DNA from: Porticoccaceae bacterium
Lineage (GTDB): Bacteria; Pseudomonadota; Gammaproteobacteria; Pseudomonadales; Porticoccaceae
Reading direction: 5' to 3'
DNA length: 64,000 nucleotides
Assembly: GCA_024639885.1 (NCBI GenBank)
Contig: JAHEGD010000001.1
Span: 1-64,000 of the forward strand
Positions 1 through 64,000 of this stretch are shown one piece after another (position 1 is the first letter of the stretch; each line of letters opens with the position of its first letter). Under the pieces are notes generated by a model that saw only the letters and a list, made by a program, of their open reading frames with translations, had not been told where the DNA came from and did no database searches. The position numbers and the translations under genes were made by a program.

Positions 1-170
1 CACGGCGTGTCTCAGCACCCAACGGCGGGCGAGCCACAACGTCAACAGGATGCTATTGCCAACAAGATCCCGGATCACGCGCTACGCGCGGTCCGGGATG
101 ACGCTGTAGGGTGCGCTGCGCGCGGTCCGGGATGACGTTGTCGGGAGCGCTGCGCGCGGTCGGGACGGCA
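1..170. repeat. Dispersed composite repeat, copy A, cut by window edge
   Basis: Bases 1-29 match, in reverse complement and with two differences by eye, bases 39623-39651. Bases 63-81 are the exact reverse complement of 39570-39588. From base 86 a GCGCGGTCCGGGATGAC unit recurs at 86, 120 and 154 (34-base period, the third copy cut short). The same parts occur in the same order, inverted, in the island at 39.4-39.9 kb. The element is non-coding and lies upstream of the oxidoreductase gene at 282. Its left end is outside the window. Confidence 0.8.
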
Positions 171-281
171 TTACCTAGACCCACCAGCACTCGACTCCAC
201 CACACAGCATCACCGCCAGTTTCCCCAGCGTAGTTTTTGTGAAAAACTGCACTCCACAAAAATTAAATAACAGGGGCTACC

Positions 282-1523
282 GTGTCAGATCAAACTACTG
301 CAACCACCATCGCCACACCGCTGGCCATCAGCGACCACTGCCAGAGTAAAAACCGGCTGTTTAAATCAGCGATGAGTGAACAGCTCGCCGACGCCAAGGC
401 CAATCCGAGCAGTGAACTGATCCACCTCTACCGCGAGTGGGCAGCCGGCGGCACCGGTATTCTGGTCACCGGCAACGTCATGATCGACCGCAACGCACTC
501 GGCGAGCCGCGCAACGTGGTGCTCGACGAGCAGTCCGACGGCGCCCTGTTCAAACGCTGGGCAGAGGCCGGCAGTGGCGATGGCACCCAGCTCTGGATGC
601 AGCTAAACCATCCCGGCAAACAGATCCCCAGCGTACTCTGCAAAGAGCCGGTATCGCCCTCCGCCATTCCGCTTGGCGGCGACCTGGCCGGTCTATTTAG
701 CCCACCGCGGGCTCTGCAAGAGCAGGAAATTGTCGAAATTATTCGCCGCTTCGGCTGGGCCGCCGCGCAAGCCAAGGCGTTTGGGTTTAGCGGCGTACAG
801 ATCCACGCCGCCCACGGCTATCTGTGCAGCCAGTTCCTGTCGCCGCTGCAGAACCAGCGCAGCGACCGCTGGGGCGGAAGCTTTGAGAACCGTACACGGT
901 TTGTGCTTGAGGTTTACCGCGCAATCCGCGCTGCGGTCGGCAGCGAGTTCGCGGTGGCGATCAAACTCAACTCGGCCGACTTCCAGCGCGGCGGCTTTAG
1001 CGAAGATGAGTCGGCGCGGCTGGTTCAGCAGCTAGAGGCAGAGGGTATCGACTTAGTCGAAATCTCGGGCGGCAACTACGAGCAGCCGAGCATGGTTGGG
1101 GTTGACCAAAAGCCCACTACCATCGCCCGCGAGGCCTACTTTATTGAGTTTGCCGAACAGCTGGCCAGCCAGACCCAACTGCCACTGGTGGTCACTGGCG
1201 GGTTTCGCAGCCTGTCGACGATGAACCGCGCGCTCGGCGAAGGCAGCTGCGCCATGATCGGTCTCGGTCGGCCGCTGACTGTGATGACCGACTACAGCGC
1301 TAAGCTGCTGGCCGGCGAAGAGCTGCCGCTGGCAATGCGCAAAGTCACTACCGGCATTGCCAAACTCGACTCTGCGGTGATGCTGGATATCACCTGGTAC
1401 GAGCACCAACTGGAGCGCATCGGCCGCGGCCGCGGTGCCAAGCCGACCATGAGCGCCTGGCGCTCGGTGGCCAAGACCTTCTGGTCGCTGGGCAGCCTAG
1501 CGGTTGCGCAGCGGCGCGCCTAG
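282..1523 (+). CDS. NADH:flavin oxidoreductase, old yellow enzyme family
   Basis: A 413-residue FMN-dependent TIM-barrel oxidoreductase of the OYE/YqjM-like group, expected to reduce activated C=C bonds with NAD(P)H. Family landmarks visible are IHAAHGYLCSQFLSPLQN (active-site HxAH and FMN contacts), the RSDRWGGSFENR block that follows it, and VTGGFRS plus MIGLGRPL (phosphate-binding end of the barrel). The GTG start at 282 is preceded by CAGGGG with 5 bases between; there is no nearby ATG at the family start. It sits alone, 134 bases before a co-directional sulfatase gene, in an accessory stretch with a nitroreductase. No extra 4Fe-4S domain is present, so it is the short single-domain form. 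The physiological substrate is not deducible. Confidence 0.9.
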   Translation: MSDQTTATTIATPLAISDHCQSKNRLFKSAMSEQLADAKANPSSELIHLYREWAAGGTGILVTGNVMIDRNALGEPRNVVLDEQSDGALFKRWAEAGSGDGTQLWMQLNHPGKQIPSVLCKEPVSPSAIPLGGDLAGLFSPPRALQEQEIVEIIRRFGWAAAQAKAFGFSGVQIHAAHGYLCSQFLSPLQNQRSDRWGGSFENRTRFVLEVYRAIRAAVGSEFAVAIKLNSADFQRGGFSEDESARLVQQLEAEGIDLVEISGGNYEQPSMVGVDQKPTTIAREAYFIEFAEQLASQTQLPLVVTGGFRSLSTMNRALGEGSCAMIGLGRPLTVMTDYSAKLLAGEELPLAMRKVTTGIAKLDSAVMLDITWYEHQLERIGRGRGAKPTMSAWRSVAKTFWSLGSLAVAQRRA

Positions 1524-1582
1524 CTGGCCGCACAGACTGGCTGTATCGGGCGTGGCCAACTAGTCACGCTAATTGCGCCGTT

Positions 1583-1614
1583 TTGACAGTCTCGGCGGCG
1601 CTTTCTGGTAATCT
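1583..1614 (+). promoter_or_regulatory. Candidate promoter of the sulfatase gene
   Basis: A perfect TTGACA at 1583-1588 is followed by TGGTAATCT, an extended -10-like element, with TAATCT at 1609-1614. The 20-base spacer is longer than ideal, so the -35 may contribute little. The position is right for transcription of the gene at 1658. Confidence 0.35.
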
Positions 1615-1657
1615 TTACCTCGACAATTTGGCTCTATAACAACAGATGGGGATTTCT

Positions 1658-3217
1658 ATGAGCAGAACAATCAAACCGATCAAGGCGCTAGTGGCGCTCG
1701 CTGGCATGGCGCTCAGCAGCGCGCTGGTGGCCGCCGAGCGGCCCAATATTTTGGTGATTTGGGGTGACGATATCGGCATCACTAACATCAGTAAATACAG
1801 CCACGGCATGATGGGCTACCAGACCCCCAACATCGACCGTATCGGCACCGAAGGGGTGTTCTTCACCGACTACTACGGCGAGCAGAGCTGCACCGCCGGC
1901 CGCTCCGCATTTATCACCGGCCAACACCCGATGCGCACCGGCCTGACCAAGGTTGGGATGCCCGGCAACCCGCTCGGGCTGCAGCCAGAGGACCCGACCC
2001 TCGCCGAGCTGCTCAAACCACTCGGTTACGCCACCGGCCAATTTGGTAAAAACCACCTCGGCGACCGCGACGAATTCCTCCCGACCAATCACGGTTTTGA
2101 CGAGTTTTTGGGCAATCTCTACCACATGAACGCCGAGGAGGCGCCAGAGGACCCCGACTACCCGCAAGACCCCCGCTACGCCAAGGCGTGGGGCCCGCGC
2201 GGTGTCATCCACAGCTTTGCCGACGGCCGTGTTGAAGACAGCGGCCCGCTCTCTAAGAAGCGTATGGAGCGTGTCGACAAAGAGTTTCTCGATGCCAGCG
2301 TCGATTTTATGGAGCGCGCCGTAGAGGATGATAAACCGTTCTTCGTCTGGTTTAACTCCACCCGCATGCACTACTTTACCCACCTCGCAGAAGAGGAGCG
2401 CGGCCTCTCTGGGCAGGGTTTCTACAACGATGCGATGGTCGCCCACGACCGCCAGGTCGGCACACTGCTCGATACACTCGATAAGCTCGGGGTCGACGAC
2501 AACACCATCGTCTTCTACTCGACCGACAACGGCGTTCACTACAACACCTGGCCGGATGCCGGTATCACCCCGTTCCGCAGCGAGAAAAACACCAACTGGG
2601 AGGGCGGCTTCCGCGTTCCAGCACTGGTTCGCTGGCCCGGCAAAATACCCGCTGGCGGTGTAGTTAACAACGTGATGAGCCACCTCGACTGGGTGCCGAC
2701 GCTGATGGCAGCGGTCGGTATCGATGACATCAAACAGCAGCTGCTGGATGGCTACAGCGCCGGCGACAAGCAGTTTAATGTCCACCTAGACGGCTATAAC
2801 TTCCTGCCGTTTTTGACCGGCCAAGCCGAGCAGTCGCCGCGTAATGACTTCTTCTACTTCTCAGATGACGGCCAACTGCTGGCCCTGCGCAATGGCGACT
2901 GGAAGTTTGTCTTTGCCGAGCAGCGCAGTGCCCGTCACGCCGTCTGGCGCGAACCGTTTGTCACCTTCCGCATCCCCAAGTTGTTCCATCTGCGCCGCGA
3001 CCCCTTCGAGCGCGCCGACGACAACTCCAACACCTATGAAGATTGGTGGGTGCGCAAAGTGTCGGCACGCTTTGGGCTGATGATGCAGTCGGTCGGCGGT
3101 TTCTTGCAGACCTTTAAAGAATATCCCCAGCGCCAGCGTCCGGCCACCTTTACGGTCGACCAGGTGCTTGAGGACATTCTGGAAAATGCCAAGCAGAACC
3201 CACCCCAACAGCGCTGA
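1658..3217 (+). CDS. Exported sulfatase (arylsulfatase family)
   Basis: A type I sulfatase of about 519 residues, hydrolysing a sulfate ester in the periplasm. An N-terminal signal peptide (about residues 1-26, ending ALVAAE) precedes the metal-binding NILVIWGDD segment (Asp37, Asp38). SCTAGRSAF carries Cys78 in the C-x-A-x-R signature that is converted to formylglycine. Asn/Lys-rich GQFGKNHLGD and STDNGVHY are further alkaline-phosphatase-fold motifs. ATG 1658 is chosen over ATG 1646 because GGGGA lies 7 bases upstream of it. No formylglycine-generating enzyme gene is adjacent. The sulfated substrate is unknown; an alkylsulfatase-like gene of an unrelated fold lies at 47.7 kb. A hairpin terminator follows. 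Confidence 0.9.
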   Translation: MSRTIKPIKALVALAGMALSSALVAAERPNILVIWGDDIGITNISKYSHGMMGYQTPNIDRIGTEGVFFTDYYGEQSCTAGRSAFITGQHPMRTGLTKVGMPGNPLGLQPEDPTLAELLKPLGYATGQFGKNHLGDRDEFLPTNHGFDEFLGNLYHMNAEEAPEDPDYPQDPRYAKAWGPRGVIHSFADGRVEDSGPLSKKRMERVDKEFLDASVDFMERAVEDDKPFFVWFNSTRMHYFTHLAEEERGLSGQGFYNDAMVAHDRQVGTLLDTLDKLGVDDNTIVFYSTDNGVHYNTWPDAGITPFRSEKNTNWEGGFRVPALVRWPGKIPAGGVVNNVMSHLDWVPTLMAAVGIDDIKQQLLDGYSAGDKQFNVHLDGYNFLPFLTGQAEQSPRNDFFYFSDDGQLLALRNGDWKFVFAEQRSARHAVWREPFVTFRIPKLFHLRRDPFERADDNSNTYEDWWVRKVSARFGLMMQSVGGFLQTFKEYPQRQRPATFTVDQVLEDILENAKQNPPQQR

Positions 3218-3235
3218 TAACATGTGACTAGCAAC

Positions 3236-3267
3236 AAAAAAGGCGCGCCACTGGCGCGCCTTTTTTT
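3236..3267. terminator. Bidirectional intrinsic terminator
   Basis: GGCGCGCC-ACT-GGCGCGCC flanked by a run of A on the left and seven T on the right. It lies between convergent genes ending at 3217 and 3284 and can end transcription from both sides. Confidence 0.9.
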
Positions 3268-3283
3268 GTTGCCTCAAAACTAG

Positions 3284-4609
3284 CTACTGAACGGCGCGGG
3301 CCATCGCCCGCAACGCCCGCAGCTTGTTCTGGGTGTCGACACTGCTCGCCGCCGAGGCATCGCGGTGGTGGTTGTACATCGCCGCCACAATCCCTGAAGC
3401 GCGGTCGATGTAGATCATCTGGCCAAAGATACCACCGGCGACATACTCACCGCGCTCACCGTCTATTACCCACCACATGTTGTGGTAGGCCTCAAACGGC
3501 ACAGTCACGTAAGTTGGGTTGCGGGCCATATTGCGACGGTGATAATCGGTCACCTGCAGCGATGCGTCGACCCAGCTGGCCGGGATAATCTGGCGGCCGC
3601 CGGCAGCACCGCGGTTGAGCATCAGCTGGCCAAATAAGGCGGCATCGCGCAGTGTGGTGTTCATGCCACCGGTCGCCACCGCTTGCAGAGCGCGGTCGGC
3701 GAGTATGTAGGCGTCGTGCTCGCTGCCGAGCGGCTGCCAGATCTGCTGTTCTATAAACTCAGCTAGCGGTTGGCCGCTGAGCCGGGCGATCAGCCAGCCG
3801 AGCAGATCGGCGTTGGCCGAGTTATATTCAAAGGCGTCACCTGGCTGTAGCTCTGGGTTTTCACCGATGTAGTTGGCCAAAAAGTCATGCACGCCGTAAA
3901 TATCGACTTTGCCGGGTATCGCGTCGGCACTGCCCGGCGCGTAGCTCATTGCCAGGGCCGGGCCGTAGTATTTAAAAAACGCCGACTCGGGGTCAGTGTA
4001 GTTCTCTTCAAAATCCAGCGCGGTGGTGTGGTCGAGCACCTGCTGAATGGTCACCCGCTCAAACCCCGAACCTTTCAGCTCGGGGATATAGTCGGCCGGT
4101 GAGCGGTCGAGCGCGACCACGCCACGCTCGACCAAAATACCGAACGCGCTCGACACCAACGACTTGGTCATTGAGTACCAAATGTGGGGCTGCTGGCGGT
4201 TGCTGTGGCCGGCATAGCGCTCAAGCAAGATATCGCTACCGCGGGTAACGATGACGCCGTCGCTGTCGTCATCGGCAAACAGCGCCTCGACCGAGAGCTT
4301 GCGACCGTCCTCCAGCTCGACGATCAGCTCGGCGAGCGCAGACTCCTCGACGACCGACCAGGTCGGCAGCGGGCCGCCGCGGGCGATGTGCAGCGAGTTG
4401 CCGACTGCACCGCTGTTAGAAAAGCCCCAGGCGCCGTACGGGTAGCTCATATAGTTGGCCAGCGTTACCTGCTGCTCGGCACTCGGCGGCACGGTCGACA
4501 TCAACTGGTCGTGGGCCAGCGGCTGGCTGGCGGTGCTACCGGCGGCGGTTAGCAGCGCGGCTGCGGCCACTGCAAGCCGCAAATAATTTGCTGTTTTGGT
4601 CTGTTTCAC
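3284..4609 (-). CDS. Exported beta-lactamase-family serine hydrolase
   Basis: A 441-residue class C beta-lactamase/DD-peptidase-fold hydrolase, possibly an esterase or amidase acting in the periplasm. The signal peptide is residues 1-28 (AAAALLTAAGSTAS). The SxxK nucleophile motif is IWYSMTKSLV (Ser146, Lys149). A YNSAN segment about 120 residues later fits the YxN motif, and GGIFGQMIYID occupies the place of the KTG/HxG strand. The gene is divergent from the nitroreductase at 4772. Many members of this family act on small esters rather than beta-lactams, so resistance should not be assumed. The region between the divergent starts holds an inverted repeat, GCGCTTC (4642-4648) with GAAGCGC (4666-4672). 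Confidence 0.88.
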   Translation of the reverse strand: MKQTKTANYLRLAVAAAALLTAAGSTASQPLAHDQLMSTVPPSAEQQVTLANYMSYPYGAWGFSNSGAVGNSLHIARGGPLPTWSVVEESALAELIVELEDGRKLSVEALFADDDSDGVIVTRGSDILLERYAGHSNRQQPHIWYSMTKSLVSSAFGILVERGVVALDRSPADYIPELKGSGFERVTIQQVLDHTTALDFEENYTDPESAFFKYYGPALAMSYAPGSADAIPGKVDIYGVHDFLANYIGENPELQPGDAFEYNSANADLLGWLIARLSGQPLAEFIEQQIWQPLGSEHDAYILADRALQAVATGGMNTTLRDAALFGQLMLNRGAAGGRQIIPASWVDASLQVTDYHRRNMARNPTYVTVPFEAYHNMWWVIDGERGEYVAGGIFGQMIYIDRASGIVAAMYNHHRDASAASSVDTQNKLRALRAMARAVQ

Positions 4610-4771
4610 TCTGTCACCCTCATTTATCGTTTTTATGACCAGCGCTTCACCATAGATGGCTAGACGAAGCGCAGTTTGGCCGGTATGTTATGCGCAGCAA
4701 AATTTAGCCCAGCGCGGCGGCAACTACAACCAAAATAAGGCAGTGCCTTCAACTCACCTCAGGGGGTCCAT

Positions 4772-5464
4772 ATGAACGAACAAACAGCACAGACTATTAT
4801 GAGCGTCAGCCAAGCGCTGGCGGCACGGCGCTCGATACGCGGATTTCAGGATCGCGAGATCGCGCCCGAGCTGCTTGAAGAGATCTTTACCAAGGCCGCG
4901 CTAGCGCCCTCCAACTGCAACACCCAGCCCTGGCACGTCAACGTCGTCTCCGGCGAGGCCCGTCAAAAACTCGAGACCGAGCTGATGGCCGGGTTAGCCG
5001 CCGGCGCCAAGCCAGGGTTCCACTTTAAGCCGGGCGACATGGATCTCGACGGCGTCTACAAAGAGCGCCAGTACGACTGTGCGATGCGCTACTACGGCAC
5101 CATGGGTATTGAGCGCAGCGACCGTGAAAAGCGCAATTGGCTGATGTCTAAAAACTGGCAGTTTTTTGGCGCCCCGCACGTCGCCTTCATCTCGATGCCG
5201 CGCACCATGGCCGAGGTCAACGCCATCGATATCGGTATCTATCTGCAGACGTTGATGCTGCTGCTGGTTGAGCACGGCCTAGCCAGCTGCCCGCAGGGGG
5301 CACTGGCGGTATTCCCCGATCCGGTCAAGGCGATCACCCCAATCCCCGAGGGTAACGAGCTGATCGTTGGGCTCTCTTTTGGCTACGAGGCGGTCGGCGA
5401 GCAGATCAATAAAGTGACCATGGAGCGAGCGCCGCTGGGCGACACCGTCACCTTCACTCGCTAA
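4772..5464 (+). CDS. Nitroreductase family protein
   Basis: A 230-residue FMN-binding oxidoreductase of the nitroreductase fold. The N-terminal RRSIRGFQDREI and LAPSNCNTQPWHVNVV motifs are the standard FMN contacts, and QTLMLLLVEHGLASCPQGAL plus the C-terminal IVGLSFGYE complete the fold. ATG 4772 has AGGGGG upstream (CTCAGGGGGTCCAT). It probably reduces nitro compounds, quinones or an enone. It is divergent from the serine hydrolase and ends in its own hairpin terminator. With the OYE homologue at 282 it makes this end of the window rich in flavin reductases; a link between them is inference only. Confidence 0.9.
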   Translation: MNEQTAQTIMSVSQALAARRSIRGFQDREIAPELLEEIFTKAALAPSNCNTQPWHVNVVSGEARQKLETELMAGLAAGAKPGFHFKPGDMDLDGVYKERQYDCAMRYYGTMGIERSDREKRNWLMSKNWQFFGAPHVAFISMPRTMAEVNAIDIGIYLQTLMLLLVEHGLASCPQGALAVFPDPVKAITPIPEGNELIVGLSFGYEAVGEQINKVTMERAPLGDTVTFTR

Positions 5465-5474
5465 ACGCGAGGTG

Positions 5475-5508
5475 AAAAAAAACCGCGCTGCGAGGCGCGG
5501 TTTTTTTT
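5475..5508. terminator. Bidirectional intrinsic terminator
   Basis: Eight A, CCGCGC, a six-base loop, GCGCGG, eight T. It serves the convergent nitroreductase and ssb genes. Confidence 0.92.
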
Positions 5509-5522
5509 GGCTATAGAAACGG

Positions 5523-6035
5523 CTAGAACGGGATATCGTCGTCGAAGCTGCCGCTGTCCATCGGCGGGGCCGACTGCTGCGGTTGCTGCTGCGGTGGCGC
5601 TTGGTTGTAATTGCCGCCGCCGCGGTTCTGCTGCTGGCCGCCCTGCTGCTGGTAGCCGCCACCTTGCTGCTGATAGCCGCCGCCACCGCCCATGTCGCCG
5701 CGGCTGTCGAGCATCTGCATCTCGTTGGCGATAATTTCGGTGCTGTAGCGGTCAGAGCCGTCTTGGGCTTGGTACTTGCGGGTTCGCAGTGAACCTTCGA
5801 TGTAGACCTTGCTGCCCTTTTTCAGGTACTCGCCGGCAATCTCGGCCAGGCGGTTGAAAAATGCTACCCGGTGCCACTCGGTGCGCTCTTGCTGCTCGCC
5901 GGTCTGCTTGTCTTTCCAGCTCTCTGATGTGGCGACGCTGATATTGGTCACCGCGTTGCCGGATGGCATGTAGCGGGTCTCTGGGTCTTGCCCGAGGTTG
6001 CCGACTAGAATTACTTTATTGATACCCCTGGCCAT
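5523..6035 (-). CDS. ssb: Single-stranded DNA-binding protein
   Basis: A 170-residue SSB. The N-terminal OB fold begins [25 protein letters not shown] and includes [18 protein letters not shown]. It is followed by a long disordered linker (about residues 115-160) of Gly and Gln ([16 protein letters not shown] repeats). The acidic tip DDDIPF recruits partner repair and replication proteins. AAGGAG precedes the ATG. The MFS gene lies 105 bases upstream on the same strand, and uvrA is beyond it; the ssb / MFS / uvrA arrangement is well known in pseudomonads. No SOS box was recognised by eye in front of ssb. Confidence 0.97.
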
Positions 6036-6140
6036 CTTGTGCTCCTTGTCTGTTGCGTTATGCAGCCCTCTCTAGCGTGGCTGCCATTGGCTGTTGAGTA
6101 TACGCCGGCGCGGCTAAATTGGCGATATTAAGTTGTTATT

Positions 6141-7493
6141 TTAGCCTAGCAGATGCTCTATTTTTGACCGCTCAAGCTGGCTCTGGTCGACCTTGATATA
6201 GACCAGCGGGTCGCCGTCCAACTGCAGTACCTCGTCGACGCCGGCAAGCCCGCTCAGCCAGGTGGCGAACTCGGCTGGCGAGCGCTGGTCGCGCCGCAAA
6301 ACCAGGGTTTTGCGCAACTTTGGCTGGGCCAAACCCAGCGCCAGCAGCCACCACAGCAGCGCCAGGCCGGCGAGCAGTAAAAACAGCGCGTGGCTGCCGT
6401 AGTGCTGCAGTGCCCAACCGCCAAGCAGGCCGCCGCAGAAGGCGCCGAAGAACTGGCAGGTGGAGTAGACCCCCATCGCCGTGCCGCGGTAACCGGCCGG
6501 ACAGGCTTTACTCAGCCACGACGGCAGCATCGCCTCCAGCAGGTTAAAGCCGGCAAAAAATAGCAGTAACAGCAGCAGCACCGGCCACAGCAGTGCGGTC
6601 TGGTTGAGCCCGAGCAGCGCCAGCCCCAGCGCGGCGATAGCCAGCAACATCACGGCGCGGTGTTTGGCCTGTTTCTCACCGATAATCAGCAGCGGCACCA
6701 TCATCACAAAGCCGCCGCCAAGCAGCGCGATATAGACCCACCAGAGATCGTCGCCATCGATACCAAGCTGCTCTACCAGCAGCGCCGGGATCACCACAAA
6801 AGCCGCCATCAGCAGCAGGTGAAGGGTAAAAATGCCAAAATTGAGCCGCGCCAAGTTGGCGTCGACCAACACACTTTTAAGCTGGCCAAGATCGGGCCGC
6901 ACCTCGCGGTTGGCGGTATTGCGCAGCGGCACCGGCACCGCCGTCAAAAACAGTACCAAGCCGACCGCGGCGAGCAGCGCGGTAACCCAGAAGATCATCG
7001 CCATACCGCCATTGGCGGCCAGCAGCGGGCCGACCACCATCGCTAACATAAACGACAGGCCGATACTGCCGCCGATGGCCGCCATCGCCTTGGAGCGGTT
7101 CTCGTCACTGGTCAGGTCGCTAAGCAGCGCCATGGTGGTGCTGGCGATGGCACCGCTGCCCTGTAGCAGCCGGCCGATCAGCAGCCCCTGTACCGACTCA
7201 GCTAGCGCCGCCACTACACTGCCGGCAATAAACACCAGCAGCCCGCCAACAATCACCGGGCGCCGGCCGATGCGGTCGGAGAGCAGCCCGAGCGGGATCT
7301 GCAGCGCCGCTTGGGTGAGCCCGTAACCGCCGATGATCAGCCCCAGCCAGAGCGGCGAGCTGCCCAGGTAGCCATCGATATAGAGCGCCAATACCGGCAA
7401 CACCATAAACAGGCCGAGCATACGCGATGCGTAAAGGCCCGCCAGCGAGGCGACCGCGCGGGTTTCTAGTTTGGCAAACTGGGCTGAGCTCAT
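6141..7493 (-). CDS. YajR-like MFS transporter with C-terminal YAM domain
   Basis: A 450-residue major facilitator with 12 predicted membrane segments; the MFS motif A is LLSDRIGRRPVIVGG. The last roughly 55 residues form a soluble extension containing GVDEVLQLDGDPLVYIKVD and a final helix. That matches the ferredoxin-like YAM domain at the C-terminus of E. coli YajR. ATG 7493 is preferred to an upstream in-frame start at 7694, because the extra 67 residues are low-quality sequence that would overlap the uvrA promoter region. Substrate unknown. It is upstream of ssb on the same strand and divergent from uvrA. Confidence 0.88.
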   Translation of the reverse strand: MSSAQFAKLETRAVASLAGLYASRMLGLFMVLPVLALYIDGYLGSSPLWLGLIIGGYGLTQAALQIPLGLLSDRIGRRPVIVGGLLVFIAGSVVAALAESVQGLLIGRLLQGSGAIASTTMALLSDLTSDENRSKAMAAIGGSIGLSFMLAMVVGPLLAANGGMAMIFWVTALLAAVGLVLFLTAVPVPLRNTANREVRPDLGQLKSVLVDANLARLNFGIFTLHLLLMAAFVVIPALLVEQLGIDGDDLWWVYIALLGGGFVMMVPLLIIGEKQAKHRAVMLLAIAALGLALLGLNQTALLWPVLLLLLLFFAGFNLLEAMLPSWLSKACPAGYRGTAMGVYSTCQFFGAFCGGLLGGWALQHYGSHALFLLLAGLALLWWLLALGLAQPKLRKTLVLRRDQRSPAEFATWLSGLAGVDEVLQLDGDPLVYIKVDQSQLERSKIEHLLG

Positions 7494-7614
7494 CGGGGCT
7501 GCCTTAAACCGCGGCCGGCGGCCGGCGGTTGCAGTGAAATTCAAGGCGCTTAGTTTACCAGTGCAACGGCCGCTGACAAGCGGCGCTTGGTGCCAAATTA
7601 GCGGCCAGCCCCCT

Positions 7615-7643
7615 TTGCGATCGACACCCGGCTGGCCCATAAT
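7615..7643 (+). promoter_or_regulatory. Predicted sigma-70 promoter of uvrA
   Basis: TTGCGA (7615-7620), a 17-base spacer, then CATAAT (7638-7643), about 75 bases before the uvrA start. I could not find a CTG-N10-CAG LexA box overlapping it. Confidence 0.5.
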
Positions 7644-7718
7644 GTGGCGCGCTTTTTGAGCGCCACGGCCACCGTCCAGTGGCCGTAAACCCACTCACGA
7701 TGACAGCAAGAGCCCCCT

Positions 7719-10531
<2,813 letters not shown>

Positions 10532-10535
<4 letters not shown>

Positions 10536-11026
10536 ATTGCCATCGCCAGCCGGCGATGGTCGCGCTCTAGATTAACCTGCCACGCCACGGCGGCTAGCTC
10601 TACCGCGGCTGGGTCTAGCCGATAGCCGCGCGGTTCGAACCAGCTGAATAGCTCGGTGAGGTGCCAGAGCGCGCTGCTGCCATCGTGGACCGGTAGCGGA
10701 AAAGTGGCACTGTGTTGGAGCATCAGCTTGCGCAGCGCCTGACGGCTGATGCCCACACAAGCTGCCGCCTCGGCGAGCCCGACCAAGTCGGGCGAGAGCG
10801 CTATCAGCTCGCCGTCGGGCAGCGCCTCGGCGATCTCGGCGAGGGCGCTGCGCACCGCTTGCTCGGCGGTTTCGGCAGACCGCGAAAACGCCAGCGCCAA
10901 GCGGCCGGCCCGACCACTGCCGACTAGCGCATCGGTACAGCCGGCGGCACCAAGCCGTTCGATGGCGGCATCGGTATCGCTCTCCAACCCGGCCAGTTGA
11001 ACCTTAACCGTAAACAGGTACTCCAT
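10532..11026 (-). CDS. HTH protein, partner of HicA-like protein (putative antitoxin/regulator)
   Basis: A protein of about 164 residues with two parts. Residues 1-80 read as a small alpha/beta domain ([12 protein letters not shown] strand, helix, two strands, [16 protein letters not shown] helix). Residues 85-125 ([22 protein letters not shown]) are an AlpA/MerR-like helix-turn-helix, followed by [25 protein letters not shown] 11026 shares its A with the TGA stop of the upstream gene (TGATG), so the two are translationally coupled. A TTG at 11029 is a less likely start. The arrangement of a small HicA-like protein followed by a DNA-binding partner fits a toxin-antitoxin or autoregulatory module. 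That function is inference. Confidence 0.7.
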
Positions 11027-11280
11027 CAATGACCCCTTTGATTAACGTGGGCGCAGTTATCGACCGCCCGACGCAAGGCGCGGGCGTGGCTCTGCGCATT
11101 TTTCGGCATACTCCAGACGCTGGTAATACAAAATTCACCGCAGCGACAATCGGCATCGTTCAGCGGGCAGTAGATCCTGCCCCAAGCGTGCCCACCACCG
11201 ACCACCACTCGCCAGCCATTGAGTTCGGCATGGCGCAGTGCGCCCTCAATCGTTTGGCTGGGGTGTGATCTGCGCGCCAT
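11026..11280 (-). CDS. Small HicA-like protein with Cys cluster
   Basis: An 84-residue protein. NGWRVVVGGGHAWGR (residues 21-35) resembles the HicA core, where a Gly-Trp start is followed by a strand and a Gly-Ser-His catalytic motif; here His31 would be the catalytic residue. Immediately after comes C38-x6-C45-x-C47-x3-C51, a possible zinc site that ordinary HicA proteins do not have. ATG 11280 is chosen over 11325 because GGAG lies 8 bases upstream (CGGAGTAACGCT). It is the first gene of a two-gene minus-strand unit. HicA toxins are mRNA interferases, but this protein is divergent enough that toxicity is only a hypothesis. Confidence 0.68.
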   Translation of the reverse strand: MARRSHPSQTIEGALRHAELNGWRVVVGGGHAWGRIYCPLNDADCRCGEFCITSVWSMPKNAQSHARALRRAVDNCAHVNQRGH

Positions 11281-11316
11281 AGCGTTACTCCGATTATTGT
11301 CTGCCAGCGACCACGG

Positions 11317-11334
11317 GGTTGTCAAACGACAACC
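11317..11334. promoter_or_regulatory. Inverted repeat, candidate operator 1
   Basis: GGTTGTC-AAAC-GACAACC, a perfect 7-base dyad, 37 bases upstream of the minus-strand HicA-like start. It shares the GACAA/TTGTC core with the dyad at 11401. Confidence 0.55.
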
Positions 11335-11380
11335 TATTCGCCGCTATTAATATCAACATAGCTGCCAATCGCGGCGAGCG

Positions 11381-11417
11381 TGCGACAACGCTGCGCAGGG
11401 TGCGACAATTTGTCGCA
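11381..11417. promoter_or_regulatory. Repeated TGCGACAA half-sites, candidate operator 2
   Basis: TGCGACAA occurs at 11381-11388 and again at 11401-11408, where it forms a perfect dyad with TTGTCGCA (11410-11417) around a single T. The sites lie 68-104 bases before the TonB receptor start, in the intergenic region shared with the divergent HTH module. Confidence 0.6.
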
Positions 11418-11484
11418 TTCAAGCGCCGTCGCAGCTGGCTTAAACTGCGCGCACTTTCACCGCTGTCAGCCGCTGAGGATGCCT

Positions 11485-13680
11485 ATGCAACCGTTCGCCA
11501 AGCTCGCCCTTGCTACCGCCATCGCCACCCTGTCGGCGACCGCCGGCGCCGACCACGGCCACGATGAGCAGCGCCGTATCAACGACATTGTGGTCAGCAG
11601 CCCACTGCTGCCGATGCCACACAGCGACCACACCTTGGCCGGTGATGAGCTACAACAGCGCCGCAGTGCGGCCAGCGACAGCGCCGCCCTGCTCAGCAGC
11701 CTGCCCGGCGTATCGGCGATCAGTGGCGGCGGGGTATCCAGCCTGCCGCAGTTGCGCGGGCTCGGCGACGACCGGGTGAAGATTGATCTCGACGGCATCA
11801 GCTTAATATCGGCTTGCGGCAACCACATGAACCCGCCGCTCTCCTACACCGACCCCAGCCAGATCGACGAGCTGGCGGTATTTGTTGGTGTCACCCCGGT
11901 CGCGGTGGGCGGCGATAGCATCGCCGGCACGGTGGTGGTGCGCAGTGCTGCGCCACAATTTTCGCCAAATGGGCAGTGGATCAGCAGCGGCAATCTAAGC
12001 AGCTACTACCGCTCCAACGGCGACGGCCACGGCGTCAATGTCGCGCTCAACGCCGCCAACCAACAGCTGGCACTGCGCTATGAGGGCAGCGTGGCGGCGG
12101 CCAACAACTACTCGGCAGCCGCGGCGTTTAAAGCCGCTGGCGCGGCCGCCAGCGGGCGCGGCTATTTGGCCGGCGACGAGGTCGGCTCGACCGCCTTTGA
12201 GAGCCACAACCACGCGCTGCGCATCGACAGCGCCGGCGACCAACACCGCTTTGGGCTGGACATCGGCTACCAACACATCCCCTACCAAGGGTTTGCCAAC
12301 CAGCGCATGGATATGCTCGACAACACCAGCTACCGGGCGGCGCTGCGCCACGCCGGCGAGTACGACTGGGGCAGTGTCGCCAGCCGGATCTACTGGGAGA
12401 ACACCGAGCACTTCATGAACTTTGGCCCCGATAAGCTGTTCTGGTATGGCACTGCTGCGGGTATGCCGATGGAGACCGAGGGGACCAGCCGCGGTATCGC
12501 GGTCGATGTCGACTACCAGCTCGGCAACCAGCAGATTGTGCGGTTTGGCGGCGAGCTTCAGCAGTATCGGTTGGACGACTGGTGGGAGGCCTCTGGCGGT
12601 ATGATGATGGCACCCGACACCTTCTGGAATATCCGCGACGGCGAGCGCGACCGCAACGCCGTGTTTGTCGAGCTGCAGAGCCGCCACAGCGAGACGCTGA
12701 GCAGCTTGGTGGGGGTCCGTTACGAGCAGGTCACCAGCGACGCCGCCGACGTGCAGGGCTACAACGCCATGTACAGCGGTGACGCCGATCTGTTTAACGC
12801 ACTCGACCGCCGCCAGCGCGACGACAACATTGATATCAGTGGCCAGCTAAGCTACCAGCTGGCGCCCGGCCACCAGCTGGAACTGGGTATCGCCCGCAAG
12901 GTGCGCTCGCCCAATCTCTACGAGCGCTACACGTGGACCCGCGGCGGTATGGGTATGCGCATGATCAACACCGCTGGCGACGGCAACGGCTACACCGGCG
13001 ATGTCGCACTGCAGCCCGAGATTGCCCACTCGGTGACAGCTGACTGGACGCTAACCGACCACCGCGCCGAGCGCTGGGCGGTAACGCTGGCCCCCTACTA
13101 CACGCTGGTTGACGACTACATCGACGCCAAGCTCTGCACGCTGGGCATGTGCAATATGGCCAATATGGCCGAAGGCTTTCGCTACCTGCAGTACGCCAAC
13201 CGCGATGCGCGGCTGTGGGGCATTGATATCAGCGCCCAGCGCGACCTTGGCGGCGACCGCTGGGGCCACTGGCAGGCGGCAGCGACCGTTAGCTATATCA
13301 ACGCCGAGCGCCGCGATGACGGCGACACGCTCTACAACACGCTGCCGCTAGCGGCCGATGTCACCGTCACCCAGCACTGGGGCAGCTTTACCAACCGCCT
13401 CACTTGGCAGTTGGTTGCCGCCAAAGACGACCCCTCGCTGCTGCGCAATGAGGTGGCCACCAGCGGTTACGGTTTGGTTGGCCTGCACAGCTCGTGGAGC
13501 GGCAACAGCCTGCGTATCGATGTCGGCATCGACAACCTGCTCGACCAATCCTACCGGCTAGCCCAGGGCGGCGCCTACACCGGCCAGGGTAAAACCATGA
13601 GCGGCCTCGACGTGCCGTGGGGCGTGGCGCTGGCCGGGCCGGGCCGGTCGCTCTACCTGTCGGCCAACTACGCCTGGTAG
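11485..13680 (+). CDS. TonB-dependent receptor, copper receptor (OprC/NosA)-like
   Basis: A 731-residue outer-membrane receptor with signal peptide (residues 1-22), plug domain and beta barrel ending in LSANYAW. The plug contains SACGNHMNPPLSYTDP (residues 109-124), close to the GCPNRMDPP motif of OprC/NosA-type copper receptors. The barrel has GMGMRMINTAGDGNGYTGDVALQPE, including the GDGNGY-G-x-LxPE block shared by that family. The N-terminus (ADHGHDEQ) is His-rich. ATG 11485 has GAGG 6 bases upstream. The gene overlaps the convergent DUF3581 gene by 13 bases. Copper as substrate is inferred from family resemblance; the plug motif differs from the canonical one (CGNHMNPP for CPNRMDPP). Confidence 0.8.
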   Translation: MQPFAKLALATAIATLSATAGADHGHDEQRRINDIVVSSPLLPMPHSDHTLAGDELQQRRSAASDSAALLSSLPGVSAISGGGVSSLPQLRGLGDDRVKIDLDGISLISACGNHMNPPLSYTDPSQIDELAVFVGVTPVAVGGDSIAGTVVVRSAAPQFSPNGQWISSGNLSSYYRSNGDGHGVNVALNAANQQLALRYEGSVAAANNYSAAAAFKAAGAAASGRGYLAGDEVGSTAFESHNHALRIDSAGDQHRFGLDIGYQHIPYQGFANQRMDMLDNTSYRAALRHAGEYDWGSVASRIYWENTEHFMNFGPDKLFWYGTAAGMPMETEGTSRGIAVDVDYQLGNQQIVRFGGELQQYRLDDWWEASGGMMMAPDTFWNIRDGERDRNAVFVELQSRHSETLSSLVGVRYEQVTSDAADVQGYNAMYSGDADLFNALDRRQRDDNIDISGQLSYQLAPGHQLELGIARKVRSPNLYERYTWTRGGMGMRMINTAGDGNGYTGDVALQPEIAHSVTADWTLTDHRAERWAVTLAPYYTLVDDYIDAKLCTLGMCNMANMAEGFRYLQYANRDARLWGIDISAQRDLGGDRWGHWQAAATVSYINAERRDDGDTLYNTLPLAADVTVTQHWGSFTNRLTWQLVAAKDDPSLLRNEVATSGYGLVGLHSSWSGNSLRIDVGIDNLLDQSYRLAQGGAYTGQGKTMSGLDVPWGVALAGPGRSLYLSANYAW

Positions 13681-14378
13681 GCGAGCCGGCGGGCCAAGTA
13701 CTCGGCGACGATAGCGTCCATCGGCGCTGCTTGGTAGGGGCGCAGGCCGCCGAGCGCAATATACTTTTTGCCGCGGCCAACCAGCGCGCCCTGCTCTTCA
13801 ATCACAAAGTTAAACACCACCTGCCCGCGCCGGCCATCCACGCTGATAGTCGCCTCTTCTAGGCGCAGCAGCGGCGCCTGCAGGTCGAAGGTGTCCAGCG
13901 CAAAGTCCATCCCCTCGTACATAACCAAGGGTCGCTCGGGGTTGATCATCACCTGCTCGCGCTCGAGCAGCGGCATCAAAATAGTCGGAAAGTTTTGCCC
14001 AGAAAAGTCCACGTAGCTCGCCACCAGGCTGTCGATCAGCGCACCCTCAGTGGTACTCGGGCCGCTGCGGGTCACCGTCATCACCCGCTTATCGCGGCTG
14101 TCGGTTAGGCTTATCTCGTCGCCGTTGTCGGCCAGCTGCAACGGGCTGTCGGCGGCGGCCGCCGCCGAGAAGGTGAACGCCATCGAGCGGCTCAAGCCGC
14201 ACTGGTTCAAAACCAATCCAAACAGCAGATCGCCGGGCACCACAAACCGGCGGTTGTCGGCATCGTGCAGCGGGTTGAAGTCGTTGGCGTGTTGTTTCGC
14301 AAAAACACTGCCCTGCTCGGCACTGATCAGCCAGCGGCCCTGCTCATCGGTGCGGTGAAACTGCGCATAATCAATCAC
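13668..14378 (-). CDS. DUF3581 family protein
   Basis: A 236-residue conserved gammaproteobacterial protein of unknown role. ISAEQGSVFAKQHANDFNPLHD near the N-terminus is characteristic of DUF3581, and this region recalls MaoC/hotdog-type domains. The rest of the protein continues with two hotdog-like strands-and-helix stretches. The GTG start at 14378 overlaps the TGA of the upstream DUF2750 gene (GTGA), so the two form an operon. A longer in-frame start at 14558 would add about 60 Arg-rich residues overlapping that gene and is rejected. Its end overlaps the convergent TonB receptor gene. Confidence 0.83.
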   Translation of the reverse strand: MIDYAQFHRTDEQGRWLISAEQGSVFAKQHANDFNPLHDADNRRFVVPGDLLFGLVLNQCGLSRSMAFTFSAAAAADSPLQLADNGDEISLTDSRDKRVMTVTRSGPSTTEGALIDSLVASYVDFSGQNFPTILMPLLEREQVMINPERPLVMYEGMDFALDTFDLQAPLLRLEEATISVDGRRGQVVFNFVIEEQGALVGRGKKYIALGGLRPYQAAPMDAIVAEYLARRLAYQA

Positions 14379-14752
14379 GGCAGGTCGGCCTCCAGCTCGT
14401 CGCTCAAATCGAGCGGCTCGTACTCTTCGCCGACCAGCTGCTCGTCCCAGTTGACCCCAACCATCAGTACATCGGCGTGCAGGCCGGGCAGCCAGTCGTC
14501 GAGAAACTCTTCCAAGTCGATCGCCACCGGTTGATAGACCGCCCATTCGCCGCTGCACAGTAGCTCGGCCAACCGCCGGTCGGACCAGAACGGCATCACC
14601 TCAATGTCAGCGCTGCGCTCCGAGTCGACCAGCGCCCAGTCACCTTCCTCGGTGGCCAGCCCCCAGACGACGCCGGACTCTACCGCCTCGACCACAAAGC
14701 GGTCGAGGTTCTCTTCATAATCATCAGCCAGCGGCTGCAGGGGTTCGCTCAT
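14375..14752 (-). CDS. DUF2750 family protein
   Basis: A 125-residue acidic protein matching the DUF2750 pattern: GVVWGLATEEGDWALVDS, then VMPFWSDRRLAE, WAVYQPVAIDLEEFLDDWLPGL and DVLMVGVNWD. No signal peptide or membrane segment. The function of the family is unknown. It is the first gene of a two-gene unit with the DUF3581 gene, coupled by a 4-base overlap. Confidence 0.85.
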   Translation of the reverse strand: MSEPLQPLADDYEENLDRFVVEAVESGVVWGLATEEGDWALVDSERSADIEVMPFWSDRRLAELLCSGEWAVYQPVAIDLEEFLDDWLPGLHADVLMVGVNWDEQLVGEEYEPLDLSDELEADLP

Positions 14753-14888
14753 ACCGGTCTCTCTGCGGTGATCTATTCAAGCCGGCTAGTTTACCCTGAT
14801 ATCGGCCGCGAGTTTAGTTGCAGCTGGCCGCCCACTTTCTGCTACGCTGCTGCGGCACGGCAAAAAAATAACAACCCGAGGTAACCCG

Positions 14889-15119
14889 ATGAGCCCAAAT
14901 GACAACACCCTCCACGAACTGGCGCTGCTGATGCAGTTTCCCGACAGCTCCGGCTTGGCCGGCTTAAAAATTCACAGCGATGCCGCCGCGGCGACCGTGG
15001 CCGCCGGCCAACGGCTATTCGACAAGGGCTTAACCACCCAGAGCGACGGTGGCTACCTGACGCCGTTTGGGCACGAAGCGCGCGAGCTCGGCGACAAACT
15101 GCTGGCTATCCTAGCCTAG
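14889..15119 (+). CDS. TIGR02647 family small protein
   Basis: A 76-residue protein matching TIGR02647 (LALLMQFP, GLKIHSDAAAATVAAGQRLFDKGL, TQSDGGYLTPFGHEA). The second half has the look of a winged-helix-like fold with helix, turn and a LTxxG wing, but the family has no established function. GAGGTAACCC precedes the ATG. Its 3' end overlaps the convergent MATE gene by 14 bases. Confidence 0.85.
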   Translation: MSPNDNTLHELALLMQFPDSSGLAGLKIHSDAAAATVAAGQRLFDKGLTTQSDGGYLTPFGHEARELGDKLLAILA

Positions 15120-16464
15120 CCGCACCGCGCCGGTAGGTCTGGCGCAGCCACGCGTAGGCGGCCACGCCAACCACCACATTGGCGCTGGCACTGGCGACAA
15201 ACAGCGCGCTGATCCCCAGCGCCGGCTGCAGCCACCACGCCAGCGGTAGGTAGACCACAATCACCCGGCTGACCGATATCAGGGTCGCCGGCAGCGGCTG
15301 CCCCAGGCCGTTGAACGATGCGTTGGCGGCCATCACGATACCGTAACAACCGTAGCTGATCGGCACAATTCGCAGGTAGCTCACCGCCACCGCCAACGAC
15401 TCCAGGGAGTCGGTGAACAGCCCAGCCAGTAGCGGTGCCGCCAGATAAAATAACGCCGCCAACAGCAGCCCGATAGAGAGTGTATAGCGCAGCGTCCAGC
15501 GCAGCGATTGCTGCAACCGCTGGTAGTTGCCGGCGCCGAGGTTCTGGCCACAAAAACCGCCGATCACCGCCGATAGGGCATAGAAGGCGATCAATGCCAG
15601 CGGCTCTAGGCGCACGGCGATCCCCAAACCCGCCACCGCCTGCTCGCCGTAGCCGGCCACCATCACCAACACAATGCCGCTGGCAAACGGAATAATCATA
15701 TTGGTTGCCATCGCCGGTATGCCGATATGGGCTATCTCGCGCAGCGACTGGCGCAGCTGGGTGAGATCGCCGAGCGGATTGACCAGCAGCCGACGGCTGA
15801 CAAAGTAATGGACGGCGATCACCACCCCGACTGCGCGCGATAGCAGGGTCGCCCAGGCCGCCCCTTCAAGCTCCAACCGCGGCGCACCGAGCAGGCCAAA
15901 AATCAAGATCGGGTCGAGCGCGATATTGGCCAGCGCGCCGATAACCATCAGTTTGCCAACCAGCGACGCGTCGCCCATGGCGCGCATGATCGAGGTGGCG
16001 ACCATCGGCACCACCATCGCAAACGCACCCCACAGCCACAGCACCATGTAGTCGCCGATCATCGGCAGCAGCGCCGCCGGCGCCCCCAGCGCCAAAAACA
16101 GCGGCTCAAGGAAAAAGAGCCCCAGCCCGGTGACCAAGCAAGATATCGCCAGCGCCACCAGCAGGCAGTCGCTGATCAGCCGTTTGGCGCGCTGCTTGTC
16201 GCCACGACCAATCGCCCGCGCCACACACGATGAGGCGGCCGCACCGAGGCCGATGGCGATACTGCTGACCATCATCACCACCGGAAAGGTGAAACTCATC
16301 GCCGCCAGCTGCTGGACGCCGAGCTGGGCAACAAAGAAGGTGTCCACGGCGTTGTAGGACATCAGCGCAAAGATACCGCCGATCATCGGCAGTGACAGGC
16401 TAAACAGGGTTTTGCCGACATCGCCCTCGACTAGGCGGGCGTTGAGACCATTAAAATTAGACAT
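15106..16464 (-). CDS. MATE family efflux transporter
   Basis: A 452-residue multidrug/toxin exporter with two six-helix halves. Typical features are the N-terminal SLPMIGGIFALMSYNAVDTFFVAQLG and the repeated half starting AHIGIPAMATNMIIPFASGIVLVMVAGYGEQAVAGLGIAVRLE. ATG 16464 is chosen over a TTG at 16485, since MSNFNGLNARLVEGDVGKTL is the expected N-terminus. It exports cationic compounds using a sodium or proton gradient in characterised homologues; the substrate here is unknown. It is divergent from the RegB-like kinase, with 256 bases between. Confidence 0.9.
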   Translation of the reverse strand: MSNFNGLNARLVEGDVGKTLFSLSLPMIGGIFALMSYNAVDTFFVAQLGVQQLAAMSFTFPVVMMVSSIAIGLGAAASSCVARAIGRGDKQRAKRLISDCLLVALAISCLVTGLGLFFLEPLFLALGAPAALLPMIGDYMVLWLWGAFAMVVPMVATSIMRAMGDASLVGKLMVIGALANIALDPILIFGLLGAPRLELEGAAWATLLSRAVGVVIAVHYFVSRRLLVNPLGDLTQLRQSLREIAHIGIPAMATNMIIPFASGIVLVMVAGYGEQAVAGLGIAVRLEPLALIAFYALSAVIGGFCGQNLGAGNYQRLQQSLRWTLRYTLSIGLLLAALFYLAAPLLAGLFTDSLESLAVAVSYLRIVPISYGCYGIVMAANASFNGLGQPLPATLISVSRVIVVYLPLAWWLQPALGISALFVASASANVVVGVAAYAWLRQTYRRGAARLG

Positions 16465-16720
16465 AGGGTACCGGCTGGGTTGCAACAGTGCGCGCCGATC
16501 GCCGGCGCGTGCGGCGGCTAGTATAACGGCTGGGTTGCCGCAGTGCCCGCGTCGGCCGGTATCGCGGAGCCTTGTTGCAGAGCTAGGTTGCGGGGCACTG
16601 TTGCGGGGACTATTTCAAGTCAGTGTCGCCGCTGACGCACTCGGCATGTGCCGAGCAGCAGCCTACAACAAAGCGCGCATCGCGGCTGTACGACACCACC
16701 AGCGTGGTAAACTAGTCGCC
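16465..16720. promoter_or_regulatory. Divergent intergenic region, MATE / RegB-like kinase
   Basis: No gene. It holds a direct repeat GTTGCGGGG-CACT-GTTGCGGGG (16587-16608) and a perfect dyad CTCGGCA-TG-TGCCGAG (16640-16655), both suitable for regulator binding. No confident promoter was identified. Confidence 0.45.
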
Positions 16721-17986
16721 ATGCCAACCCCTACCACAGCCCAGCCCAGCCAGCTGCCAAGCGGTGCTGACAGCGTCGCCAACCTGCAGCGGCTATCGGT
16801 TATTCGCGGCGTGGTGCTGGGCGGCCAGCTCGTCGCACTCTGGTACTTTACCCGGCTGCAGCCACTCGGCCTGCCTACTGCCCAGCTCGCCCTACTGCTC
16901 GGCGGCTACGCCGCTGTCTGGCTGCAGGGCTGGTGGCGGGCGGCGGGCGCCAGCGCGATTGGCGAGCGCGAATTTTTCGGCTACCTGCTACTCGATACGC
17001 TGTTCTTTACCCTGCTGCTCTACTTTAGCGGCGGTGCCTCTAACCCGTTTGTCTCCTACTACCTGATCCCGATCACGATCGCCGCCACCACGCTGCCGAT
17101 GCGGCTCAGCATCGCCCTCACCGCTGTCGCGCTGGCCGCCTACAGCGCGCTGCTGGAGTACAACGTGGCGGTGCCGGCGCTGAGTGCCGCCGCGCACAGT
17201 GGCCACGGCCACCACGGCGGCGCGGGCAACCTACACATTGTCGGCATGTGGGTCAACTTTGCGCTCAGCGCCACCATTATCTGCTACTTTATTTCGCGGA
17301 TGGCGGCCACTGTCCGCCAACAGCAGCAGCGCTTAGAGCGCCAGCGCGCCGACCAGCTGCGCAGCGACCAGCTGACCGCCATCGGGCTGTTGGCGGCCGG
17401 CACCGCCCACGAGCTCGGCACCCCACTCAACACCATGAAAATTGTCTTGGACGACCTCAACGGTGCAGCGGCCAACGCCGCCGAGCCGGCCGATATCGCC
17501 CTGCTCAGCGACCAGGTAGCGCACTGCCAGACTATCCTGCGCAGCTTGGTCGAGACCGCCCGTCAAGCTACCGACAGCCGGCCGGAGCCGGTCCCGGTCG
17601 CCGCCCATATCGCCAAACTGGCCGAGCGCTGGCAGCTGCTGCGCCCCGCCGCACAGCTGGTCTTCGACAACCAGCTCGACAGTGCACTGCGGGCGATCAT
17701 TCACCCCTCGGTCGGCCAGGCGCTGATCAACCTTCTCAACAATGCCGCCGACGCCAGCAGCCAACCGGTCGAGCTGACCGCCACCTGTCACGCGCAGACC
17801 CTGACCGTGACCGTGCGCGACCATGCCACCGCCAGCGAGCCCGCCGCAGACAGCGACGGCTTGGGGATTGGCCTGAGCCTCAGCGCCGCCAGCGTCGAGC
17901 GCTTTGGCGGCCAATTAAGTTTGACCGCACACCCCGACGGCGGCAGCGTGGCGACCGTGCGCCTGCCGCTGGGCAGCACACCGTGA
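16721..17986 (+). CDS. regB: RegB/PrrB/RoxS-type redox sensor histidine kinase
   Basis: A 421-residue membrane kinase with about six membrane segments in residues 25-195. GGASNPF (104-110) is the conserved ubiquinone-site motif of RegB. The H-box is GTAHELGTPLNTM with His230. Cys269 in DQVAHCQTILRSL lies 39 residues later, matching the redox-active cysteine of RegB. The N-box (LINLLNNAADAS) and a GLGIGLS ATP-lid motif follow. A His-rich loop, AAAHSGHGHHGG (157-167), sits before the last membrane segments. The gene overlaps the response regulator gene by four bases (GTGA). In homologues the pair senses quinone and redox state and controls respiration genes. An upstream in-frame start at 16412 is rejected: it would run into the MATE gene. 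Confidence 0.88.
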   Translation: MPTPTTAQPSQLPSGADSVANLQRLSVIRGVVLGGQLVALWYFTRLQPLGLPTAQLALLLGGYAAVWLQGWWRAAGASAIGEREFFGYLLLDTLFFTLLLYFSGGASNPFVSYYLIPITIAATTLPMRLSIALTAVALAAYSALLEYNVAVPALSAAAHSGHGHHGGAGNLHIVGMWVNFALSATIICYFISRMAATVRQQQQRLERQRADQLRSDQLTAIGLLAAGTAHELGTPLNTMKIVLDDLNGAAANAAEPADIALLSDQVAHCQTILRSLVETARQATDSRPEPVPVAAHIAKLAERWQLLRPAAQLVFDNQLDSALRAIIHPSVGQALINLLNNAADASSQPVELTATCHAQTLTVTVRDHATASEPAADSDGLGIGLSLSAASVERFGGQLSLTAHPDGGSVATVRLPLGSTP

Positions 17987-18528
17987 ACTACCTGCTAATA
18001 GACGACGACCCAACTTTTACCCAAGTGCTCTGCCGGGCCCTTGAACGGCGCGGCAACCGCGTGCAGTGCGCCACCGACAGCACCGCGGCACACCACTGCA
18101 TCGCCACAGCGACTGCCTGCCAACAGCCGATCGAGCGGGTTGTGCTCGACCTTAAGTTAGCCGACGAGAGTGGTTTAGCACTGCTGCCAGAGCTGGCTGC
18201 GCAGCTGCCCGGCGCAGAGATTGTGCTGCTAACCGGTTATTCGAGTATCTCAACCGCGGTAGAGGCCATCAAACACGGCGCCCGCGACTATCTCTGCAAG
18301 CCGGCCGGGGTCGATGAGATTGTCGCCGCGTTTAGTACGCCGACGAGCCAGCCGAGCGCCGCGGCGCCAATCAGCGCCACGCCACCGTCGGTCGAGCGGC
18401 TCGAATGGGAGCATATTCAGCGGGTATTAGCCGAGCACGAGGGCAACATTTCGGCTACCGCGCGGGCGCTGGGCATGCACCGGCGCACCCTACAGCGCAA
18501 ATTGGGCAAGCGGCCGGTGCGCCGCTAA
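17983..18528 (+). CDS. regA: RegA/PrrA/RoxR-type response regulator
   Basis: A 181-residue regulator. The receiver domain starts NYLLIDDDPTF, with Asp56 in RVVLDLKLADESG as phosphoacceptor and LLTGYSS and DYLCKPAG completing it. A proline-rich linker leads to a Fis-like HTH (WEHIQRVLAEHEGNISATARALGMHRRTLQRKLGK, roughly 140-177), the highly conserved RegA DNA-binding helix. The GTG start at 17983 overlaps the kinase stop. Partner: the RegB-like kinase just upstream. Expected targets are terminal oxidases, denitrification or carbon-redox genes; none is in this window. Confidence 0.88.
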   Translation: MNYLLIDDDPTFTQVLCRALERRGNRVQCATDSTAAHHCIATATACQQPIERVVLDLKLADESGLALLPELAAQLPGAEIVLLTGYSSISTAVEAIKHGARDYLCKPAGVDEIVAAFSTPTSQPSAAAPISATPPSVERLEWEHIQRVLAEHEGNISATARALGMHRRTLQRKLGKRPVRR

Positions 18529-18540
18529 CCCGCTGCGCAG

Positions 18541-19938
18541 TCAGGCGGTAATGTTAGCGGCCATAAACTGCTGCACTGCACCAATCTCCTGCTCTAACAC
18601 GGTGAAGCGCTCTTCGCGCTGCCAGAGATCGGCCATATGGGCGGGTAGCTCTGGCTCGTCCTGGTAGCCGGCGGCGTGAACGGCGTCGGCAAATTTAGCT
18701 GGGTGAGCGGTGGCCAGGGTGACCATCGGCGTAGTGCTGTCGCGGCGGCAGGCGCGCGCTGCGGCCAACCCAATCGCCGTATGTGGGTCAAGCAGGTAGC
18801 CGCTATCGGCCCAGACTTGGCGGATTGTATCGACCATGCCGGTATCGTCGGTGCGGAAGCTGCTAAACACCTCGCGGGCGCGCGCCAGCGCCTCGTCACT
18901 AAGATCCATCTGGCCCGCTTTGGCCTCCGCCATCAGGCCGGCAATCGCTGCGCCATCGCGGTCGTAGAGGTCGAACAGCAGCCGTTCAAAGTTGCTCGAG
19001 ATCATGATATCCATGCTCGGTGCCAAGCTGTGCTGTAACGCGTGGGTGGTGTGGTCGTTGGCGCTGATGCAGCGGTGCAGAATGTCGTTCTGGTTGGTGG
19101 CAATCACTAGCTGGTCGATCGGCAGGCCCATCTGCTTGGCCAAATAGCCGGCAAAGATATCGCCAAAGTTACCGGTCGGCACCGAGAACGAGACCGCTCG
19201 ATGCGGGCCGCCAAGTGACAGGCTGGCCCAAAAATAATAGACGATCTGGGCCATAATACGCGCCCAATTGATCGAGTTAACCGCCGCCAACTGGCGCCCT
19301 TCGGGTAAGAATGACTGGTCGGCAAAGCTCGCCTTGACCATGTTCTGGCAGTCGTCGAAGTTACCTTGCAGGGCGATATTGTGAACATTGTCGGCCAGCA
19401 CGGTGGTCATCTGGCGGCGCTGCACCTCAGAGACCCGGTTGTGCGGGTGCAGGATAAAGATATCCAAGTTTTTGCACTGCTTGCAGCCTTCGATCGCGGC
19501 CGAACCGGTATCGCCAGAGGTGGCACCCATAATGACCACGCGCTGATCGCGCTTGGCGAGAATGTAGTCGAGCAGGTTGCCCAAAAACTGCAGGGCAAAA
19601 TCTTTAAACGCCAGCGTCGGGCCGTGAAACAACTCTAGGATCCACTCGTTGTGGCCGCTCTGTACCAGCGGCGCAATCGCCTCGTGGCGAAAGTTGCCAT
19701 ACGAGCGGTCGATCAGCTCTTTGAGATCGGCCTCGGGGATCTCGCCGTCTACAAATGGCGCGATCACTTTCAGGGCCAGATCGGGGTAGCTGAGCCCCGC
19801 CCAGCTGGCGATCTCGTCGCGGCTAAACTGCGGCAGCGCTTCCGGTACAAACAGGCCGCCATCGGGCGCCAGGCCGGTCATCACAACCTGTTCAAAGCTA
19901 TGGGCGGGGGTGGCGCCGCGGGTGCTGATAAATTTCAT
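18541..19938 (-). CDS. thrC: Threonine synthase
   Basis: A 465-residue PLP enzyme converting O-phospho-L-homoserine to threonine. MKFISTRG opens the protein. FHGPTLAFKDFALQFLG contains the PLP-binding lysine, MGATSGDTGSAAIEG the phosphate loop, and VPTGNFGDIFAGY the cofactor-binding turn. It starts directly after the TAA of hom (TAA-ATG), so the two are one operon. No thrB lies next to them, as is usual in pseudomonads where homoserine kinase is elsewhere. Confidence 0.97.
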   Translation of the reverse strand: MKFISTRGATPAHSFEQVVMTGLAPDGGLFVPEALPQFSRDEIASWAGLSYPDLALKVIAPFVDGEIPEADLKELIDRSYGNFRHEAIAPLVQSGHNEWILELFHGPTLAFKDFALQFLGNLLDYILAKRDQRVVIMGATSGDTGSAAIEGCKQCKNLDIFILHPHNRVSEVQRRQMTTVLADNVHNIALQGNFDDCQNMVKASFADQSFLPEGRQLAAVNSINWARIMAQIVYYFWASLSLGGPHRAVSFSVPTGNFGDIFAGYLAKQMGLPIDQLVIATNQNDILHRCISANDHTTHALQHSLAPSMDIMISSNFERLLFDLYDRDGAAIAGLMAEAKAGQMDLSDEALARAREVFSSFRTDDTGMVDTIRQVWADSGYLLDPHTAIGLAAARACRRDSTTPMVTLATAHPAKFADAVHAAGYQDEPELPAHMADLWQREERFTVLEQEIGAVQQFMAANITA

Positions 19939-21252
19939 TTACTGGTCCAGGTGTTCTACACGGATAAAAGTAACGCTGTCGCGCACGGTGTCGAGTGACT
20001 CTATCGCCGCCACGGCACCCTCTAGGTGCTGCTCTTTGGTGACATCGGTAAGAATAATAACATTGACGAACTGCTCGCCGACCGGCTGCTCGCGCTGGAT
20101 GATCGCCTCGATACTGATACCAGCATCACCCATGATTTTGGTCACCGCCGACAGCACGCCGGGTTTGTCGAGCGCGGCAAAGCGGATATAAAAGGCGGTA
20201 TCAATCTCTTCGATCGCCAGCATCGGCTGGGCAGCCAGCTGGGCGACCGGCACGCCGAGCGCCGGCGGCCAGCTCTCTGGCGCGCAGTTTATGCGCCGCG
20301 CTACGTCGATAAGGTCAGCCACCACCGACGAAGCAGTCGGCAGTGCGCCGGCGCCGGGGCCGGAGTAGAGCGTAGTGCCCAGCGCATCGGAGTTGATCAT
20401 CACGGCGTTGAGCACGCCGTCGACATCGGAAATCAAACTGCTGTGCGGCACCAGCGTTGGGTGGACCCGCAGCTCGACGCCGTGCGCGGTGTGGCGGGCG
20501 ATACCCAGGTGCTTAACCTTGTAGCCGAGCTCGTCGGCGTAGGCGACATCGAGCGGCTCCAGCTTGGTGATACCCTCGCTGTAGAGCCCCTCAATAGAGA
20601 GCGGCATAGCAAACGCCAGCGACGCCAAGATCACCAGCTTGTGGGCGGCGTCGATCCCTTCGATATCAAAGGTCGGGTCGGCCTCGGCGTAGCCTTTGGC
20701 CTGGGCGTCAGCCAGCAGCTGCGCAAATGGCGTGCCCTTGCTGGCCATCTCGGAGAGAATAAAGTTGGTGGTGCCGTTGATGATACCGGCCACCCAGTTG
20801 ATACGGTTGCCAGCCAGCCCCTCGCGGAGCGCTTTAATAATCGGGATACCGCCGGCTACCGCCGCCTCGTAACCGACCATGACACCCGCTTTAGCAGCAG
20901 CGGCAAAAATCTCGCCGCCGTGCTCGGCGATCAATGCCTTGTTGGCGGTGACCACGTGTTTGCCGTTGGCAATCGCCCCCATCACCAAGTCGTAGGCGAC
21001 GGTGGTGCCGCCGATCAACTCGACCACGACTTCGACATCGGGGTTGGTCAGCACCTCAAAAATGTCGGCCGTTACGGCGATCGCGCCGGTGTCGCAATCG
21101 GGGTTGGGGCGGCGCGCACCAATCTGCACCACAGTCAGTTCACACTGGCTGCGGTTGGCTATCAGCGCAGCGTTGTCGCGCAACAAATTGACGGTGCCGC
21201 CACCGACGGTACCGAGGCCGCATACGGCTATATTAATTTTGCGCAAAGTCAC
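19939..21252 (-). CDS. hom: Homoserine dehydrogenase
   Basis: A protein of about 437 residues reducing aspartate semialdehyde to homoserine. INIAVCGLGTVGGGTVNLL is the Rossmann dinucleotide site. The catalytic domain has GGIPIIKALREGLAGNRI, GIINGTTNFILSEM and AEADPTFDIEGIDAAHKL. The last 80 residues (YIRFAALDKPGVLSAVTKIMGDAGISIEAI) are an ACT domain for threonine feedback. GTG 21252 (VTLRKINIA) gives the family-length protein; a TTG six bases later, with GGAG five bases upstream, and an ATG at 21285 are alternatives. It is first in the hom-thrC operon, 75 bases after dsbC on the same strand. Confidence 0.95.
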   Translation of the reverse strand: MTLRKINIAVCGLGTVGGGTVNLLRDNAALIANRSQCELTVVQIGARRPNPDCDTGAIAVTADIFEVLTNPDVEVVVELIGGTTVAYDLVMGAIANGKHVVTANKALIAEHGGEIFAAAAKAGVMVGYEAAVAGGIPIIKALREGLAGNRINWVAGIINGTTNFILSEMASKGTPFAQLLADAQAKGYAEADPTFDIEGIDAAHKLVILASLAFAMPLSIEGLYSEGITKLEPLDVAYADELGYKVKHLGIARHTAHGVELRVHPTLVPHSSLISDVDGVLNAVMINSDALGTTLYSGPGAGALPTASSVVADLIDVARRINCAPESWPPALGVPVAQLAAQPMLAIEEIDTAFYIRFAALDKPGVLSAVTKIMGDAGISIEAIIQREQPVGEQFVNVIILTDVTKEQHLEGAVAAIESLDTVRDSVTFIRVEHLDQ

Positions 21253-21326
21253 TCCAGGAACGGTCGAGAAAAAGGCCGCTAACATTACTCACAGCGGCGC
21301 TCTATGTCAACGAACACGGGGCATTG

Positions 21327-22076
21327 CTACTGACCGGCGAGCCCGAGCAGCTCGGCAAACGCCGCCGCCGGCTGGTAGCCGGGGATCAACGAACCGTCCT
21401 CTAGAATAATCGCAGGGGTACCGCTGACACCGAGCGCGCCGCCAAGCGCATAATGGTTGGCAACCGGGTTGCCGGCACAGACATCGATAGGCAGTGGCCG
21501 CCCCGCTTTAAACGCGGTCAGAGCCGCGTTGGGGTCTTTGGCGCACCACGCGGTGGCGATCTTGTTGAAAGAGTCCGAGCCAACCCCGGCGCGCGGGTAG
21601 GCGAGGTAGCGCACCTCAATACCGTAGCCGAGCAGCTCGTCGAGCTCGCGGTGGAGCTTGCGGCAGTAGCCGCAATCGATGTCGGTAAACACGGTAATGC
21701 GTGCCCGCACCGGCCCTGCAGGGCTGTAGGTGATCATACTGGTTGGGTCTATATCGGCCAGCATCGCCAACCGCACGCCATTCAGGCGCTGCGCACTCAA
21801 ATCGACAAATCGACCGGCCTGCACTTGGTAGAGTGAGCCGTCAAAAAAATACTGGCCATCGGCGCTGACAAATAACAGCGGGCCATTGCTCACCTGTACC
21901 TCGTAGAGCCCTGCAATAGGTGCTGCTCCGACCACGCTGAGCTCAAGATCGGGGCGCACTTGGCTGATACCGGCCAGCAGCTGTTGGCGCTGCTGTGCGG
22001 TCAGCTCGGCGGTGTGTGCAGTCGCCGCCAACACGGCTAAACAGACAACAAACAGGGCAACAGTGGCTCGATACAT
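21327..22076 (-). CDS. dsbC: Thiol:disulfide interchange protein DsbC
   Basis: A 249-residue periplasmic disulfide isomerase. Signal peptide residues 1-22 (LFVVCLAVLAATAHTA), an N-terminal dimerisation domain with LSVVGAAPIAGLYEVQV and FVSADGQYFFDGSLYQV, then a thioredoxin domain with CGYC in FTDIDCGYCRKLHREL. The cis-Pro loop is VSGTPAIILEDGSLIPGYQP. The order dsbC-hom-thrC on one strand is conserved in pseudomonads. DsbD-type reductase is not in the window. Confidence 0.95.
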   Translation of the reverse strand: MYRATVALFVVCLAVLAATAHTAELTAQQRQQLLAGISQVRPDLELSVVGAAPIAGLYEVQVSNGPLLFVSADGQYFFDGSLYQVQAGRFVDLSAQRLNGVRLAMLADIDPTSMITYSPAGPVRARITVFTDIDCGYCRKLHRELDELLGYGIEVRYLAYPRAGVGSDSFNKIATAWCAKDPNAALTAFKAGRPLPIDVCAGNPVANHYALGGALGVSGTPAIILEDGSLIPGYQPAAAFAELLGLAGQ

Positions 22077-22132
22077 GGCGCGCTCGCAAACAGTGGCTTG
22101 GCCGGCCAGTTTACCGCGCCACCGGCAGATGT

Positions 22133-23224
22133 CTACGGCGACACCACCGGCCGGCTCAACACCGACACCGACTGGCCACTGCGCAGCCGCTCGGCGCCGC
22201 GCACTACTACGGCGTCGCCGGCCGCCAGCCGCTGGCCATCGAGCGGTTCAACCGCGACAAAACCGCGCTGGCCAAAGCCGAGTTTAACCGGCACCTTGAC
22301 GACGCTGTCGGTGCCGTTGATACGCATCAGGTAGGCCTCGCCCTCGCGCAGCACCACCGCATCGCGCGGCACGGTTAACGCCATGCTCAGCTCGCCCTGG
22401 GCGAGCGCGGCGCGAAGCGGCTCGCCAACCACCCAGCCGCGCTCGCTGGCCAGTGCCAAACGCACCTCGACAAGCCGGGACACCGGGTCGGCGACAGCGA
22501 CCATCTGCACCACCGCAGCCAGCTGCTCGCGGTCGGCCGCGGCGACCAGTACCTCGCTGCCCGGTGCGGTGTTGCGCAGTGTCGCCAGCGGCGCCCGCAC
22601 CGATGCCTCTAGCTGGCTGGTGCTGACCAGCCGCGCTACCGGCTGGCCGCGGCTAACGTACTCGCCCAGCTCTATTGCGCGCTCTGCCACCACGCCGCTA
22701 AACGGCGCCAGCACGGTGGTCCGCGCTAGGGCCAGCTCGCTCTGCGCCAAGGCGACCTCGGCAGCGGTCAGCTGCTCGGCAAGGCTGGCGCTGTCGGCAT
22801 TCAATTTGTCCAGCGCATCTTGGGAGCTGCTGTCGCGCTGGCGCAGCTCGCCGAGCCGGCTGCGCTGCTTGGCCAAGTACTCCAGCTGGGCCTTAATGCG
22901 GCCTATCTCGGCGCGGTCCAGCCGGGTGGCGAGCTGGTAATCGCGGTCGTCGAGGCGCAGCAGCGGCTCGCCGGCCGCCACGCTGCTGCCCAGCTCTGCG
23001 CTCCATACGGCGCGGCCGTTGATCTCGGCGGCTATCTGGCTATCGAACCGGCTGACTACGCTACCAGCCGCCCAGAACGCCGGCACCACCTCGCGCAGCT
23101 CGACCGCGCCCACTTGCACCGCCGCCGGCTCGGCGGCCCAGAGCGGCGCACCCACCAGACTCAGCGCCAACCAAACAGTGCGGGCAGCGAGCCCGGGGTT
23201 AACTCGTTTATTCAAATCTGACAC
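22133..23224 (-). CDS. RND efflux periplasmic adaptor (membrane fusion protein)
   Basis: An adaptor of about 363 residues. The N-terminal signal (NPGLAARTVWLALSLVGAPLWAAEP) is followed by the first barrel/lipoyl half (GSVVSRFDSQIAAEINGRAVWSAELGSSVAAGEPLLRLDDRDY). Next come a coiled-coil hairpin (about residues 100-150), the second lipoyl half (TVLAPFSGVVAERAIELGEYVSRGQPVARLVSTSQLEA) and a beta-barrel domain. The start is uncertain: GTG 23224 overlaps the end of the RND gene, and TTG 23215 has GGAG 10 bases upstream. It is coupled to the permease gene by this overlap. No outer-membrane channel gene is next to it, so TolC or a homologue elsewhere is presumably used. Confidence 0.88.
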   Translation of the reverse strand: MSDLNKRVNPGLAARTVWLALSLVGAPLWAAEPAAVQVGAVELREVVPAFWAAGSVVSRFDSQIAAEINGRAVWSAELGSSVAAGEPLLRLDDRDYQLATRLDRAEIGRIKAQLEYLAKQRSRLGELRQRDSSSQDALDKLNADSASLAEQLTAAEVALAQSELALARTTVLAPFSGVVAERAIELGEYVSRGQPVARLVSTSQLEASVRAPLATLRNTAPGSEVLVAAADREQLAAVVQMVAVADPVSRLVEVRLALASERGWVVGEPLRAALAQGELSMALTVPRDAVVLREGEAYLMRINGTDSVVKVPVKLGFGQRGFVAVEPLDGQRLAAGDAVVVRGAERLRSGQSVSVLSRPVVSP

Positions 23225-26200
23225 TCTCCACAGTTTTCTGCTCGCCCAGGCGCAATAGCGCCGGCAGTAGCAACAGGGTAAAAATGGCACTGACACTCAT
23301 ACCACCAACAATCACCGCCGCCATACCGCGGTAGATGATCGAACCCACCCCGGGCATCAACAGCAGCGGCAACATGCCAAACAGGCTAGTTAGGGTGCTC
23401 ATAAAGATCGGTCGCAGCCGCATTAGCAGCGCGCTCTCGACCGCGGCGCGGCGGCTCAGCCCGTCGCGCTCGGCCTGGCGGGTCTGGTGGACCAACAAGA
23501 TAGCGTTGTTAACCACCAGCCCCAGCAGGATTACAAAGCCGATCATGGTCAGCAGGTCGAGCGGCTGGAAGGCAAACAGGTTGAGCAGACTCAACACCAA
23601 CATCGAGCCGACCGTCGCCAGCGGCAGCGCCAGCATCACCAGCAGGCCGTCGCTCAGCGAGCGAAACAGCGCGCTTATCAGCAACAGCAGCACCAGTAGC
23701 GCGATCAAAAAATTGGCCCCCAGCGCGCCAATCGCCCGCTGCAGGTCATCCGCCGAGCCGCCGTAAACGACCTGGCCGTCGCCGGGCAACAGCTCGGCAA
23801 TGGCCGGCTCCACCTGATCGGTGAGCACCTGCAGGGCGTGCTCCAAGGTCATATCGGCGGGCGGCACCACCTCTAGGGTTTTGGTGCGGCGCCGGTCGAT
23901 GCGGATAATCGCACTGGGGCCGACCGCGCGCTCTACCTCGACCAGCTCGCTGAGCGGCACCACACCACCGCGCGGGGTGGCCAGCGGCAGTTGCGCAAAG
24001 GCGTCGGGGTCGTCCCACTCGCCCACCCGCAGCAAAATATCCAGCTGCTGGTCGCCGTCAAAGTAATCGCCTACAAACAGCCCATCGCCGAGCGCGCGAG
24101 TAATCAGCCCAAGTTCGGCGCGTGACCAGCCCTTCTCGCTCAGGCGGTCGTCGCGCGGGCGCAGCCGCAGCTCGGGATCAGAGTCCTCCAGCTCGGCCAT
24201 CGGCCGTACCTGCGCCCCCGGCAGACGCGCTTCGATCTCGGCTATCGCCGCGTAGGCGGCGGCACTGGTGGCGCGCGAGTCGCGGCCTTGGATGTGCATC
24301 GGGATGCCGCGGGTGCCGCCAAACGACCCGAACAGATCATCTTGGCGCACATACGCCTGCAGGTCGGGTATATCTTTGACAATCTCGTCGCGAACAATCG
24401 CCTGCAGCTCGCCTACCCGGCTCTGGTCTAGGGCGCGGACGCCGAGCCGGCCGCCCTGGCTAAACAGCAGCAAGTAATAATTTTTCAGTGCCGGCTGGCG
24501 TTCGCCGGTCATAAACGGCCGCAACCGCGCCTCAACAATATCCACCACATCGCGTTCCATGGTGACTTGATTGGCACCGGGCGGCAGGCGAAAGAAAGCA
24601 TCCACCGCATCGCGCTTGACCGGCGGCAGGTAGTCGCGCTCGGGCATCAGCGCAACACTCAGCAGCAGTGGCACGGTTAGTAGCAGCGCGATTATCCGGT
24701 AGCGCCGCGCTGGGGTGTCGGTATGGTGCATAATCTTGGCGGTGATCGACGCCCACAATCCGCTGAAATGGTCGCGGCCAACCCCGCCGCCCATCCACAA
24801 ATTGGCGGCCAGCGGCACCAGCGTGACCGCCACCAGCAGTGAGATCGATACGGCCACCGCAATGGTCAGCGCCAGGTCGCCAAATAGTTGGCCTTCGACC
24901 TCTTCAAGAAACAGCACCGGCAGAAAAATCACCACAGTGGTGGCCGTAGAGGCGAGCAGCGCCCCCCAGACTCGCTCGCTGCCGGCCAGCGACGCCTGCT
25001 CGCGGGCGACCCCGCGCTCGCGCTGGCGAACGATACTCTCCAGCACCACAATGGCGGCGTCGACCACCATCCCTACGGCGAACGCCAGCCCAGCTAGCGA
25101 GATCACATTTAAGGTACGACCGGTGAGTTTGAGCACAATAAACGTGCTCAACAGCGAGATCGGGATCGCCGCGGCGACAATCAGTGTGGCCCGCCAACGG
25201 CGGAAAAATAGCCACAAACCGGCGATAGCGAGCGAGACACCGATAATCAGGTTACCGGTTACCAGCGCGATGGTGCGGTTGATAAACACCGACGGATCAA
25301 ACGATTGGACAATTTGTAGACCAAGCGGCTCCAGCAGATCGCCATTGAGTGCCGCCACCTGCCGCTTAACTTCAGTGAGGGTGGTCAATAGGTTGGCGTC
25401 GCTACGGCGGTTGACCATGAAGCCGATCGCGGGGTTGCCGTTTTGGCGGAATATGCCGATGTCGTCCGGTATCTGCTTGCTGATCGTCGCCACATCGGCG
25501 AGCCGTACCGGCTGGCCGTTGCGCCACTCAACCACCATCTCGCCGAGCTCGTCGACCGCGTAGCGCCCCTCAAAGCGCAGCATGTATTTGCGCCGGCCAA
25601 CATCGACAAAGCCGCCGGCGCTGTCGTTGGCAGCCCCGACCAGCTGCGCCAGCTTGGGCAGCTCCACGCCGAGCTGGGCGGCCCGATAGGGGTCAAACTC
25701 AACAATTAGCTGCTCTTTGTAGCGCCCGCCGGCACCCAGCGCCACCCCCGACACGCCAGGCACCGACTCTATTAGCGGCTTAATACGCGACTCCATCAGC
25801 GGCAGGTAGTTCTCGACCGGTTCGCTGTTACCCTCCAACCGCTGCAAAAAGAACCAGCTCAACAGCGGTGCAGCGCCGCCACTACCGCCCAAGCTGACCG
25901 TGGGTGGTTTGACATTGCGCGGCAGGGACGGCAGTCGGTTCATGCGGCTGATCACGTCAATCAGCGCCTGCTGCATATCCGTGCCCAACGCAAAAGTCAG
26001 TGTCACCGATGCGCGCCCCGCAGAGGCTTTGCCGTTCATTTCGACTACCCCAACCAGCCCCTCTAATACCTCTTCGATCGGCTCGATTAACTCCGCCTCG
26101 ACCTCGCGCGGAGAGGCCGCCCGCCAGTCCGCGGTAACCGAGATAATCGGCTCATCGGTATCGGGAAACAGCTGCACCGGTAGGCTGGCCACGCTGACTA

Positions 26201-26276
26201 GCCCGAGCAGTGCCACCAGCAGCACCGCCACGGCAGTGGCGGCGGGGTTAGCGAGCGTCGCTTGGGTCAGTTTCAT
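23208..26276 (-). CDS. RND efflux permease (AcrB/HAE family)
   Basis: A 1022-residue inner-membrane proton-driven pump. The N-terminus is VALLGLVSVASLPVQLFPDTDEP; the large periplasmic porter loop includes LGGSGGAAPLLSWFFLQ. TM4 has GLAFAVGMVVDAAIVVLE with the proton-relay acidic residue. The second half repeats the plan and ends with TMIGFVILLGLVVNNAILLVHQ and RPIFMSTLTSLFGMLPLLLMPG. Length is normal. It is first in a two-gene operon with the adaptor. The substrate is not apparent; multidrug or lipid-like compounds are typical. Confidence 0.92.
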   Translation of the reverse strand: MKLTQATLANPAATAVAVLLVALLGLVSVASLPVQLFPDTDEPIISVTADWRAASPREVEAELIEPIEEVLEGLVGVVEMNGKASAGRASVTLTFALGTDMQQALIDVISRMNRLPSLPRNVKPPTVSLGGSGGAAPLLSWFFLQRLEGNSEPVENYLPLMESRIKPLIESVPGVSGVALGAGGRYKEQLIVEFDPYRAAQLGVELPKLAQLVGAANDSAGGFVDVGRRKYMLRFEGRYAVDELGEMVVEWRNGQPVRLADVATISKQIPDDIGIFRQNGNPAIGFMVNRRSDANLLTTLTEVKRQVAALNGDLLEPLGLQIVQSFDPSVFINRTIALVTGNLIIGVSLAIAGLWLFFRRWRATLIVAAAIPISLLSTFIVLKLTGRTLNVISLAGLAFAVGMVVDAAIVVLESIVRQRERGVAREQASLAGSERVWGALLASTATTVVIFLPVLFLEEVEGQLFGDLALTIAVAVSISLLVAVTLVPLAANLWMGGGVGRDHFSGLWASITAKIMHHTDTPARRYRIIALLLTVPLLLSVALMPERDYLPPVKRDAVDAFFRLPPGANQVTMERDVVDIVEARLRPFMTGERQPALKNYYLLLFSQGGRLGVRALDQSRVGELQAIVRDEIVKDIPDLQAYVRQDDLFGSFGGTRGIPMHIQGRDSRATSAAAYAAIAEIEARLPGAQVRPMAELEDSDPELRLRPRDDRLSEKGWSRAELGLITRALGDGLFVGDYFDGDQQLDILLRVGEWDDPDAFAQLPLATPRGGVVPLSELVEVERAVGPSAIIRIDRRRTKTLEVVPPADMTLEHALQVLTDQVEPAIAELLPGDGQVVYGGSADDLQRAIGALGANFLIALLVLLLLISALFRSLSDGLLVMLALPLATVGSMLVLSLLNLFAFQPLDLLTMIGFVILLGLVVNNAILLVHQTRQAERDGLSRRAAVESALLMRLRPIFMSTLTSLFGMLPLLLMPGVGSIIYRGMAAVIVGGMSVSAIFTLLLLPALLRLGEQKTVESVRFE

Positions 26277-26339
26277 TGCATTGCAGCCGTATCATCATTT
26301 ATCAGTGGGCCATTGTGCGCCAGTTGCCAAAAACAACAA

Positions 26340-26358
26340 AGCGACCCGAAGGTCGCCT
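26340..26358 (-). terminator. Probable terminator of the promoter-distal glnK gene
   Basis: GCGACC-CGAA-GGTCGC hairpin (26341-26356). Read on the minus strand it is followed by TTTGTTGTTTTT. It lies between the second glnK and the RND gene. Confidence 0.6.
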
Positions 26359-26387
26359 TGACGCTACTACCCTAACTGCAGTAACGG

Positions 26388-26843
<456 letters not shown>

Positions 26844-26866
26844 TTACTGCAGGGCGTTGCAGGCGA

Positions 26867-28120
26867 TTATTTGCCGGCTACAAACTCTGGGTAGGCGTCA
26901 ATGCCACACTCAGAGATATCAACCCCTTCGTACTCTTCTTGCTCGCTAACCCGGATACCCATGGTCGCTTTCAGAGCCATCCAGACGATACCGCTGGTGA
27001 CAAAGGTCCAAGCGAAGATGGTGACGATACCAAGCAGCTGGCCGTAGAGGCTGGCGCCGTCGTTGGCTGAGAAGCAGACTGCCAACAGACCCCAGATACC
27101 CGCAACACCGTGTACCGAGATAGCGCCGACCGGGTCATCGATACGGATCTTGTCCATCATCAGTACCGAGAAGACCACGATCAGACCGCCGACACCGCCC
27201 ACCAGCGTTGCCGACAGCGCATCCCACGCCAGTGGCTCAGCCGTGATTGATACCAGACCGGCCAGCGCACCGTTGACCGCCATGGTCAGATCCGCTTTGC
27301 CGAACTTGAAGTGGGCAACAATCAGCGCCACCAGCAAGCCGCCACACGCTGCCGCGTTGGTGTTGACGAACACATCGGCTACCGCGTTTGCTTCACTGAT
27401 GTCAGAGACTTTTAGCTCTGAGCCACCGTTAAAGCCGAACCAGCCCATCCACAAGATGAACATACCGATAGCGGCGAGTGGCATATTGGCACCCGGGATA
27501 GCCTTAACACTGCCGTCTTTGCCGTACTTGCCCTTGCGAGCGCCGAGCAGTAACACCCCCGACAGCGCGGCAGCAGCACCACACAGGTGGACCACACCGG
27601 AGCCGGCAAAGTCTTGGAAGCCAGCCGCGTCTAGGAAACCGCCGCCCCACTTCCACATACCTTGCATCGGGTAGATGAAGCCAGTCATAACCACAGCGAA
27701 GGCGAGGAATGCCCACAACTTCATGCGCTCGGCCACCGCACCAGAGACAATCGACATCGCGGTGGCAACAAAGACCACTTGGAAGAAGAAGTCAGAGGCA
27801 CCCGAGTAGTAGGTGTCGCCGTTGCTGGCTAACACTTCCTCGGCGGTGGCATTGGCAATGCTATTGCCAAACCAGGCGTCGGGCAGGAAACCACCAGCAC
27901 TGCCACCGTACATGATGGTGTAGCCCATCAGCAGGTACATGGTGCAGGCGATCGCAAACAGGGCGACGTTTTTGGTGAGGATCTCGGTGGTGTTTTTACT
28001 GCGCACCAGACCCGCTTCAAGCATGGCAAAACCGGCTGCCATCCACATCACTAGCGCGCCGGACACCAAGAAGTAGAAGGTGTCTAACGCGTACTTTACT
28101 TCGATTAAATCAGGGCTCAT
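26867..28120 (-). CDS. amtB: Ammonium transporter
   Basis: A 417-residue Amt/Mep channel with 11 predicted membrane segments. Landmarks are VMWMAAGFAMLEAGLVRSKN, FAGSGVVHLCGAAAALSGVLLLGARKG (with the first pore His in VVHL) and the second pore His in ISVHGVAGIWGLL. The C-terminal tail EGVDISECGIDAYPEF is the P-II-interacting end. It lacks a clear cleaved signal sequence, unlike E. coli AmtB. It follows glnK (24-base gap) in the nitrogen cluster and ends with its own terminator. Confidence 0.96.
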   Translation of the reverse strand: MSPDLIEVKYALDTFYFLVSGALVMWMAAGFAMLEAGLVRSKNTTEILTKNVALFAIACTMYLLMGYTIMYGGSAGGFLPDAWFGNSIANATAEEVLASNGDTYYSGASDFFFQVVFVATAMSIVSGAVAERMKLWAFLAFAVVMTGFIYPMQGMWKWGGGFLDAAGFQDFAGSGVVHLCGAAAALSGVLLLGARKGKYGKDGSVKAIPGANMPLAAIGMFILWMGWFGFNGGSELKVSDISEANAVADVFVNTNAAACGGLLVALIVAHFKFGKADLTMAVNGALAGLVSITAEPLAWDALSATLVGGVGGLIVVFSVLMMDKIRIDDPVGAISVHGVAGIWGLLAVCFSANDGASLYGQLLGIVTIFAWTFVTSGIVWMALKATMGIRVSEQEEYEGVDISECGIDAYPEFVAGK

Positions 28121-28143
28121 TAGGTACTCTCCTTAAGCTGGGG

Positions 28144-28506
<363 letters not shown>

Positions 28507-29226
28507 TTAAAGTGACTTTGAGACAGTAAAGATCAAGCTGCCGTCGCAAAGCACGACTCCGCTATCATCGGTACATTCGTCGTCGCTAAGATCGGTATCG
28601 ACATACGAGAGATCAAAATCTAAGCCACCCATCGAAGTGCTCACCCCGATCGAGTAATCGGCGTAATCTGGGCCACCCCAAGCATCGTTATCTTTGAAAC
28701 TGTTGTCGCCGTAGTGGACGCTCAAGGTGTAGGCATCGCTTAATGCATAGCTGTAATCGACGTAGAGGTAGGTAAACTCGTCAGACTTGGCGAAGTAGTC
28801 ATCCGAGTAGGCAAACCCAACGGTAAAGTCAGTAAATGAAACACTTCCGTAGATCTCGTTGTAATCGAGGTCGCCTTCAACGTCTTTGTCTGTATTAGGG
28901 TATGTATAGGCAAGGAGACCGATGTCATAGCTGACCGACTCGTTAAATGCACCGCCGTAACCAGCGTAGTAGTCAAGCTCGAGGCCATTGCCCCACTCTT
29001 CGATACTTGAGCCCCAGGTGCCGATGTAGAAACCATTGTCGAAGGCGACATCAAAACCGCCCGAGAGCGCCACGCCGTCACTCTGGCTGTAGCCGCGGAA
29101 TTTGTAGTCTGTGCTCAGCGCAACGTTGCCAGAGGCCTCTGCAGCGACCGCCGTTGAGGCGACGCCCATGGTCATGGCGCCAAGGGTGAGTGAACCGATT
29201 GCGATTGCGAGTGTGCTCTTTTTCAT
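28507..29226 (-). CDS. TorF family putative outer-membrane porin
   Basis: A 239-residue protein of the TIGR02001/TorF family. Signal peptide residues 1-29 (SLTLGAMTMGVASTAVAAE), then a barrel opening with the family block VALSTDYKFRGYSQSDG and alternating aromatic strands (GFYIGTWGSSIEEW, ELDYYAGYGG, DYNEIYGSVSF). It ends in a short strand, SLIFTVSKSL. The surface is acidic (many Asp). GGAG precedes the ATG by 7 bases. It is the first gene behind the sigma-54 promoter at 29287 and leads into glnK-amtB, which suggests a role in letting a nitrogen source across the outer membrane. That role is inference. Confidence 0.88.
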   Translation of the reverse strand: MKKSTLAIAIGSLTLGAMTMGVASTAVAAEASGNVALSTDYKFRGYSQSDGVALSGGFDVAFDNGFYIGTWGSSIEEWGNGLELDYYAGYGGAFNESVSYDIGLLAYTYPNTDKDVEGDLDYNEIYGSVSFTDFTVGFAYSDDYFAKSDEFTYLYVDYSYALSDAYTLSVHYGDNSFKDNDAWGGPDYADYSIGVSTSMGGLDFDLSYVDTDLSDDECTDDSGVVLCDGSLIFTVSKSL

Positions 29227-29286
29227 GGTGCTTCTCCGTACTTAGGTTAGTTATGGTTAGGCTTTTTAGTCGCCTGCAATACACTA

Positions 29287-29302
29287 TGCATAAGCCGTGC
29301 CA
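29287..29302 (-). promoter_or_regulatory. Sigma-54 promoter of porin-glnK-amtB
   Basis: On the minus strand TGGCACGGCTTATGCA matches the -24/-12 consensus: the GG and GC pairs have the required 12-base offset, with one mismatch in TTGC (ATGC). The predicted start is about base 29276, 50 bases before the porin ATG. Two NtrC-like sites lie upstream. Confidence 0.75.
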
Positions 29303-29377
29303 ACTTTCAAATTTACTAAGGAATCTGGGTGCTCTGCCGATTTTTATCGACAATCCGGCGCGCCTAACTAACGCCGC

Positions 29378-29423
29378 GCACCTGATTGGCGCGGCCCGCC
29401 GGCGCAGCGCACCGATTTGGGAA
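29378..29423 (-). promoter_or_regulatory. Two predicted NtrC-binding sites
   Basis: GCACC-TGATT-GGCGC (29378-29392) differs at one base from the ideal GCACC-N5-GGTGC dyad. GCACC-GATTT-GGGAA (29409-29423) keeps one half-site and part of the other. Their centres are 31 bases apart and about 109 and 140 bases upstream of the predicted sigma-54 start, the same geometry as the enhancer at glnA of enteric bacteria. Confidence 0.65.
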
Positions 29424-29460
29424 TACCACCACTACACGCACACGCTTTATCAACAGGCAC

Positions 29461-29492
29461 AAAAAAAGGCGAGCCACTGGCTCGCCTTTTTT
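29461..29492 (-). terminator. Intrinsic terminator of the cold-shock gene
   Basis: GGCGAGCC-ACT-GGCTCGCC with A and T runs on either side, 20 bases after the cold-shock gene stop. It insulates the nitrogen promoter region. Confidence 0.9.
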
Positions 29493-29512
29493 GCACTGTC
29501 TCTAATCAGAGA

Positions 29513-29719
29513 TTAGATAGCAGTGATGTTCTCTGCTTGCAGACCTTTCTGGCCTTGAGTCACAGTGAACGATACTTTTTGGCCTTCGACCAGAGTCTTG
29601 AAGCCGTCACCAACGATAGCGCTGAAGTGGGCGAAGACGTCTGGGCCAGACTCTTGCTCGATGAAGCCAAAGCCTTTAGATTCGTTGAACCACTTAACAG
29701 TTCCAGTAGTAGTAGACAT
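29513..29719 (-). CDS. CspA-family cold-shock protein
   Basis: A 68-residue single OB-fold RNA chaperone. [17 protein letters not shown] (RNP1 KGFGFI) and DVFAHFSAI (RNP2 VFAHF) are intact, and the protein ends [15 protein letters not shown] lies before the ATG. A candidate promoter at 29868-29895 would give a 5' leader of roughly 140 bases, like the long thermosensing leaders of cspA genes. Whether this one is cold-induced or constitutive cannot be told from sequence. Confidence 0.96.
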
Positions 29720-29867
29720 AATTTCTTCCTGTTTAAACAAATTTATTCATGCCTTGGCCAGACAACCCAGCCGCAGCGGTTACGCTAGAAGTGATGCTAT
29801 AGATGTTTAACAGGCCGAAAAAATGTTACCGGGACCTACTACTACTCCCAACTGCGGGGTAGCTTTG

Positions 29868-29895
29868 TCTATACATATATAAAGCTAACTTACAA
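29868..29895 (-). promoter_or_regulatory. Candidate promoter of the cold-shock gene
   Basis: Minus-strand TTGTAA (29890-29895), 16-base spacer, TATAGA (29868-29873), within an AT-rich patch unusual for this window. The rest of 29720-29959 holds only the untranslated leader and no gene. Confidence 0.4.
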
Positions 29896-29959
29896 GCAAC
29901 CCTGAGTATACGCACATATACACCATTAGCAACGGTTATTTATTGCCGCCGCAGCTGGG

Positions 29960-31123
29960 TTAGCCGAGCTGCGCAAGCAGCTGGCGGCTGATAATCACCC
30001 GCTGGATTTCGCTGGTGCCCTCGTAGATGGTAGTGACCCGCGCATCGCGCGCCATCCGCTCGACTGGGTACTCGCTACTGTAGCCATTGCCGCCGAGCAG
30101 CTGCACGGCGGTGTAACAGGCGTCGTTGGCTTTTTCACTGGCAAACAGTTTGGCCATCGACGCCTGGGCAGAGAAATCACCGCCACCCTGCTTGGTCGCT
30201 GCCGCCTGCATAACCAGTAGCCGCGCTGCTTCTAGCTCGGTGTAGCGGTCGGCGAGGGCAAACTGTAGGCCCTGAAAATCACTGAGCTTGCGGCCAAACT
30301 GTTCGCGCTCGGCGATGTAGCCGCGGGCATAATCGAGCGCTGCACTGCCTACCCCCAAGGCCAGCGAGGCGATACCAATGCGCCCACCTGCCAACTCACC
30401 CATTGCAATTGCAAACCCTTTGTCGAGCTCGCCGAGCAGCGCACTGTCGGCCACCCAGCAGTCGTCAAAACTGACTTGATTGGTCGCCGACCCGCGCTGG
30501 CCCATTTTGTGCTCGCGCTTGGCGACGTTCAGGCCGGGGCTGCCGGCCTCTACCAAGAAGCAGCTGATCCCCTTGCCGCGCGGTGCCGCTGGGTCGGTCA
30601 CCGCCCAAACAATAAATAGGCCGGCGTACTCGCCACTGGTGATCCACACTTTATTGCCGTTCAATCGCCAGCCGTCGCCGTCGCGGCTGGCCCGACAGCG
30701 CATTGATGAGGGGTCCGAGCCTGCGCTACTCTCACTTAGGCAGAACGCTGCGGCCGGGTAATCGCCGCTGCAAATTTTCGGTAGGTGGCGCTGTTTTTGT
30801 TGCTCGCTGCCGCACGCTTGAATGATCTCGGCCGCCATATTGGTGACCGATACGGTCACCGCGGTGGCTGCACAGCCGCGCGCCAGCTCGGTGATGGCGA
30901 CACTAAAGCCGACCACCCCAGCATCACTGCCGCCGTAGTCGCTATCGATATTGAGCCCCATAAAGCCGAGCTGCGCGAGCTGTTTTAGACGGCCGAGAAA
31001 CGCCCCAGTCTGCCCTTCGGGGTCGCTATCGAGCGCCGCGGCGTTCGGTGCCAGCTGCTGTTCGGCAAACCGCGCAGCGGTCTCTTTTAACAATAACTGC
31101 TCTTCGCTGAGCGAAAAATCCAT
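29960..31123 (-). CDS. Acyl-CoA dehydrogenase
   Basis: A 387-residue FAD enzyme oxidising an acyl-CoA to its 2-enoyl-CoA. Family blocks are AAFCLSESSAGSDPSSMR (FAD/substrate), GNKVWITSGEYAGLFIVWA and the C-terminal AVQLLGGNGYSSEYPVERMARDARVTTIYEGTSEIQRVIISRQLL. The catalytic Glu is expected in IYEGTSE. ATG 31123 starts MDFSLSEEQLLLK, the usual N-terminus; the extra 13 residues from 31162 are rejected. It stands alone, 78 bases after the DUF2288 gene on the same strand. No acyl-CoA ligase or enoyl-CoA hydratase is next to it. Confidence 0.94.
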   Translation of the reverse strand: MDFSLSEEQLLLKETAARFAEQQLAPNAAALDSDPEGQTGAFLGRLKQLAQLGFMGLNIDSDYGGSDAGVVGFSVAITELARGCAATAVTVSVTNMAAEIIQACGSEQQKQRHLPKICSGDYPAAAFCLSESSAGSDPSSMRCRASRDGDGWRLNGNKVWITSGEYAGLFIVWAVTDPAAPRGKGISCFLVEAGSPGLNVAKREHKMGQRGSATNQVSFDDCWVADSALLGELDKGFAIAMGELAGGRIGIASLALGVGSAALDYARGYIAEREQFGRKLSDFQGLQFALADRYTELEAARLLVMQAAATKQGGGDFSAQASMAKLFASEKANDACYTAVQLLGGNGYSSEYPVERMARDARVTTIYEGTSEIQRVIISRQLLAQLG

Positions 31124-31201
31124 GCGCTTATCCCCTACTTTGTTAGGCCGCCCAGCTCGCACCGGGCTGGGCCAGCCGGTGACCGCACCAACGGTCTGTT
31201 A

Positions 31202-31492
31202 TTAATCCGCCAACGGCTGCACCAGCACAAACGGCGCCACCACCACTGCCCAGTGCTCGGCCGCTTGGTCTACCCAGCGCGCTGCGGCGGCATCGTCTAC
31301 CGGGGCGACCGTGCCGTCGTCTAGCCACGCTTTGACCTGCGCGGAGGCGTCGGTGTGAAACGCCTCCGCCACCGCGATCAAATCGGCGCCGGTGGCTACC
31401 GCCAGCACATTGCCGGCGGCGTAGTGGCGCTGTAGCTCCAACCAGCCAATTTTGGCAGTCTCGCGGTTGAGTTTAGCTCGCACTTCATTCAC
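31202..31492 (-). CDS. DUF2288 family protein
   Basis: A 96-residue small acidic protein matching DUF2288: AKLNRETAKIGWLELQRHYAAGNVLAV, AEAFHTDASAQVKAWLDDG and the hydrophobic WAVVVAPFVLVQPL end. Function unknown. Its ATG follows the hisH stop without any gap, so it is the last gene of the hisB-hisH unit. Confidence 0.85.
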   Translation of the reverse strand: MNEVRAKLNRETAKIGWLELQRHYAAGNVLAVATGADLIAVAEAFHTDASAQVKAWLDDGTVAPVDDAAAARWVDQAAEHWAVVVAPFVLVQPLAD

Positions 31493-32143
31493 TTAAACAC
31501 CCTGCCAACTGGCGAAGTTGGCCAGCAGCTGTAGGCCTGCAGTGGCGCTTTTTTCGGGGTGGAACTGCACCGCAAACAGATTGCCAGCGGCCACTGCCGC
31601 AGCAAAATCGACACCGTAGTGACAGCGGCCAGCTACGCAATCGCTGGCCGCCAACGGCAGATAGTAGCTGTGCACAAAATAGAACCGTTCGCGGTTGGCA
31701 ATACCTTGCCAGAGCGGGTGGTCAGCCTGCTCGACCTGGCTCCAGCCCATGTGCGGCACTTTCAGTTTGTCGCCGCGCTCATCGACACCCACTTGGAACT
31801 TTTCGAAGCGGCCGGGCAGCATGCCGAGGCAGTCGATACCGCCGTTTTCGGCGCTCTGCTCCATGAGTGCCTGCATACCCACGCAGATACCCAGCACCGG
31901 CTTTTCGGCGACCGCTTTGGCTAAAATTTGGTCAAAACCGAGCCGCAAGATTTCGCCCATGCAGTCGCGGATAGCGCCGACACCGGGGAAAACTAACCGC
32001 TCAGCTCGCTCTGCCACCGCGCTGTCGGCGGTGATCACTATCTCTGCAGCCGGCGCTACGGTGCGCAGCGCATTGGCCACCGAGTGCAGGTTGCCCATGC
32101 CATAGTCTAGTATCGCAATGGTGCTGCGCGGTGCAGCCGCCAT
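31493..32143 (-). CDS. hisH: Imidazole glycerol phosphate synthase, glutaminase subunit
   Basis: A 216-residue class I glutamine amidotransferase giving ammonia to HisF in histidine synthesis. [18 protein letters not shown] opens it; the nucleophile is Cys in [19 protein letters not shown]; the His-Glu pair is in [18 protein letters not shown]. It starts directly after hisB. HisF, its obligate partner, and HisA are not in the following positions where they usually lie, and are not in this window. Confidence 0.96.
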
Positions 32144-32737
32144 TTACAGCGACCCTTTAGTGGAGGGCATGATGCCGGCCATGCGTGCGTCCGGCGTCGC
32201 CGCCATGCGCAGGGCGCGGCCAAACGCTTTGAAAATAGTCTCGATCTGGTGGTGGGCGTTGGCGCCGCGCAGGTTGTCGATGTGCAGGGTGACCAGCGCG
32301 TGGTTGATAAAGCCGTGGAAGAACTCCGAGACCAGGTCAACATCAAAACTGCCGACATGGCTGCGCACAAAATCAGCGTTTAGCACCAGCCCCGGTCGAC
32401 CAGAAAAGTCCAACACCACCCGCGACAGCGCCTCGTCGAGCGGCACATAAGCGTGGCCGTAACGGTTGATCCCTTTTTTGTCGCCAATCGCCTGAGCAAA
32501 TGCCATACCCAAGGTGATGCCGATATCCTCAACGGTGTGGTGGTCGTCGATTTCGGTGTCGCCGGTTGCGTCAATTTTTATGTCGATCAAACCGTGGCGG
32601 GCAATCTGGTCGAGCATATGGTTGAGAAACGGCACCGGCGTATTGAGCTCGGCGCGGCCGCTACCATCGAGATCAATAGTGATCGTGATCTGCGACTCTA
32701 ACGTATTGCGGGTAACTGTAGCGGTACGCGAGGCCAT
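32144..32737 (-). CDS. hisB: Imidazoleglycerol-phosphate dehydratase
   Basis: A 197-residue monofunctional HisB (sixth step of histidine synthesis), without the phosphatase domain of the enteric fusion. Manganese-binding His clusters appear as [31 protein letters not shown] and the second-half [16 protein letters not shown]. It is first in the hisB-hisH-DUF2288 unit behind a good sigma-70 promoter. The start [17 protein letters not shown] is the common form. Confidence 0.97.
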
Positions 32738-32769
32738 AACCGGCTCCCTATCTGTGTAAAAAGAGCGCC

Positions 32770-32798
32770 ATTATAGCCACAACACTGCCGCGCTTGAA
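32770..32798 (-). promoter_or_regulatory. Sigma-70 promoter of hisB
   Basis: Minus strand: TTCAAG (32793-32798), exactly 17 bases, perfect TATAAT (32770-32775). The hisB ATG is about 32 bases downstream of the -10. Confidence 0.72.
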
Positions 32799-32848
32799 TC
32801 TTTACTGGCCAGCGTTGATCGGCGCTAAAAATTTGCTACCATGCCGCC

Positions 32849-33163
32849 ATGACTCGGCCAACCCCAACTGCATCCTTTCGCCACAGCTGGTTGCGCAATG
32901 CGCGCACGCTGGCGGCGTTGTTGCTATTGGCATTGGTCCCGCTGGCGCTCGGCCAAGCCGACCCGGCCCACCTGCATTTAGATGAGCCGGCCGGCCATTG
33001 CGATCTCTGTGTCAACCACGCCACGCTGGCCACCGGTGACCAGCCGGCCAGCCCCGCCGTCGTACCCGGCCAGGTTTACACTGCCGCTGTGCAGTCTGTT
33101 CAGCACACCTCGCTCTCTGTCTATCGAGTCACCAACCGCGGCCCGCCCGCGGCGCACCGTTAA
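32849..33163 (+). CDS. Small exported protein with HxH and CxxC motifs (DUF2946-like)
   Basis: A 104-residue protein with an N-terminal hydrophobic segment (TLAALLLLALVPLALG, residues 24-39) that could be a signal peptide. Next comes DPAHLHLDEPAGHCDLCVNHA, placing two spaced His, an Asp, and a Cys-x2-Cys pair in about 20 residues, a likely metal site. The rest is unstructured. This layout resembles DUF2946-type proteins found beside TonB receptors and metal-transport genes. It lies 104 bases upstream of the ZnuD-like receptor on the same strand. A metal-handling role is inference; no homologue was searched. Confidence 0.68.
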   Translation: MTRPTPTASFRHSWLRNARTLAALLLLALVPLALGQADPAHLHLDEPAGHCDLCVNHATLATGDQPASPAVVPGQVYTAAVQSVQHTSLSVYRVTNRGPPAAHR

Positions 33164-33267
33164 CACCAATAAAACTTAACGTTGCGTCAAACCCGCCGCT
33201 GGCACACCGCCTGCGCTGGTTTGATTGATTTTTATCTGCCGCTGGCAGAGACGCTAGAGAGATACCC

Positions 33268-35403
33268 ATGACTCGTTCACCCTTTTCGCAACTGGCTTGC
33301 GACAAACTTTTTCTTATTCCACTCGCCCTCACCCCACTGGCTGCCAGTACCGCCGCACACAGCGCCGACGCGGGCCTGGAGGAGATTGTTATCTCCGCCT
33401 CGCCGCATCAGCGCAGCGTTGACCAAATTGCCGGCAACGTCACCGCGCTAGCGGGTGACAACTTAGCTGCCGCCAACCGTGCCAGCTTGGGCGCCACGCT
33501 GGCCGGTCAGGTCGGCATTAGCAACAGCTCGTTCGGCCCAATTGCCGGCCAGCCGGTGGTGCGTGGCCAGAGTGGCAAGCGGCTGGCGATTCTCAACAAC
33601 GCAATGGCCAGCAGCGATGCCGCCGCGGCCAGTGCCGACCATGCCAACGCCTTTGAGACCCTGCTGCTCGATCGTATCGAGATTATTCGCGGCCCCGCCA
33701 CCCTGCGCTACGGTCCCGGCGCGATTGGCGGCGTCATCAATTTGATCGATAACCGCATTCACGCCGAGCCTCTCAGCGAGCTGGAGGGCGCCCTCGACAG
33801 CCGCTACGCCAGCAACGGTAACCTGCGCGGTATCGCCGCCCGGCTTGATGGTGGCGATGGCACCAATACGCTGCACCTAGACGGCGCCCACCGGCGCAGT
33901 GACGACATCGATATCCCCGGCCGCGCCGACCCGGACGATCTCGACCAGCCCAACGGTGTGCTGGCCAATAGTGCCAGCGAGATCGATTCGGCCGGCTTTG
34001 GCTACAGCCGCCACGGCGACCAGTCGATGTGGGGGTTTAGTGTTAACACCATCAGCCAAGATTACGGCATCCCCGGCGAGCACATGCATTTAGAAGAGCA
34101 TGACCACGACGAGCACGATGACGACCACGGCGCTGAGCAAGTTGAGATCACTATGCGCCGCACTACCCTCAACGGCCGCTGGAGCTACTCGCCGCAGGGG
34201 GCAGTCTGGCAGCAGCTGTCAGCCGACCTGCAATACAGCGACTACCGCCACACCGAATGGGGTGTAACCGACCAGGGCCGCGAAGCCGAGGCGCGCTTTG
34301 ATATCGAGCAGTTTGACCTGCGCAGTGAAGCGCTCTACCAGCTCAGTGACAGCAGCCAAGGCGCACTGGGCTTGCAGTACGGTGAGCGCCGCAGCGAGGT
34401 GACTGCAGAACAGCCACTCACTCCGCAGACTACCACCCAAAACGGCGGCCTGTTTTGGCTTGGCGAGTGGCAGTTGGCACCGCTGCGGCTGGAGCTGGGT
34501 GGCCGGCTAGATTGGCAGAGCATCGACGCCAACGGCCGAGCCGACCGCGATGATAACGGACTCGCCAACGCAAGCGCGGCGATAATTTTTAACCGCCCCG
34601 CCGCCACTAGTTGGCTGCCGCGCGTTGCGCTGCGGCTCGACCGCAGCGAACGAGCACCCACCGCTGAAGAACTCTACTCGGACGGTTATCACGCTGCCAC
34701 CAGCGCTGTAGAGCTAGGCAGTGACGCGCTCGGCAGTGAGCGCGCGCTCAATGGCGAGGTCAACCTGCGCTGGTCGCTAGCAACCGACAACCAGCGCAAT
34801 ATCGAGCTGGAGGCGACGCTCTACCGCAACCAATTTAGCCGTTACACCTACCTAGCGGCAGTCACCAACGGTGACGGCTGGCAGCACTACAGTGTAGACA
34901 CCGAGAGTTGCAGCAACAGCTTGGCCGACTTTGACGGTCTCGCTGAGCTCTATGCCGAGGCACCGCGCTGCTACCAGTACAGCCAGCAAGGCGCCGACTT
35001 TAGCGGTGTCGAGCTAGAGCTGGCCGTCCCGATTGGCACCCACCACACCCTAGCGGTGCAGGCCGACCGGGTGCGCGGCAAGCTAGATGACGGCTTTGCC
35101 GTGCCGCGACTGCCGGCCGATTCGGCGCTGTTGCGCTGGAGCAGCAGCTACGACCACTGGCAGTGGCAGCTGAGTGGCGAGCGAGTGTTGGCCCAGCATC
35201 GGGTCGGCCGCGGCGAGGCGAGCAGTGCCGGCTACACCCACTGGGCGGCATCGCTCAGCTACCAGTGGCAGCAGTTTACCTTCGGGTTGGCCGTCGACAA
35301 TATCGGCGATGAAGAGATCCGCAATGCCAGCTCGGTCCTGCGCGAGGTGGCACCGGAGAGCGGCCGCAACGTTTTGTTCTCGGTGCGCTACACTATCGAC
35401 TGA
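33268..35403 (+). CDS. znuD: TonB-dependent receptor, ZnuD-like (putative zinc)
   Basis: A 711-residue outer-membrane receptor with signal peptide (through about residue 31, STAAHSA) and a plug ([21 protein letters not shown], the TonB-box region; GPATLRYGPGAIGGVINLID). The barrel ends NVLFSVRYTID. At about residues 270-290 an extracellular loop HMHLEEHDHDEHDDDHG carries eight His/Asp-rich metal ligands, the hallmark of ZnuD-type zinc receptors. Two Cys lie in the late barrel (TESCSNS and APRCYQY). GAGAGA precedes the ATG. It pairs with the HxH/CxxC small protein upstream. No zinc-uptake regulator (Zur) box was recognised. Confidence 0.84.
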   Translation: MTRSPFSQLACDKLFLIPLALTPLAASTAAHSADAGLEEIVISASPHQRSVDQIAGNVTALAGDNLAAANRASLGATLAGQVGISNSSFGPIAGQPVVRGQSGKRLAILNNAMASSDAAAASADHANAFETLLLDRIEIIRGPATLRYGPGAIGGVINLIDNRIHAEPLSELEGALDSRYASNGNLRGIAARLDGGDGTNTLHLDGAHRRSDDIDIPGRADPDDLDQPNGVLANSASEIDSAGFGYSRHGDQSMWGFSVNTISQDYGIPGEHMHLEEHDHDEHDDDHGAEQVEITMRRTTLNGRWSYSPQGAVWQQLSADLQYSDYRHTEWGVTDQGREAEARFDIEQFDLRSEALYQLSDSSQGALGLQYGERRSEVTAEQPLTPQTTTQNGGLFWLGEWQLAPLRLELGGRLDWQSIDANGRADRDDNGLANASAAIIFNRPAATSWLPRVALRLDRSERAPTAEELYSDGYHAATSAVELGSDALGSERALNGEVNLRWSLATDNQRNIELEATLYRNQFSRYTYLAAVTNGDGWQHYSVDTESCSNSLADFDGLAELYAEAPRCYQYSQQGADFSGVELELAVPIGTHHTLAVQADRVRGKLDDGFAVPRLPADSALLRWSSSYDHWQWQLSGERVLAQHRVGRGEASSAGYTHWAASLSYQWQQFTFGLAVDNIGDEEIRNASSVLREVAPESGRNVLFSVRYTID

Positions 35404-35463
35404 TAGGCTGTAATGGCGGCCACCTACGCGGTGGCCGCCAACACTAACTTGCGGGGTAGCGTG

Positions 35464-36963
35464 ATGAACAGACTAACCAAATGGGTTGTTGGACTCGGGC
35501 TGGCTGGCATTGTGGCGGCCGCCGGGCTCTCTGCACTGGTGGCGCGCATCGATCTTGCCGCGCAGCTGCGCAGCGCCGCCGCCGAGCACGGCTACCAGCT
35601 ATCGGTCGATGGCGGTATCGGCTTAACTTTCTGGCCTGCACCCAGCGTCACCCTCGATGCGATCCACTTTGCCGACCGCACCGAGCCCTCTCTAGCGACG
35701 GTTAGCGCGTCGATTGACCAGCTGCGTGTGGCCGCCAACTGGCAGCAATTGCTCAGCGGCCAGCTCGGCGTTGATAGTGTGGTCGTCAGCGGTGCCGATA
35801 TCGTCGTTACCGATTTTGCGGCACTGGCCGGCTTGGCGGGCGGCCAGGGCGAAGGGGCCGGTGGCACTACCGAGAGTGGCAGCAGCGCCCTTGCCGTCAA
35901 CCAACTGACTTTGGTGGACAGCACTATTACCGGTCCGATCGGCGGCCTTGCCAACAGCATAGCGCTGGCCGGCGACTTGCTGCTTGCCGAGCGCAGCGGA
36001 CAGCTGCAGGCGGAGGCCAGTGATCAACCGGTGCTCAACGGCAAACTCACCGTTCAACTCGACTGGGCCAACAACCCCAGCGCGGCGCTGTCGCTCTCTG
36101 CTGGCCGGCTCAATATCGGCCAGCTTGGCGGCGCGCAACCGCTCTGGATTGAGCAACTCAGCGCCCAACTGGCGGCGACCAGCAGTGGCCTGGTACTGCA
36201 CAACCTGACCGGCACCCTCGCCGAGGGTGAGCTGGTCGCCAATGGCCGGGTTGACATCAACGCCGACCAACTCGATCTCACCGCGCAGTCAAAGCTGACC
36301 GCGGTCAACTTAACGCCACTGTTAGCCAGCCAGCAGAGCGAACTACCGCTGGCCGGCAGCGTCAATTTCAGCGGCGACTGGCTAGCCAGCTTGCCGCTCA
36401 ACGACAACACCGCCTCGCCGCTGCTGGCACTGCAGGGCAGCGGCCAGCTCGACAGCGACGCACTGCGCTTCACTGCCACCAATCTAGAGCGCGACTTCTG
36501 CAGCGCCGCCACCTTAATTGAAGGTGGTTCGCTCACCGCCCAGCGCCAGCTGACCGCCAGCCAGGCCAACCAGACCACCTTCAAGCAGTTTGCGGCCGGC
36601 TGGCAATTGAGCGCCGGCCAACTGCTACTGAGTGATATGGCCGGCGGCTTAGAGTCGCTGGCAGTGACCGGTGGCGGCAGTGTCGACCTGCTCGCCGAGC
36701 GCTACCAGCTAGCCATGGATGCCACCCTCAGTAGTAAAGCCACCGGTGCGGCCGGCTGCGATCTCAACCCGGCGCTGCTAGACCGCGCCCTACCATTTAG
36801 CTGCCGCGGCAGTTATGGCGAGCCGGCCAGCAACCGCTGTGGGCTCGACCGCAGCGCGGTAGAGCGGCTGTTAAAAGGCAAACTGCTCGAAAAGCTGCAA
36901 CGCACCCTAGAAGAGCAGAGCGGCAAAAGTCTGAGCCCGCTGCTGGACAAGCTGTTTCGGTGA
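35464..36963 (+). CDS. AsmA family protein
   Basis: A 499-residue protein with one N-terminal membrane anchor ([22 protein letters not shown]) and a long periplasmic beta-rich region. AsmA-type segments are [26 protein letters not shown] and the C-terminal [36 protein letters not shown]. It is shorter than E. coli AsmA (about 617) but typical of the pseudomonad protein. AsmA-like proteins are thought to move phospholipid toward the outer membrane. ATG 35464 is chosen over 35413. It overlaps mutY by GTGA; asmA-mutY-yggX is a conserved order. Confidence 0.9.
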
Positions 36964-38051
36964 GCGCTGTAGACCCCACCCTGACGGCGCTAGCGGCAAC
37001 CTTTAGCAAGCGGGTATTGCGCTGGTCCAGCCGGCACGGCCGCCATGACCTTCCCTGGCAGCAACAGATAACCCCCTACCGGGTCTGGGTCTCTGAGATC
37101 ATGCTGCAGCAGACCCAAGTGGCTACCGCCATCCCCTACTTTGAGCGGTTTATGGCCCGCTTTAGCGACATTGCGGCGCTCGCCGCCGCACCGCTGGATG
37201 AGGTTCTGCACCACTGGACCGGGCTCGGTTACTACGCCCGTGCCCGCAACCTGCACCGCACTGCCACTACGGTAGTGACTGACTACGGCGGTGAGCTGCC
37301 GGCCACCGTTGCCGAGTTGACCGCACTGCCCGGTATTGGCCGATCGACGGCCGGGGCGATTGTCTCGATCGCCCACGGCCAGCGCGCGGCGATACTCGAC
37401 GGTAACGTCAAACGGGTGCTGGCACGGCATCGCGCGGTGGCCGGCTGGCCCGGCACGGCGGCGGTACACCAACAGCTCTGGCAGATCAGCGAGGCAGTCA
37501 CCCCGCAGCGGCGCAGCGGCGCGTTCAGCCAAGCGATGATGGATTTGGGGGCGACACTCTGTACGCGCAGCAAACCCAGCTGCCATAACTGCCCGGTGGC
37601 CAGCGACTGCCTTTCCCAGCTGAGCGGGCGCAGTGCCGACTACCCGGGTAAAAAGCCGAAAAAAATCATGCCGGTTCGCCAGAGTGTCTTCATTGTGATT
37701 AAAAATAGCGCCAACGCGGTACTGTTGGAACGCAACCCGCCGAGTGGTCTGTGGGGCGGGCTGTGGGTACCGCCGCGCTGCGACGATAGCGACCAGCTAG
37801 CTGCGCGCGTTGCCGAGCTGGGCTTTGAATTGACCGGATTTACGCTGGAGGCGCAGCGCCGACATACTTTTAGCCACTACCATCTAGACTACCGGGTAGC
37901 CCGCGCCGAAGTGAAAGAAAACCCCGCCGCGGTTGGCGACAGCCGGCAGCAGGTCTGGTATAACATCGCCAACCCCACCGAGGAGCTCGGCCTGCCGGCC
38001 CCAGTGGTTACCCTGCTCCGCCAACAGCTCGCCACAGCAGAGATAAATTGA
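36960..38051 (+). CDS. mutY: A/G-specific adenine glycosylase
   Basis: A 363-residue glycosylase removing A opposite 8-oxo[20 protein letters not shown] is the catalytic-Glu region. The HhH motif [35 protein letters not shown] includes the catalytic Asp. The 4Fe-4S loop is C-x6-C-x2-C-x5-C ([17 protein letters not shown]). A C-terminal MutT-like domain recognises 8-oxoG ([10 protein letters not shown]). The GTG start overlaps the AsmA stop (GTGA). yggX lies nine bases after it. Confidence 0.97.
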
Positions 38052-38060
38052 GAGGACATT

Positions 38061-38333
38061 ATGGCCAGAATGGTACAGTGCAAAAAGCTCAAACAAGAGC
38101 TACCGGGGCTAGACCAGCCACCGTTCCCCGGCCCCAAGGGTGAAGAGGTTTTCAATACCGTCTCCAAAGAGGCATGGCAGCAGTGGATGTCGCACCAGAC
38201 CACACTGATCAACGAGATGCGGCTCAATATGATGGACATGACCGCCCGCACCTACCTGGCCGAACAGCGCGACAAGTTCTTCGCTGGCGAGGCGGTCGAC
38301 CAAGCCGAAGGTTATGTCCCACCGAGCGAGTGA
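38061..38333 (+). CDS. yggX: Oxidative damage protection protein / iron-trafficking protein YggX
   Basis: A 90-residue YggX. MVQCKKLKQELPGLDQPPFPG with conserved Cys7, then SKEAWQQWMSHQTTLINEMRLNMMD and RTYLAEQRDKFF. It protects Fe-S clusters from oxidation and is thought to help iron move. GAGAGGAC precedes the ATG. It follows mutY in the same unit, and tRNA-Phe follows. Confidence 0.96.
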   Translation: MARMVQCKKLKQELPGLDQPPFPGPKGEEVFNTVSKEAWQQWMSHQTTLINEMRLNMMDMTARTYLAEQRDKFFAGEAVDQAEGYVPPSE

Positions 38334-38360
38334 GTCGATAAAATTTAACCGGTGATGGCC

Positions 38361-38389
38361 TTGACGACAGGCTGCCTTACCGGTTTAAT
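38361..38389 (+). promoter_or_regulatory. Promoter of tRNA-Phe
   Basis: TTGACG (38361-38366), exactly 17 bases, TTTAAT (38384-38389), followed by ACGCGCC, the GC-rich discriminator expected of stringently controlled stable-RNA promoters. The tRNA begins 45 bases downstream of the -10. Confidence 0.8.
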
Positions 38390-38433
38390 ACGCGCCTTCT
38401 TTCAGGTGGCACATAATCATCTAAAGGACAGTT

Positions 38434-38509
38434 GCCCAGATAGCTCAGTTGGTAGAGCAGAGGATTGAAAATCCTCGTGTCGGTGGTTCGATTCCGCCTC
38501 TGGGCACCA
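38434..38509 (+). tRNA. tRNA-Phe (GAA)
   Basis: A 76-base cloverleaf: acceptor GCCCAGA paired with TCTGGGC, D arm with AGCTCAGTTGGTAGAGC, anticodon stem AGGAT/ATCCT around TTGAAAA with anticodon GAA at 38467-38469, T arm GGTTCGATTCC, and an encoded CCA end. It lies downstream of yggX as in pseudomonads and is followed by a terminator. Confidence 0.98.
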
Positions 38510-38516
38510 CTATCTA

Positions 38517-38545
38517 AAATCCCGCTTCAAAGCGGGATTTTTTTT
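38517..38545 (+). terminator. Intrinsic terminator of tRNA-Phe
   Basis: AAATCCCGCTT-CA-AAGCGGGATTT with eight T in a row. Confidence 0.93.
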
Positions 38546-38585
38546 GTTGCCGATAAATTCAATAATGACCGATAGGGATACCACT

Positions 38586-39329
38586 ATGTTTCGCAAACTT
38601 GCACTGCTGCCCCTGTTGGCACTTTCAACCCAGAGCATGGCCACCGTTATTGTTCAGGGCCTCAACGAAGAGCTGGAAGGCTGGGTGTTTAAAATTGCCG
38701 CCTCGTACGCGGAGAGCACGGGCGTTACTGAGAGGACGGTTTACGGCGCCAACTATGCCACCGAGTACAACAACGGTCTCAACCAGTTCCGCTCGCACGG
38801 CGGCTTGGCCTATAACGAAACCAACGGCAGCACCATATCAGACAACCAGCTGGTGCACCTGCGCTATGTTCGCAAGGGGCTGGTTGGCCCGCTACGCGGC
38901 GAGTTCTTCTACCAACTTCAAGCTAATGACATTAAGTTGGTAGCCGAGCGCGAGCTGATAGGCGGCGGCTTGAGCTACCGTTCATTTAGCGAGCAACTCA
39001 ACTACCATGTGATGGTCGGGCTGATGAACGAGCAAGAGCAGCATCTCACCGATGCCACTCTCGACCGCGATGTTGATCGAATGAATATCTCTACTCAGCT
39101 GCAGTGGACCTTCAAGAGCAAGAACAAACTCAACATTGTGCTCTACCACCAGCCCAACATTGACGACTTTGACGACTACCGCACCACCTTTGAGAGCACC
39201 TTGGTGGTGCCGCTTGGTGAGCGTGTCGATGTTAACTTCTCATACTCTAACAACATGAACACCACGCCGTTTGGCGCGATCCCTAAGCGCTCGACTAACT
39301 TTGAGACCAGTATCTCGTACAGCTTCTGA
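38586..39329 (+). CDS. Putative outer-membrane barrel protein (DUF481/YdiY-like)
   Basis: A protein of about 247 residues. Signal peptide residues 1-19 (MFRKLALLPLLALSTQSMA), then ten or so amphipathic strands alternating aromatic and polar residues (VFKIAASYAES, FYQLQANDIKLVAERELIGGGLSYR, LNIVLYHQPNI). It ends in SISYSF, a typical C-terminal insertion signal for the BAM complex. It most resembles DUF481-like proteins; role unknown. ATG 38586 has AGGGA 6 bases upstream. It has its own terminator (39352) and a repeat island begins 85 bases later. Confidence 0.68.
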   Translation: MFRKLALLPLLALSTQSMATVIVQGLNEELEGWVFKIAASYAESTGVTERTVYGANYATEYNNGLNQFRSHGGLAYNETNGSTISDNQLVHLRYVRKGLVGPLRGEFFYQLQANDIKLVAERELIGGGLSYRSFSEQLNYHVMVGLMNEQEQHLTDATLDRDVDRMNISTQLQWTFKSKNKLNIVLYHQPNIDDFDDYRTTFESTLVVPLGERVDVNFSYSNNMNTTPFGAIPKRSTNFETSISYSF

Positions 39330-39351
39330 TCGAGCGGCTTGCTAACAAAAG

Positions 39352-39377
39352 ATCCCGGCGTAGGCCGGGATTTTTTT
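39352..39377 (+). terminator. Intrinsic terminator
   Basis: ATCCCGGC-GTAG-GCCGGGAT then seven T, after the outer-membrane protein gene. The stem sequence ATCCCGGC is also the core of the nearby repeat family. Confidence 0.9.
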
Positions 39378-39414
39378 GCTCTGTAAAACTTCTCTAAACC
39401 TACACACTGCGCGA

Positions 39415-39588
39415 AGATCCCTAACAGCCGTCATCCCGGACAGCGCGCAGCGCCCAGATCCCTAACACTGTCATCCCGGACAGCGCGCAGCGCTCAGATC
39501 CCTAACACCGTCATCCCGGACGGCGCGCAACGCCCAGATCCCTAACACTGTCATCCCGGACAGCGCGCAGCGCGTGATCCGGGATCTT
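39415..39588. repeat. Four tandem 40-base repeats plus hairpin end
   Basis: Units start with AGATCCCTAACA at 39415, 39456, 39496 and 39536 (41, 40, 40 bases and the last). Each contains GTCATCCCGGACAGCGCGC with one or two changes. The last unit continues into GCGCGTGATCCGGGATCTT (39570-39588), which folds back on GTCATCCCGGAC. It is directly tandem, with no unique spacers. Confidence 0.9.
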
Positions 39589-39754
39589 ATTGGGAAGGGC
39601 ACTCTGGCCACAATATGGCGCAGCCGCCGTTGGGTGCTGGGACACGCCGTGAATCCATCCCTGGAGGCTCGGCTCCCGCTGTCCCTGCGGGAGACGGTCC
39701 CAGCCCTCCAAGCGGCGGCCGCTCTTCATAATCTGCCAGTGCCGCGATTCTCTC
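39589..39754. repeat. Central part of composite repeat, copy B
   Basis: Non-coding. Bases 39623-39651 (core CCGTTGGGTGCTGGGACACG) are the inverted match of bases 1-29. After it comes AATCCATCCCTGGAGGCTCGG and a CCCGC-TGTCCCT-GCGGG hairpin. The layout is reminiscent of intergenic elements I know from several gammaproteobacterial genomes, but I cannot name the family. Confidence 0.75.
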
Positions 39755-39916
39755 GATAAGATCCCGGCTCAAGGCCGGGATGACGGTAGTCGGAATCAGC
39801 ACCAAGGTCCCTAACAGCCGTCATCCCGGACAGCGCGCAGCGCGTGATCCGGGATCTTATAAACAATTCTTTGGATAAGATCCCGGCTCAAGGCCGGGAT
39901 GACGGTAGTCGGAATC
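39755..39916. repeat. Duplicated 43-base hairpin repeats
   Basis: A 43-base sequence beginning GATAAGATCCCGGCTC and ending GTAGTCGGAATC occurs identically at 39755-39797 and 39874-39916. Each contains ATCCCGGC-TCAAG-GCCGGGAT. Between them (39807-39859) is another copy of the GTCATCCCGGACAGCGCGC unit with its GTGATCCGGGATCTT end. The right copy ends one base before the TGA of the AI-2E family gene. Confidence 0.9.
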
Positions 39917-41026
39917 TCAGCCGCGCCCGCCAGCGGAGCCGCCCAGCATCGCCCCCACCCAGGCAGTCTGGTCACGGCTCTCCAGAGCCAGCTTGACCAT
40001 AATAGTCAGTGGCACCGACAACAGCATACCGACCGGGCCGAGCACCCAGCCCCACAGCAGAAGCGACAAGAAGATCACCAGCGGTGACAGGTTTAAACCG
40101 CGCCCCATCACCCGCGGCTCGATGACATTGCCCATTAAGAAGTTGACCGACAGGTAACCCGCCGCGGCGATCAGCGCACCGCTCGGTCCGAGCTGTAGCA
40201 GCGCCAGCAGCACCGCCGGCACCGCCGCGATCAATGAACCGACGTTGGGTACAAAGTTGAGCAGGAACGCCAGTAGCCCCCACATTACCGCGTAATCAAC
40301 GCCGAGCAACCACAACCAGAGCCAGACGATGGTACCGGTAGCTAGGCTTATCACACTTTTTAGGGCCATGTACGAGTTAACGCTGCTGGCAAATGAGCGC
40401 AGCGAGGCGACCCCCTGTGGCGAGCCACCCGAGCGCTCTAACTTGTCGATAAAGCTCTGATCTTCGGCAAGGATAAACACCACCAACAGCAGTATCAGCA
40501 GGCTATTAGTGAGTGCATTACCGAGTGATGAGAGGGTGTTAGCGACCAGCTTGAACAGCGCGTTGGGGTCAAACAGGCTCTGCCACTGGGTAGGGTCTAG
40601 CGCCACACCGTAACCCGCCAGCTGCGCTACGATGCGCTCGCTCAAACCCTGAAACTGCGCACTGTAACTGGGCAGCGCGCCGCGAAAGTCGGCGATCGCA
40701 GCGCCCACCACCGCCGCCACCATCAGCGAGACAACAATGACCGCGGCCACTAGAAGGGCTATCGCTAGCGCCGCCGGCAGGCGGCGCTCTTTAAGCCAGC
40801 GCAGCGGCGCGGCCAGTATCATCGCCAAGAACACCGCCAGCAGCAGCGGCACGATCAACTCGGCGGCGCTGCGCAGCCCGGCGACCACTACAACCAGCGC
40901 GGCAGCACTGGCCAGTGCCACCACCCAACTGGTGTAGGCGGGCACCGGTAGCTCTGGCGCACTGTCGGACTGCGCTGCGGCAACCGCTGGCAGGCTCGGC
41001 TCGCTAGGGTTGGTTGGTTCACTCAT
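39917..41026 (-). CDS. AI-2E family transporter (PerM-like)
   Basis: A 369-residue membrane protein of the AI-2E exporter/PerM family. N-terminal Pro/Ser-rich tail, then paired membrane segments (LIVPLLLAVFLAMILAAPLRWLKERRLPAALAIALLVAA), a soluble middle (residues 135-200), and the family motif FLLNFVPNVGSLIAAVPAVLLALLQLGPSGAL with NVIEPRVMGRGLNLSP. Members export small molecules or act as sodium/proton antiporters. ATG 41026 overlaps the upstream small gene by eight bases. Its stop codon directly abuts the repeat island. Confidence 0.92.
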   Translation of the reverse strand: MSEPTNPSEPSLPAVAAAQSDSAPELPVPAYTSWVVALASAAALVVVVAGLRSAAELIVPLLLAVFLAMILAAPLRWLKERRLPAALAIALLVAAVIVVSLMVAAVVGAAIADFRGALPSYSAQFQGLSERIVAQLAGYGVALDPTQWQSLFDPNALFKLVANTLSSLGNALTNSLLILLLVVFILAEDQSFIDKLERSGGSPQGVASLRSFASSVNSYMALKSVISLATGTIVWLWLWLLGVDYAVMWGLLAFLLNFVPNVGSLIAAVPAVLLALLQLGPSGALIAAAGYLSVNFLMGNVIEPRVMGRGLNLSPLVIFLSLLLWGWVLGPVGMLLSVPLTIMVKLALESRDQTAWVGAMLGGSAGGRG

Positions 41027-41375
41027 CTGGCTGGCTCCTTGGCAGTGGCGCGCCATCCAGCTGGCGCAGTATCTCGTTTAATTGGCGCTCGCCGGCCGGG
41101 CTAAACCGCACCGGGCTACTGGCAGGGATCATCTCACGCTGGGCGAGCTCTACCAAGCTGCGCCGACACTGCTCCAGCTCGGGGTCGTGGTGGATCATAA
41201 ACCCCTCCAGCACATCCCAATCGCTCTGGCTGGCGGCACCAGCCAAACTGCGCTTGATCAGGGCGACTAAATTGGTGGCGTCAATCCGGTAGCTGGGTAC
41301 CCCCAGCCAGTAGAAGCCGGCCAGTGCCACAGCGACTAGCAGCACCGTCAGCAAAAAAGTCACTAAAAAACTCAC
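41019..41375 (-). CDS. Uncharacterised single-pass membrane protein
   Basis: A protein of about 118 residues: one N-terminal membrane segment (FLVTFLLTVLLVAVALAGFYWLG), then a charged soluble part with DWDVLEGFMIHHDPELEQCRRSLVELAQ and SPAGERQLNEILRQLDG. I do not recognise the family. The GTG start at 41375 overlaps the stop of the TSUP gene (GTGA); another GTG lies at 41384. Its end overlaps the AI-2E gene, so the TSUP gene, this one and the AI-2E gene form a coupled unit. Confidence 0.78.
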   Translation of the reverse strand: MSFLVTFLLTVLLVAVALAGFYWLGVPSYRIDATNLVALIKRSLAGAASQSDWDVLEGFMIHHDPELEQCRRSLVELAQREMIPASSPVRFSPAGERQLNEILRQLDGAPLPRSQPDE

Positions 41376-42115
41376 GGCGCCCACAGCAGCTTTGCTGCCA
41401 CCAGCAGAGTGACCACCACAATCACCGGTTGGACCAGCCCGGCGCCGCGACTGAGCACCCAGTTGGAGCCGATCCGCGCGCCGATAATTTGCGCGCCACC
41501 CATCATCAGCGCCAGCGGCCAGTGCACGTAGCCGGCGGCGATAAACAGCAGTGCTGAGCTGCCGTTGATCGTCAGTATTAACAACTTGGTCTCGGCGGTG
41601 GCGCGAACCAGCTCGCGGCCGGCCAAGCTAACCAGCAAAAACGGCAGAATAGAGCCGGTCGCGGGGCCAAAAAAGCCGCCGTAAAAACCGACCGCACAAC
41701 CCACCCAAACAGCAAACTGGCGGTTGCCCAGTCGCGCCGGCAGCGCGCTGGCCAATGTCGGCTTAACTAAAAAGTAGCAGGCAATCGCTATCAACAGCAG
41801 CGGCAACACGGTCATCAGCTGTTGGTTGTCAATGCGCTGCACTGTGAGGGTGCCGGCGATACTGCCGACCAGCACGGTCGGCAGCAGCCAGCGCAGTGCC
41901 GTCAGGTCTATATGGCCGCGGCGAAAAAAGTTCCAGCTCGATGACAGCGTGCCCATCGCGCTCTGTACCTTGTTGGTAGCCAGCGCCGCCAGCGGCGGCA
42001 AGCCCGCCCAGAGCAGCAATGGCAAGGTTAACAGCCCGCCGGCACCGGCCATCGAAGAGATCAGCCCGGCGGCAAATGCCACCCCAACCAGCGCAGCGAT
42101 CAGCGCGCCGTCCAT
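41372..42115 (-). CDS. Sulfite exporter TauE/SafE (TSUP) family permease
   Basis: A 247-residue protein with about eight membrane segments and the two repeated TSUP blocks: GVAFAAGLISSMAGAGGLLTLPLLLWAGLPPLAALATNKVQS and VGFYGGFFGPATGSILPFLLVSLAGRELVRATAETKLL. Members move sulfite, sulfoacetate or other organosulfur anions. A link with the sulfatase genes at 1.7 kb and 47.7 kb is possible but unsupported. It overlaps the acyltransferase gene by one base (42115). Confidence 0.92.
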   Translation of the reverse strand: MDGALIAALVGVAFAAGLISSMAGAGGLLTLPLLLWAGLPPLAALATNKVQSAMGTLSSSWNFFRRGHIDLTALRWLLPTVLVGSIAGTLTVQRIDNQQLMTVLPLLLIAIACYFLVKPTLASALPARLGNRQFAVWVGCAVGFYGGFFGPATGSILPFLLVSLAGRELVRATAETKLLILTINGSSALLFIAAGYVHWPLALMMGGAQIIGARIGSNWVLSRGAGLVQPVIVVVTLLVAAKLLWAP

Positions 42116-42726
42116 CAGAACTGCTCTGGGTACTTGGCGCTAAATTGGCTGTACCGCTGTTTAATATCGGCAATGTCGGCATCCACTTGGCCGCTCGGGG
42201 TGAACCGCTCACCGACCACTAGACAGCGGCTGGGAAAATCAAAACCGGCCAACACCACCTCGCAGTCGGCGGCTTGAGCGATGCGCAAAAAACCGCTCTT
42301 CCATTTATCGACTTTTTTGCGGGTGCCCTCGGGTGCCATCGCAAAGGCGATGCTGCCCTCGCGCTCAGCGAGCGCCGCCACATCCTCGATCAGCGAGGCG
42401 GGGTTGGCGCGGTCGACCGGGATACCACCGAGCCAGCGCAGCAAGCGCCGGGTACCAGGGCGAAAGATGGTGTGCTTGCCGAGCCAGCGCACCTGGCAGT
42501 CCATCTTTAAAATGGCCGCCATACCCCAGACAAAATCCCAGTTAGAGGTGTGCGGTGCGGCGCACAGCATCATGCGCGGCAGGTCGGGCAGCTCGCCGAC
42601 CACCCGCCAGCCGCCCAACCGCAAAACCGTCGCCCCCAGCCACTGGGCAAACCGGCCGCGCCCCGCGCGCAGCTGTGGCGGAATATCGGCAGAGGTGATA
42701 TCGCGATAGTGCTGCCAAGCTTGCAT
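42115..42726 (-). CDS. Lysophospholipid acyltransferase family protein
   Basis: A 203-residue PlsC-like acyltransferase. The catalytic HX4D is HTSNWD in MMLCAAPHTSNWDFVWGM; the acyl-acceptor motif is APEGTRKKVDKWKSGF; FRPGTRRLLRWLGGIPVDR is the third block. It is the short cytosolic/peripheral type, close to the 1-acyl-glycerol-3-phosphate acyltransferases of the glycerol-acyltransferase superfamily. ATG 42726 has CGGAG 8 bases upstream; TTG 42744 is rejected. It begins 15 bases downstream of the prfC stop, and the next gene overlaps its end by one base. Confidence 0.88.
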   Translation of the reverse strand: MQAWQHYRDITSADIPPQLRAGRGRFAQWLGATVLRLGGWRVVGELPDLPRMMLCAAPHTSNWDFVWGMAAILKMDCQVRWLGKHTIFRPGTRRLLRWLGGIPVDRANPASLIEDVAALAEREGSIAFAMAPEGTRKKVDKWKSGFLRIAQAADCEVVLAGFDFPSRCLVVGERFTPSGQVDADIADIKQRYSQFSAKYPEQF

Positions 42727-42740
42727 GGTTGCTGCTCCGA

Positions 42741-44327
42741 TCAATGTTCGCGCGTGGCGCTGAAGGTGATCTCGTCGTGGCGCTCTTGGGCCAACGATAA
42801 GTTAACCCGGGTCGGCGCTAGGTAGGTGAGGTGGCCGCCGCCATCGATGGCGAGGTTATCCTCGGCTTTGTCGCGAAATTTATCCAAGGTGCGCTGGTCT
42901 TTGGCGGTGGTCCAGCGCGCGGTGTAGACGTTGACCGGCTCGTAGATCGCCTCGACGCCGTACTCCTCTTTGAGCCGATAGGCCACCACCTCAAACTGCA
43001 GCTGGCCGACCGCCCCAACCACGATATCGTTGTTGCGCAGCGGAAAGAACACCTGGGTGCTGCCCTCTTCAGAAAGCTGGCGAATGCCGTTTTGCAGCGC
43101 CTTCATCTTCATCGGGTCGCGCAGCCGAATGCGCTTAAACAGCTCGGGGGCAAAGTGCGGGATACCGGTAAATTTGAGCTCTTCGCCGCCGCTAAAGGTG
43201 TCGCCGATGGCGATCGAACCGTGGTTGTGCAGGCCAATGATATCGCCCGCTACCGCGCGCTCGACCGAGATTCGCTCGCCCGCTTTAAAGCTAAACGCAT
43301 CGGAGACCCGAACATCTTTGCCGATCCGCACCTGGCGCATCTTCATGCCCTTCTCGTAGGCACCCGAGCAGATCCGCATAAAGGCGATGCGATCGCGGTG
43401 CTTGGGGTCCATATTGGCCTGAATCTTAAACACGAAGCCACTGAACGCCGGCTCGTCGGCGGCAATCAGCCGCACATCGCTATCGCGCGGCTGCGGTGGC
43501 GGCGCCCAACGGACAAAATCGTCGAGCATCTCGCGGACGCCAAAGTTGCCCAGCGCCGTACCGAAAAAGACCGGGGTCAGCTTGCCGGCAGTAAATGCCG
43601 CCAGATCAAACTTGTGGGTCGCCTCGCGGACTAGCTCTAGCTCGTCAAGAATATCGTCGGCGTAGTCGCCAAGCGCAGCGCGCGCCTCGGCAGACTCAAG
43701 CCCTTTGATCTGAATGTCGTCCATCAGGGTGTGGCCCTTGCCCTGTACATAGACGTGGATGGTGTCGGTGTAGAAGTTGTAAACGCCGCGGAACCCCCGG
43801 CCCATCCCAATCGGCCAGTTGATCGGCGCCGCTTCAATATTGAGCACGCTCTCGATCTCATCGAGCAGCTCGATCGGCTCGCGAATATCGCGGTCCATTT
43901 TGTTGACGAACGAGATAATCGGCGTGTCGCGCAGCCGGCAAACCTCCATTAATTTGATGGTGCGCGCCTCGACACCCTTGGCGCCGTCGATCACCATCAA
44001 CGCCGAGTCGACCGCGGTCAGGGTGCGGTAGGTATCTTCCGAGAAGTCCTCGTGGCCTGGGGTATCAAGCAGATTTACCGTGCAGTCGCGGTAGGGAAAC
44101 TGCATCACCGACGAGGTCACAGAGATGCCCCGTTCCTTCTCCATCGCCATCCAATCCGAGGTGGCGTGGCGATCACTCTTGCGCCCTTTGACTGTACCGG
44201 CGACCTGAATCAGGTTGCCGAGCAGTAGCAATTTTTCAGTGATGGTGGTCTTGCCGGCATCGGGGTGGGAGATGATCGCAAAGGTGCGGCGCTGATTGAT
44301 CTGATTAACTAAATGACTCGCGCTCAT
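42741..44327 (-). CDS. prfC: Peptide chain release factor 3
   Basis: A 528-residue GTPase that recycles RF1/RF2 after termination. G1 is [20 protein letters not shown]2/switch I is [24 protein letters not shown]3 is [11 protein letters not shown] and G4 is [10 protein letters not shown]3-type C-terminal blocks are [16 protein letters not shown] and [31 protein letters not shown]. It is full length. The 375 bases upstream are non-coding. The downstream genes are on the same strand and probably co-transcribed. Confidence 0.97.
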
Positions 44328-44702
44328 ACTCGGCTGATTCCCCGGATTGCGCGCAGACGCGCGACAGTTGGTGTAGTGGCCTGTGCAGACCAGGCTAGCC
44401 GGCTATTCTATCGAAGAACCCGCGAGGTATGAATGCTTTACTGCGCGAGAATCTGCTCTGGGGCATTTAACTGTTGACCGTAGCAAACCGGGTTGTCGTT
44501 TCAGAACCGTCTCAAACTTAACAACCCAAACTCAACAATTGCGAATCGGCTTAGCTCATCAAGCGACGATCATCAGCTAGTTGGCAGCACGCCTAGATAG
44601 CTGCCCGGCGTATGGTTTACCCCAACAACCGGTTTGGGTTTGGGTTTAACTTCGAATCAAGCCATTCGCCGCAGTCTTTAGCGCACCCTCGCCGGCACTG
44701 TC
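44328..44702. other. 375-base non-coding gap before prfC
   Basis: No gene, RNA or clear promoter found. It is less GC-rich than its surroundings and has sequences that can pair: AAACCGGGTTGT (44488-44499) with CAACAACCGGTTTG (44624-44637), and a GTTTGGGTTTGGGTTT repeat near 44632. It carries stop codons in all frames that I checked. Confidence 0.5.
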
Positions 44703-45488
44703 TCAATAGCCGCCGCGGGCGGCCTCGCCGAGCTCCTCGCCACGAGCGGTGGCCAGCGCCTGCTGGGCGCCGCTGCGCAGAAAGCTGATGTCGGTACCGA
44801 TTGAGGCGAACTGAAACCCAGACGCGATTGAGCTGGCCGCCATCTCGGCGTTGTAGCCAAACATACCGGCGGCGATGCCGGCCGCTTTACAGGCGGCTTT
44901 TATCCGCTCGATGGCGGCAGTGAAGATCGGGTCGGCGAAGCTGCCAGGCGCCAAGCCGAGCCCGTAACAGAGATCCATCGGCCCGACGAACAGCGCATCG
45001 ATGCCGTCGACCGCGGCGATCGCCTCGACATTGGCGAGCCCCTGCTCGGTTTCGATCATAGCGATACAGGCGACCTGGCCATTAGCGGTAGCCAAGTAGC
45101 TGAGCCCCTCGAGCATGGCGTCGCGCATCGGACCCACCGAGCGGGTACCGTTGGGCGGATAGCGGCAGGCGCTGGCGGCGCGCTCGGCGTCCTCCACGCT
45201 GTTGACCATCGGTACAATCACCCCCTGCACACCGGCGTCGAGCGCCTTGCCGATCTGGTCGGGCTGGTTACCGGCGACCCGCACCAGCGGCGTGACCTGT
45301 AACCCGGTGATCGCCGGCAGCAACACGGTCAGATCGCGGTAGTCCATCAAGCCGTGCTGCAGATCGAAACAGAGCCAATCGGTACCCAGCCTGGCCAGCG
45401 TTTCGGCGACATGGATATCGGGCAGGTTGATCCACGCACCGTACGAAGGGACGCCGTCGCGCCAGCGGTTGAGAGCTATATTGTGCAT
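44703..45488 (-). CDS. HpcH/HpaI family aldolase (4-hydroxy-2-oxoheptanedioate-type)
   Basis: A 261-residue class II (metal-dependent) pyruvate aldolase. DWLCFDLQHGLMDYRDL, TPLVRVAGNQPDQIGKALDAGVQGVIVPMVNSVEDAE and YPPNGTRSVGP are family motifs, and CIAMIETEQGLANVEAI with GPMDLCYGLG supply metal and substrate contacts. It would cleave a 4-hydroxy-2-oxoacid to pyruvate and an aldehyde. The adjacent hydratase makes such acids, so the two are consecutive steps of a meta-cleavage-type route. Start MHNIALNRWRDG. Confidence 0.9.
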   Translation of the reverse strand: MHNIALNRWRDGVPSYGAWINLPDIHVAETLARLGTDWLCFDLQHGLMDYRDLTVLLPAITGLQVTPLVRVAGNQPDQIGKALDAGVQGVIVPMVNSVEDAERAASACRYPPNGTRSVGPMRDAMLEGLSYLATANGQVACIAMIETEQGLANVEAIAAVDGIDALFVGPMDLCYGLGLAPGSFADPIFTAAIERIKAACKAAGIAAGMFGYNAEMAASSIASGFQFASIGTDISFLRSGAQQALATARGEELGEAARGGY

Positions 45489-45499
45489 TGCATTACCCC

Positions 45500-46291
45500 T
45501 TACACCAGCTCGATGGCGACATCGCCAAAGCCGCTGTCAAACCTAGCCACCACACTGTCGCCGGCCTCGACTGGCACGGCGCGCACGAAAGAGCCGGACA
45601 AAATAGTGTCGCCGGGTGCAAACTGGCTACCCATCGCGGCCATTTTTGCTGCCAGCCAGCGCACCGCGGTGAGCGGGTTGCCGAGCACCGCGGCAGCACT
45701 GCCACTTTCTCGCAGTTCGCCGTTGATCAGCAACTCACCGGCGACACTGCGCAGATCCAATTCGTGCAACTGGCGCGGCCGGCCGCCGAGCACCACGCCG
45801 CCGACTGCGGCCATATCGGCAATGCTGTCGATCACCTGCATACCGGGGCCCAGCGCCACCCGAAAGTCGACCAGCTCGATCGCCGGCAACACGTAGTCGA
45901 TCGCTTGGATCACCTCGGCGAGGGTGGCGTTGGCGCCATCCAACGGCCGGCCGATGACAAACGCCAACTCGATCTCGACCATCGGCCGGTTGAACTGGGC
46001 GCGGCTAATTTGGCTGCTCTCGTCAAAGAAAAAGCTCGCCGGCATAGCGCTGTAGTCGGGCTCGTCGGTGCCGGCCATCTCTTGCATCACCTTGGATGTG
46101 AGGCCAATTTTGTAGCCCTTGACCGGGTCGCCGGCTGCAGCAAAACGTTCGATCACCTGCTGCTGAATAGCGTAGGCGTCGGCCAGCTCGAAGGCAGGGT
46201 AGCTCTCAGTGAGCAGTGGCAGCTGTTGGTGGGTCTGATGGCAGTGAAAAATTTTCTCGGCAATTTCACTGCGCAGTGTCTGCTCTAGCAT
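45500..46291 (-). CDS. 2-keto-4-pentenoate hydratase / HpaH-type hydratase
   Basis: A 263-residue member of the fumarylacetoacetate hydrolase superfamily, hydrating a 2-oxo-alk-4-enoate to the 4-hydroxy-2-oxoacid. GYKIGLTSKVMQEMAGTDEPDYSAMP, EIELAFVIGRPLDG (metal-ligand Glu) and DYVLPAIELVDFR are hallmark segments. The aldolase gene follows 11 bases downstream on the same strand. The upstream meta-cleavage dioxygenase is not in the window, so the starting substrate is unknown. Confidence 0.9.
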   Translation of the reverse strand: MLEQTLRSEIAEKIFHCHQTHQQLPLLTESYPAFELADAYAIQQQVIERFAAAGDPVKGYKIGLTSKVMQEMAGTDEPDYSAMPASFFFDESSQISRAQFNRPMVEIELAFVIGRPLDGANATLAEVIQAIDYVLPAIELVDFRVALGPGMQVIDSIADMAAVGGVVLGGRPRQLHELDLRSVAGELLINGELRESGSAAAVLGNPLTAVRWLAAKMAAMGSQFAPGDTILSGSFVRAVPVEAGDSVVARFDSGFGDVAIELV

Positions 46292-46390
46292 AGCGGGTTA
46301 ACTCCCAGTCGATGATTAACTTTTGGGAGTAGTATTGCAGCACCACTGTGATCACACTGTCAAAGCGCCGACAATGGTCACAGTGGCGGG

Positions 46391-47590
46391 CTAACGCTTC
46401 AATTTGAGTGGCAACAGCAGCAACATACCCGTGGCGATCACCGCAGAGAAAATGAGCAGCGGCAACTGGTAGCTGCCACTGGTGTCGTAAAGGCGCCCCA
46501 CCACGGTGAAGCTGGGCAGCACCAGTAGGGTCAGCAGCGGCCCCATCATGCCCATCGCGCGGCCGTAGCTGAGCAGGCCAAAGGCGGCTGCCATCATCGC
46601 CCCCCAGACCGGTACCATACCGCCGGCGGCCAACCCCATCAGGCCGGTCGCCGCCAACATCACCGGGTAGCTTGGCTGAGCGGCAAGCAGTAAAAAGCCG
46701 ACCAGGGCTAGCCCCATCACCCCCCACAGTGCCCACTTTAGATTGACCCGGTCGGCCACCAAACCAAACCCCAGTTTGCCGACAAAGCCCATCACCGCGA
46801 TAGACATAATCAGTGCCGAGGCGCCGGCCGGCGACACATTTAAAGAGGCTGCATAGGGCGCGATGTTGACCAAGCCGACCGTGTAGGCGCTAAACAACAA
46901 CCCCAACGGCAAGCCGATAAACCAGTAACAGGGGTGACGCAAAATCTGCACTAAGGTCAGCGAAACGTCGGCAACCGCGTCGGCGGTGGGCTCTGCTGCT
47001 GGCTCGGCCTGCAAGCCGATATCGGCCGGCTTGCCGCGCACCGTGGCCACTACCACTGGCAGCACCACAAACATCGCCAGCGCCGCGATCACCTCGAGCG
47101 TCGCGCGCCAACCGATGCTCTCTAATAGCACCACCACTAGCGCCGGTACCGCGATACCACCGACCGAGGTACCGATCGCCGAAATGCCCATCGCCCGGCC
47201 GCGGCTGCGGCTAAACCAGCGGGCGACCACGGTCTGTGCCGCGGGGGACCCGGCCAGGGTATTGCCAAATGCCATAGTCAGCGCAAAGTAAACAACGTAC
47301 TCGCCAATTGTCTGGCTCTGCGCCAGCGCCCACAGACCGACGGCAAACAGCGCCACCCCGGCGCTGAAGATCCAGCGCATCGAGTAGCGGTCAAACATAA
47401 TGCCGGCCAGCGGCATCAGCAGCATGCCGGCGAAGGTGCCAGCGGTCAGGCTCTGCATCACCTGCTCCATACCGACGCCAAACTCGGCGCGCACCAGTGG
47501 CACAAATAGGCTGACCGAATAGACCAGAAAGCCAGCGACTAGCATCTGCGCAAAAAACGTACCGGCCACCACATACCATCCAAAAAACAT
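46391..47590 (-). CDS. MFS transporter, monocarboxylate/organic-acid type
   Basis: A 399-residue permease with 12 membrane segments of the MCT/oxalate-formate antiporter branch (FFGWYVVAGTFFAQMLVAGFLVYSVSLFVPLVRAEFGVG, RWFSRSRGRAMGISAIGTSVGG). ATG 47590 is preferred to 47611. It lies between the hydratase and the alkylsulfatase genes on the same strand, so it probably imports the carboxylate degraded by this cluster. Confidence 0.9.
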   Translation of the reverse strand: MFFGWYVVAGTFFAQMLVAGFLVYSVSLFVPLVRAEFGVGMEQVMQSLTAGTFAGMLLMPLAGIMFDRYSMRWIFSAGVALFAVGLWALAQSQTIGEYVVYFALTMAFGNTLAGSPAAQTVVARWFSRSRGRAMGISAIGTSVGGIAVPALVVVLLESIGWRATLEVIAALAMFVVLPVVVATVRGKPADIGLQAEPAAEPTADAVADVSLTLVQILRHPCYWFIGLPLGLLFSAYTVGLVNIAPYAASLNVSPAGASALIMSIAVMGFVGKLGFGLVADRVNLKWALWGVMGLALVGFLLLAAQPSYPVMLAATGLMGLAAGGMVPVWGAMMAAAFGLLSYGRAMGMMGPLLTLLVLPSFTVVGRLYDTSGSYQLPLLIFSAVIATGMLLLLPLKLKR

Positions 47591-47729
47591 CGACCTACCC
47601 TCTTCTATCAACCTTGAGTCGCGGTCTTAACGCCGCAGTAGCCGAGTTTGCACGGTTAACCGCGGTGCGGCAAAGCGCCCCGCTAAGCCGCTTGGACTAT
47701 CTGCCGAGGTGACGTTGCCGCGCTAGCAC

Positions 47730-49463
47730 TCACTGCACCGCCATACTCGCCATGAACGGGTTGCGGTCGATCAGCGCAAAAAACTGCTCGGCGGCACGCT
47801 GTTGGCCGGCCACACCAATGCGGCCATCTGCCAGTGCATCGGCCCAGTCGACATTGCCAATCAGCAGCGCGTTAAGCAGCGACCGCGGCAGGCTCAGCAC
47901 TGCATCGCTGGCGGCTGGCGGCGCGGCGATGCGCAACACCCCGTTTTCAAGCACGCCGACAAACGCCGGTTCGTCGTCCACTTGCAGCCGCAGGGCGATA
48001 CGGCGACCGTCGCTCTGCTCGGCCATGACCCGGTAACGCAAGCTGTAAAACGCATCGACCGCGCTCTGCTCAGCAACGTCGCCCATCAGCAGCCGCTTGA
48101 GCCGCGGGATGACCCGCTCAAGCTGCAGCTTGCCCTCTAGCTCTAGCGCCGCGGTCAGATACCAAGAGCGCCAGGTGGTGTTGATTTCGGCGTAGCCGAG
48201 CTGGCGAAACGCCGCCGCTTTGAGGTTGCGAGCCGGCTGGTCGCGGCTGTCGATACGGATCAGCAGGGTCACTAACTCGGCGGCAAACTGCGCATCGCCG
48301 TCGCTAAAGTACTGCTCGGCGGCGGCGTAGACGCGGTCGCGGCCACCCATCAGGTCAACCGTGCGGCGCGCCGCCTCGGCTGGCGCGGTCGGCTTGTACT
48401 CGATCGCGTCGCCGTTGAAGTAACCGACGTAGCCGGCATACATCTGCGGTGCAATGTGTTCAAGGGTGCCGTAGAACTCCTGTGAGAACAGCCCGTTGTC
48501 GAGGTAACTGGGCACCTCCTGAAAGCGCTGCTTGAGCTGGGCCATGTTGTCGCCCTTGTTGATGAAGCGCACCGACTGGTCGTGGATCCACTGCACTAGG
48601 TCGCGGTAGCGCGATACCGTGCGGCGGATCTCGCTGCTACCGACGATCGGCACTAAATGGGTGCCCATCATCACCTCAACATCGAAGCTGAGCACTTTGT
48701 CCATCGCCCGCATGTAACCCTGTGCGTCGCGAAATTTGGAGCCGCGCAAGGTGTAAATATTGGGCAGCGAGGGAAAGATCTCATCGGCGACGAACACCGT
48801 TTTATAGTCGGGCAGGTAGAGCCCAAACTCACTGCTCGCCTCGCCACCGGTGTAGAACGCCTCGATGGTGACGCCGTCGATCTGCAGCGTGGTATCGCCG
48901 CTCAACAGCGCGGTCGGCGCTAGGTAGCCGGGCGTGCCGCCGTATTTAGAGCCGCAGCAGCCGTGGTGGTGCTGCTCGCTCGGCGGCAGTGCCGAGCCCA
49001 AATAGTAGATCACCCGCACCGCCTGCGACGGCCCGGTGGCGCCGAACTCGGCCTCTTTTTCACTGACAAAGTTCTCCCAAGCGTAGATCGTTACCTCACC
49101 GGCGGCGACCGCCTCGGCGCTGACAAAACCGGTAGTGCCGTTGTAGTGGTCGGGGTGGTGGTGAGAGTAGAAGATAGTCTTGACCGGCTTGTCGCTGTAG
49201 CGGCGTATCTCGCGCATGACCGCCTCGCCGTGCTCGACGCTGAGCCCGGTATCGTAGACGATCAGGCTGTTGTCGCCCTCGATGATCAGCGAGTTTGCCG
49301 CCCAATCATCGGCGTTATTGACCGACCAGACCGGCGCGTTGGCGACCGGGTAGACGGCCGGGGTGAAGTAGTCGCGCTGGGCTACCAGTGCCGGTGGCCA
49401 GCTCGGCTCTGCGGTAGCCAGTGGGCCAACCAGCAGTGCAGCAATAATTAATAATAGTGTCAT
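47730..49463 (-). CDS. Alkylsulfatase-like metallo-beta-lactamase hydrolase, exported
   Basis: A 577-residue protein. Signal peptide residues 1-18. The metal site SHHHPDHYNG (His101-103, Asp105, His106) is the HxHxDH motif of the metallo-beta-lactamase fold. TGGEASSEFGLYLPDYKTVFVADEIFPSLPNIYTLRG is the SdsA-type block with metal-bridging Glu. Then come an alkylsulfatase dimerisation region (EEYKP/AARRTVDLMGGRDRVYAAAEQYFSDGD) and a C-terminal SCP2-like domain. It is shorter than SdsA1 (about 650). Oddity: a loop SEQHHHGCCGSKYGG at residues 163-176 holds three His and two Cys. It should hydrolyse alkyl sulfate esters, unlike the arylsulfatase at 1658. Confidence 0.85.
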   Translation of the reverse strand: MTLLLIIAALLVGPLATAEPSWPPALVAQRDYFTPAVYPVANAPVWSVNNADDWAANSLIIEGDNSLIVYDTGLSVEHGEAVMREIRRYSDKPVKTIFYSHHHPDHYNGTTGFVSAEAVAAGEVTIYAWENFVSEKEAEFGATGPSQAVRVIYYLGSALPPSEQHHHGCCGSKYGGTPGYLAPTALLSGDTTLQIDGVTIEAFYTGGEASSEFGLYLPDYKTVFVADEIFPSLPNIYTLRGSKFRDAQGYMRAMDKVLSFDVEVMMGTHLVPIVGSSEIRRTVSRYRDLVQWIHDQSVRFINKGDNMAQLKQRFQEVPSYLDNGLFSQEFYGTLEHIAPQMYAGYVGYFNGDAIEYKPTAPAEAARRTVDLMGGRDRVYAAAEQYFSDGDAQFAAELVTLLIRIDSRDQPARNLKAAAFRQLGYAEINTTWRSWYLTAALELEGKLQLERVIPRLKRLLMGDVAEQSAVDAFYSLRYRVMAEQSDGRRIALRLQVDDEPAFVGVLENGVLRIAAPPAASDAVLSLPRSLLNALLIGNVDWADALADGRIGVAGQQRAAEQFFALIDRNPFMASMAVQ

Positions 49464-49478
49464 AACTCTCCCCTACCG

Positions 49479-50285
49479 TTACGCGGCGCTAGCGCCGCCG
49501 TCGACGACAAACTCTTGGCCGGTGCAGTAGCTGCTCTCGTCGGCCGCTAAAAATACCACCATATTGGCGACCTCACCGGCCAGACCGAGCCGCCCCTGTG
49601 GAATCATACCGAGCAGTATCTGCTCGGCACCGGCGCGATCTTCGGCCATACCGATATCGACCAGGTCGTCAAACACCTGCGCCCCCATCGGCGTGTCGAT
49701 CACACCGGGGTGTACCGAGTTAACCCGGATACCGTAGCCAAACCGGGCGAACTCGACCGCCGCGTGTTTGCTGTAGAGGCGCACCGCGCCCTTGGTGGCG
49801 CCGTAAGCGGAGTGGCCCGGCACGCCGACTATACCGGCCACCGACGAGAGGTTGATAATCGACCCGCCGCGGCCGGCGTCACCACCCGGCTGCATCGCGC
49901 TGGCAGCGGCTTGCATACCCATGAACACCGATTCGACATTGACCTCGTTGAGCCGTCGCAGCTGTTCGCGGCTATTGCCCAGCAGCGCACCGCCAATATA
50001 GATACCGGCATTGTTGACCAAGATGTCGAGCCCGCCGAGCTCGGCCAGTGCGGTCGCCACCACCCGTGGCCAGCCAGCTTGGTCGGCGACATCCTGGACA
50101 ACGCCGATCGCGGTGGCGCCACCGATTAGACTTGCAGCGGCCTGCTCCGCGGCGGGGCCGTCGATGTCGGTGAGCAGCACGCTGGCGCCGGCGCGGTAGA
50201 GCGCCGCAGCACACGCGAAGCCGATGCCGCTAGCGGCGCCGGTGACCAGCGCGGCTTTGCCATTGAGAGAACAGAATGGTTGCAT
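49479..50285 (-). CDS. SDR family NAD(P)-dependent oxidoreductase
   Basis: A 268-residue classical short-chain dehydrogenase. TGAASGIG (glycine motif), NNAG in LVNNAGIYIGGALL, catalytic Ser in INLSSVAGIVG and YGATK, PG motif VHPGVIDTPM, and the C-terminal FVVDGGASA. It could oxidise the alcohol freed by the alkylsulfatase next to it. It is first in the minus-strand catabolic unit and divergent from proA; two CAACC/GGTTG dyads lie between. Confidence 0.92.
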   Translation of the reverse strand: MQPFCSLNGKAALVTGAASGIGFACAAALYRAGASVLLTDIDGPAAEQAAASLIGGATAIGVVQDVADQAGWPRVVATALAELGGLDILVNNAGIYIGGALLGNSREQLRRLNEVNVESVFMGMQAAASAMQPGGDAGRGGSIINLSSVAGIVGVPGHSAYGATKGAVRLYSKHAAVEFARFGYGIRVNSVHPGVIDTPMGAQVFDDLVDIGMAEDRAGAEQILLGMIPQGRLGLAGEVANMVVFLAADESSYCTGQEFVVDGGASAA

Positions 50286-50347
50286 GGTTAACCCCTTTAT
50301 CGTTGTTTTTAAGCCGCCCTAGTGTCGACCGAGCAGCCGGAGCTGTG

Positions 50348-50412
50348 CAACCGCAAAGGTTGACCGAGCAGACCCGCCACCCCAGCCGGGCGCGCGCAAC
50401 CGCTACCGGTTG
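50348..50412. promoter_or_regulatory. Paired CAACC-GGTTG dyads between SDR gene and proA
   Basis: CAACC-GCAAA-GGTTG (50348-50362) and CAACCG-CTAC-CGGTTG (50397-50412), 49 bases apart. A direct repeat GACCGAGCAG occurs at 50327 and 50362. A TATACT -10-like element follows at 50416-50421, which would serve proA. Confidence 0.45.
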
Positions 50413-50453
50413 GCGTATACTTAAGCCCTACCGAATACCCGTTGAGAGATGTT

Positions 50454-51737
50454 ATGCCCGATACCCAGCACAGCAACCAAACCCAAACTACCGCGGAACT
50501 GTTAGCAACGCTTGGCGGCGCCGCCCGCCGTGCCGCCCGCGCCGTTGCCGCAGCCGACAGCGGCCAGAAAAACAGTGCCCTGCTGGCGATTGCCGGCCAG
50601 CTGCAGACGCACCGCGCGGCGATCTTGGCCGCCAATGCCGAAGATATGGCGAACGGCCGCGCCAAGCAGCTTGAGGCGGCACTGCTCGACCGGCTCGAGC
50701 TCGACGACAGCCGTATCGACGCCATGATCGAGGGGCTTGAGCAGGTCGCGGCACTGCCCGATCCCGTCGGCGCGATCACTGACCTGCACTACCGACCGAG
50801 CGGTATCCAGCTGGGAAAAATGCGGGTGCCGCTCGGCGTGATTGGCATCATCTACGAATCGCGCCCCAACGTGACTATCGACGCCGCCAGCCTCTGCCTT
50901 AAATCGGGCAACGCGGCCATTCTGCGCGGCGGCAGTGAGGCGATCCACTCCAACCGCGCCATCGCGGTGGCGATCGGCGAGGGGCTCAAGGCGGCCGGGC
51001 TGCCAACCTCTGCTGTGCAGGTGGTTGAGACTACCGATCGCGATGCGGTTGCGGCGATGATCGCCATGCCCGAGTTTATCGACGTGATTGTGCCGCGCGG
51101 CGGCAAGGGGCTGATCGAGCGGATCGCCAACGATGCGCGGGTGCCGGTGATCAAACACCTCGACGGCAACTGCCACGTCTACATCGACGACCAAGCCGAC
51201 TTGAACATGGCCTACGATATCGCCATCAACGCCAAAACCCACCGCTACGGGGTCTGCAACGCGATGGAGAGCCTACTGGTAGCCAGCGCAGTCGCCGAGA
51301 AAATTTTGCCGCGCCTGGCCGGTGGCTACGCCAACCACGGCGTTGAGCTGCGCGGCTGCGAAAAGACCTGCTCGATCATCGACGCACTACCGGCAACGCA
51401 CAGCGACTGGAGCGAAGAGTATCTAGCGCCTATCTTGGCGATCAAAATTGTCGCTAATATCGATGAGGCGATCGGTCATATCAGCCAGTTTAGCTCCGGC
51501 CACACCGAGGCTATCGTCACCGAGAACTACGCCCGCGCCCGCCAGTTTATGGCTGAAGTGGACTCCAGCTCGGTCATGGTCAACGCATCAACCCGGTTCG
51601 CCGATGGCTTTGAATACGGACTGGGTGCCGAAATTGGTATCTCTACCGACAAGATTCACGCCCGCGGGCCGGTTGGGCTGGAGGGGTTGACCAGCCAGAA
51701 GTGGATTGTGCTCGGCAGCGGCCAAGTTCGCAGCTAA
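50454..51737 (+). CDS. proA: Gamma-glutamyl phosphate reductase
   Basis: A 427-residue aldehyde-dehydrogenase-fold enzyme of proline synthesis. [17 protein letters not shown] (cofactor site), [29 protein letters not shown] and [10 protein letters not shown] with the catalytic Cys are all present; [39 protein letters not shown] is the highly conserved end. ATG 50454 has GAGAG upstream. It starts the proA-nadD-rsfS-rlmH block and is coupled to nadD by TAATG. proB is not adjacent. Confidence 0.97.
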
Positions 51738-52381
51738 TGAGCCTAGCGCTGCTCGGCGGCAGCTTTGACCCGGTCCATCGCGGCCATCTGCAAACCGCCT
51801 ACGACCTCGTCGAGCTGCTCGGTTGCGATCAGCTGGCACTGCTGCCGGCCGCCCACTCACCGCTCAAGCACGGCCACGCGGCTAGCCCACAGCAGCGCTA
51901 TCAAATGTTGCTGCTCGGCCTGCAGGAGTGCGGCGACTGCGCCGGACGAATTACCGTCGACCGCCGCGAGCTCGACCGGCCCGGCCGCTCCTATACGGTC
52001 GAGACGCTGCGCGCGCTGCGCGCTGAGCACGGCCCGCAGCGGCCGCTCTACTGGGTGCTCGGCAGTGACAGTGCCAGCCAGCTCGACCGCTGGCATGATT
52101 GGCAACAGCTGACCGCGCTCGGTCATCTGGTTATTATCGAGCGCGCCGAGCAGCCACTTAAGGCAGCCCACGCACTGCAAACATGGCTCGATCGCCAGCA
52201 GTGCGATAAACTGTCGCAACTCCAAGCCACCCCTGCGGGGCTGGTGTTCTACTGCCGAGTTTCGCAGTTGGCGGTCTCGTCCAGCCAGCTGCGAGAAAAC
52301 ATCGCCAACGCGACGGCGCTGGCCCAGTGGCTACCCACTTCGGTAGCTCAATACATCGATCAACACGCGCTCTACAGGTAA
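51737..52381 (+). CDS. nadD: Nicotinate-nucleotide adenylyltransferase
   Basis: A 214-residue nucleotidyltransferase joining nicotinate mononucleotide and ATP. LLGGSFDPVHRGHLQTA carries the HxGH motif and SSSQLREN is close to the ISSTxIR consensus. It shares its first A with the proA stop (TAATG). The last residues precede rsfS by eight bases. Confidence 0.95.
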   Translation: MSLALLGGSFDPVHRGHLQTAYDLVELLGCDQLALLPAAHSPLKHGHAASPQQRYQMLLLGLQECGDCAGRITVDRRELDRPGRSYTVETLRALRAEHGPQRPLYWVLGSDSASQLDRWHDWQQLTALGHLVIIERAEQPLKAAHALQTWLDRQQCDKLSQLQATPAGLVFYCRVSQLAVSSSQLRENIANATALAQWLPTSVAQYIDQHALYR

Positions 52382-52389
52382 CCCCATCC

Positions 52390-52779
52390 ATGTCGGATCT
52401 GCTCCCCGTTGTTATCAACGCCCTCGAAGAGGTCAAAGCCCTCAACACCATCACGCTCGATGTCAAACCGCTCACCGGTATCACCGACCACATGGTGATC
52501 ACCAGCGGCAACTCGAACCGCCAGGTTAAAGCGCTCGCCAACAACGTCATTGTCGAAGGTAAAAAAGCCGGCTTCACGCCGGTTGGCATAGAGGGTGACG
52601 ACACCAACGAGTGGATACTGGTCGACTTTGGCGATGTCATCATCCACGTCATGCTGCCGGCCACCCGCGAGTTCTATGAGCTGGAAAAACTCTGGACACT
52701 GCGCCCCTCAGACGTTGCCGCTGGTGAACACAACGAGCACCCGCTGGACAGCGGTGACGCCGACGGCGAGCCGCGCTAG
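52390..52779 (+). CDS. rsfS: Ribosomal silencing factor
   Basis: A 129-residue RsfS (Iojap) that binds L14 and blocks subunit joining when nutrients fail. LEEVKALNTITLDVKPLTGITDHMVITSGNSNRQVKALANNV, GVEG-equivalent GIEGDDTNEWILVDFGDVIIHVMLPATREFYELEKLW are family blocks. ATG 52390 is chosen. The conserved nadD-rsfS-rlmH order supports the call. Confidence 0.96.
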   Translation: MSDLLPVVINALEEVKALNTITLDVKPLTGITDHMVITSGNSNRQVKALANNVIVEGKKAGFTPVGIEGDDTNEWILVDFGDVIIHVMLPATREFYELEKLWTLRPSDVAAGEHNEHPLDSGDADGEPR

Positions 52780-52805
52780 CAGCGCAGCCACGCCGCGCCA
52801 CACGG

Positions 52806-53273
52806 ATGAAACTGCGCATTTTAGCCATCGGCAGCAAGATGCCGAGCTGGGTCACCAGCGGCTATACCGAGTACCAGAAACGTATGCCGCCCGAGCTGCG
52901 GCTGGAGCTGACCGAGCTGGCCATGGCCAGCCGCGCCAAAACCAGCTCACCGGCCAAGGCGATCGCTGCCGAATCGGCGGCGCTCGACAAAGCCGCCGGC
53001 AACGACTACCGGGTAGCGCTGGATGTCACCGGCAAGAGCTGGAGCACCGAACAGCTCGCCGACCAACTGCTCAACTGGCAGTCGCTTGGCCGCAATGTCT
53101 CGCTATTGATCGGCGGCCCAGACGGCATGAGCGACGAGCTGGTCGCCAACGCCGACCAGCGCTGGTCGCTGTCGGCGCTGACCCTGCCCCACCCGCTGGT
53201 AAGAATTGTGCTAGCCGAGCAACTTTATCGCGCCTGGACGGTCAATAATAACCATCCATACCATCGCAGCTAG
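52806..53273 (+). CDS. rlmH: 23S rRNA pseudouridine(1915) N3-methyltransferase RlmH
   Basis: A 155-residue SPOUT methyltransferase. MKLRILAIGSKMPSWV and the trefoil-knot region FLIGG-equivalent SLLIGGPDGMS, WSLSALTLPHPLVRIVLAEQLYRAW with the C-terminal NNHPYHRS are the diagnostic ends. It lies between rsfS and mrdA. Confidence 0.97.
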   Translation: MKLRILAIGSKMPSWVTSGYTEYQKRMPPELRLELTELAMASRAKTSSPAKAIAAESAALDKAAGNDYRVALDVTGKSWSTEQLADQLLNWQSLGRNVSLLIGGPDGMSDELVANADQRWSLSALTLPHPLVRIVLAEQLYRAWTVNNNHPYHRS

Positions 53274-53285
53274 GGCCAGATAACG

Positions 53286-55151
53286 ATGGAGCGCCGCATT
53301 TATATTCAACCTGAGCGTATTACCTCGCTAATCAACGGCCGGCTTGCGGTTGCAGCGCTGCTGATGGTGATCGGCAGCGTGGTGTTGGTCGCCCGCTACA
53401 GCCACCTGCAAATTGTCCGCCACAGCGACTACGTTACCCGCGCCGACAACAACCGTATCCAAGTTCGCCCGGTCGCCGCTCCGCGCGGGCTGATTTTTGA
53501 CCGCAACGGCGTGCTGCTGGCAGAGAACCGGCCCAGCTACACGCTCACCGTCACCGTTGAACGGGCCGGTGATCTCGCCCAGCTACTACCGGTTTTAACC
53601 CGGTTAGTCGGGCTATCTGAACGCGAGATTACAGCGTTCAAAAAGCGTGCAACGCGGTCACCGCGCCACCAGCCGGTGCCGCTGAAGTATCGGCTCGACG
53701 AGCGCGACCATGCCCGACTGGCCGTTGAAGGACACAATCTACCGGGTGTAGAAGTCACCGCGCAGCCACAGCGCTACTACCCATTGGGCGCCGCGTTTTC
53801 CCACGTGGTCGGTTATGTCGGAAAAATTAACGACCGCGACGCAGCACAGATCGATGCCAACCGCTACGCCGCCGTCGACTCGATCGGCAAGAGTGGGCTT
53901 GAGCGCGAGTACGAGCTGCAACTGCTTGGGGGAGCCGGCAGCGAGCAGATCGAGACCGATGCCCGCGGGCGGACCACCCGCCTGCTCGAGCGCACCGAGC
54001 CGCGCCCCGGCGCCAACCTCTCGCTATCTATCGATGCTCGCCTTCAGCAGCGCGCCTATCAGCTGCTGGCCGGTGAACGCGGGGCTTTGGTGGCTATCGA
54101 TGTCACCACGGGTGGCGTGCTGGCCATGATCTCAACCCCGAGCTTTGATCCCAACCCCTTTGTTACCGGTATTAGCCACCGCGACTACACCGCGCTGATC
54201 AGTTCCGCCGATAAGCCGATGTTCGACCGCGCCCTCCGTGGCCAGTACCCACCAGGCTCAACCATCAAACCGCTGTTCGGCCTTGCGGCCCTGCAAGAGC
54301 ACGCCATTGAGCAGAGCTATACCATCGAGGACAACGGCTTTTTCAAGCTGCCCAACGTTGAACGGCCGTGGCGCGATTGGAACTATAAACGTGGCGGCCA
54401 CGGCAGCCACGTTGATCTCGCCGAGGCGATTATCGAGTCGTGTGACGTGTTTTTTTACGATGTCAGCATTAAAACTGGCATCGACGCACTGGCCGCCTAC
54501 GGCCACAAGTTTGGCCTCGGCAATCCCACCGGGATCGACCTTCCCGGCGAAGCCTCGGGGATTATGCCCTCCGCCGAGTGGAAGGCCGCCAAGCTCAACT
54601 CCCAATGGTTTGACGGCGACACGATTAATGCCAGCATTGGCCAGGGATTTTTCCTCGCCACGCCACTCCAGCTTGCGGTTATGACCGCCCGGCTCGCCTC
54701 GCGGGGTGAGGCTATCACCCCGTATATTGTCGAAACAAACAACGGTGTCGCCACCACTCACCGGCGAGCGAAAATCGAGGTCGACAGCACCAACTGGGAC
54801 TACCTCCATCAAGCGATGCAGCAAGTAGTCGCCGGCGCCCGGGGTACCGCCCGCGGTATCGCCACCAACGCCTACTCGATCGCTGGCAAAACTGGCACCG
54901 CGCAAGTGATCAGCATTGCCGCCGACGAGGAGTACGACCGCGACGAATTGGAACACCGCCAACGCGATCATGCACTGTTCATCGCCTTTGCTCCGGTGGA
55001 GCAACCGCGCATCGCCATCGGCCTGATCGTCGAGAATGGGGAGCACGGCAGCAGCGTCGCCGCGCCGATCGCCCGCGGGCTGTTAGACCTCTACATGGAG
55101 CTCTACCCTAGCCAAGCCACCACAGGAGCAACACTCGATGCCGCAAGTTGA
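53286..55151 (+). CDS. mrdA: Peptidoglycan DD-transpeptidase PBP2
   Basis: A 621-residue class B PBP for cell elongation, working with RodA. One membrane anchor (VAALLMVIGSVVLVARYSHLQIV), the pedestal (PVAAPRGLIFDRNG, ENRPSYTL), then the transpeptidase: SxxK in YPPGSTIKPLFGL, SxD in ESCDVFFYDV and KTGTA in SIAGKTGTAQV. ATG 53286 follows rlmH by 12 bases; it overlaps rodA by 14 bases. Confidence 0.97.
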   Translation: MERRIYIQPERITSLINGRLAVAALLMVIGSVVLVARYSHLQIVRHSDYVTRADNNRIQVRPVAAPRGLIFDRNGVLLAENRPSYTLTVTVERAGDLAQLLPVLTRLVGLSEREITAFKKRATRSPRHQPVPLKYRLDERDHARLAVEGHNLPGVEVTAQPQRYYPLGAAFSHVVGYVGKINDRDAAQIDANRYAAVDSIGKSGLEREYELQLLGGAGSEQIETDARGRTTRLLERTEPRPGANLSLSIDARLQQRAYQLLAGERGALVAIDVTTGGVLAMISTPSFDPNPFVTGISHRDYTALISSADKPMFDRALRGQYPPGSTIKPLFGLAALQEHAIEQSYTIEDNGFFKLPNVERPWRDWNYKRGGHGSHVDLAEAIIESCDVFFYDVSIKTGIDALAAYGHKFGLGNPTGIDLPGEASGIMPSAEWKAAKLNSQWFDGDTINASIGQGFFLATPLQLAVMTARLASRGEAITPYIVETNNGVATTHRRAKIEVDSTNWDYLHQAMQQVVAGARGTARGIATNAYSIAGKTGTAQVISIAADEEYDRDELEHRQRDHALFIAFAPVEQPRIAIGLIVENGEHGSSVAAPIARGLLDLYMELYPSQATTGATLDAAS

Positions 55152-56256
55152 CTTCGTCAGGCGCATTGAAAGCGGCCGCCGTACCGCGCCCAAGCTCCAC
55201 TTGGACCTGCCGCTGCTGACACTAGTGCTCCTGCTGGCTGCGGCCGGTATTACCATTCTCTACAGCGCCGCCGGCGAGCAGTTCTTTTACGTCAAACGGC
55301 AGCTGGTGTTTTTAACCGTCGGGCTGGCCATCATGGTGGTGATCGCCCAGTTCCCGGTTCGCTTTTGGGAGCGCTGGACGATCGTCTTCTACACCGGCGG
55401 GCTGCTCCTGCTGGGGCTGGTGCTGTTGGTTGGCGTTGGAGCCAAAGGCGCCCAACGCTGGCTCGACCTCGGTTTTATCCGCGTCCAGCCCTCCGAGCTG
55501 ATGAAGCTGACGGTGCCGATGATGGTCGCCGCGTTTTTCCACCGCCGCGCAGTACCGCCTAATTTCGCCGAGGTGATGATCGCCCTAGCACTGACCGGCG
55601 GCCCGACCCTATTGATTCTTGTTCAGCCCGACCTCGGCACCTCACTACTCATCTTTAGCTCGGGCGTCTTTGCACTGTTTTTGGCCGGGCTGGAGAAACG
55701 CTACATGGTCGGCGGCGCTACCCTGGCGGTGATCGCCACCCCGCTGGCATGGATCTACCTGCTCCGCGACTACCAGCGTCAGCGGGTCGAGACTCTATTC
55801 AATCCCGAATCTGACGCGCTCGGCAGCGGCTGGAATATTATCCAATCGCAGACCGCGATTGGCTCCGGGGGGTTAACCGGAAAAGGTTGGGGCAACGGCA
55901 CCCAGAGCCAGCTCAACTTCCTACCCGAGAGTCACACCGACTTCATCATCGCCGTACTCGCCGAGGAATTCGGGCTGGTCGGGGTACTGATACTGTTGAC
56001 CATCTATCTACTATTAATCGCCCGCATCGCGGTGATCGCGGCCAACACCCCCTCGGTGTTCGGAAAACTGGTCGCCGGCAGTATGGCTATGACTTTTTTC
56101 GTCTACATATTTGTCAACATGGGTATGGTCGCCGGCATTCTGCCAGTGGTTGGCGTGCCGCTGCCGTTCGTCAGTTACGGCGGCACCGCGCTGCTAACTC
56201 TACTGTTTGGCTTCGGAGTGCTAATGGCGATAGCCACCGACAAAGACAAAAACTGA
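55138..56256 (+). CDS. mrdB: Peptidoglycan glycosyltransferase RodA
   Basis: A 372-residue SEDS glycosyltransferase with 10 membrane segments. RVQPSELMKLTVPM, LVQPDLGTSLLIFSSG and QSQLNFLPESHTDFIIAVLAEEFGLVG are the SEDS motifs, including the catalytic Asp (LVQPDLGTS). It ends with GVPLPFVSYGGTALLTLLFGFGVLM. It forms the elongasome core with PBP2, encoded just upstream and overlapping. Confidence 0.97.
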   Translation: MPQVDFVRRIESGRRTAPKLHLDLPLLTLVLLLAAAGITILYSAAGEQFFYVKRQLVFLTVGLAIMVVIAQFPVRFWERWTIVFYTGGLLLLGLVLLVGVGAKGAQRWLDLGFIRVQPSELMKLTVPMMVAAFFHRRAVPPNFAEVMIALALTGGPTLLILVQPDLGTSLLIFSSGVFALFLAGLEKRYMVGGATLAVIATPLAWIYLLRDYQRQRVETLFNPESDALGSGWNIIQSQTAIGSGGLTGKGWGNGTQSQLNFLPESHTDFIIAVLAEEFGLVGVLILLTIYLLLIARIAVIAANTPSVFGKLVAGSMAMTFFVYIFVNMGMVAGILPVVGVPLPFVSYGGTALLTLLFGFGVLMAIATDKDKN

Positions 56257-56346
56257 GCCGCGACGTGAATCCGACCCGCAGGCTAGGTTAGAATAACCCG
56301 ACTATTTTCTGCCGAGCAGCAAGCTGCCAAGAGGGACAGACCGCCA

Positions 56347-57393
56347 ATGATAGCCCACCGAATTTTTAAGCCATTCGCTCTATTGGCGCTACTGGCGACG
56401 GCCGCCGGCTCGTATGCCGGGGACTATGCCGACTCACCGCTGGCCGGCCAACTGATCGATGAGCTGGTAGCCGAGGAGGGGTTTGAGCGTCAGCAACTCA
56501 CCGACTGGTTGAGCGATGCCACCCGTCAAGAGAGCATCATTAAGGCCATGAGCCGCCCCGCCGAGAAGGTCAAACCGTGGTACGACTACCGCAAGCATTT
56601 CATCTCTGATCGCCGCGTCGCTGGCGGGGTCGATTTTTGGATTGAACATCGCGCCACTCTCGACCGCGCAGCCGACGTTTTTGGCGTTGACCCTGCGATT
56701 ATCGTCGGCATCATCGGGGTAGAGACCAACTACGGCAGCAATACCGGCTCGCACCGCGTTATCGACGCACTCACCACGCTAGCGTTCGATTACTACGTTG
56801 ATGTCGCGCCGCGTGAATCACGCCAACGCTTTTTTACCAGCGAACTGAAAAACCTCTTCCTGCTCGCCCGTGAGCAGGGCCAAGACCCACTCACGCTGAC
56901 CGGCTCCTACGCCGGCGCGATGGGCTGGGGACAATTTATGCCAAGCAGCTACCGCGCCTACGCAGTCGACTTTGACGGCGATCAGTTCGCCGATATTTGG
57001 AACAACCCAGTCGATGCGATCGGCAGTGTCGCCAGCTACTTTGCCAGCCATGGCTGGGGGCTCGGCGAACCGATCGCAGTGCGCGCCAACCTGCGTGCAG
57101 GCGGCGGCAGCGACGAGCTAGATAAGTTGCGCAGGCCGTCACAAACCGTTTCGGCGTTAGTTACACAGGGGTTTTCCGTGGCAGATCCGGCCCTAGCTGA
57201 CGATCCCTCGACGTTAGCTCGCGAAGCGATACCGCTCTCTTTTGACCAACAGAGCGGCCCAGAGTACTGGCTCGGGTTCAATAATTTCTACGTCATATCA
57301 CGCTACAACCCGCGCACCAAGTACGCGATGGCGGTCTATCAGCTCAGCGAGCTGATCGCCGACCGCTACCACCAGCAAGCCTCTGTACACTAG
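56347..57393 (+). CDS. mltB: Membrane-bound lytic murein transglycosylase B
   Basis: A 348-residue transglycosylase. Signal region residues 1-22 (LLATAAGSYAGDY); no lipobox Cys is evident, unlike E. coli MltB. The catalytic Glu is in IIGVETNYGSNTGSHRVIDALTTLAFDY, and GAMGWGQFMPSSYRAYAVDFDGD, DIWNNPVDAIGSVASYFASHGW and YWLGFNNFYVISRYN complete the fold. AGAGGGA lies 12 bases before the ATG. It follows rodA and is two bases from rlpA. Confidence 0.95.
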   Translation: MIAHRIFKPFALLALLATAAGSYAGDYADSPLAGQLIDELVAEEGFERQQLTDWLSDATRQESIIKAMSRPAEKVKPWYDYRKHFISDRRVAGGVDFWIEHRATLDRAADVFGVDPAIIVGIIGVETNYGSNTGSHRVIDALTTLAFDYYVDVAPRESRQRFFTSELKNLFLLAREQGQDPLTLTGSYAGAMGWGQFMPSSYRAYAVDFDGDQFADIWNNPVDAIGSVASYFASHGWGLGEPIAVRANLRAGGGSDELDKLRRPSQTVSALVTQGFSVADPALADDPSTLAREAIPLSFDQQSGPEYWLGFNNFYVISRYNPRTKYAMAVYQLSELIADRYHQQASVH

Positions 57394-57395
57394 CC

Positions 57396-58235
57396 GTGTT
57401 AAGTGCTGACAACCTGTTGCGGGGCCTCTGCTTGGTAGCAGTGTTAGTTGGCAGTGGTTGCGCAAGTATTAGCGGCCCGAGCGATGGCCCGGGTCAACCG
57501 ATCGATCCCGCGTCGATCGCCGACGCGGTACCTCAAGTCGAGCCAATCACTCGGGCCGGCAACTACACCCCATACACCGTTTTTGGCCAGACCTACCACC
57601 TACTACCTACCGCCGAAGGCTATCGCAGCAGCGGCACCGCGTCATGGTACGGCAGTAAATTTCACGGCCGGCTCACCTCTAACGGCGAAGTCTACGACAT
57701 GTACCAGATGACTGCGGCACACAAAACGCTACCGATCCCCAGCTATGTACGCGTCACCAACCGCGACAACGACCAGAGCGCCATCGTGCGGATCAATGAC
57801 CGCGGCCCGTTTCACGGCGATCGGATTATCGACCTCTCTTGGGCGGCAGCGACCAAGCTCGGGTACCAACAACACGGCACCGCCGCTGTCGATATCGAGG
57901 TGGTCGATCCAGCTGCCTGGCAGCTCGTTCAACACCAGGCTGCCCCGCCAGTGGCGGCAGTTGCTGCCGCATTACTGCCCGGGGATTATCTGCAAGTCGG
58001 CGCTTTTTCTGAGCCCGACCTCGCCCACCTGATGCTGGTTGAATTGATCGACAAAGTCCCCTATGCGCTGCAAGTACACCTCGACGCCGGGCGCTATAAA
58101 GTGCTGGTCGGCCCCCTGATTGACCAAACCGTTCTCGACAGCGCGCGACAGCGGCTTGCCGCTGTGTCGATAGATGCATTTAAGTTCGCCAACCAGACCA
58201 GCTGCGCGGTTAGCAAGCCGGAGTTGAAATGTTAG
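57396..58235 (+). CDS. rlpA: Septal ring lytic transglycosylase RlpA
   Basis: A 279-residue lipoprotein. The lipobox is LVGSGC (Cys22). A double-psi beta-barrel carries GTASWYGSKFHGRLTSNGEVYDMYQMTAAHKTLPIPSYVRVTN and RINDRGPFHGDRIIDLS, with the conserved catalytic Glu and Asp. A C-terminal SPOR domain (LQVGAFSEPDLAHLMLVELIDKVPYALQVHLDAGRYKVLVGPL) targets denuded glycan. GTG start at 57396, placed to keep the signal sequence. It is an activity on peptidoglycan without stem peptides in Pseudomonas. Confidence 0.95.
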   Translation: MLSADNLLRGLCLVAVLVGSGCASISGPSDGPGQPIDPASIADAVPQVEPITRAGNYTPYTVFGQTYHLLPTAEGYRSSGTASWYGSKFHGRLTSNGEVYDMYQMTAAHKTLPIPSYVRVTNRDNDQSAIVRINDRGPFHGDRIIDLSWAAATKLGYQQHGTAAVDIEVVDPAAWQLVQHQAAPPVAAVAAALLPGDYLQVGAFSEPDLAHLMLVELIDKVPYALQVHLDAGRYKVLVGPLIDQTVLDSARQRLAAVSIDAFKFANQTSCAVSKPELKC

Positions 58236-58322
58236 ACTAACCGCCAGTTCGACTGTGGCGTTAGCCGGGACGTACAACACTAGCAAGATCGGCCCCAATC
58301 CATTCAAAATAAGGTGTTACCC

Positions 58323-59501
58323 ATGAGCTATCGCTCCACCATTATTCATCTACTCCGCGCAGCACTGCTCACGGTAGCCGCAACGGCCGCGCAGAGCGCC
58401 CCGCTGCTGCCCGCCCCCCCTGAACTGGCCGCGCGCGCGTGGTTTTTAGTCGACAGCGAAACCGGCGCCGTACTCGCCGAGCGCGATGCCGACCTGCCAC
58501 TGCCGCCAGCCAGTCTAGCTAAGATGATGACCAGTTATATCGTCTCCGAAGAGATTGATGCGGGCCGACTTGGCGAGCAAGAGCTGGTGCGCGTGTCGGA
58601 CGACGCTTGGGAGCGCGGCGGCGCCAAGACCGATGGCTCAACCATGTTCCTCGAGCCGCGCAGTAAAGTACCTGCCATCGATTTAATGCGCGGGGTGATT
58701 ATCCAGTCGGGTAACGACGCCGCGATTGCACTGGCACAACATATCGCCGGTACCGAGGATCAGTTCGCCGATCTGATGAACCGCCAAGCCACTGCACTGG
58801 GCATGACTGAGACCCTGTTTCACAACGCCACTGGGCTACCCTCTGAGGGCATGGTCTCAACCGCCCGCGATCTCGCCAAATTGGCCCGCGCCACGATTGT
58901 CGACCACCCGCAACACTACGGTATCTACGCCGAGAAGTACTTCACCCACAACGGTATCCGCCAGCCCAACCGCAACCGTCTGCTGTGGCGCGACAGCAGT
59001 GTCGACGGGTTGAAAACCGGCCACACCGAAGCCTCTGGCTACTGCTTGGTCGCCTCGGCAGAGCGCCGCGATATGCGCCTGATCGCGGTAGTGCTGGGCA
59101 CCGACAGCGACCAAGCACGCGCCCGTGAAACGCAAAAACTGCTCAGCTACGGCTTTCGCAACTTCGAAACCAAACGCCTTTATGAGCCCGGCACGACTCT
59201 CAAAGAGAATACCCGGGTCTGGTACGGCAGTGCAGACAGCATCAATCTAGTGGTCGACCAGCCAATCGTGTTGACCTTCCAGCGCGGCAGCGAGAAAAAT
59301 CTCACCGCCGAGGTGGTGATACCGAGTCAGCTACAGGCACCGATCGCCGCCGGCGAGCCGCTCGGCAAGTTGCGCATCTCACTTGGCGACGAGCTGCTGA
59401 TCGAGCAGCCGCTGGTTGCCGACGCCGACATCGCTGCCGGCAATCTATTCAAGCGGTTATGGGATTGGCTGACGCTGTTCTTTAGCGGGATATTTGCATG
59501 A
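58323..59501 (+). CDS. dacA: D-alanyl-D-alanine carboxypeptidase (PBP5/6-like)
   Basis: A 392-residue DD-carboxypeptidase. Signal peptide residues 1-26. The SxxK is SLAKMMTSYI, SxN is SGNDAAIALAQHIAGTEDQF, KTG is DGLKTGHTEASGYCLVASAERRDMRLI. The C-terminus GNLFKRLWDWLTLFFSGIFA is an amphipathic helix that anchors it to the inner membrane. AAGG lies 8 bases before ATG 58323. The pseudomonad gene at this position is called dacC; function is the same. It overlaps ybeD by ATGA. Confidence 0.95.
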   Translation: MSYRSTIIHLLRAALLTVAATAAQSAPLLPAPPELAARAWFLVDSETGAVLAERDADLPLPPASLAKMMTSYIVSEEIDAGRLGEQELVRVSDDAWERGGAKTDGSTMFLEPRSKVPAIDLMRGVIIQSGNDAAIALAQHIAGTEDQFADLMNRQATALGMTETLFHNATGLPSEGMVSTARDLAKLARATIVDHPQHYGIYAEKYFTHNGIRQPNRNRLLWRDSSVDGLKTGHTEASGYCLVASAERRDMRLIAVVLGTDSDQARARETQKLLSYGFRNFETKRLYEPGTTLKENTRVWYGSADSINLVVDQPIVLTFQRGSEKNLTAEVVIPSQLQAPIAAGEPLGKLRISLGDELLIEQPLVADADIAAGNLFKRLWDWLTLFFSGIFA

Positions 59502-59797
59502 AGAATATCTCCACCAGTGACTTAACACCCGAGCAGCGCAAAGCGGTCACTATTCAGTTTCCGTGCGACTACCCGATCAAGGTGCTCGGCAGTGGCGACC
59601 ATGAGCTGCACCAGCTAGTGGTCAGCGTGATGGAGTGCCACTGCGCCGGATTCGACCAGACCAAACTGACTGTGCGCGATAGCAGCAACGGTCGCTGGCA
59701 GTCGATCACCGTCACCATTACCGCGACCGGCGCCGATCAGCTGGCGGCAATCTTTGCCGACCTCAAAGCGTCACCGCATGTGCAGATGGTGCTGTAG
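59498..59797 (+). CDS. ybeD: DUF493 / YbeD family protein
   Basis: A 99-residue small ACT-like fold protein: IQFPCDYPIKVLGSGDHELHQLVVSVME near the N-terminus and VTITATGADQLAAIFADLKASPHVQMVL at the C-terminus. Its role is not established; it is placed between dacA and lipB as in many gammaproteobacteria. ATGA overlap with dacA, six-base gap to lipB. Confidence 0.94.
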   Translation: MKNISTSDLTPEQRKAVTIQFPCDYPIKVLGSGDHELHQLVVSVMECHCAGFDQTKLTVRDSSNGRWQSITVTITATGADQLAAIFADLKASPHVQMVL

Positions 59798-59803
59798 CTG
59801 ACT

Positions 59804-60487
59804 GTGCCCGATCAGACCCTCATCGTCCGCCAACTCGGCACGGTTGACTACACCGACAGCTTCACCGCTATGCGCGACTACACCGACCAGCGCAGCGCCA
59901 GCAGTGCCGATCAGCTCTGGCTGCTCGAGCACCCGCCGGTGTTCACTCAGGGTCAGGCCGGCCGCGCCGACTATCTACTCGCCCCCGGCGATATACCGGT
60001 CGTGCAGAGTGACCGCGGCGGCCACGTCACCTACCACGGCCCGGGCCAGCTGACCGCCTATCTGCTAATTGATCTGCGCCGCCGCGGGCTCGGTGTCCGC
60101 GATCTCGTCAGCGCACTGGAAAACGCCATCGTCGCCACCCTCGCCGAGTTTGGCGTGGCCGGTGCAGCGCGCCGCGATGCGCCGGGGGTCTACACCGCCG
60201 ACGGCGCCAAAATCGCCTCGCTCGGCTTGCGGGTGCGGCGCGGCTGCAGCTACCATGGGCTCAACTTCAATGTCGATATGGCGATGCAGCCGTGGCAGCG
60301 TATCAACCCGTGTGGGCTGGGCGTACCGATGACCCAGCTCTGCGAGCAGACTGAACAGGCGGTCACCGTCACTGCCACTGCACAGAAACTGACCGACGCA
60401 CTGGCCGATTCGCTCGGCTATTCGAGCTGGCGCCGTATCGCCAGCGCCACCCTTCCGCCTCTAACCGAGCTACTGACCGATGACTAA
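59804..60487 (+). CDS. lipB: Lipoyl(octanoyl) transferase
   Basis: A 227-residue octanoyl transferase from acyl carrier protein to lipoyl domains. [33 protein letters not shown] and [26 protein letters not shown] contain the conserved Lys; Cys in [13 protein letters not shown] is the acyl-thioester nucleophile. GTG start. It overlaps lipA by eight bases. Confidence 0.96.
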
Positions 60488-61469
60488 CCGCATAGAGACT
60501 CCCACCACCGCACCGCAACGCACCAAGCGCCTGCAGGCCGGCGAAAAGCTGCGCAGTGCCGATAAGGTGGAGCGCATTCCGGTCAAGGTGATCCCCAACG
60601 AGGAGGTGCTGCGCAAACCCGAGTGGATGCGCATCCGCGTCTCTAGCTCGCCGCGGGTACAAGAGATCAAAACCATTTTGCGCAGCCACAAGATGGCGAC
60701 CGTCTGTGAGGAGGCAGCCTGCCCCAACCTCAGCGAGTGTTTCAGCCACGGCACCGCGACTTTTATGATCATGGGCGAGATCTGCACCCGGCGCTGCCCG
60801 TTCTGCGACGTCGGTCACGGCAAGCCGCTACCGCTCGATACCGACGAGCCGGCCAACCTCGCCGCCGCGATCGCTGAGATGGCGCTGCGCTATGTCGTTA
60901 TCACCTCGGTTGATCGCGACGACCTGCGCGACGGCGGTGCTCAGCACTTTGCCGACTGCATCAGCCAGGCGCGGGCCAAATCGCCGCAGCTGCAGATTGA
61001 GGTGCTAGTGCCTGACTTTCGCGGCCGCATGGAGGTGGCGCTGGATATTCTCTCGGCGACCCCGCCGGATGTCTTCAACCACAACATGGAGACCGTGCCC
61101 AAGCTCTACCGAGAGGCGCGCCCGGGCGCCAACTACCAGTGGTCACTGACTCTGCTTAAAGCCTTCAAAGAGCGCAACCCCGGCGTGCCGACCAAATCGG
61201 GGCTGATGGTTGGCTTGGGTGAGACTAAAGAGGAGCTGCTGCGCACCCTCGACGATCTGCGCGCCCACGATGTCGATATGCTCACCGTCGGCCAGTACCT
61301 GCAGCCCTCTAAAAACCACCTGCCGGTCGACCGCTTTGTCCACCCAGACGAGTTTGCCGAATACGCCGAGTACGCCAAGTCGATCGGTTTTGTCCACGTC
61401 GCCAGCGGCCCACTGGTGCGCTCCAGCTACCACGCCGACGCCCAAGCGCGTGGCGAGAGCGTCGGCTGA
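60480..61469 (+). CDS. lipA: Lipoyl synthase
   Basis: A 329-residue radical-SAM enzyme inserting sulfur into octanoyl-lipoyl domains. The auxiliary cluster is [13 protein letters not shown]; the radical-SAM CxxxCxxC is [33 protein letters not shown] and VQTLFxYLQPS-like [18 protein letters not shown] follow. The C-terminal Arg-Ser-Ser-Tyr (LVRSSYHA) is the iron-ligand Ser. It ends the co-directional block; the next gene is convergent, four bases away. Confidence 0.97.
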
Positions 61470-61473
61470 GCGG

Positions 61474-61794
61474 CTACTCCTCTACCCAGACCTCGCGCAG
61501 CGGTTCGCCAAAGTCGTCGTAGATCACCTTTTTGCGGCGCCGCAGACGCGGCTTGGGCTGTGTCGCTTTTGCCGCTTGGCGGCGCTGCGCCAGTGCCTCT
61601 AGGGCGTCGTTGACCGAGGTGCGCGGCTGGCGGCCGGCACCGGCGAACAGCTCGCTCGACGAGCGCCCGGTAGAGACACCGGTCAGCCCGCTCTCCCCCT
61701 GCAGAACAGACTTAACCACCCCGCCGCGGGCGAGGTATTGCTCAGTTTGGCGGCGCAGCTGCTCGCGTAACTGGCGCTTGCTAAGACCGCTCAT
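61474..61794 (-). CDS. Uncharacterised small basic protein
   Basis: A 106-residue protein. It begins LSKRQLREQLRRQTEQYLARGGVVKSVLQGESGL, a helical N-terminus that is common in gammaproteobacterial small proteins of unknown role, and ends KKVIYDDFGEPLREVWVEE after an Arg/Lys stretch. No signal or membrane segment. ATG 61794 overlaps the upstream membrane-protein gene by 14 bases, so the two are coupled. I do not name a function. Confidence 0.75.
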   Translation of the reverse strand: MSGLSKRQLREQLRRQTEQYLARGGVVKSVLQGESGLTGVSTGRSSSELFAGAGRQPRTSVNDALEALAQRRQAAKATQPKPRLRRRKKVIYDDFGEPLREVWVEE

Positions 61795-62125
61795 CACCAC
61801 CCCGCAACGGCTGCGAGCCGAGCACAAAGTGACACGTCAGCAGCACAACCAGTGGCCACAGCGGCGCCGCCGAACCGGTGGCAGTCAGCAGCAACAGGCC
61901 GACCGCACCCGCTAACAGCGCGGTCAGCAGCGGTTGGCGCAGCTTGCTGGAGTGCGACTGGCTGCGATCCCAACCAAACAGCCACTGCGCCAGCATCACC
62001 AAACTCAGCAACAGTGCCGGCAGCCACTGCCAGCTGCCGGTGCGCCCCCACGCGAAGGCGGCTACCACTGCTACCGCGCTAGCGACCGACAGCTTAAGGG
62101 CAACTAGCGGCCAGCGCTGAATCAT
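61781..62125 (-). CDS. Uncharacterised multi-pass small membrane protein
   Basis: A 114-residue protein with about four hydrophobic segments (LSVASAVAVVAAFAWG, LPALLLSLVMLAQWLFGW, LLTALLAGAVGLLLLTATG, LWPLVVLLTCHFVLG). No family recognised. ATG 62125 overlaps the end of the upstream RND gene (ATGA at 62122), and its own end overlaps the next small gene. The three genes form one unit, so a link with the pump is possible. Confidence 0.72.
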   Translation of the reverse strand: MIQRWPLVALKLSVASAVAVVAAFAWGRTGSWQWLPALLLSLVMLAQWLFGWDRSQSHSSKLRQPLLTALLAGAVGLLLLTATGSAAPLWPLVVLLTCHFVLGSQPLRGGDERS

Positions 62126-64000
62126 CCGCCGCGACCCCGCAGCGACAGCCAGCGGCCGCGCAGCTTGCCCAGCCCGGCGCGGGCGCGCTCGGGGAACAGC
62201 AGCAGCACCGGCGTCAAGAACAGTGTCATCACGGTGGCAAAGGCCAACCCGTTGACGATCGCACTGGCCAGCGGCTGCCACCACGAGGCGATCTCACCGC
62301 CCGCCTCCCAGCTGCGGCTGATGATATCAATGCTCAAGCCGTTGGCGAGCGGCAGCAGGCCGGCAATGGTGGTCACCGTGGTCAGCATGACCGGCCGAAA
62401 ACGGCTTACCGCCGCCTCAATCGCCGCCTCGGTTTTACTCAGCAGCGGGGTTGTCTTGCGCAAGTGGTTGTAGCCGTCGATCAAGACAATGTTGTTATTG
62501 ACGACAATACCGGCCAGCGCGACCACGCCGACTCCGGTCAGAATAACGCTAAACAGCTTCTGGCTGATGATCAGCCCAAGTAGCACCCCACAGGTCGACA
62601 TTACCACCGCAAATAGAATCAGTGCGGCCTGATAGAAGCTGTTGAACTGAGCGACCAACATCACCAGCATCAGGAACATCGCCATCGAGAACGCCACGCC
62701 GAGGAACGCGCCGGCGTCGGCCTGCTCCTCGTTGGCACCGCGAAAGCTGACCATCACTTCGTCGTCGATCGGATTGGCTTCCAGCCAGGCGGCGATTTCG
62801 CGCACTTGGTTGTCCGTCACGTAGCCCTCTTCGCTATTGGCCAGTACAAACACCGTCTCGCGCAGATCGACCCGTTGAATGGTGTCGACCCGCTGCTTGG
62901 CGCGGCGCTCGGTGAAGCTGGCGATCGGCACTGGGCCATTGGCGGTGTTGACTCGCAACTCATCGAGCGCGCTGACTTGGCGAATGTCGCTGGGGAAGCG
63001 CATCCGCAGCTCTACCTCGTCGGTGGCGTCGTCGGGCCGGTACTCGCCGAGCCGAACCCCGTTAGTGACCATCTGGATCATCTGGCCTACCGCATTGACA
63101 TCGACACCGAGCATCGCCGCCCGGACGCGGTCGACGACAATCTCCCACTCGATACCGGCCAGCGGTAGGGTGTCCTCTAAATCGCGGACCCCTTCGACAT
63201 TGGCATCGACCCACTCGCGTATCTCAGTGGCGGTCTGGTGGAGCGCCGCGCGGTTGGCCGACGACAGCTGAATTTGAATATCTTTACCGACCGGCGGCCC
63301 GGTCTCGATCGCCTTGCCGGTGACAATCACCCCCGGCAGTACCGCTGCGCGCTTGCGCACCTCGGCAAATACGCCGTGGCTATCCGTGTCGCGCTCACTG
63401 CGCGGGGTCAGCTCGACCAACATCTCACCGATCTCGTCGGGGCTCTTCTGGCGGTCGCTGCCGATCGACGAGCCGCCACTGCTGGCGTAGACGTGGGCGA
63501 CACCGGGCACATCGCGGACCAGCGCCTCGGCCTGTAGCACCAGCCGCGCCTTCTCCTCGACCGGCAGGTTGCCGAGCGCGCGAACGCTGACAATACCGTA
63601 CTGGTTTTCGGCGTCGGTAAAAAACTCGACGCCGGCTCCGTATTTTCCGTAGGCGGAGAATACCGACCACATCAGCAGCAGTGAGCCGATACCAACCAGC
63701 GGCACGTGGCGCATCACGGCAGTCAGTGCGCGGCGGTAGTAGGCGGTCAGCGGCGCCAGTATGTTGCCCGGGCTGCTGCCTTTAGAGGCCCGCGCAGTGA
63801 CCACGCCGAGGGTCGGCGCGAACAGCAGCGCATAGAGCAGCGACCAAGCCAGTACCGCAAACACCGTCACCGGCAGATAGACCATAAACCGGCCCGACAC
63901 GCCGGGCCAAAACAGCAGCGGCAAAAATGCCGCCAGGGTGGTGCCGGTCGAGGCGATCACCGGTACCGCCATGCGGCTTACTGCGCGGCCGTAAGCGGTC
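62122..64000 (-). CDS. RND efflux permease (HAE family), partial
   Basis: The C-terminal part (about 625 residues) of an inner-membrane RND pump; the reading frame is open to the window edge and the N-terminal part, including the first membrane segments, is missing. Visible are LPLLFWPGVSGRFMVYLPVTVFAVLAW (TM5-6 region), the second porter loop with SVRALGNLPVEEKARL, and the second membrane half with SQKLFSVILTGVGVVALAGIVVNNNIVLIDGYNHLR and RPVMLTTVTTIAGLLPLANG. An internal ATG at 63972 is not a start. It is coupled to two small genes downstream. Confidence 0.9.
   Translation of the reverse strand, partial: TAYGRAVSRMAVPVIASTGTTLAAFLPLLFWPGVSGRFMVYLPVTVFAVLAWSLLYALLFAPTLGVVTARASKGSSPGNILAPLTAYYRRALTAVMRHVPLVGIGSLLLMWSVFSAYGKYGAGVEFFTDAENQYGIVSVRALGNLPVEEKARLVLQAEALVRDVPGVAHVYASSGGSSIGSDRQKSPDEIGEMLVELTPRSERDTDSHGVFAEVRKRAAVLPGVIVTGKAIETGPPVGKDIQIQLSSANRAALHQTATEIREWVDANVEGVRDLEDTLPLAGIEWEIVVDRVRAAMLGVDVNAVGQMIQMVTNGVRLGEYRPDDATDEVELRMRFPSDIRQVSALDELRVNTANGPVPIASFTERRAKQRVDTIQRVDLRETVFVLANSEEGYVTDNQVREIAAWLEANPIDDEVMVSFRGANEEQADAGAFLGVAFSMAMFLMLVMLVAQFNSFYQAALILFAVVMSTCGVLLGLIISQKLFSVILTGVGVVALAGIVVNNNIVLIDGYNHLRKTTPLLSKTEAAIEAAVSRFRPVMLTTVTTIAGLLPLANGLSIDIISRSWEAGGEIASWWQPLASAIVNGLAFATVMTLFLTPVLLLFPERARAGLGKLRGRWLSLRGRGG

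Follow-up and report, generated by a model that had tools for sequence, protein, structure and literature searches.

The window, a 64,000-nucleotide stretch of a contig from a Porticoccaceae bacterium, carries three closely spaced genes on its minus strand. The first (28507..29226) encodes a TorF-family putative porin of 239 amino acids, which matches TIGR02001 with 171.4 bits (cut-off 47.15) and PF09694 with 125.3 bits (cut-off 24); these two families were its only matches at E <=0.001. The P-II gene glnK (28144..28482; PF00543) follows after 24 bp, and after another 23 bp comes amtB (26867..28120), which belongs to the marine subtype TIGR03644 (657 bits, cut-off 514). The terminator scan located an intrinsic terminator with a 13-pair stem behind amtB on the same strand (26813..26841), which is the probable end of the operon. 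A strong terminator between the porin gene and glnK, named in the preliminary description as a finding that would speak against a common transcript, is absent from the scan; the only strong one follows amtB. A second P-II gene beyond the terminator (26388..26726, minus strand, identified by a profile match) probably forms a separate transcript, and a second P-II match is also present nearby in many relatives. Upstream of the porin gene and on the same strand lies a CspE-like cold-shock gene (29513..29719, profile match). It is parted from the porin gene by a hairpin with a T-run at about 29461-29486, seen by eye and without support in the terminator scan, and some 230 bp separate this hairpin from the TorF gene.

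The TorF start codon is located 60 bp downstream of a near-consensus sigma-54 (-24/-12) element, TTGGCACGGCTTATGCA (29287..29303, minus strand), which is kept in relatives. The core of the element, TGGCACGGCTTATGCA, is found at 29302-29287 of the minus strand, and both the sequence and the geometry given for it in the preliminary description are confirmed; an additional T precedes it, so that the full element reads TTGGCACG-N5-TGCA at 29303-29287. With C29288 taken as -12, transcription is predicted to begin at 29276, which places the porin ATG (29226) at +51. Elements were scored at 13 positions, with GG and GC fixed, using what we take to be the sigma-54 consensus. The window element agrees with it at 12 of the 13 positions, including GG at -24 and GC at -12. 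A looser -24/-12 pattern with two mismatches was uninformative (42 matches found, 41.9 expected) and, being at chance level, was replaced by the 13-position score. The strict pattern is matched perfectly at four places in the 2.2-Mb genome, namely before TorF, glnA, another amtB and a gene of the phenol-hydroxylase type; with one mismatch allowed it becomes weak, with 20 places compared to 10 for the reversed control. When the 234 bp in front of the porin gene were shuffled 20,000 times with dinucleotide composition kept, an equally good element arose in 10 cases, and an element together with a dyad in none. The genome encodes one copy of RpoN (PF04552, 217 bits) as well as NtrC (701 bits, cut-off 558.6).

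Two GCACC-type dyads had been proposed at about 109 and 140 bases upstream of the predicted start. We scored such sites against GCACC-N5-GGTGC (10 positions). The spacing holds, and so does the proximal dyad, GCGCCAATCAGGTGC (29378..29392, minus strand; centre 29385, that is -109), with a score of 9/10. The distal site, TTCCCAAATCGGTGC (29409..29423, minus strand; centre 29416, that is -140), has one intact half-site and scores 7/10, for which the word dyad is generous. In a same-genus relative (L033) the distal site, GTGCCAAATCGGTGC at -149, scores 8/10 and retains AAATCGGTGC, and the NtrC-type dyads are generally clearer in relatives than in the window. A dyad with at most one mismatch is weak evidence by itself, being present in 344 places of the genome and 14 times in the window (6.3 expected). 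The same shuffles of the pre-porin stretch produced a 9/10 dyad in 242 of 20,000 cases and a pair of dyads spaced by 31 bp in one, the pair test having been chosen after the sequence was seen. The glnA gene of this genome has the same element and dyads at -128 (10/10) and -97 (9/10); the window shares with it the arrangement of two NtrC sites 31 bp apart upstream of -24/-12, its distal site being weak. The NtrC sites of Escherichia coli glnA are at -108 and -140. The case for a sigma-54/NtrC promoter made from this single genome is good, and the comparison across relatives makes it strong.

The two remaining perfect sigma-54 elements of the genome differ in their surroundings. The element of the second amtB (L013, G000:C23:120172-123188) lies about 200 bp before the gene start, and a perfect NtrC dyad, GCACCGTTATGGTGC, is located downstream of it, between element and gene, which is an odd layout. 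At the other (L014, G000:C23:184355-187371), 50 bp separate the element from the phenol hydroxylase small-subunit gene downstream (PF06099), for which one would expect an activator of the DmpR type.

PF09694 proteins were found in 91 of 112 Porticoccaceae genomes. We used 102 of the 104 TorF places, dropping two fragments (G064:C124:23-178 and G059:C3:146155-146331). In 71 of the 102, glnK and/or amtB are located downstream on the same strand, and in 68 of these 71 the distance from the TorF stop to the glnK start is 16-187 bp. An element of at least 11/13 within 300 bp upstream was found for 68 of the 71 linked TorF genes (all but L047, L053 and L112); the corresponding control counts were 43/3550 in shuffles, 17/3049 in other stretches of the same loci and 0/71 on the opposite strand. 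Dyads of at least 8/10 at about -60 to -220 accompany 62 of these 68 promoters, and 38 have a dyad of at least 9/10 (for L068, dyads were measured from the nearest element). In 45 of the 68, a site of at least 7/10 is present near -129 and another near -86; the window promoter, with its sites at -140 and -109, is one of the other 23.

We extended the analysis to named loci, ranking 582 relatives by their similarity to Porticoccaceae TorF and taking the top 80. The glnK/amtB genes lie downstream of TorF in 46 of them; L159, whose upstream DNA is too short, was excluded from the promoter counts, leaving 45. An element of at least 11 was found in 34 of the 45 (14/1800 in shuffles), and an element of at least 10 together with a dyad of at least 8/10 in 38 (6/1800). 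The full promoter is carried by Azoarcus (L207), Thauera (L206) and Parazoarcus (L210), among others. In four of the 80 loci glnK/amtB are instead located upstream of TorF, which then has no signal of its own: the order is glnK-amtB-TorF in L152, L177 and L182, and L189 shows amtB only. In Thiohalobacter (L152) an element (11/13) and two dyads (10/10 and 9/10) precede glnK; no element was found before glnK in L177 and L182.

In the order of the Azoarcus genome, which we take to be Burkholderiales, the TorF family is present in 77 of 120 genomes. The listing gave 109 matches in these 77 genomes; for the 30 genomes with the highest scores we analysed the top match, 30 loci in all, which include the Azoarcus locus of the named set (L207, here L214). 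TorF is followed by glnK in all 30 loci and also by amtB in 29, the contig ending first in L256. The element scores at least 10 in 29 of the 30 loci (78/1200 in shuffles), and 27 have in addition a dyad of at least 8/10 (12/1200 for both signals together). The promoter arrangement is kept over two proteobacterial classes, the beta- and gammaproteobacteria. The same element was thus found where the preliminary description had proposed to look for it, upstream of TorF-glnK-amtB in relatives, with 68 of 71 loci in the family, 34 of 45 in the named set and 29 of 30 in the Azoarcus order (at a score of at least 10). Much of this conservation is vertical descent of one ancestral operon, so that the loci cannot be counted as independent events. 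We regard the conservation of the predicted element in front of TorF-glnK-amtB as decisive.

The signals are also found at TorF genes away from glnK-amtB. Among 31 such genes in Porticoccaceae, 14 have an element of at least 11/13 (15/1550 in shuffles, 3/1311 in other stretches, 0/31 on the opposite strand); some loci counted as not adjacent, such as L075, stop at a contig end and may in truth be adjacent. Of 30 stand-alone TorF loci in the named set, 15 have an element of at least 11 (6/1200 in shuffles) and 11 combine an element of at least 10 with a dyad of at least 8/10 (5/1200). The latter include Thalassotalea as well as Pseudoalteromonas (L198, L208 and L209) and Colwellia (L173), whose sites lie near -163 and -132. 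Because some stand-alone genes have both signals, TorF itself looks like a target of the nitrogen regulon. Not every TorF gene is a sigma-54 gene, since 17 of the 31 unlinked genes in the family and 15 of the 30 in the named set score below 11.

One group of these genes is linked to urea transport. In genome G091 the order is ureG, urtA, transporter genes (urtB-D by eye), urtE, a gene for a probably secreted protein and TorF, followed by genes on the opposite strand; ureG, urtA, urtE and TorF were confirmed by profile. A similar urea-transport neighbourhood with a UrtE-like gene, recognised by eye, was found in L117, L119, L120 and L122. Each of the five TorF genes is preceded by an element scoring 11 or 12. 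The one urt-linked TorF protein tested, that of G091, is divergent, with 59.8 bits to TIGR02001 compared to 171 for the window protein.

The AlphaFold model of the window TorF, based on 64 aligned sequences, is a 12-stranded barrel (pLDDT 88.8). Residues 1-24 are below 50, and the N terminus is signal-peptide-like. Designed proteins aside, the solved structures shown as matches are outer-membrane barrels. With VIA-align the best-aligned solved folds are those of KdgM/NanC, with Z of 17.3 (4pr7), 17.0 (4fqe) and 16.3 (2wjq) and an rmsd of 2.1-2.8 over 163-185 residues at 10-13% identity. This likeness is one of fold only, since other barrels reach Z 15.2 and Foldseek ranks OmpG first. Searched against solved chains, the TorF profile gave no match in sequence up to E = 1. 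In the available passages of a survey of pore-forming families, Gcw_chp is given 12 strands and classed as 1.B.4 and 1.B.71 (PMC4827864).

The presumed lumen was taken as the less hydrophobic face of each strand, from strand alternation rather than coordinates. In the window TorF it contains ten D/E and no K/R residues, the means over the 64 sequences being 10.1 and 1.3. An acid is invariably present at positions D59, E83 and E124 of the 64 aligned sequences, and in 98% of them at D85 and D101. The mature window TorF has 39 acids and 6 bases in total. From the acid-lined lumen we infer a cation-preferring channel. Acidic surfaces are common in marine proteins, which counts against reading the acids of the lumen as function. 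The pores of KdgM/NanC carry basic residues, which serve acidic sugars, whereas the presumed lumen of TorF is acidic.

TorF of Shewanella oneidensis (SO4694), after which TIGR02001 is presumably named, has its name in common with the family that the window protein matches. In the available passages, SO4694 is called "TMAO reductase system outer membrane porin" (PMC5955497). The Shewanella TorF is thus linked there to TMAO respiration, whereas the window TorF is linked to glnK-amtB and NtrC. The closest described operon is nlmA-glnK-amtB of Herbaspirillum seropedicae, which, according to the passages available, is NtrC-dependent, with amtB::lacZ raised 21-fold under nitrogen limitation; the same passages report NlmA in membrane extracts and describe it as most probably periplasmic and so far without a function (PMC3023670). 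As far as these passages go, both operons begin with a membrane-protein gene followed by glnK and amtB. Judging from this operon position and from the gene orders of the 30 Azoarcus-order loci, NlmA probably belongs to the TorF family. A pattern derived from the published Herbaspirillum glnK primers, with bases guessed, matched none of 399 genomes, either through wrong guesses or because no such genome was sampled. In the passages available from a Cupriavidus proteome study, GlnK is strongly raised and the preceding gene is not mentioned. Among the papers listed in our literature search, which covered few subscription journals, none joined TorF to glnK-amtB or NlmA, and the identity of TorF and NlmA may already be in print; the name "TorF family putative porin" was met there in one paper, on gold nanoparticles. 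The operon type is already known in a relative, Herbaspirillum; what is new is its breadth, the identity of the first gene as a porin and the acid-lined barrel.

The element, the dyads, the conserved gene order and the lack of an intervening terminator support the earlier proposal of sigma-54/NtrC control over a single TorF-glnK-amtB transcript. We infer the following scheme. Under nitrogen shortage, NtrC-phosphate would occupy the sites near -109 and -140 and activate sigma-54 RNA polymerase at 29303-29287, giving one torF-glnK-amtB transcript that would end after amtB. TorF would enter the outer membrane as an acid-lined channel of 12 strands and make this membrane more permeable to ammonium, perhaps also to further small cationic nitrogen compounds. 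It would in this way supply the inner-membrane AmtB, which would be gated by GlnK. On the sequence evidence, the regulation by sigma-54 and NtrC and the operon structure are very likely, and the scheme as a whole, the transcript together with an ammonium-permeable TorF channel, is in our judgement likely. A role of TorF as the outer-membrane route for ammonium or small amines is plausible, with almost an even chance.

A different origin of the transcript is very improbable. The sigma-54 element could be a chance match and a sigma-70 promoter could run the operon, as a weak sigma-70-like match (29310-29283, 9/12) overlaps the element; such matches are expected by chance (one found, 1.8 expected), and a fortuitous sigma-54 element agrees poorly with the absence of the element-dyad combination from all 20,000 shuffles and with conservation over two classes. 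The promoter could also serve glnK-amtB alone, with TorF as a general outer-membrane passenger that has no part in nitrogen uptake. The placement of a TorF relative in another setting, the Shewanella TMAO system as presented in the available passages (PMC5955497), would fit such a role, as would the 21 of 112 Porticoccaceae genomes without a family match, many of which are small or incomplete. We nevertheless consider it unlikely: sigma-54/NtrC signals are kept by the 11 of 30 TorF genes away from glnK-amtB, and signals are also found beside urea transport. Moreover, the TorF gene is met both before and after glnK-amtB. Several separate linkages of TorF make a passenger hard to defend.

It is less easy to set aside the possibility that TorF serves another nitrogen source, such as urea, methylated amines or TMAO, amino acids or polyamines, and is grouped with glnK-amtB by a shared need in starvation only. 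Channels of the KdgM/NanC type are substrate-specific, which favours this explanation. So do the TorF gene near urtA, urtE and ureG in G091 and, in the passages available, the naming of the Shewanella gene as a TMAO-system porin (PMC5955497). The commonest partner of TorF is glnK/amtB (71 of 102 places in the family, and glnK in every Azoarcus-order locus analysed), and the urt-linked TorF tested is the divergent one, so that we find a dedicated role for another source possible but rather doubtful.

Ammonium uptake is usually described as a matter of the inner membrane, with AmtB and GlnK; to our knowledge it is seldom asked how scarce ammonium crosses the outer membrane. The predicted nitrogen switch and the position of TorF beside the ammonium channel, kept in many proteobacteria, suggest that the pore helps scarce nitrogen to enter. 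A conserved, seemingly NtrC-controlled pore gene heading glnK-amtB in many beta- and gammaproteobacteria is a named, testable candidate for the outer-membrane route of ammonium. We tentatively propose, with somewhat more doubt than confidence, that TorF may be the outer-membrane half of ammonium uptake, a starvation-induced cation-selective channel of 12 strands that belongs to the NtrC regulon in two classes and is as a rule transcribed together with AmtB, and that NlmA and the TMAO-linked TorF may form one family with one job, the passage of small nitrogenous solutes. If so, divergent TorF copies would accompany further systems of nitrogen uptake, urea transport among them, PF09694, a family listed as of unknown function, would gain a role, and the NlmA and TorF literatures would be joined.

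Several further features were observed at TorF loci. Double-length TorF-type proteins of 468 amino acids, which may contain a further domain or another barrel, are encoded at L170:5448-6851 and L180:5992-7395. The probably secreted protein between urtE and TorF in G091 (L235:9447-10448) is glycine-rich and 333 amino acids long, with no Pfam match at 1e-5 and no NCBIfam match at 1e-10; look-alikes were seen by eye in L117, L119, L120 and L122. Genes for a copper membrane monooxygenase are located near TorF in G091 (L235:15435-18473) and G088 (L237:12783-15917), with genes of the MoxR/VWA type close to these loci and, in G091, urea transport as well. The G091 enzyme belongs to the AmoC, AMO and Monooxygenase_B families, and its AmoA scores 256 bits, below the NCBIfam cut-off of 290; that of G088 is alike by eye. 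Such an enzyme could oxidise hydrocarbons or ammonia in this bacterial family.
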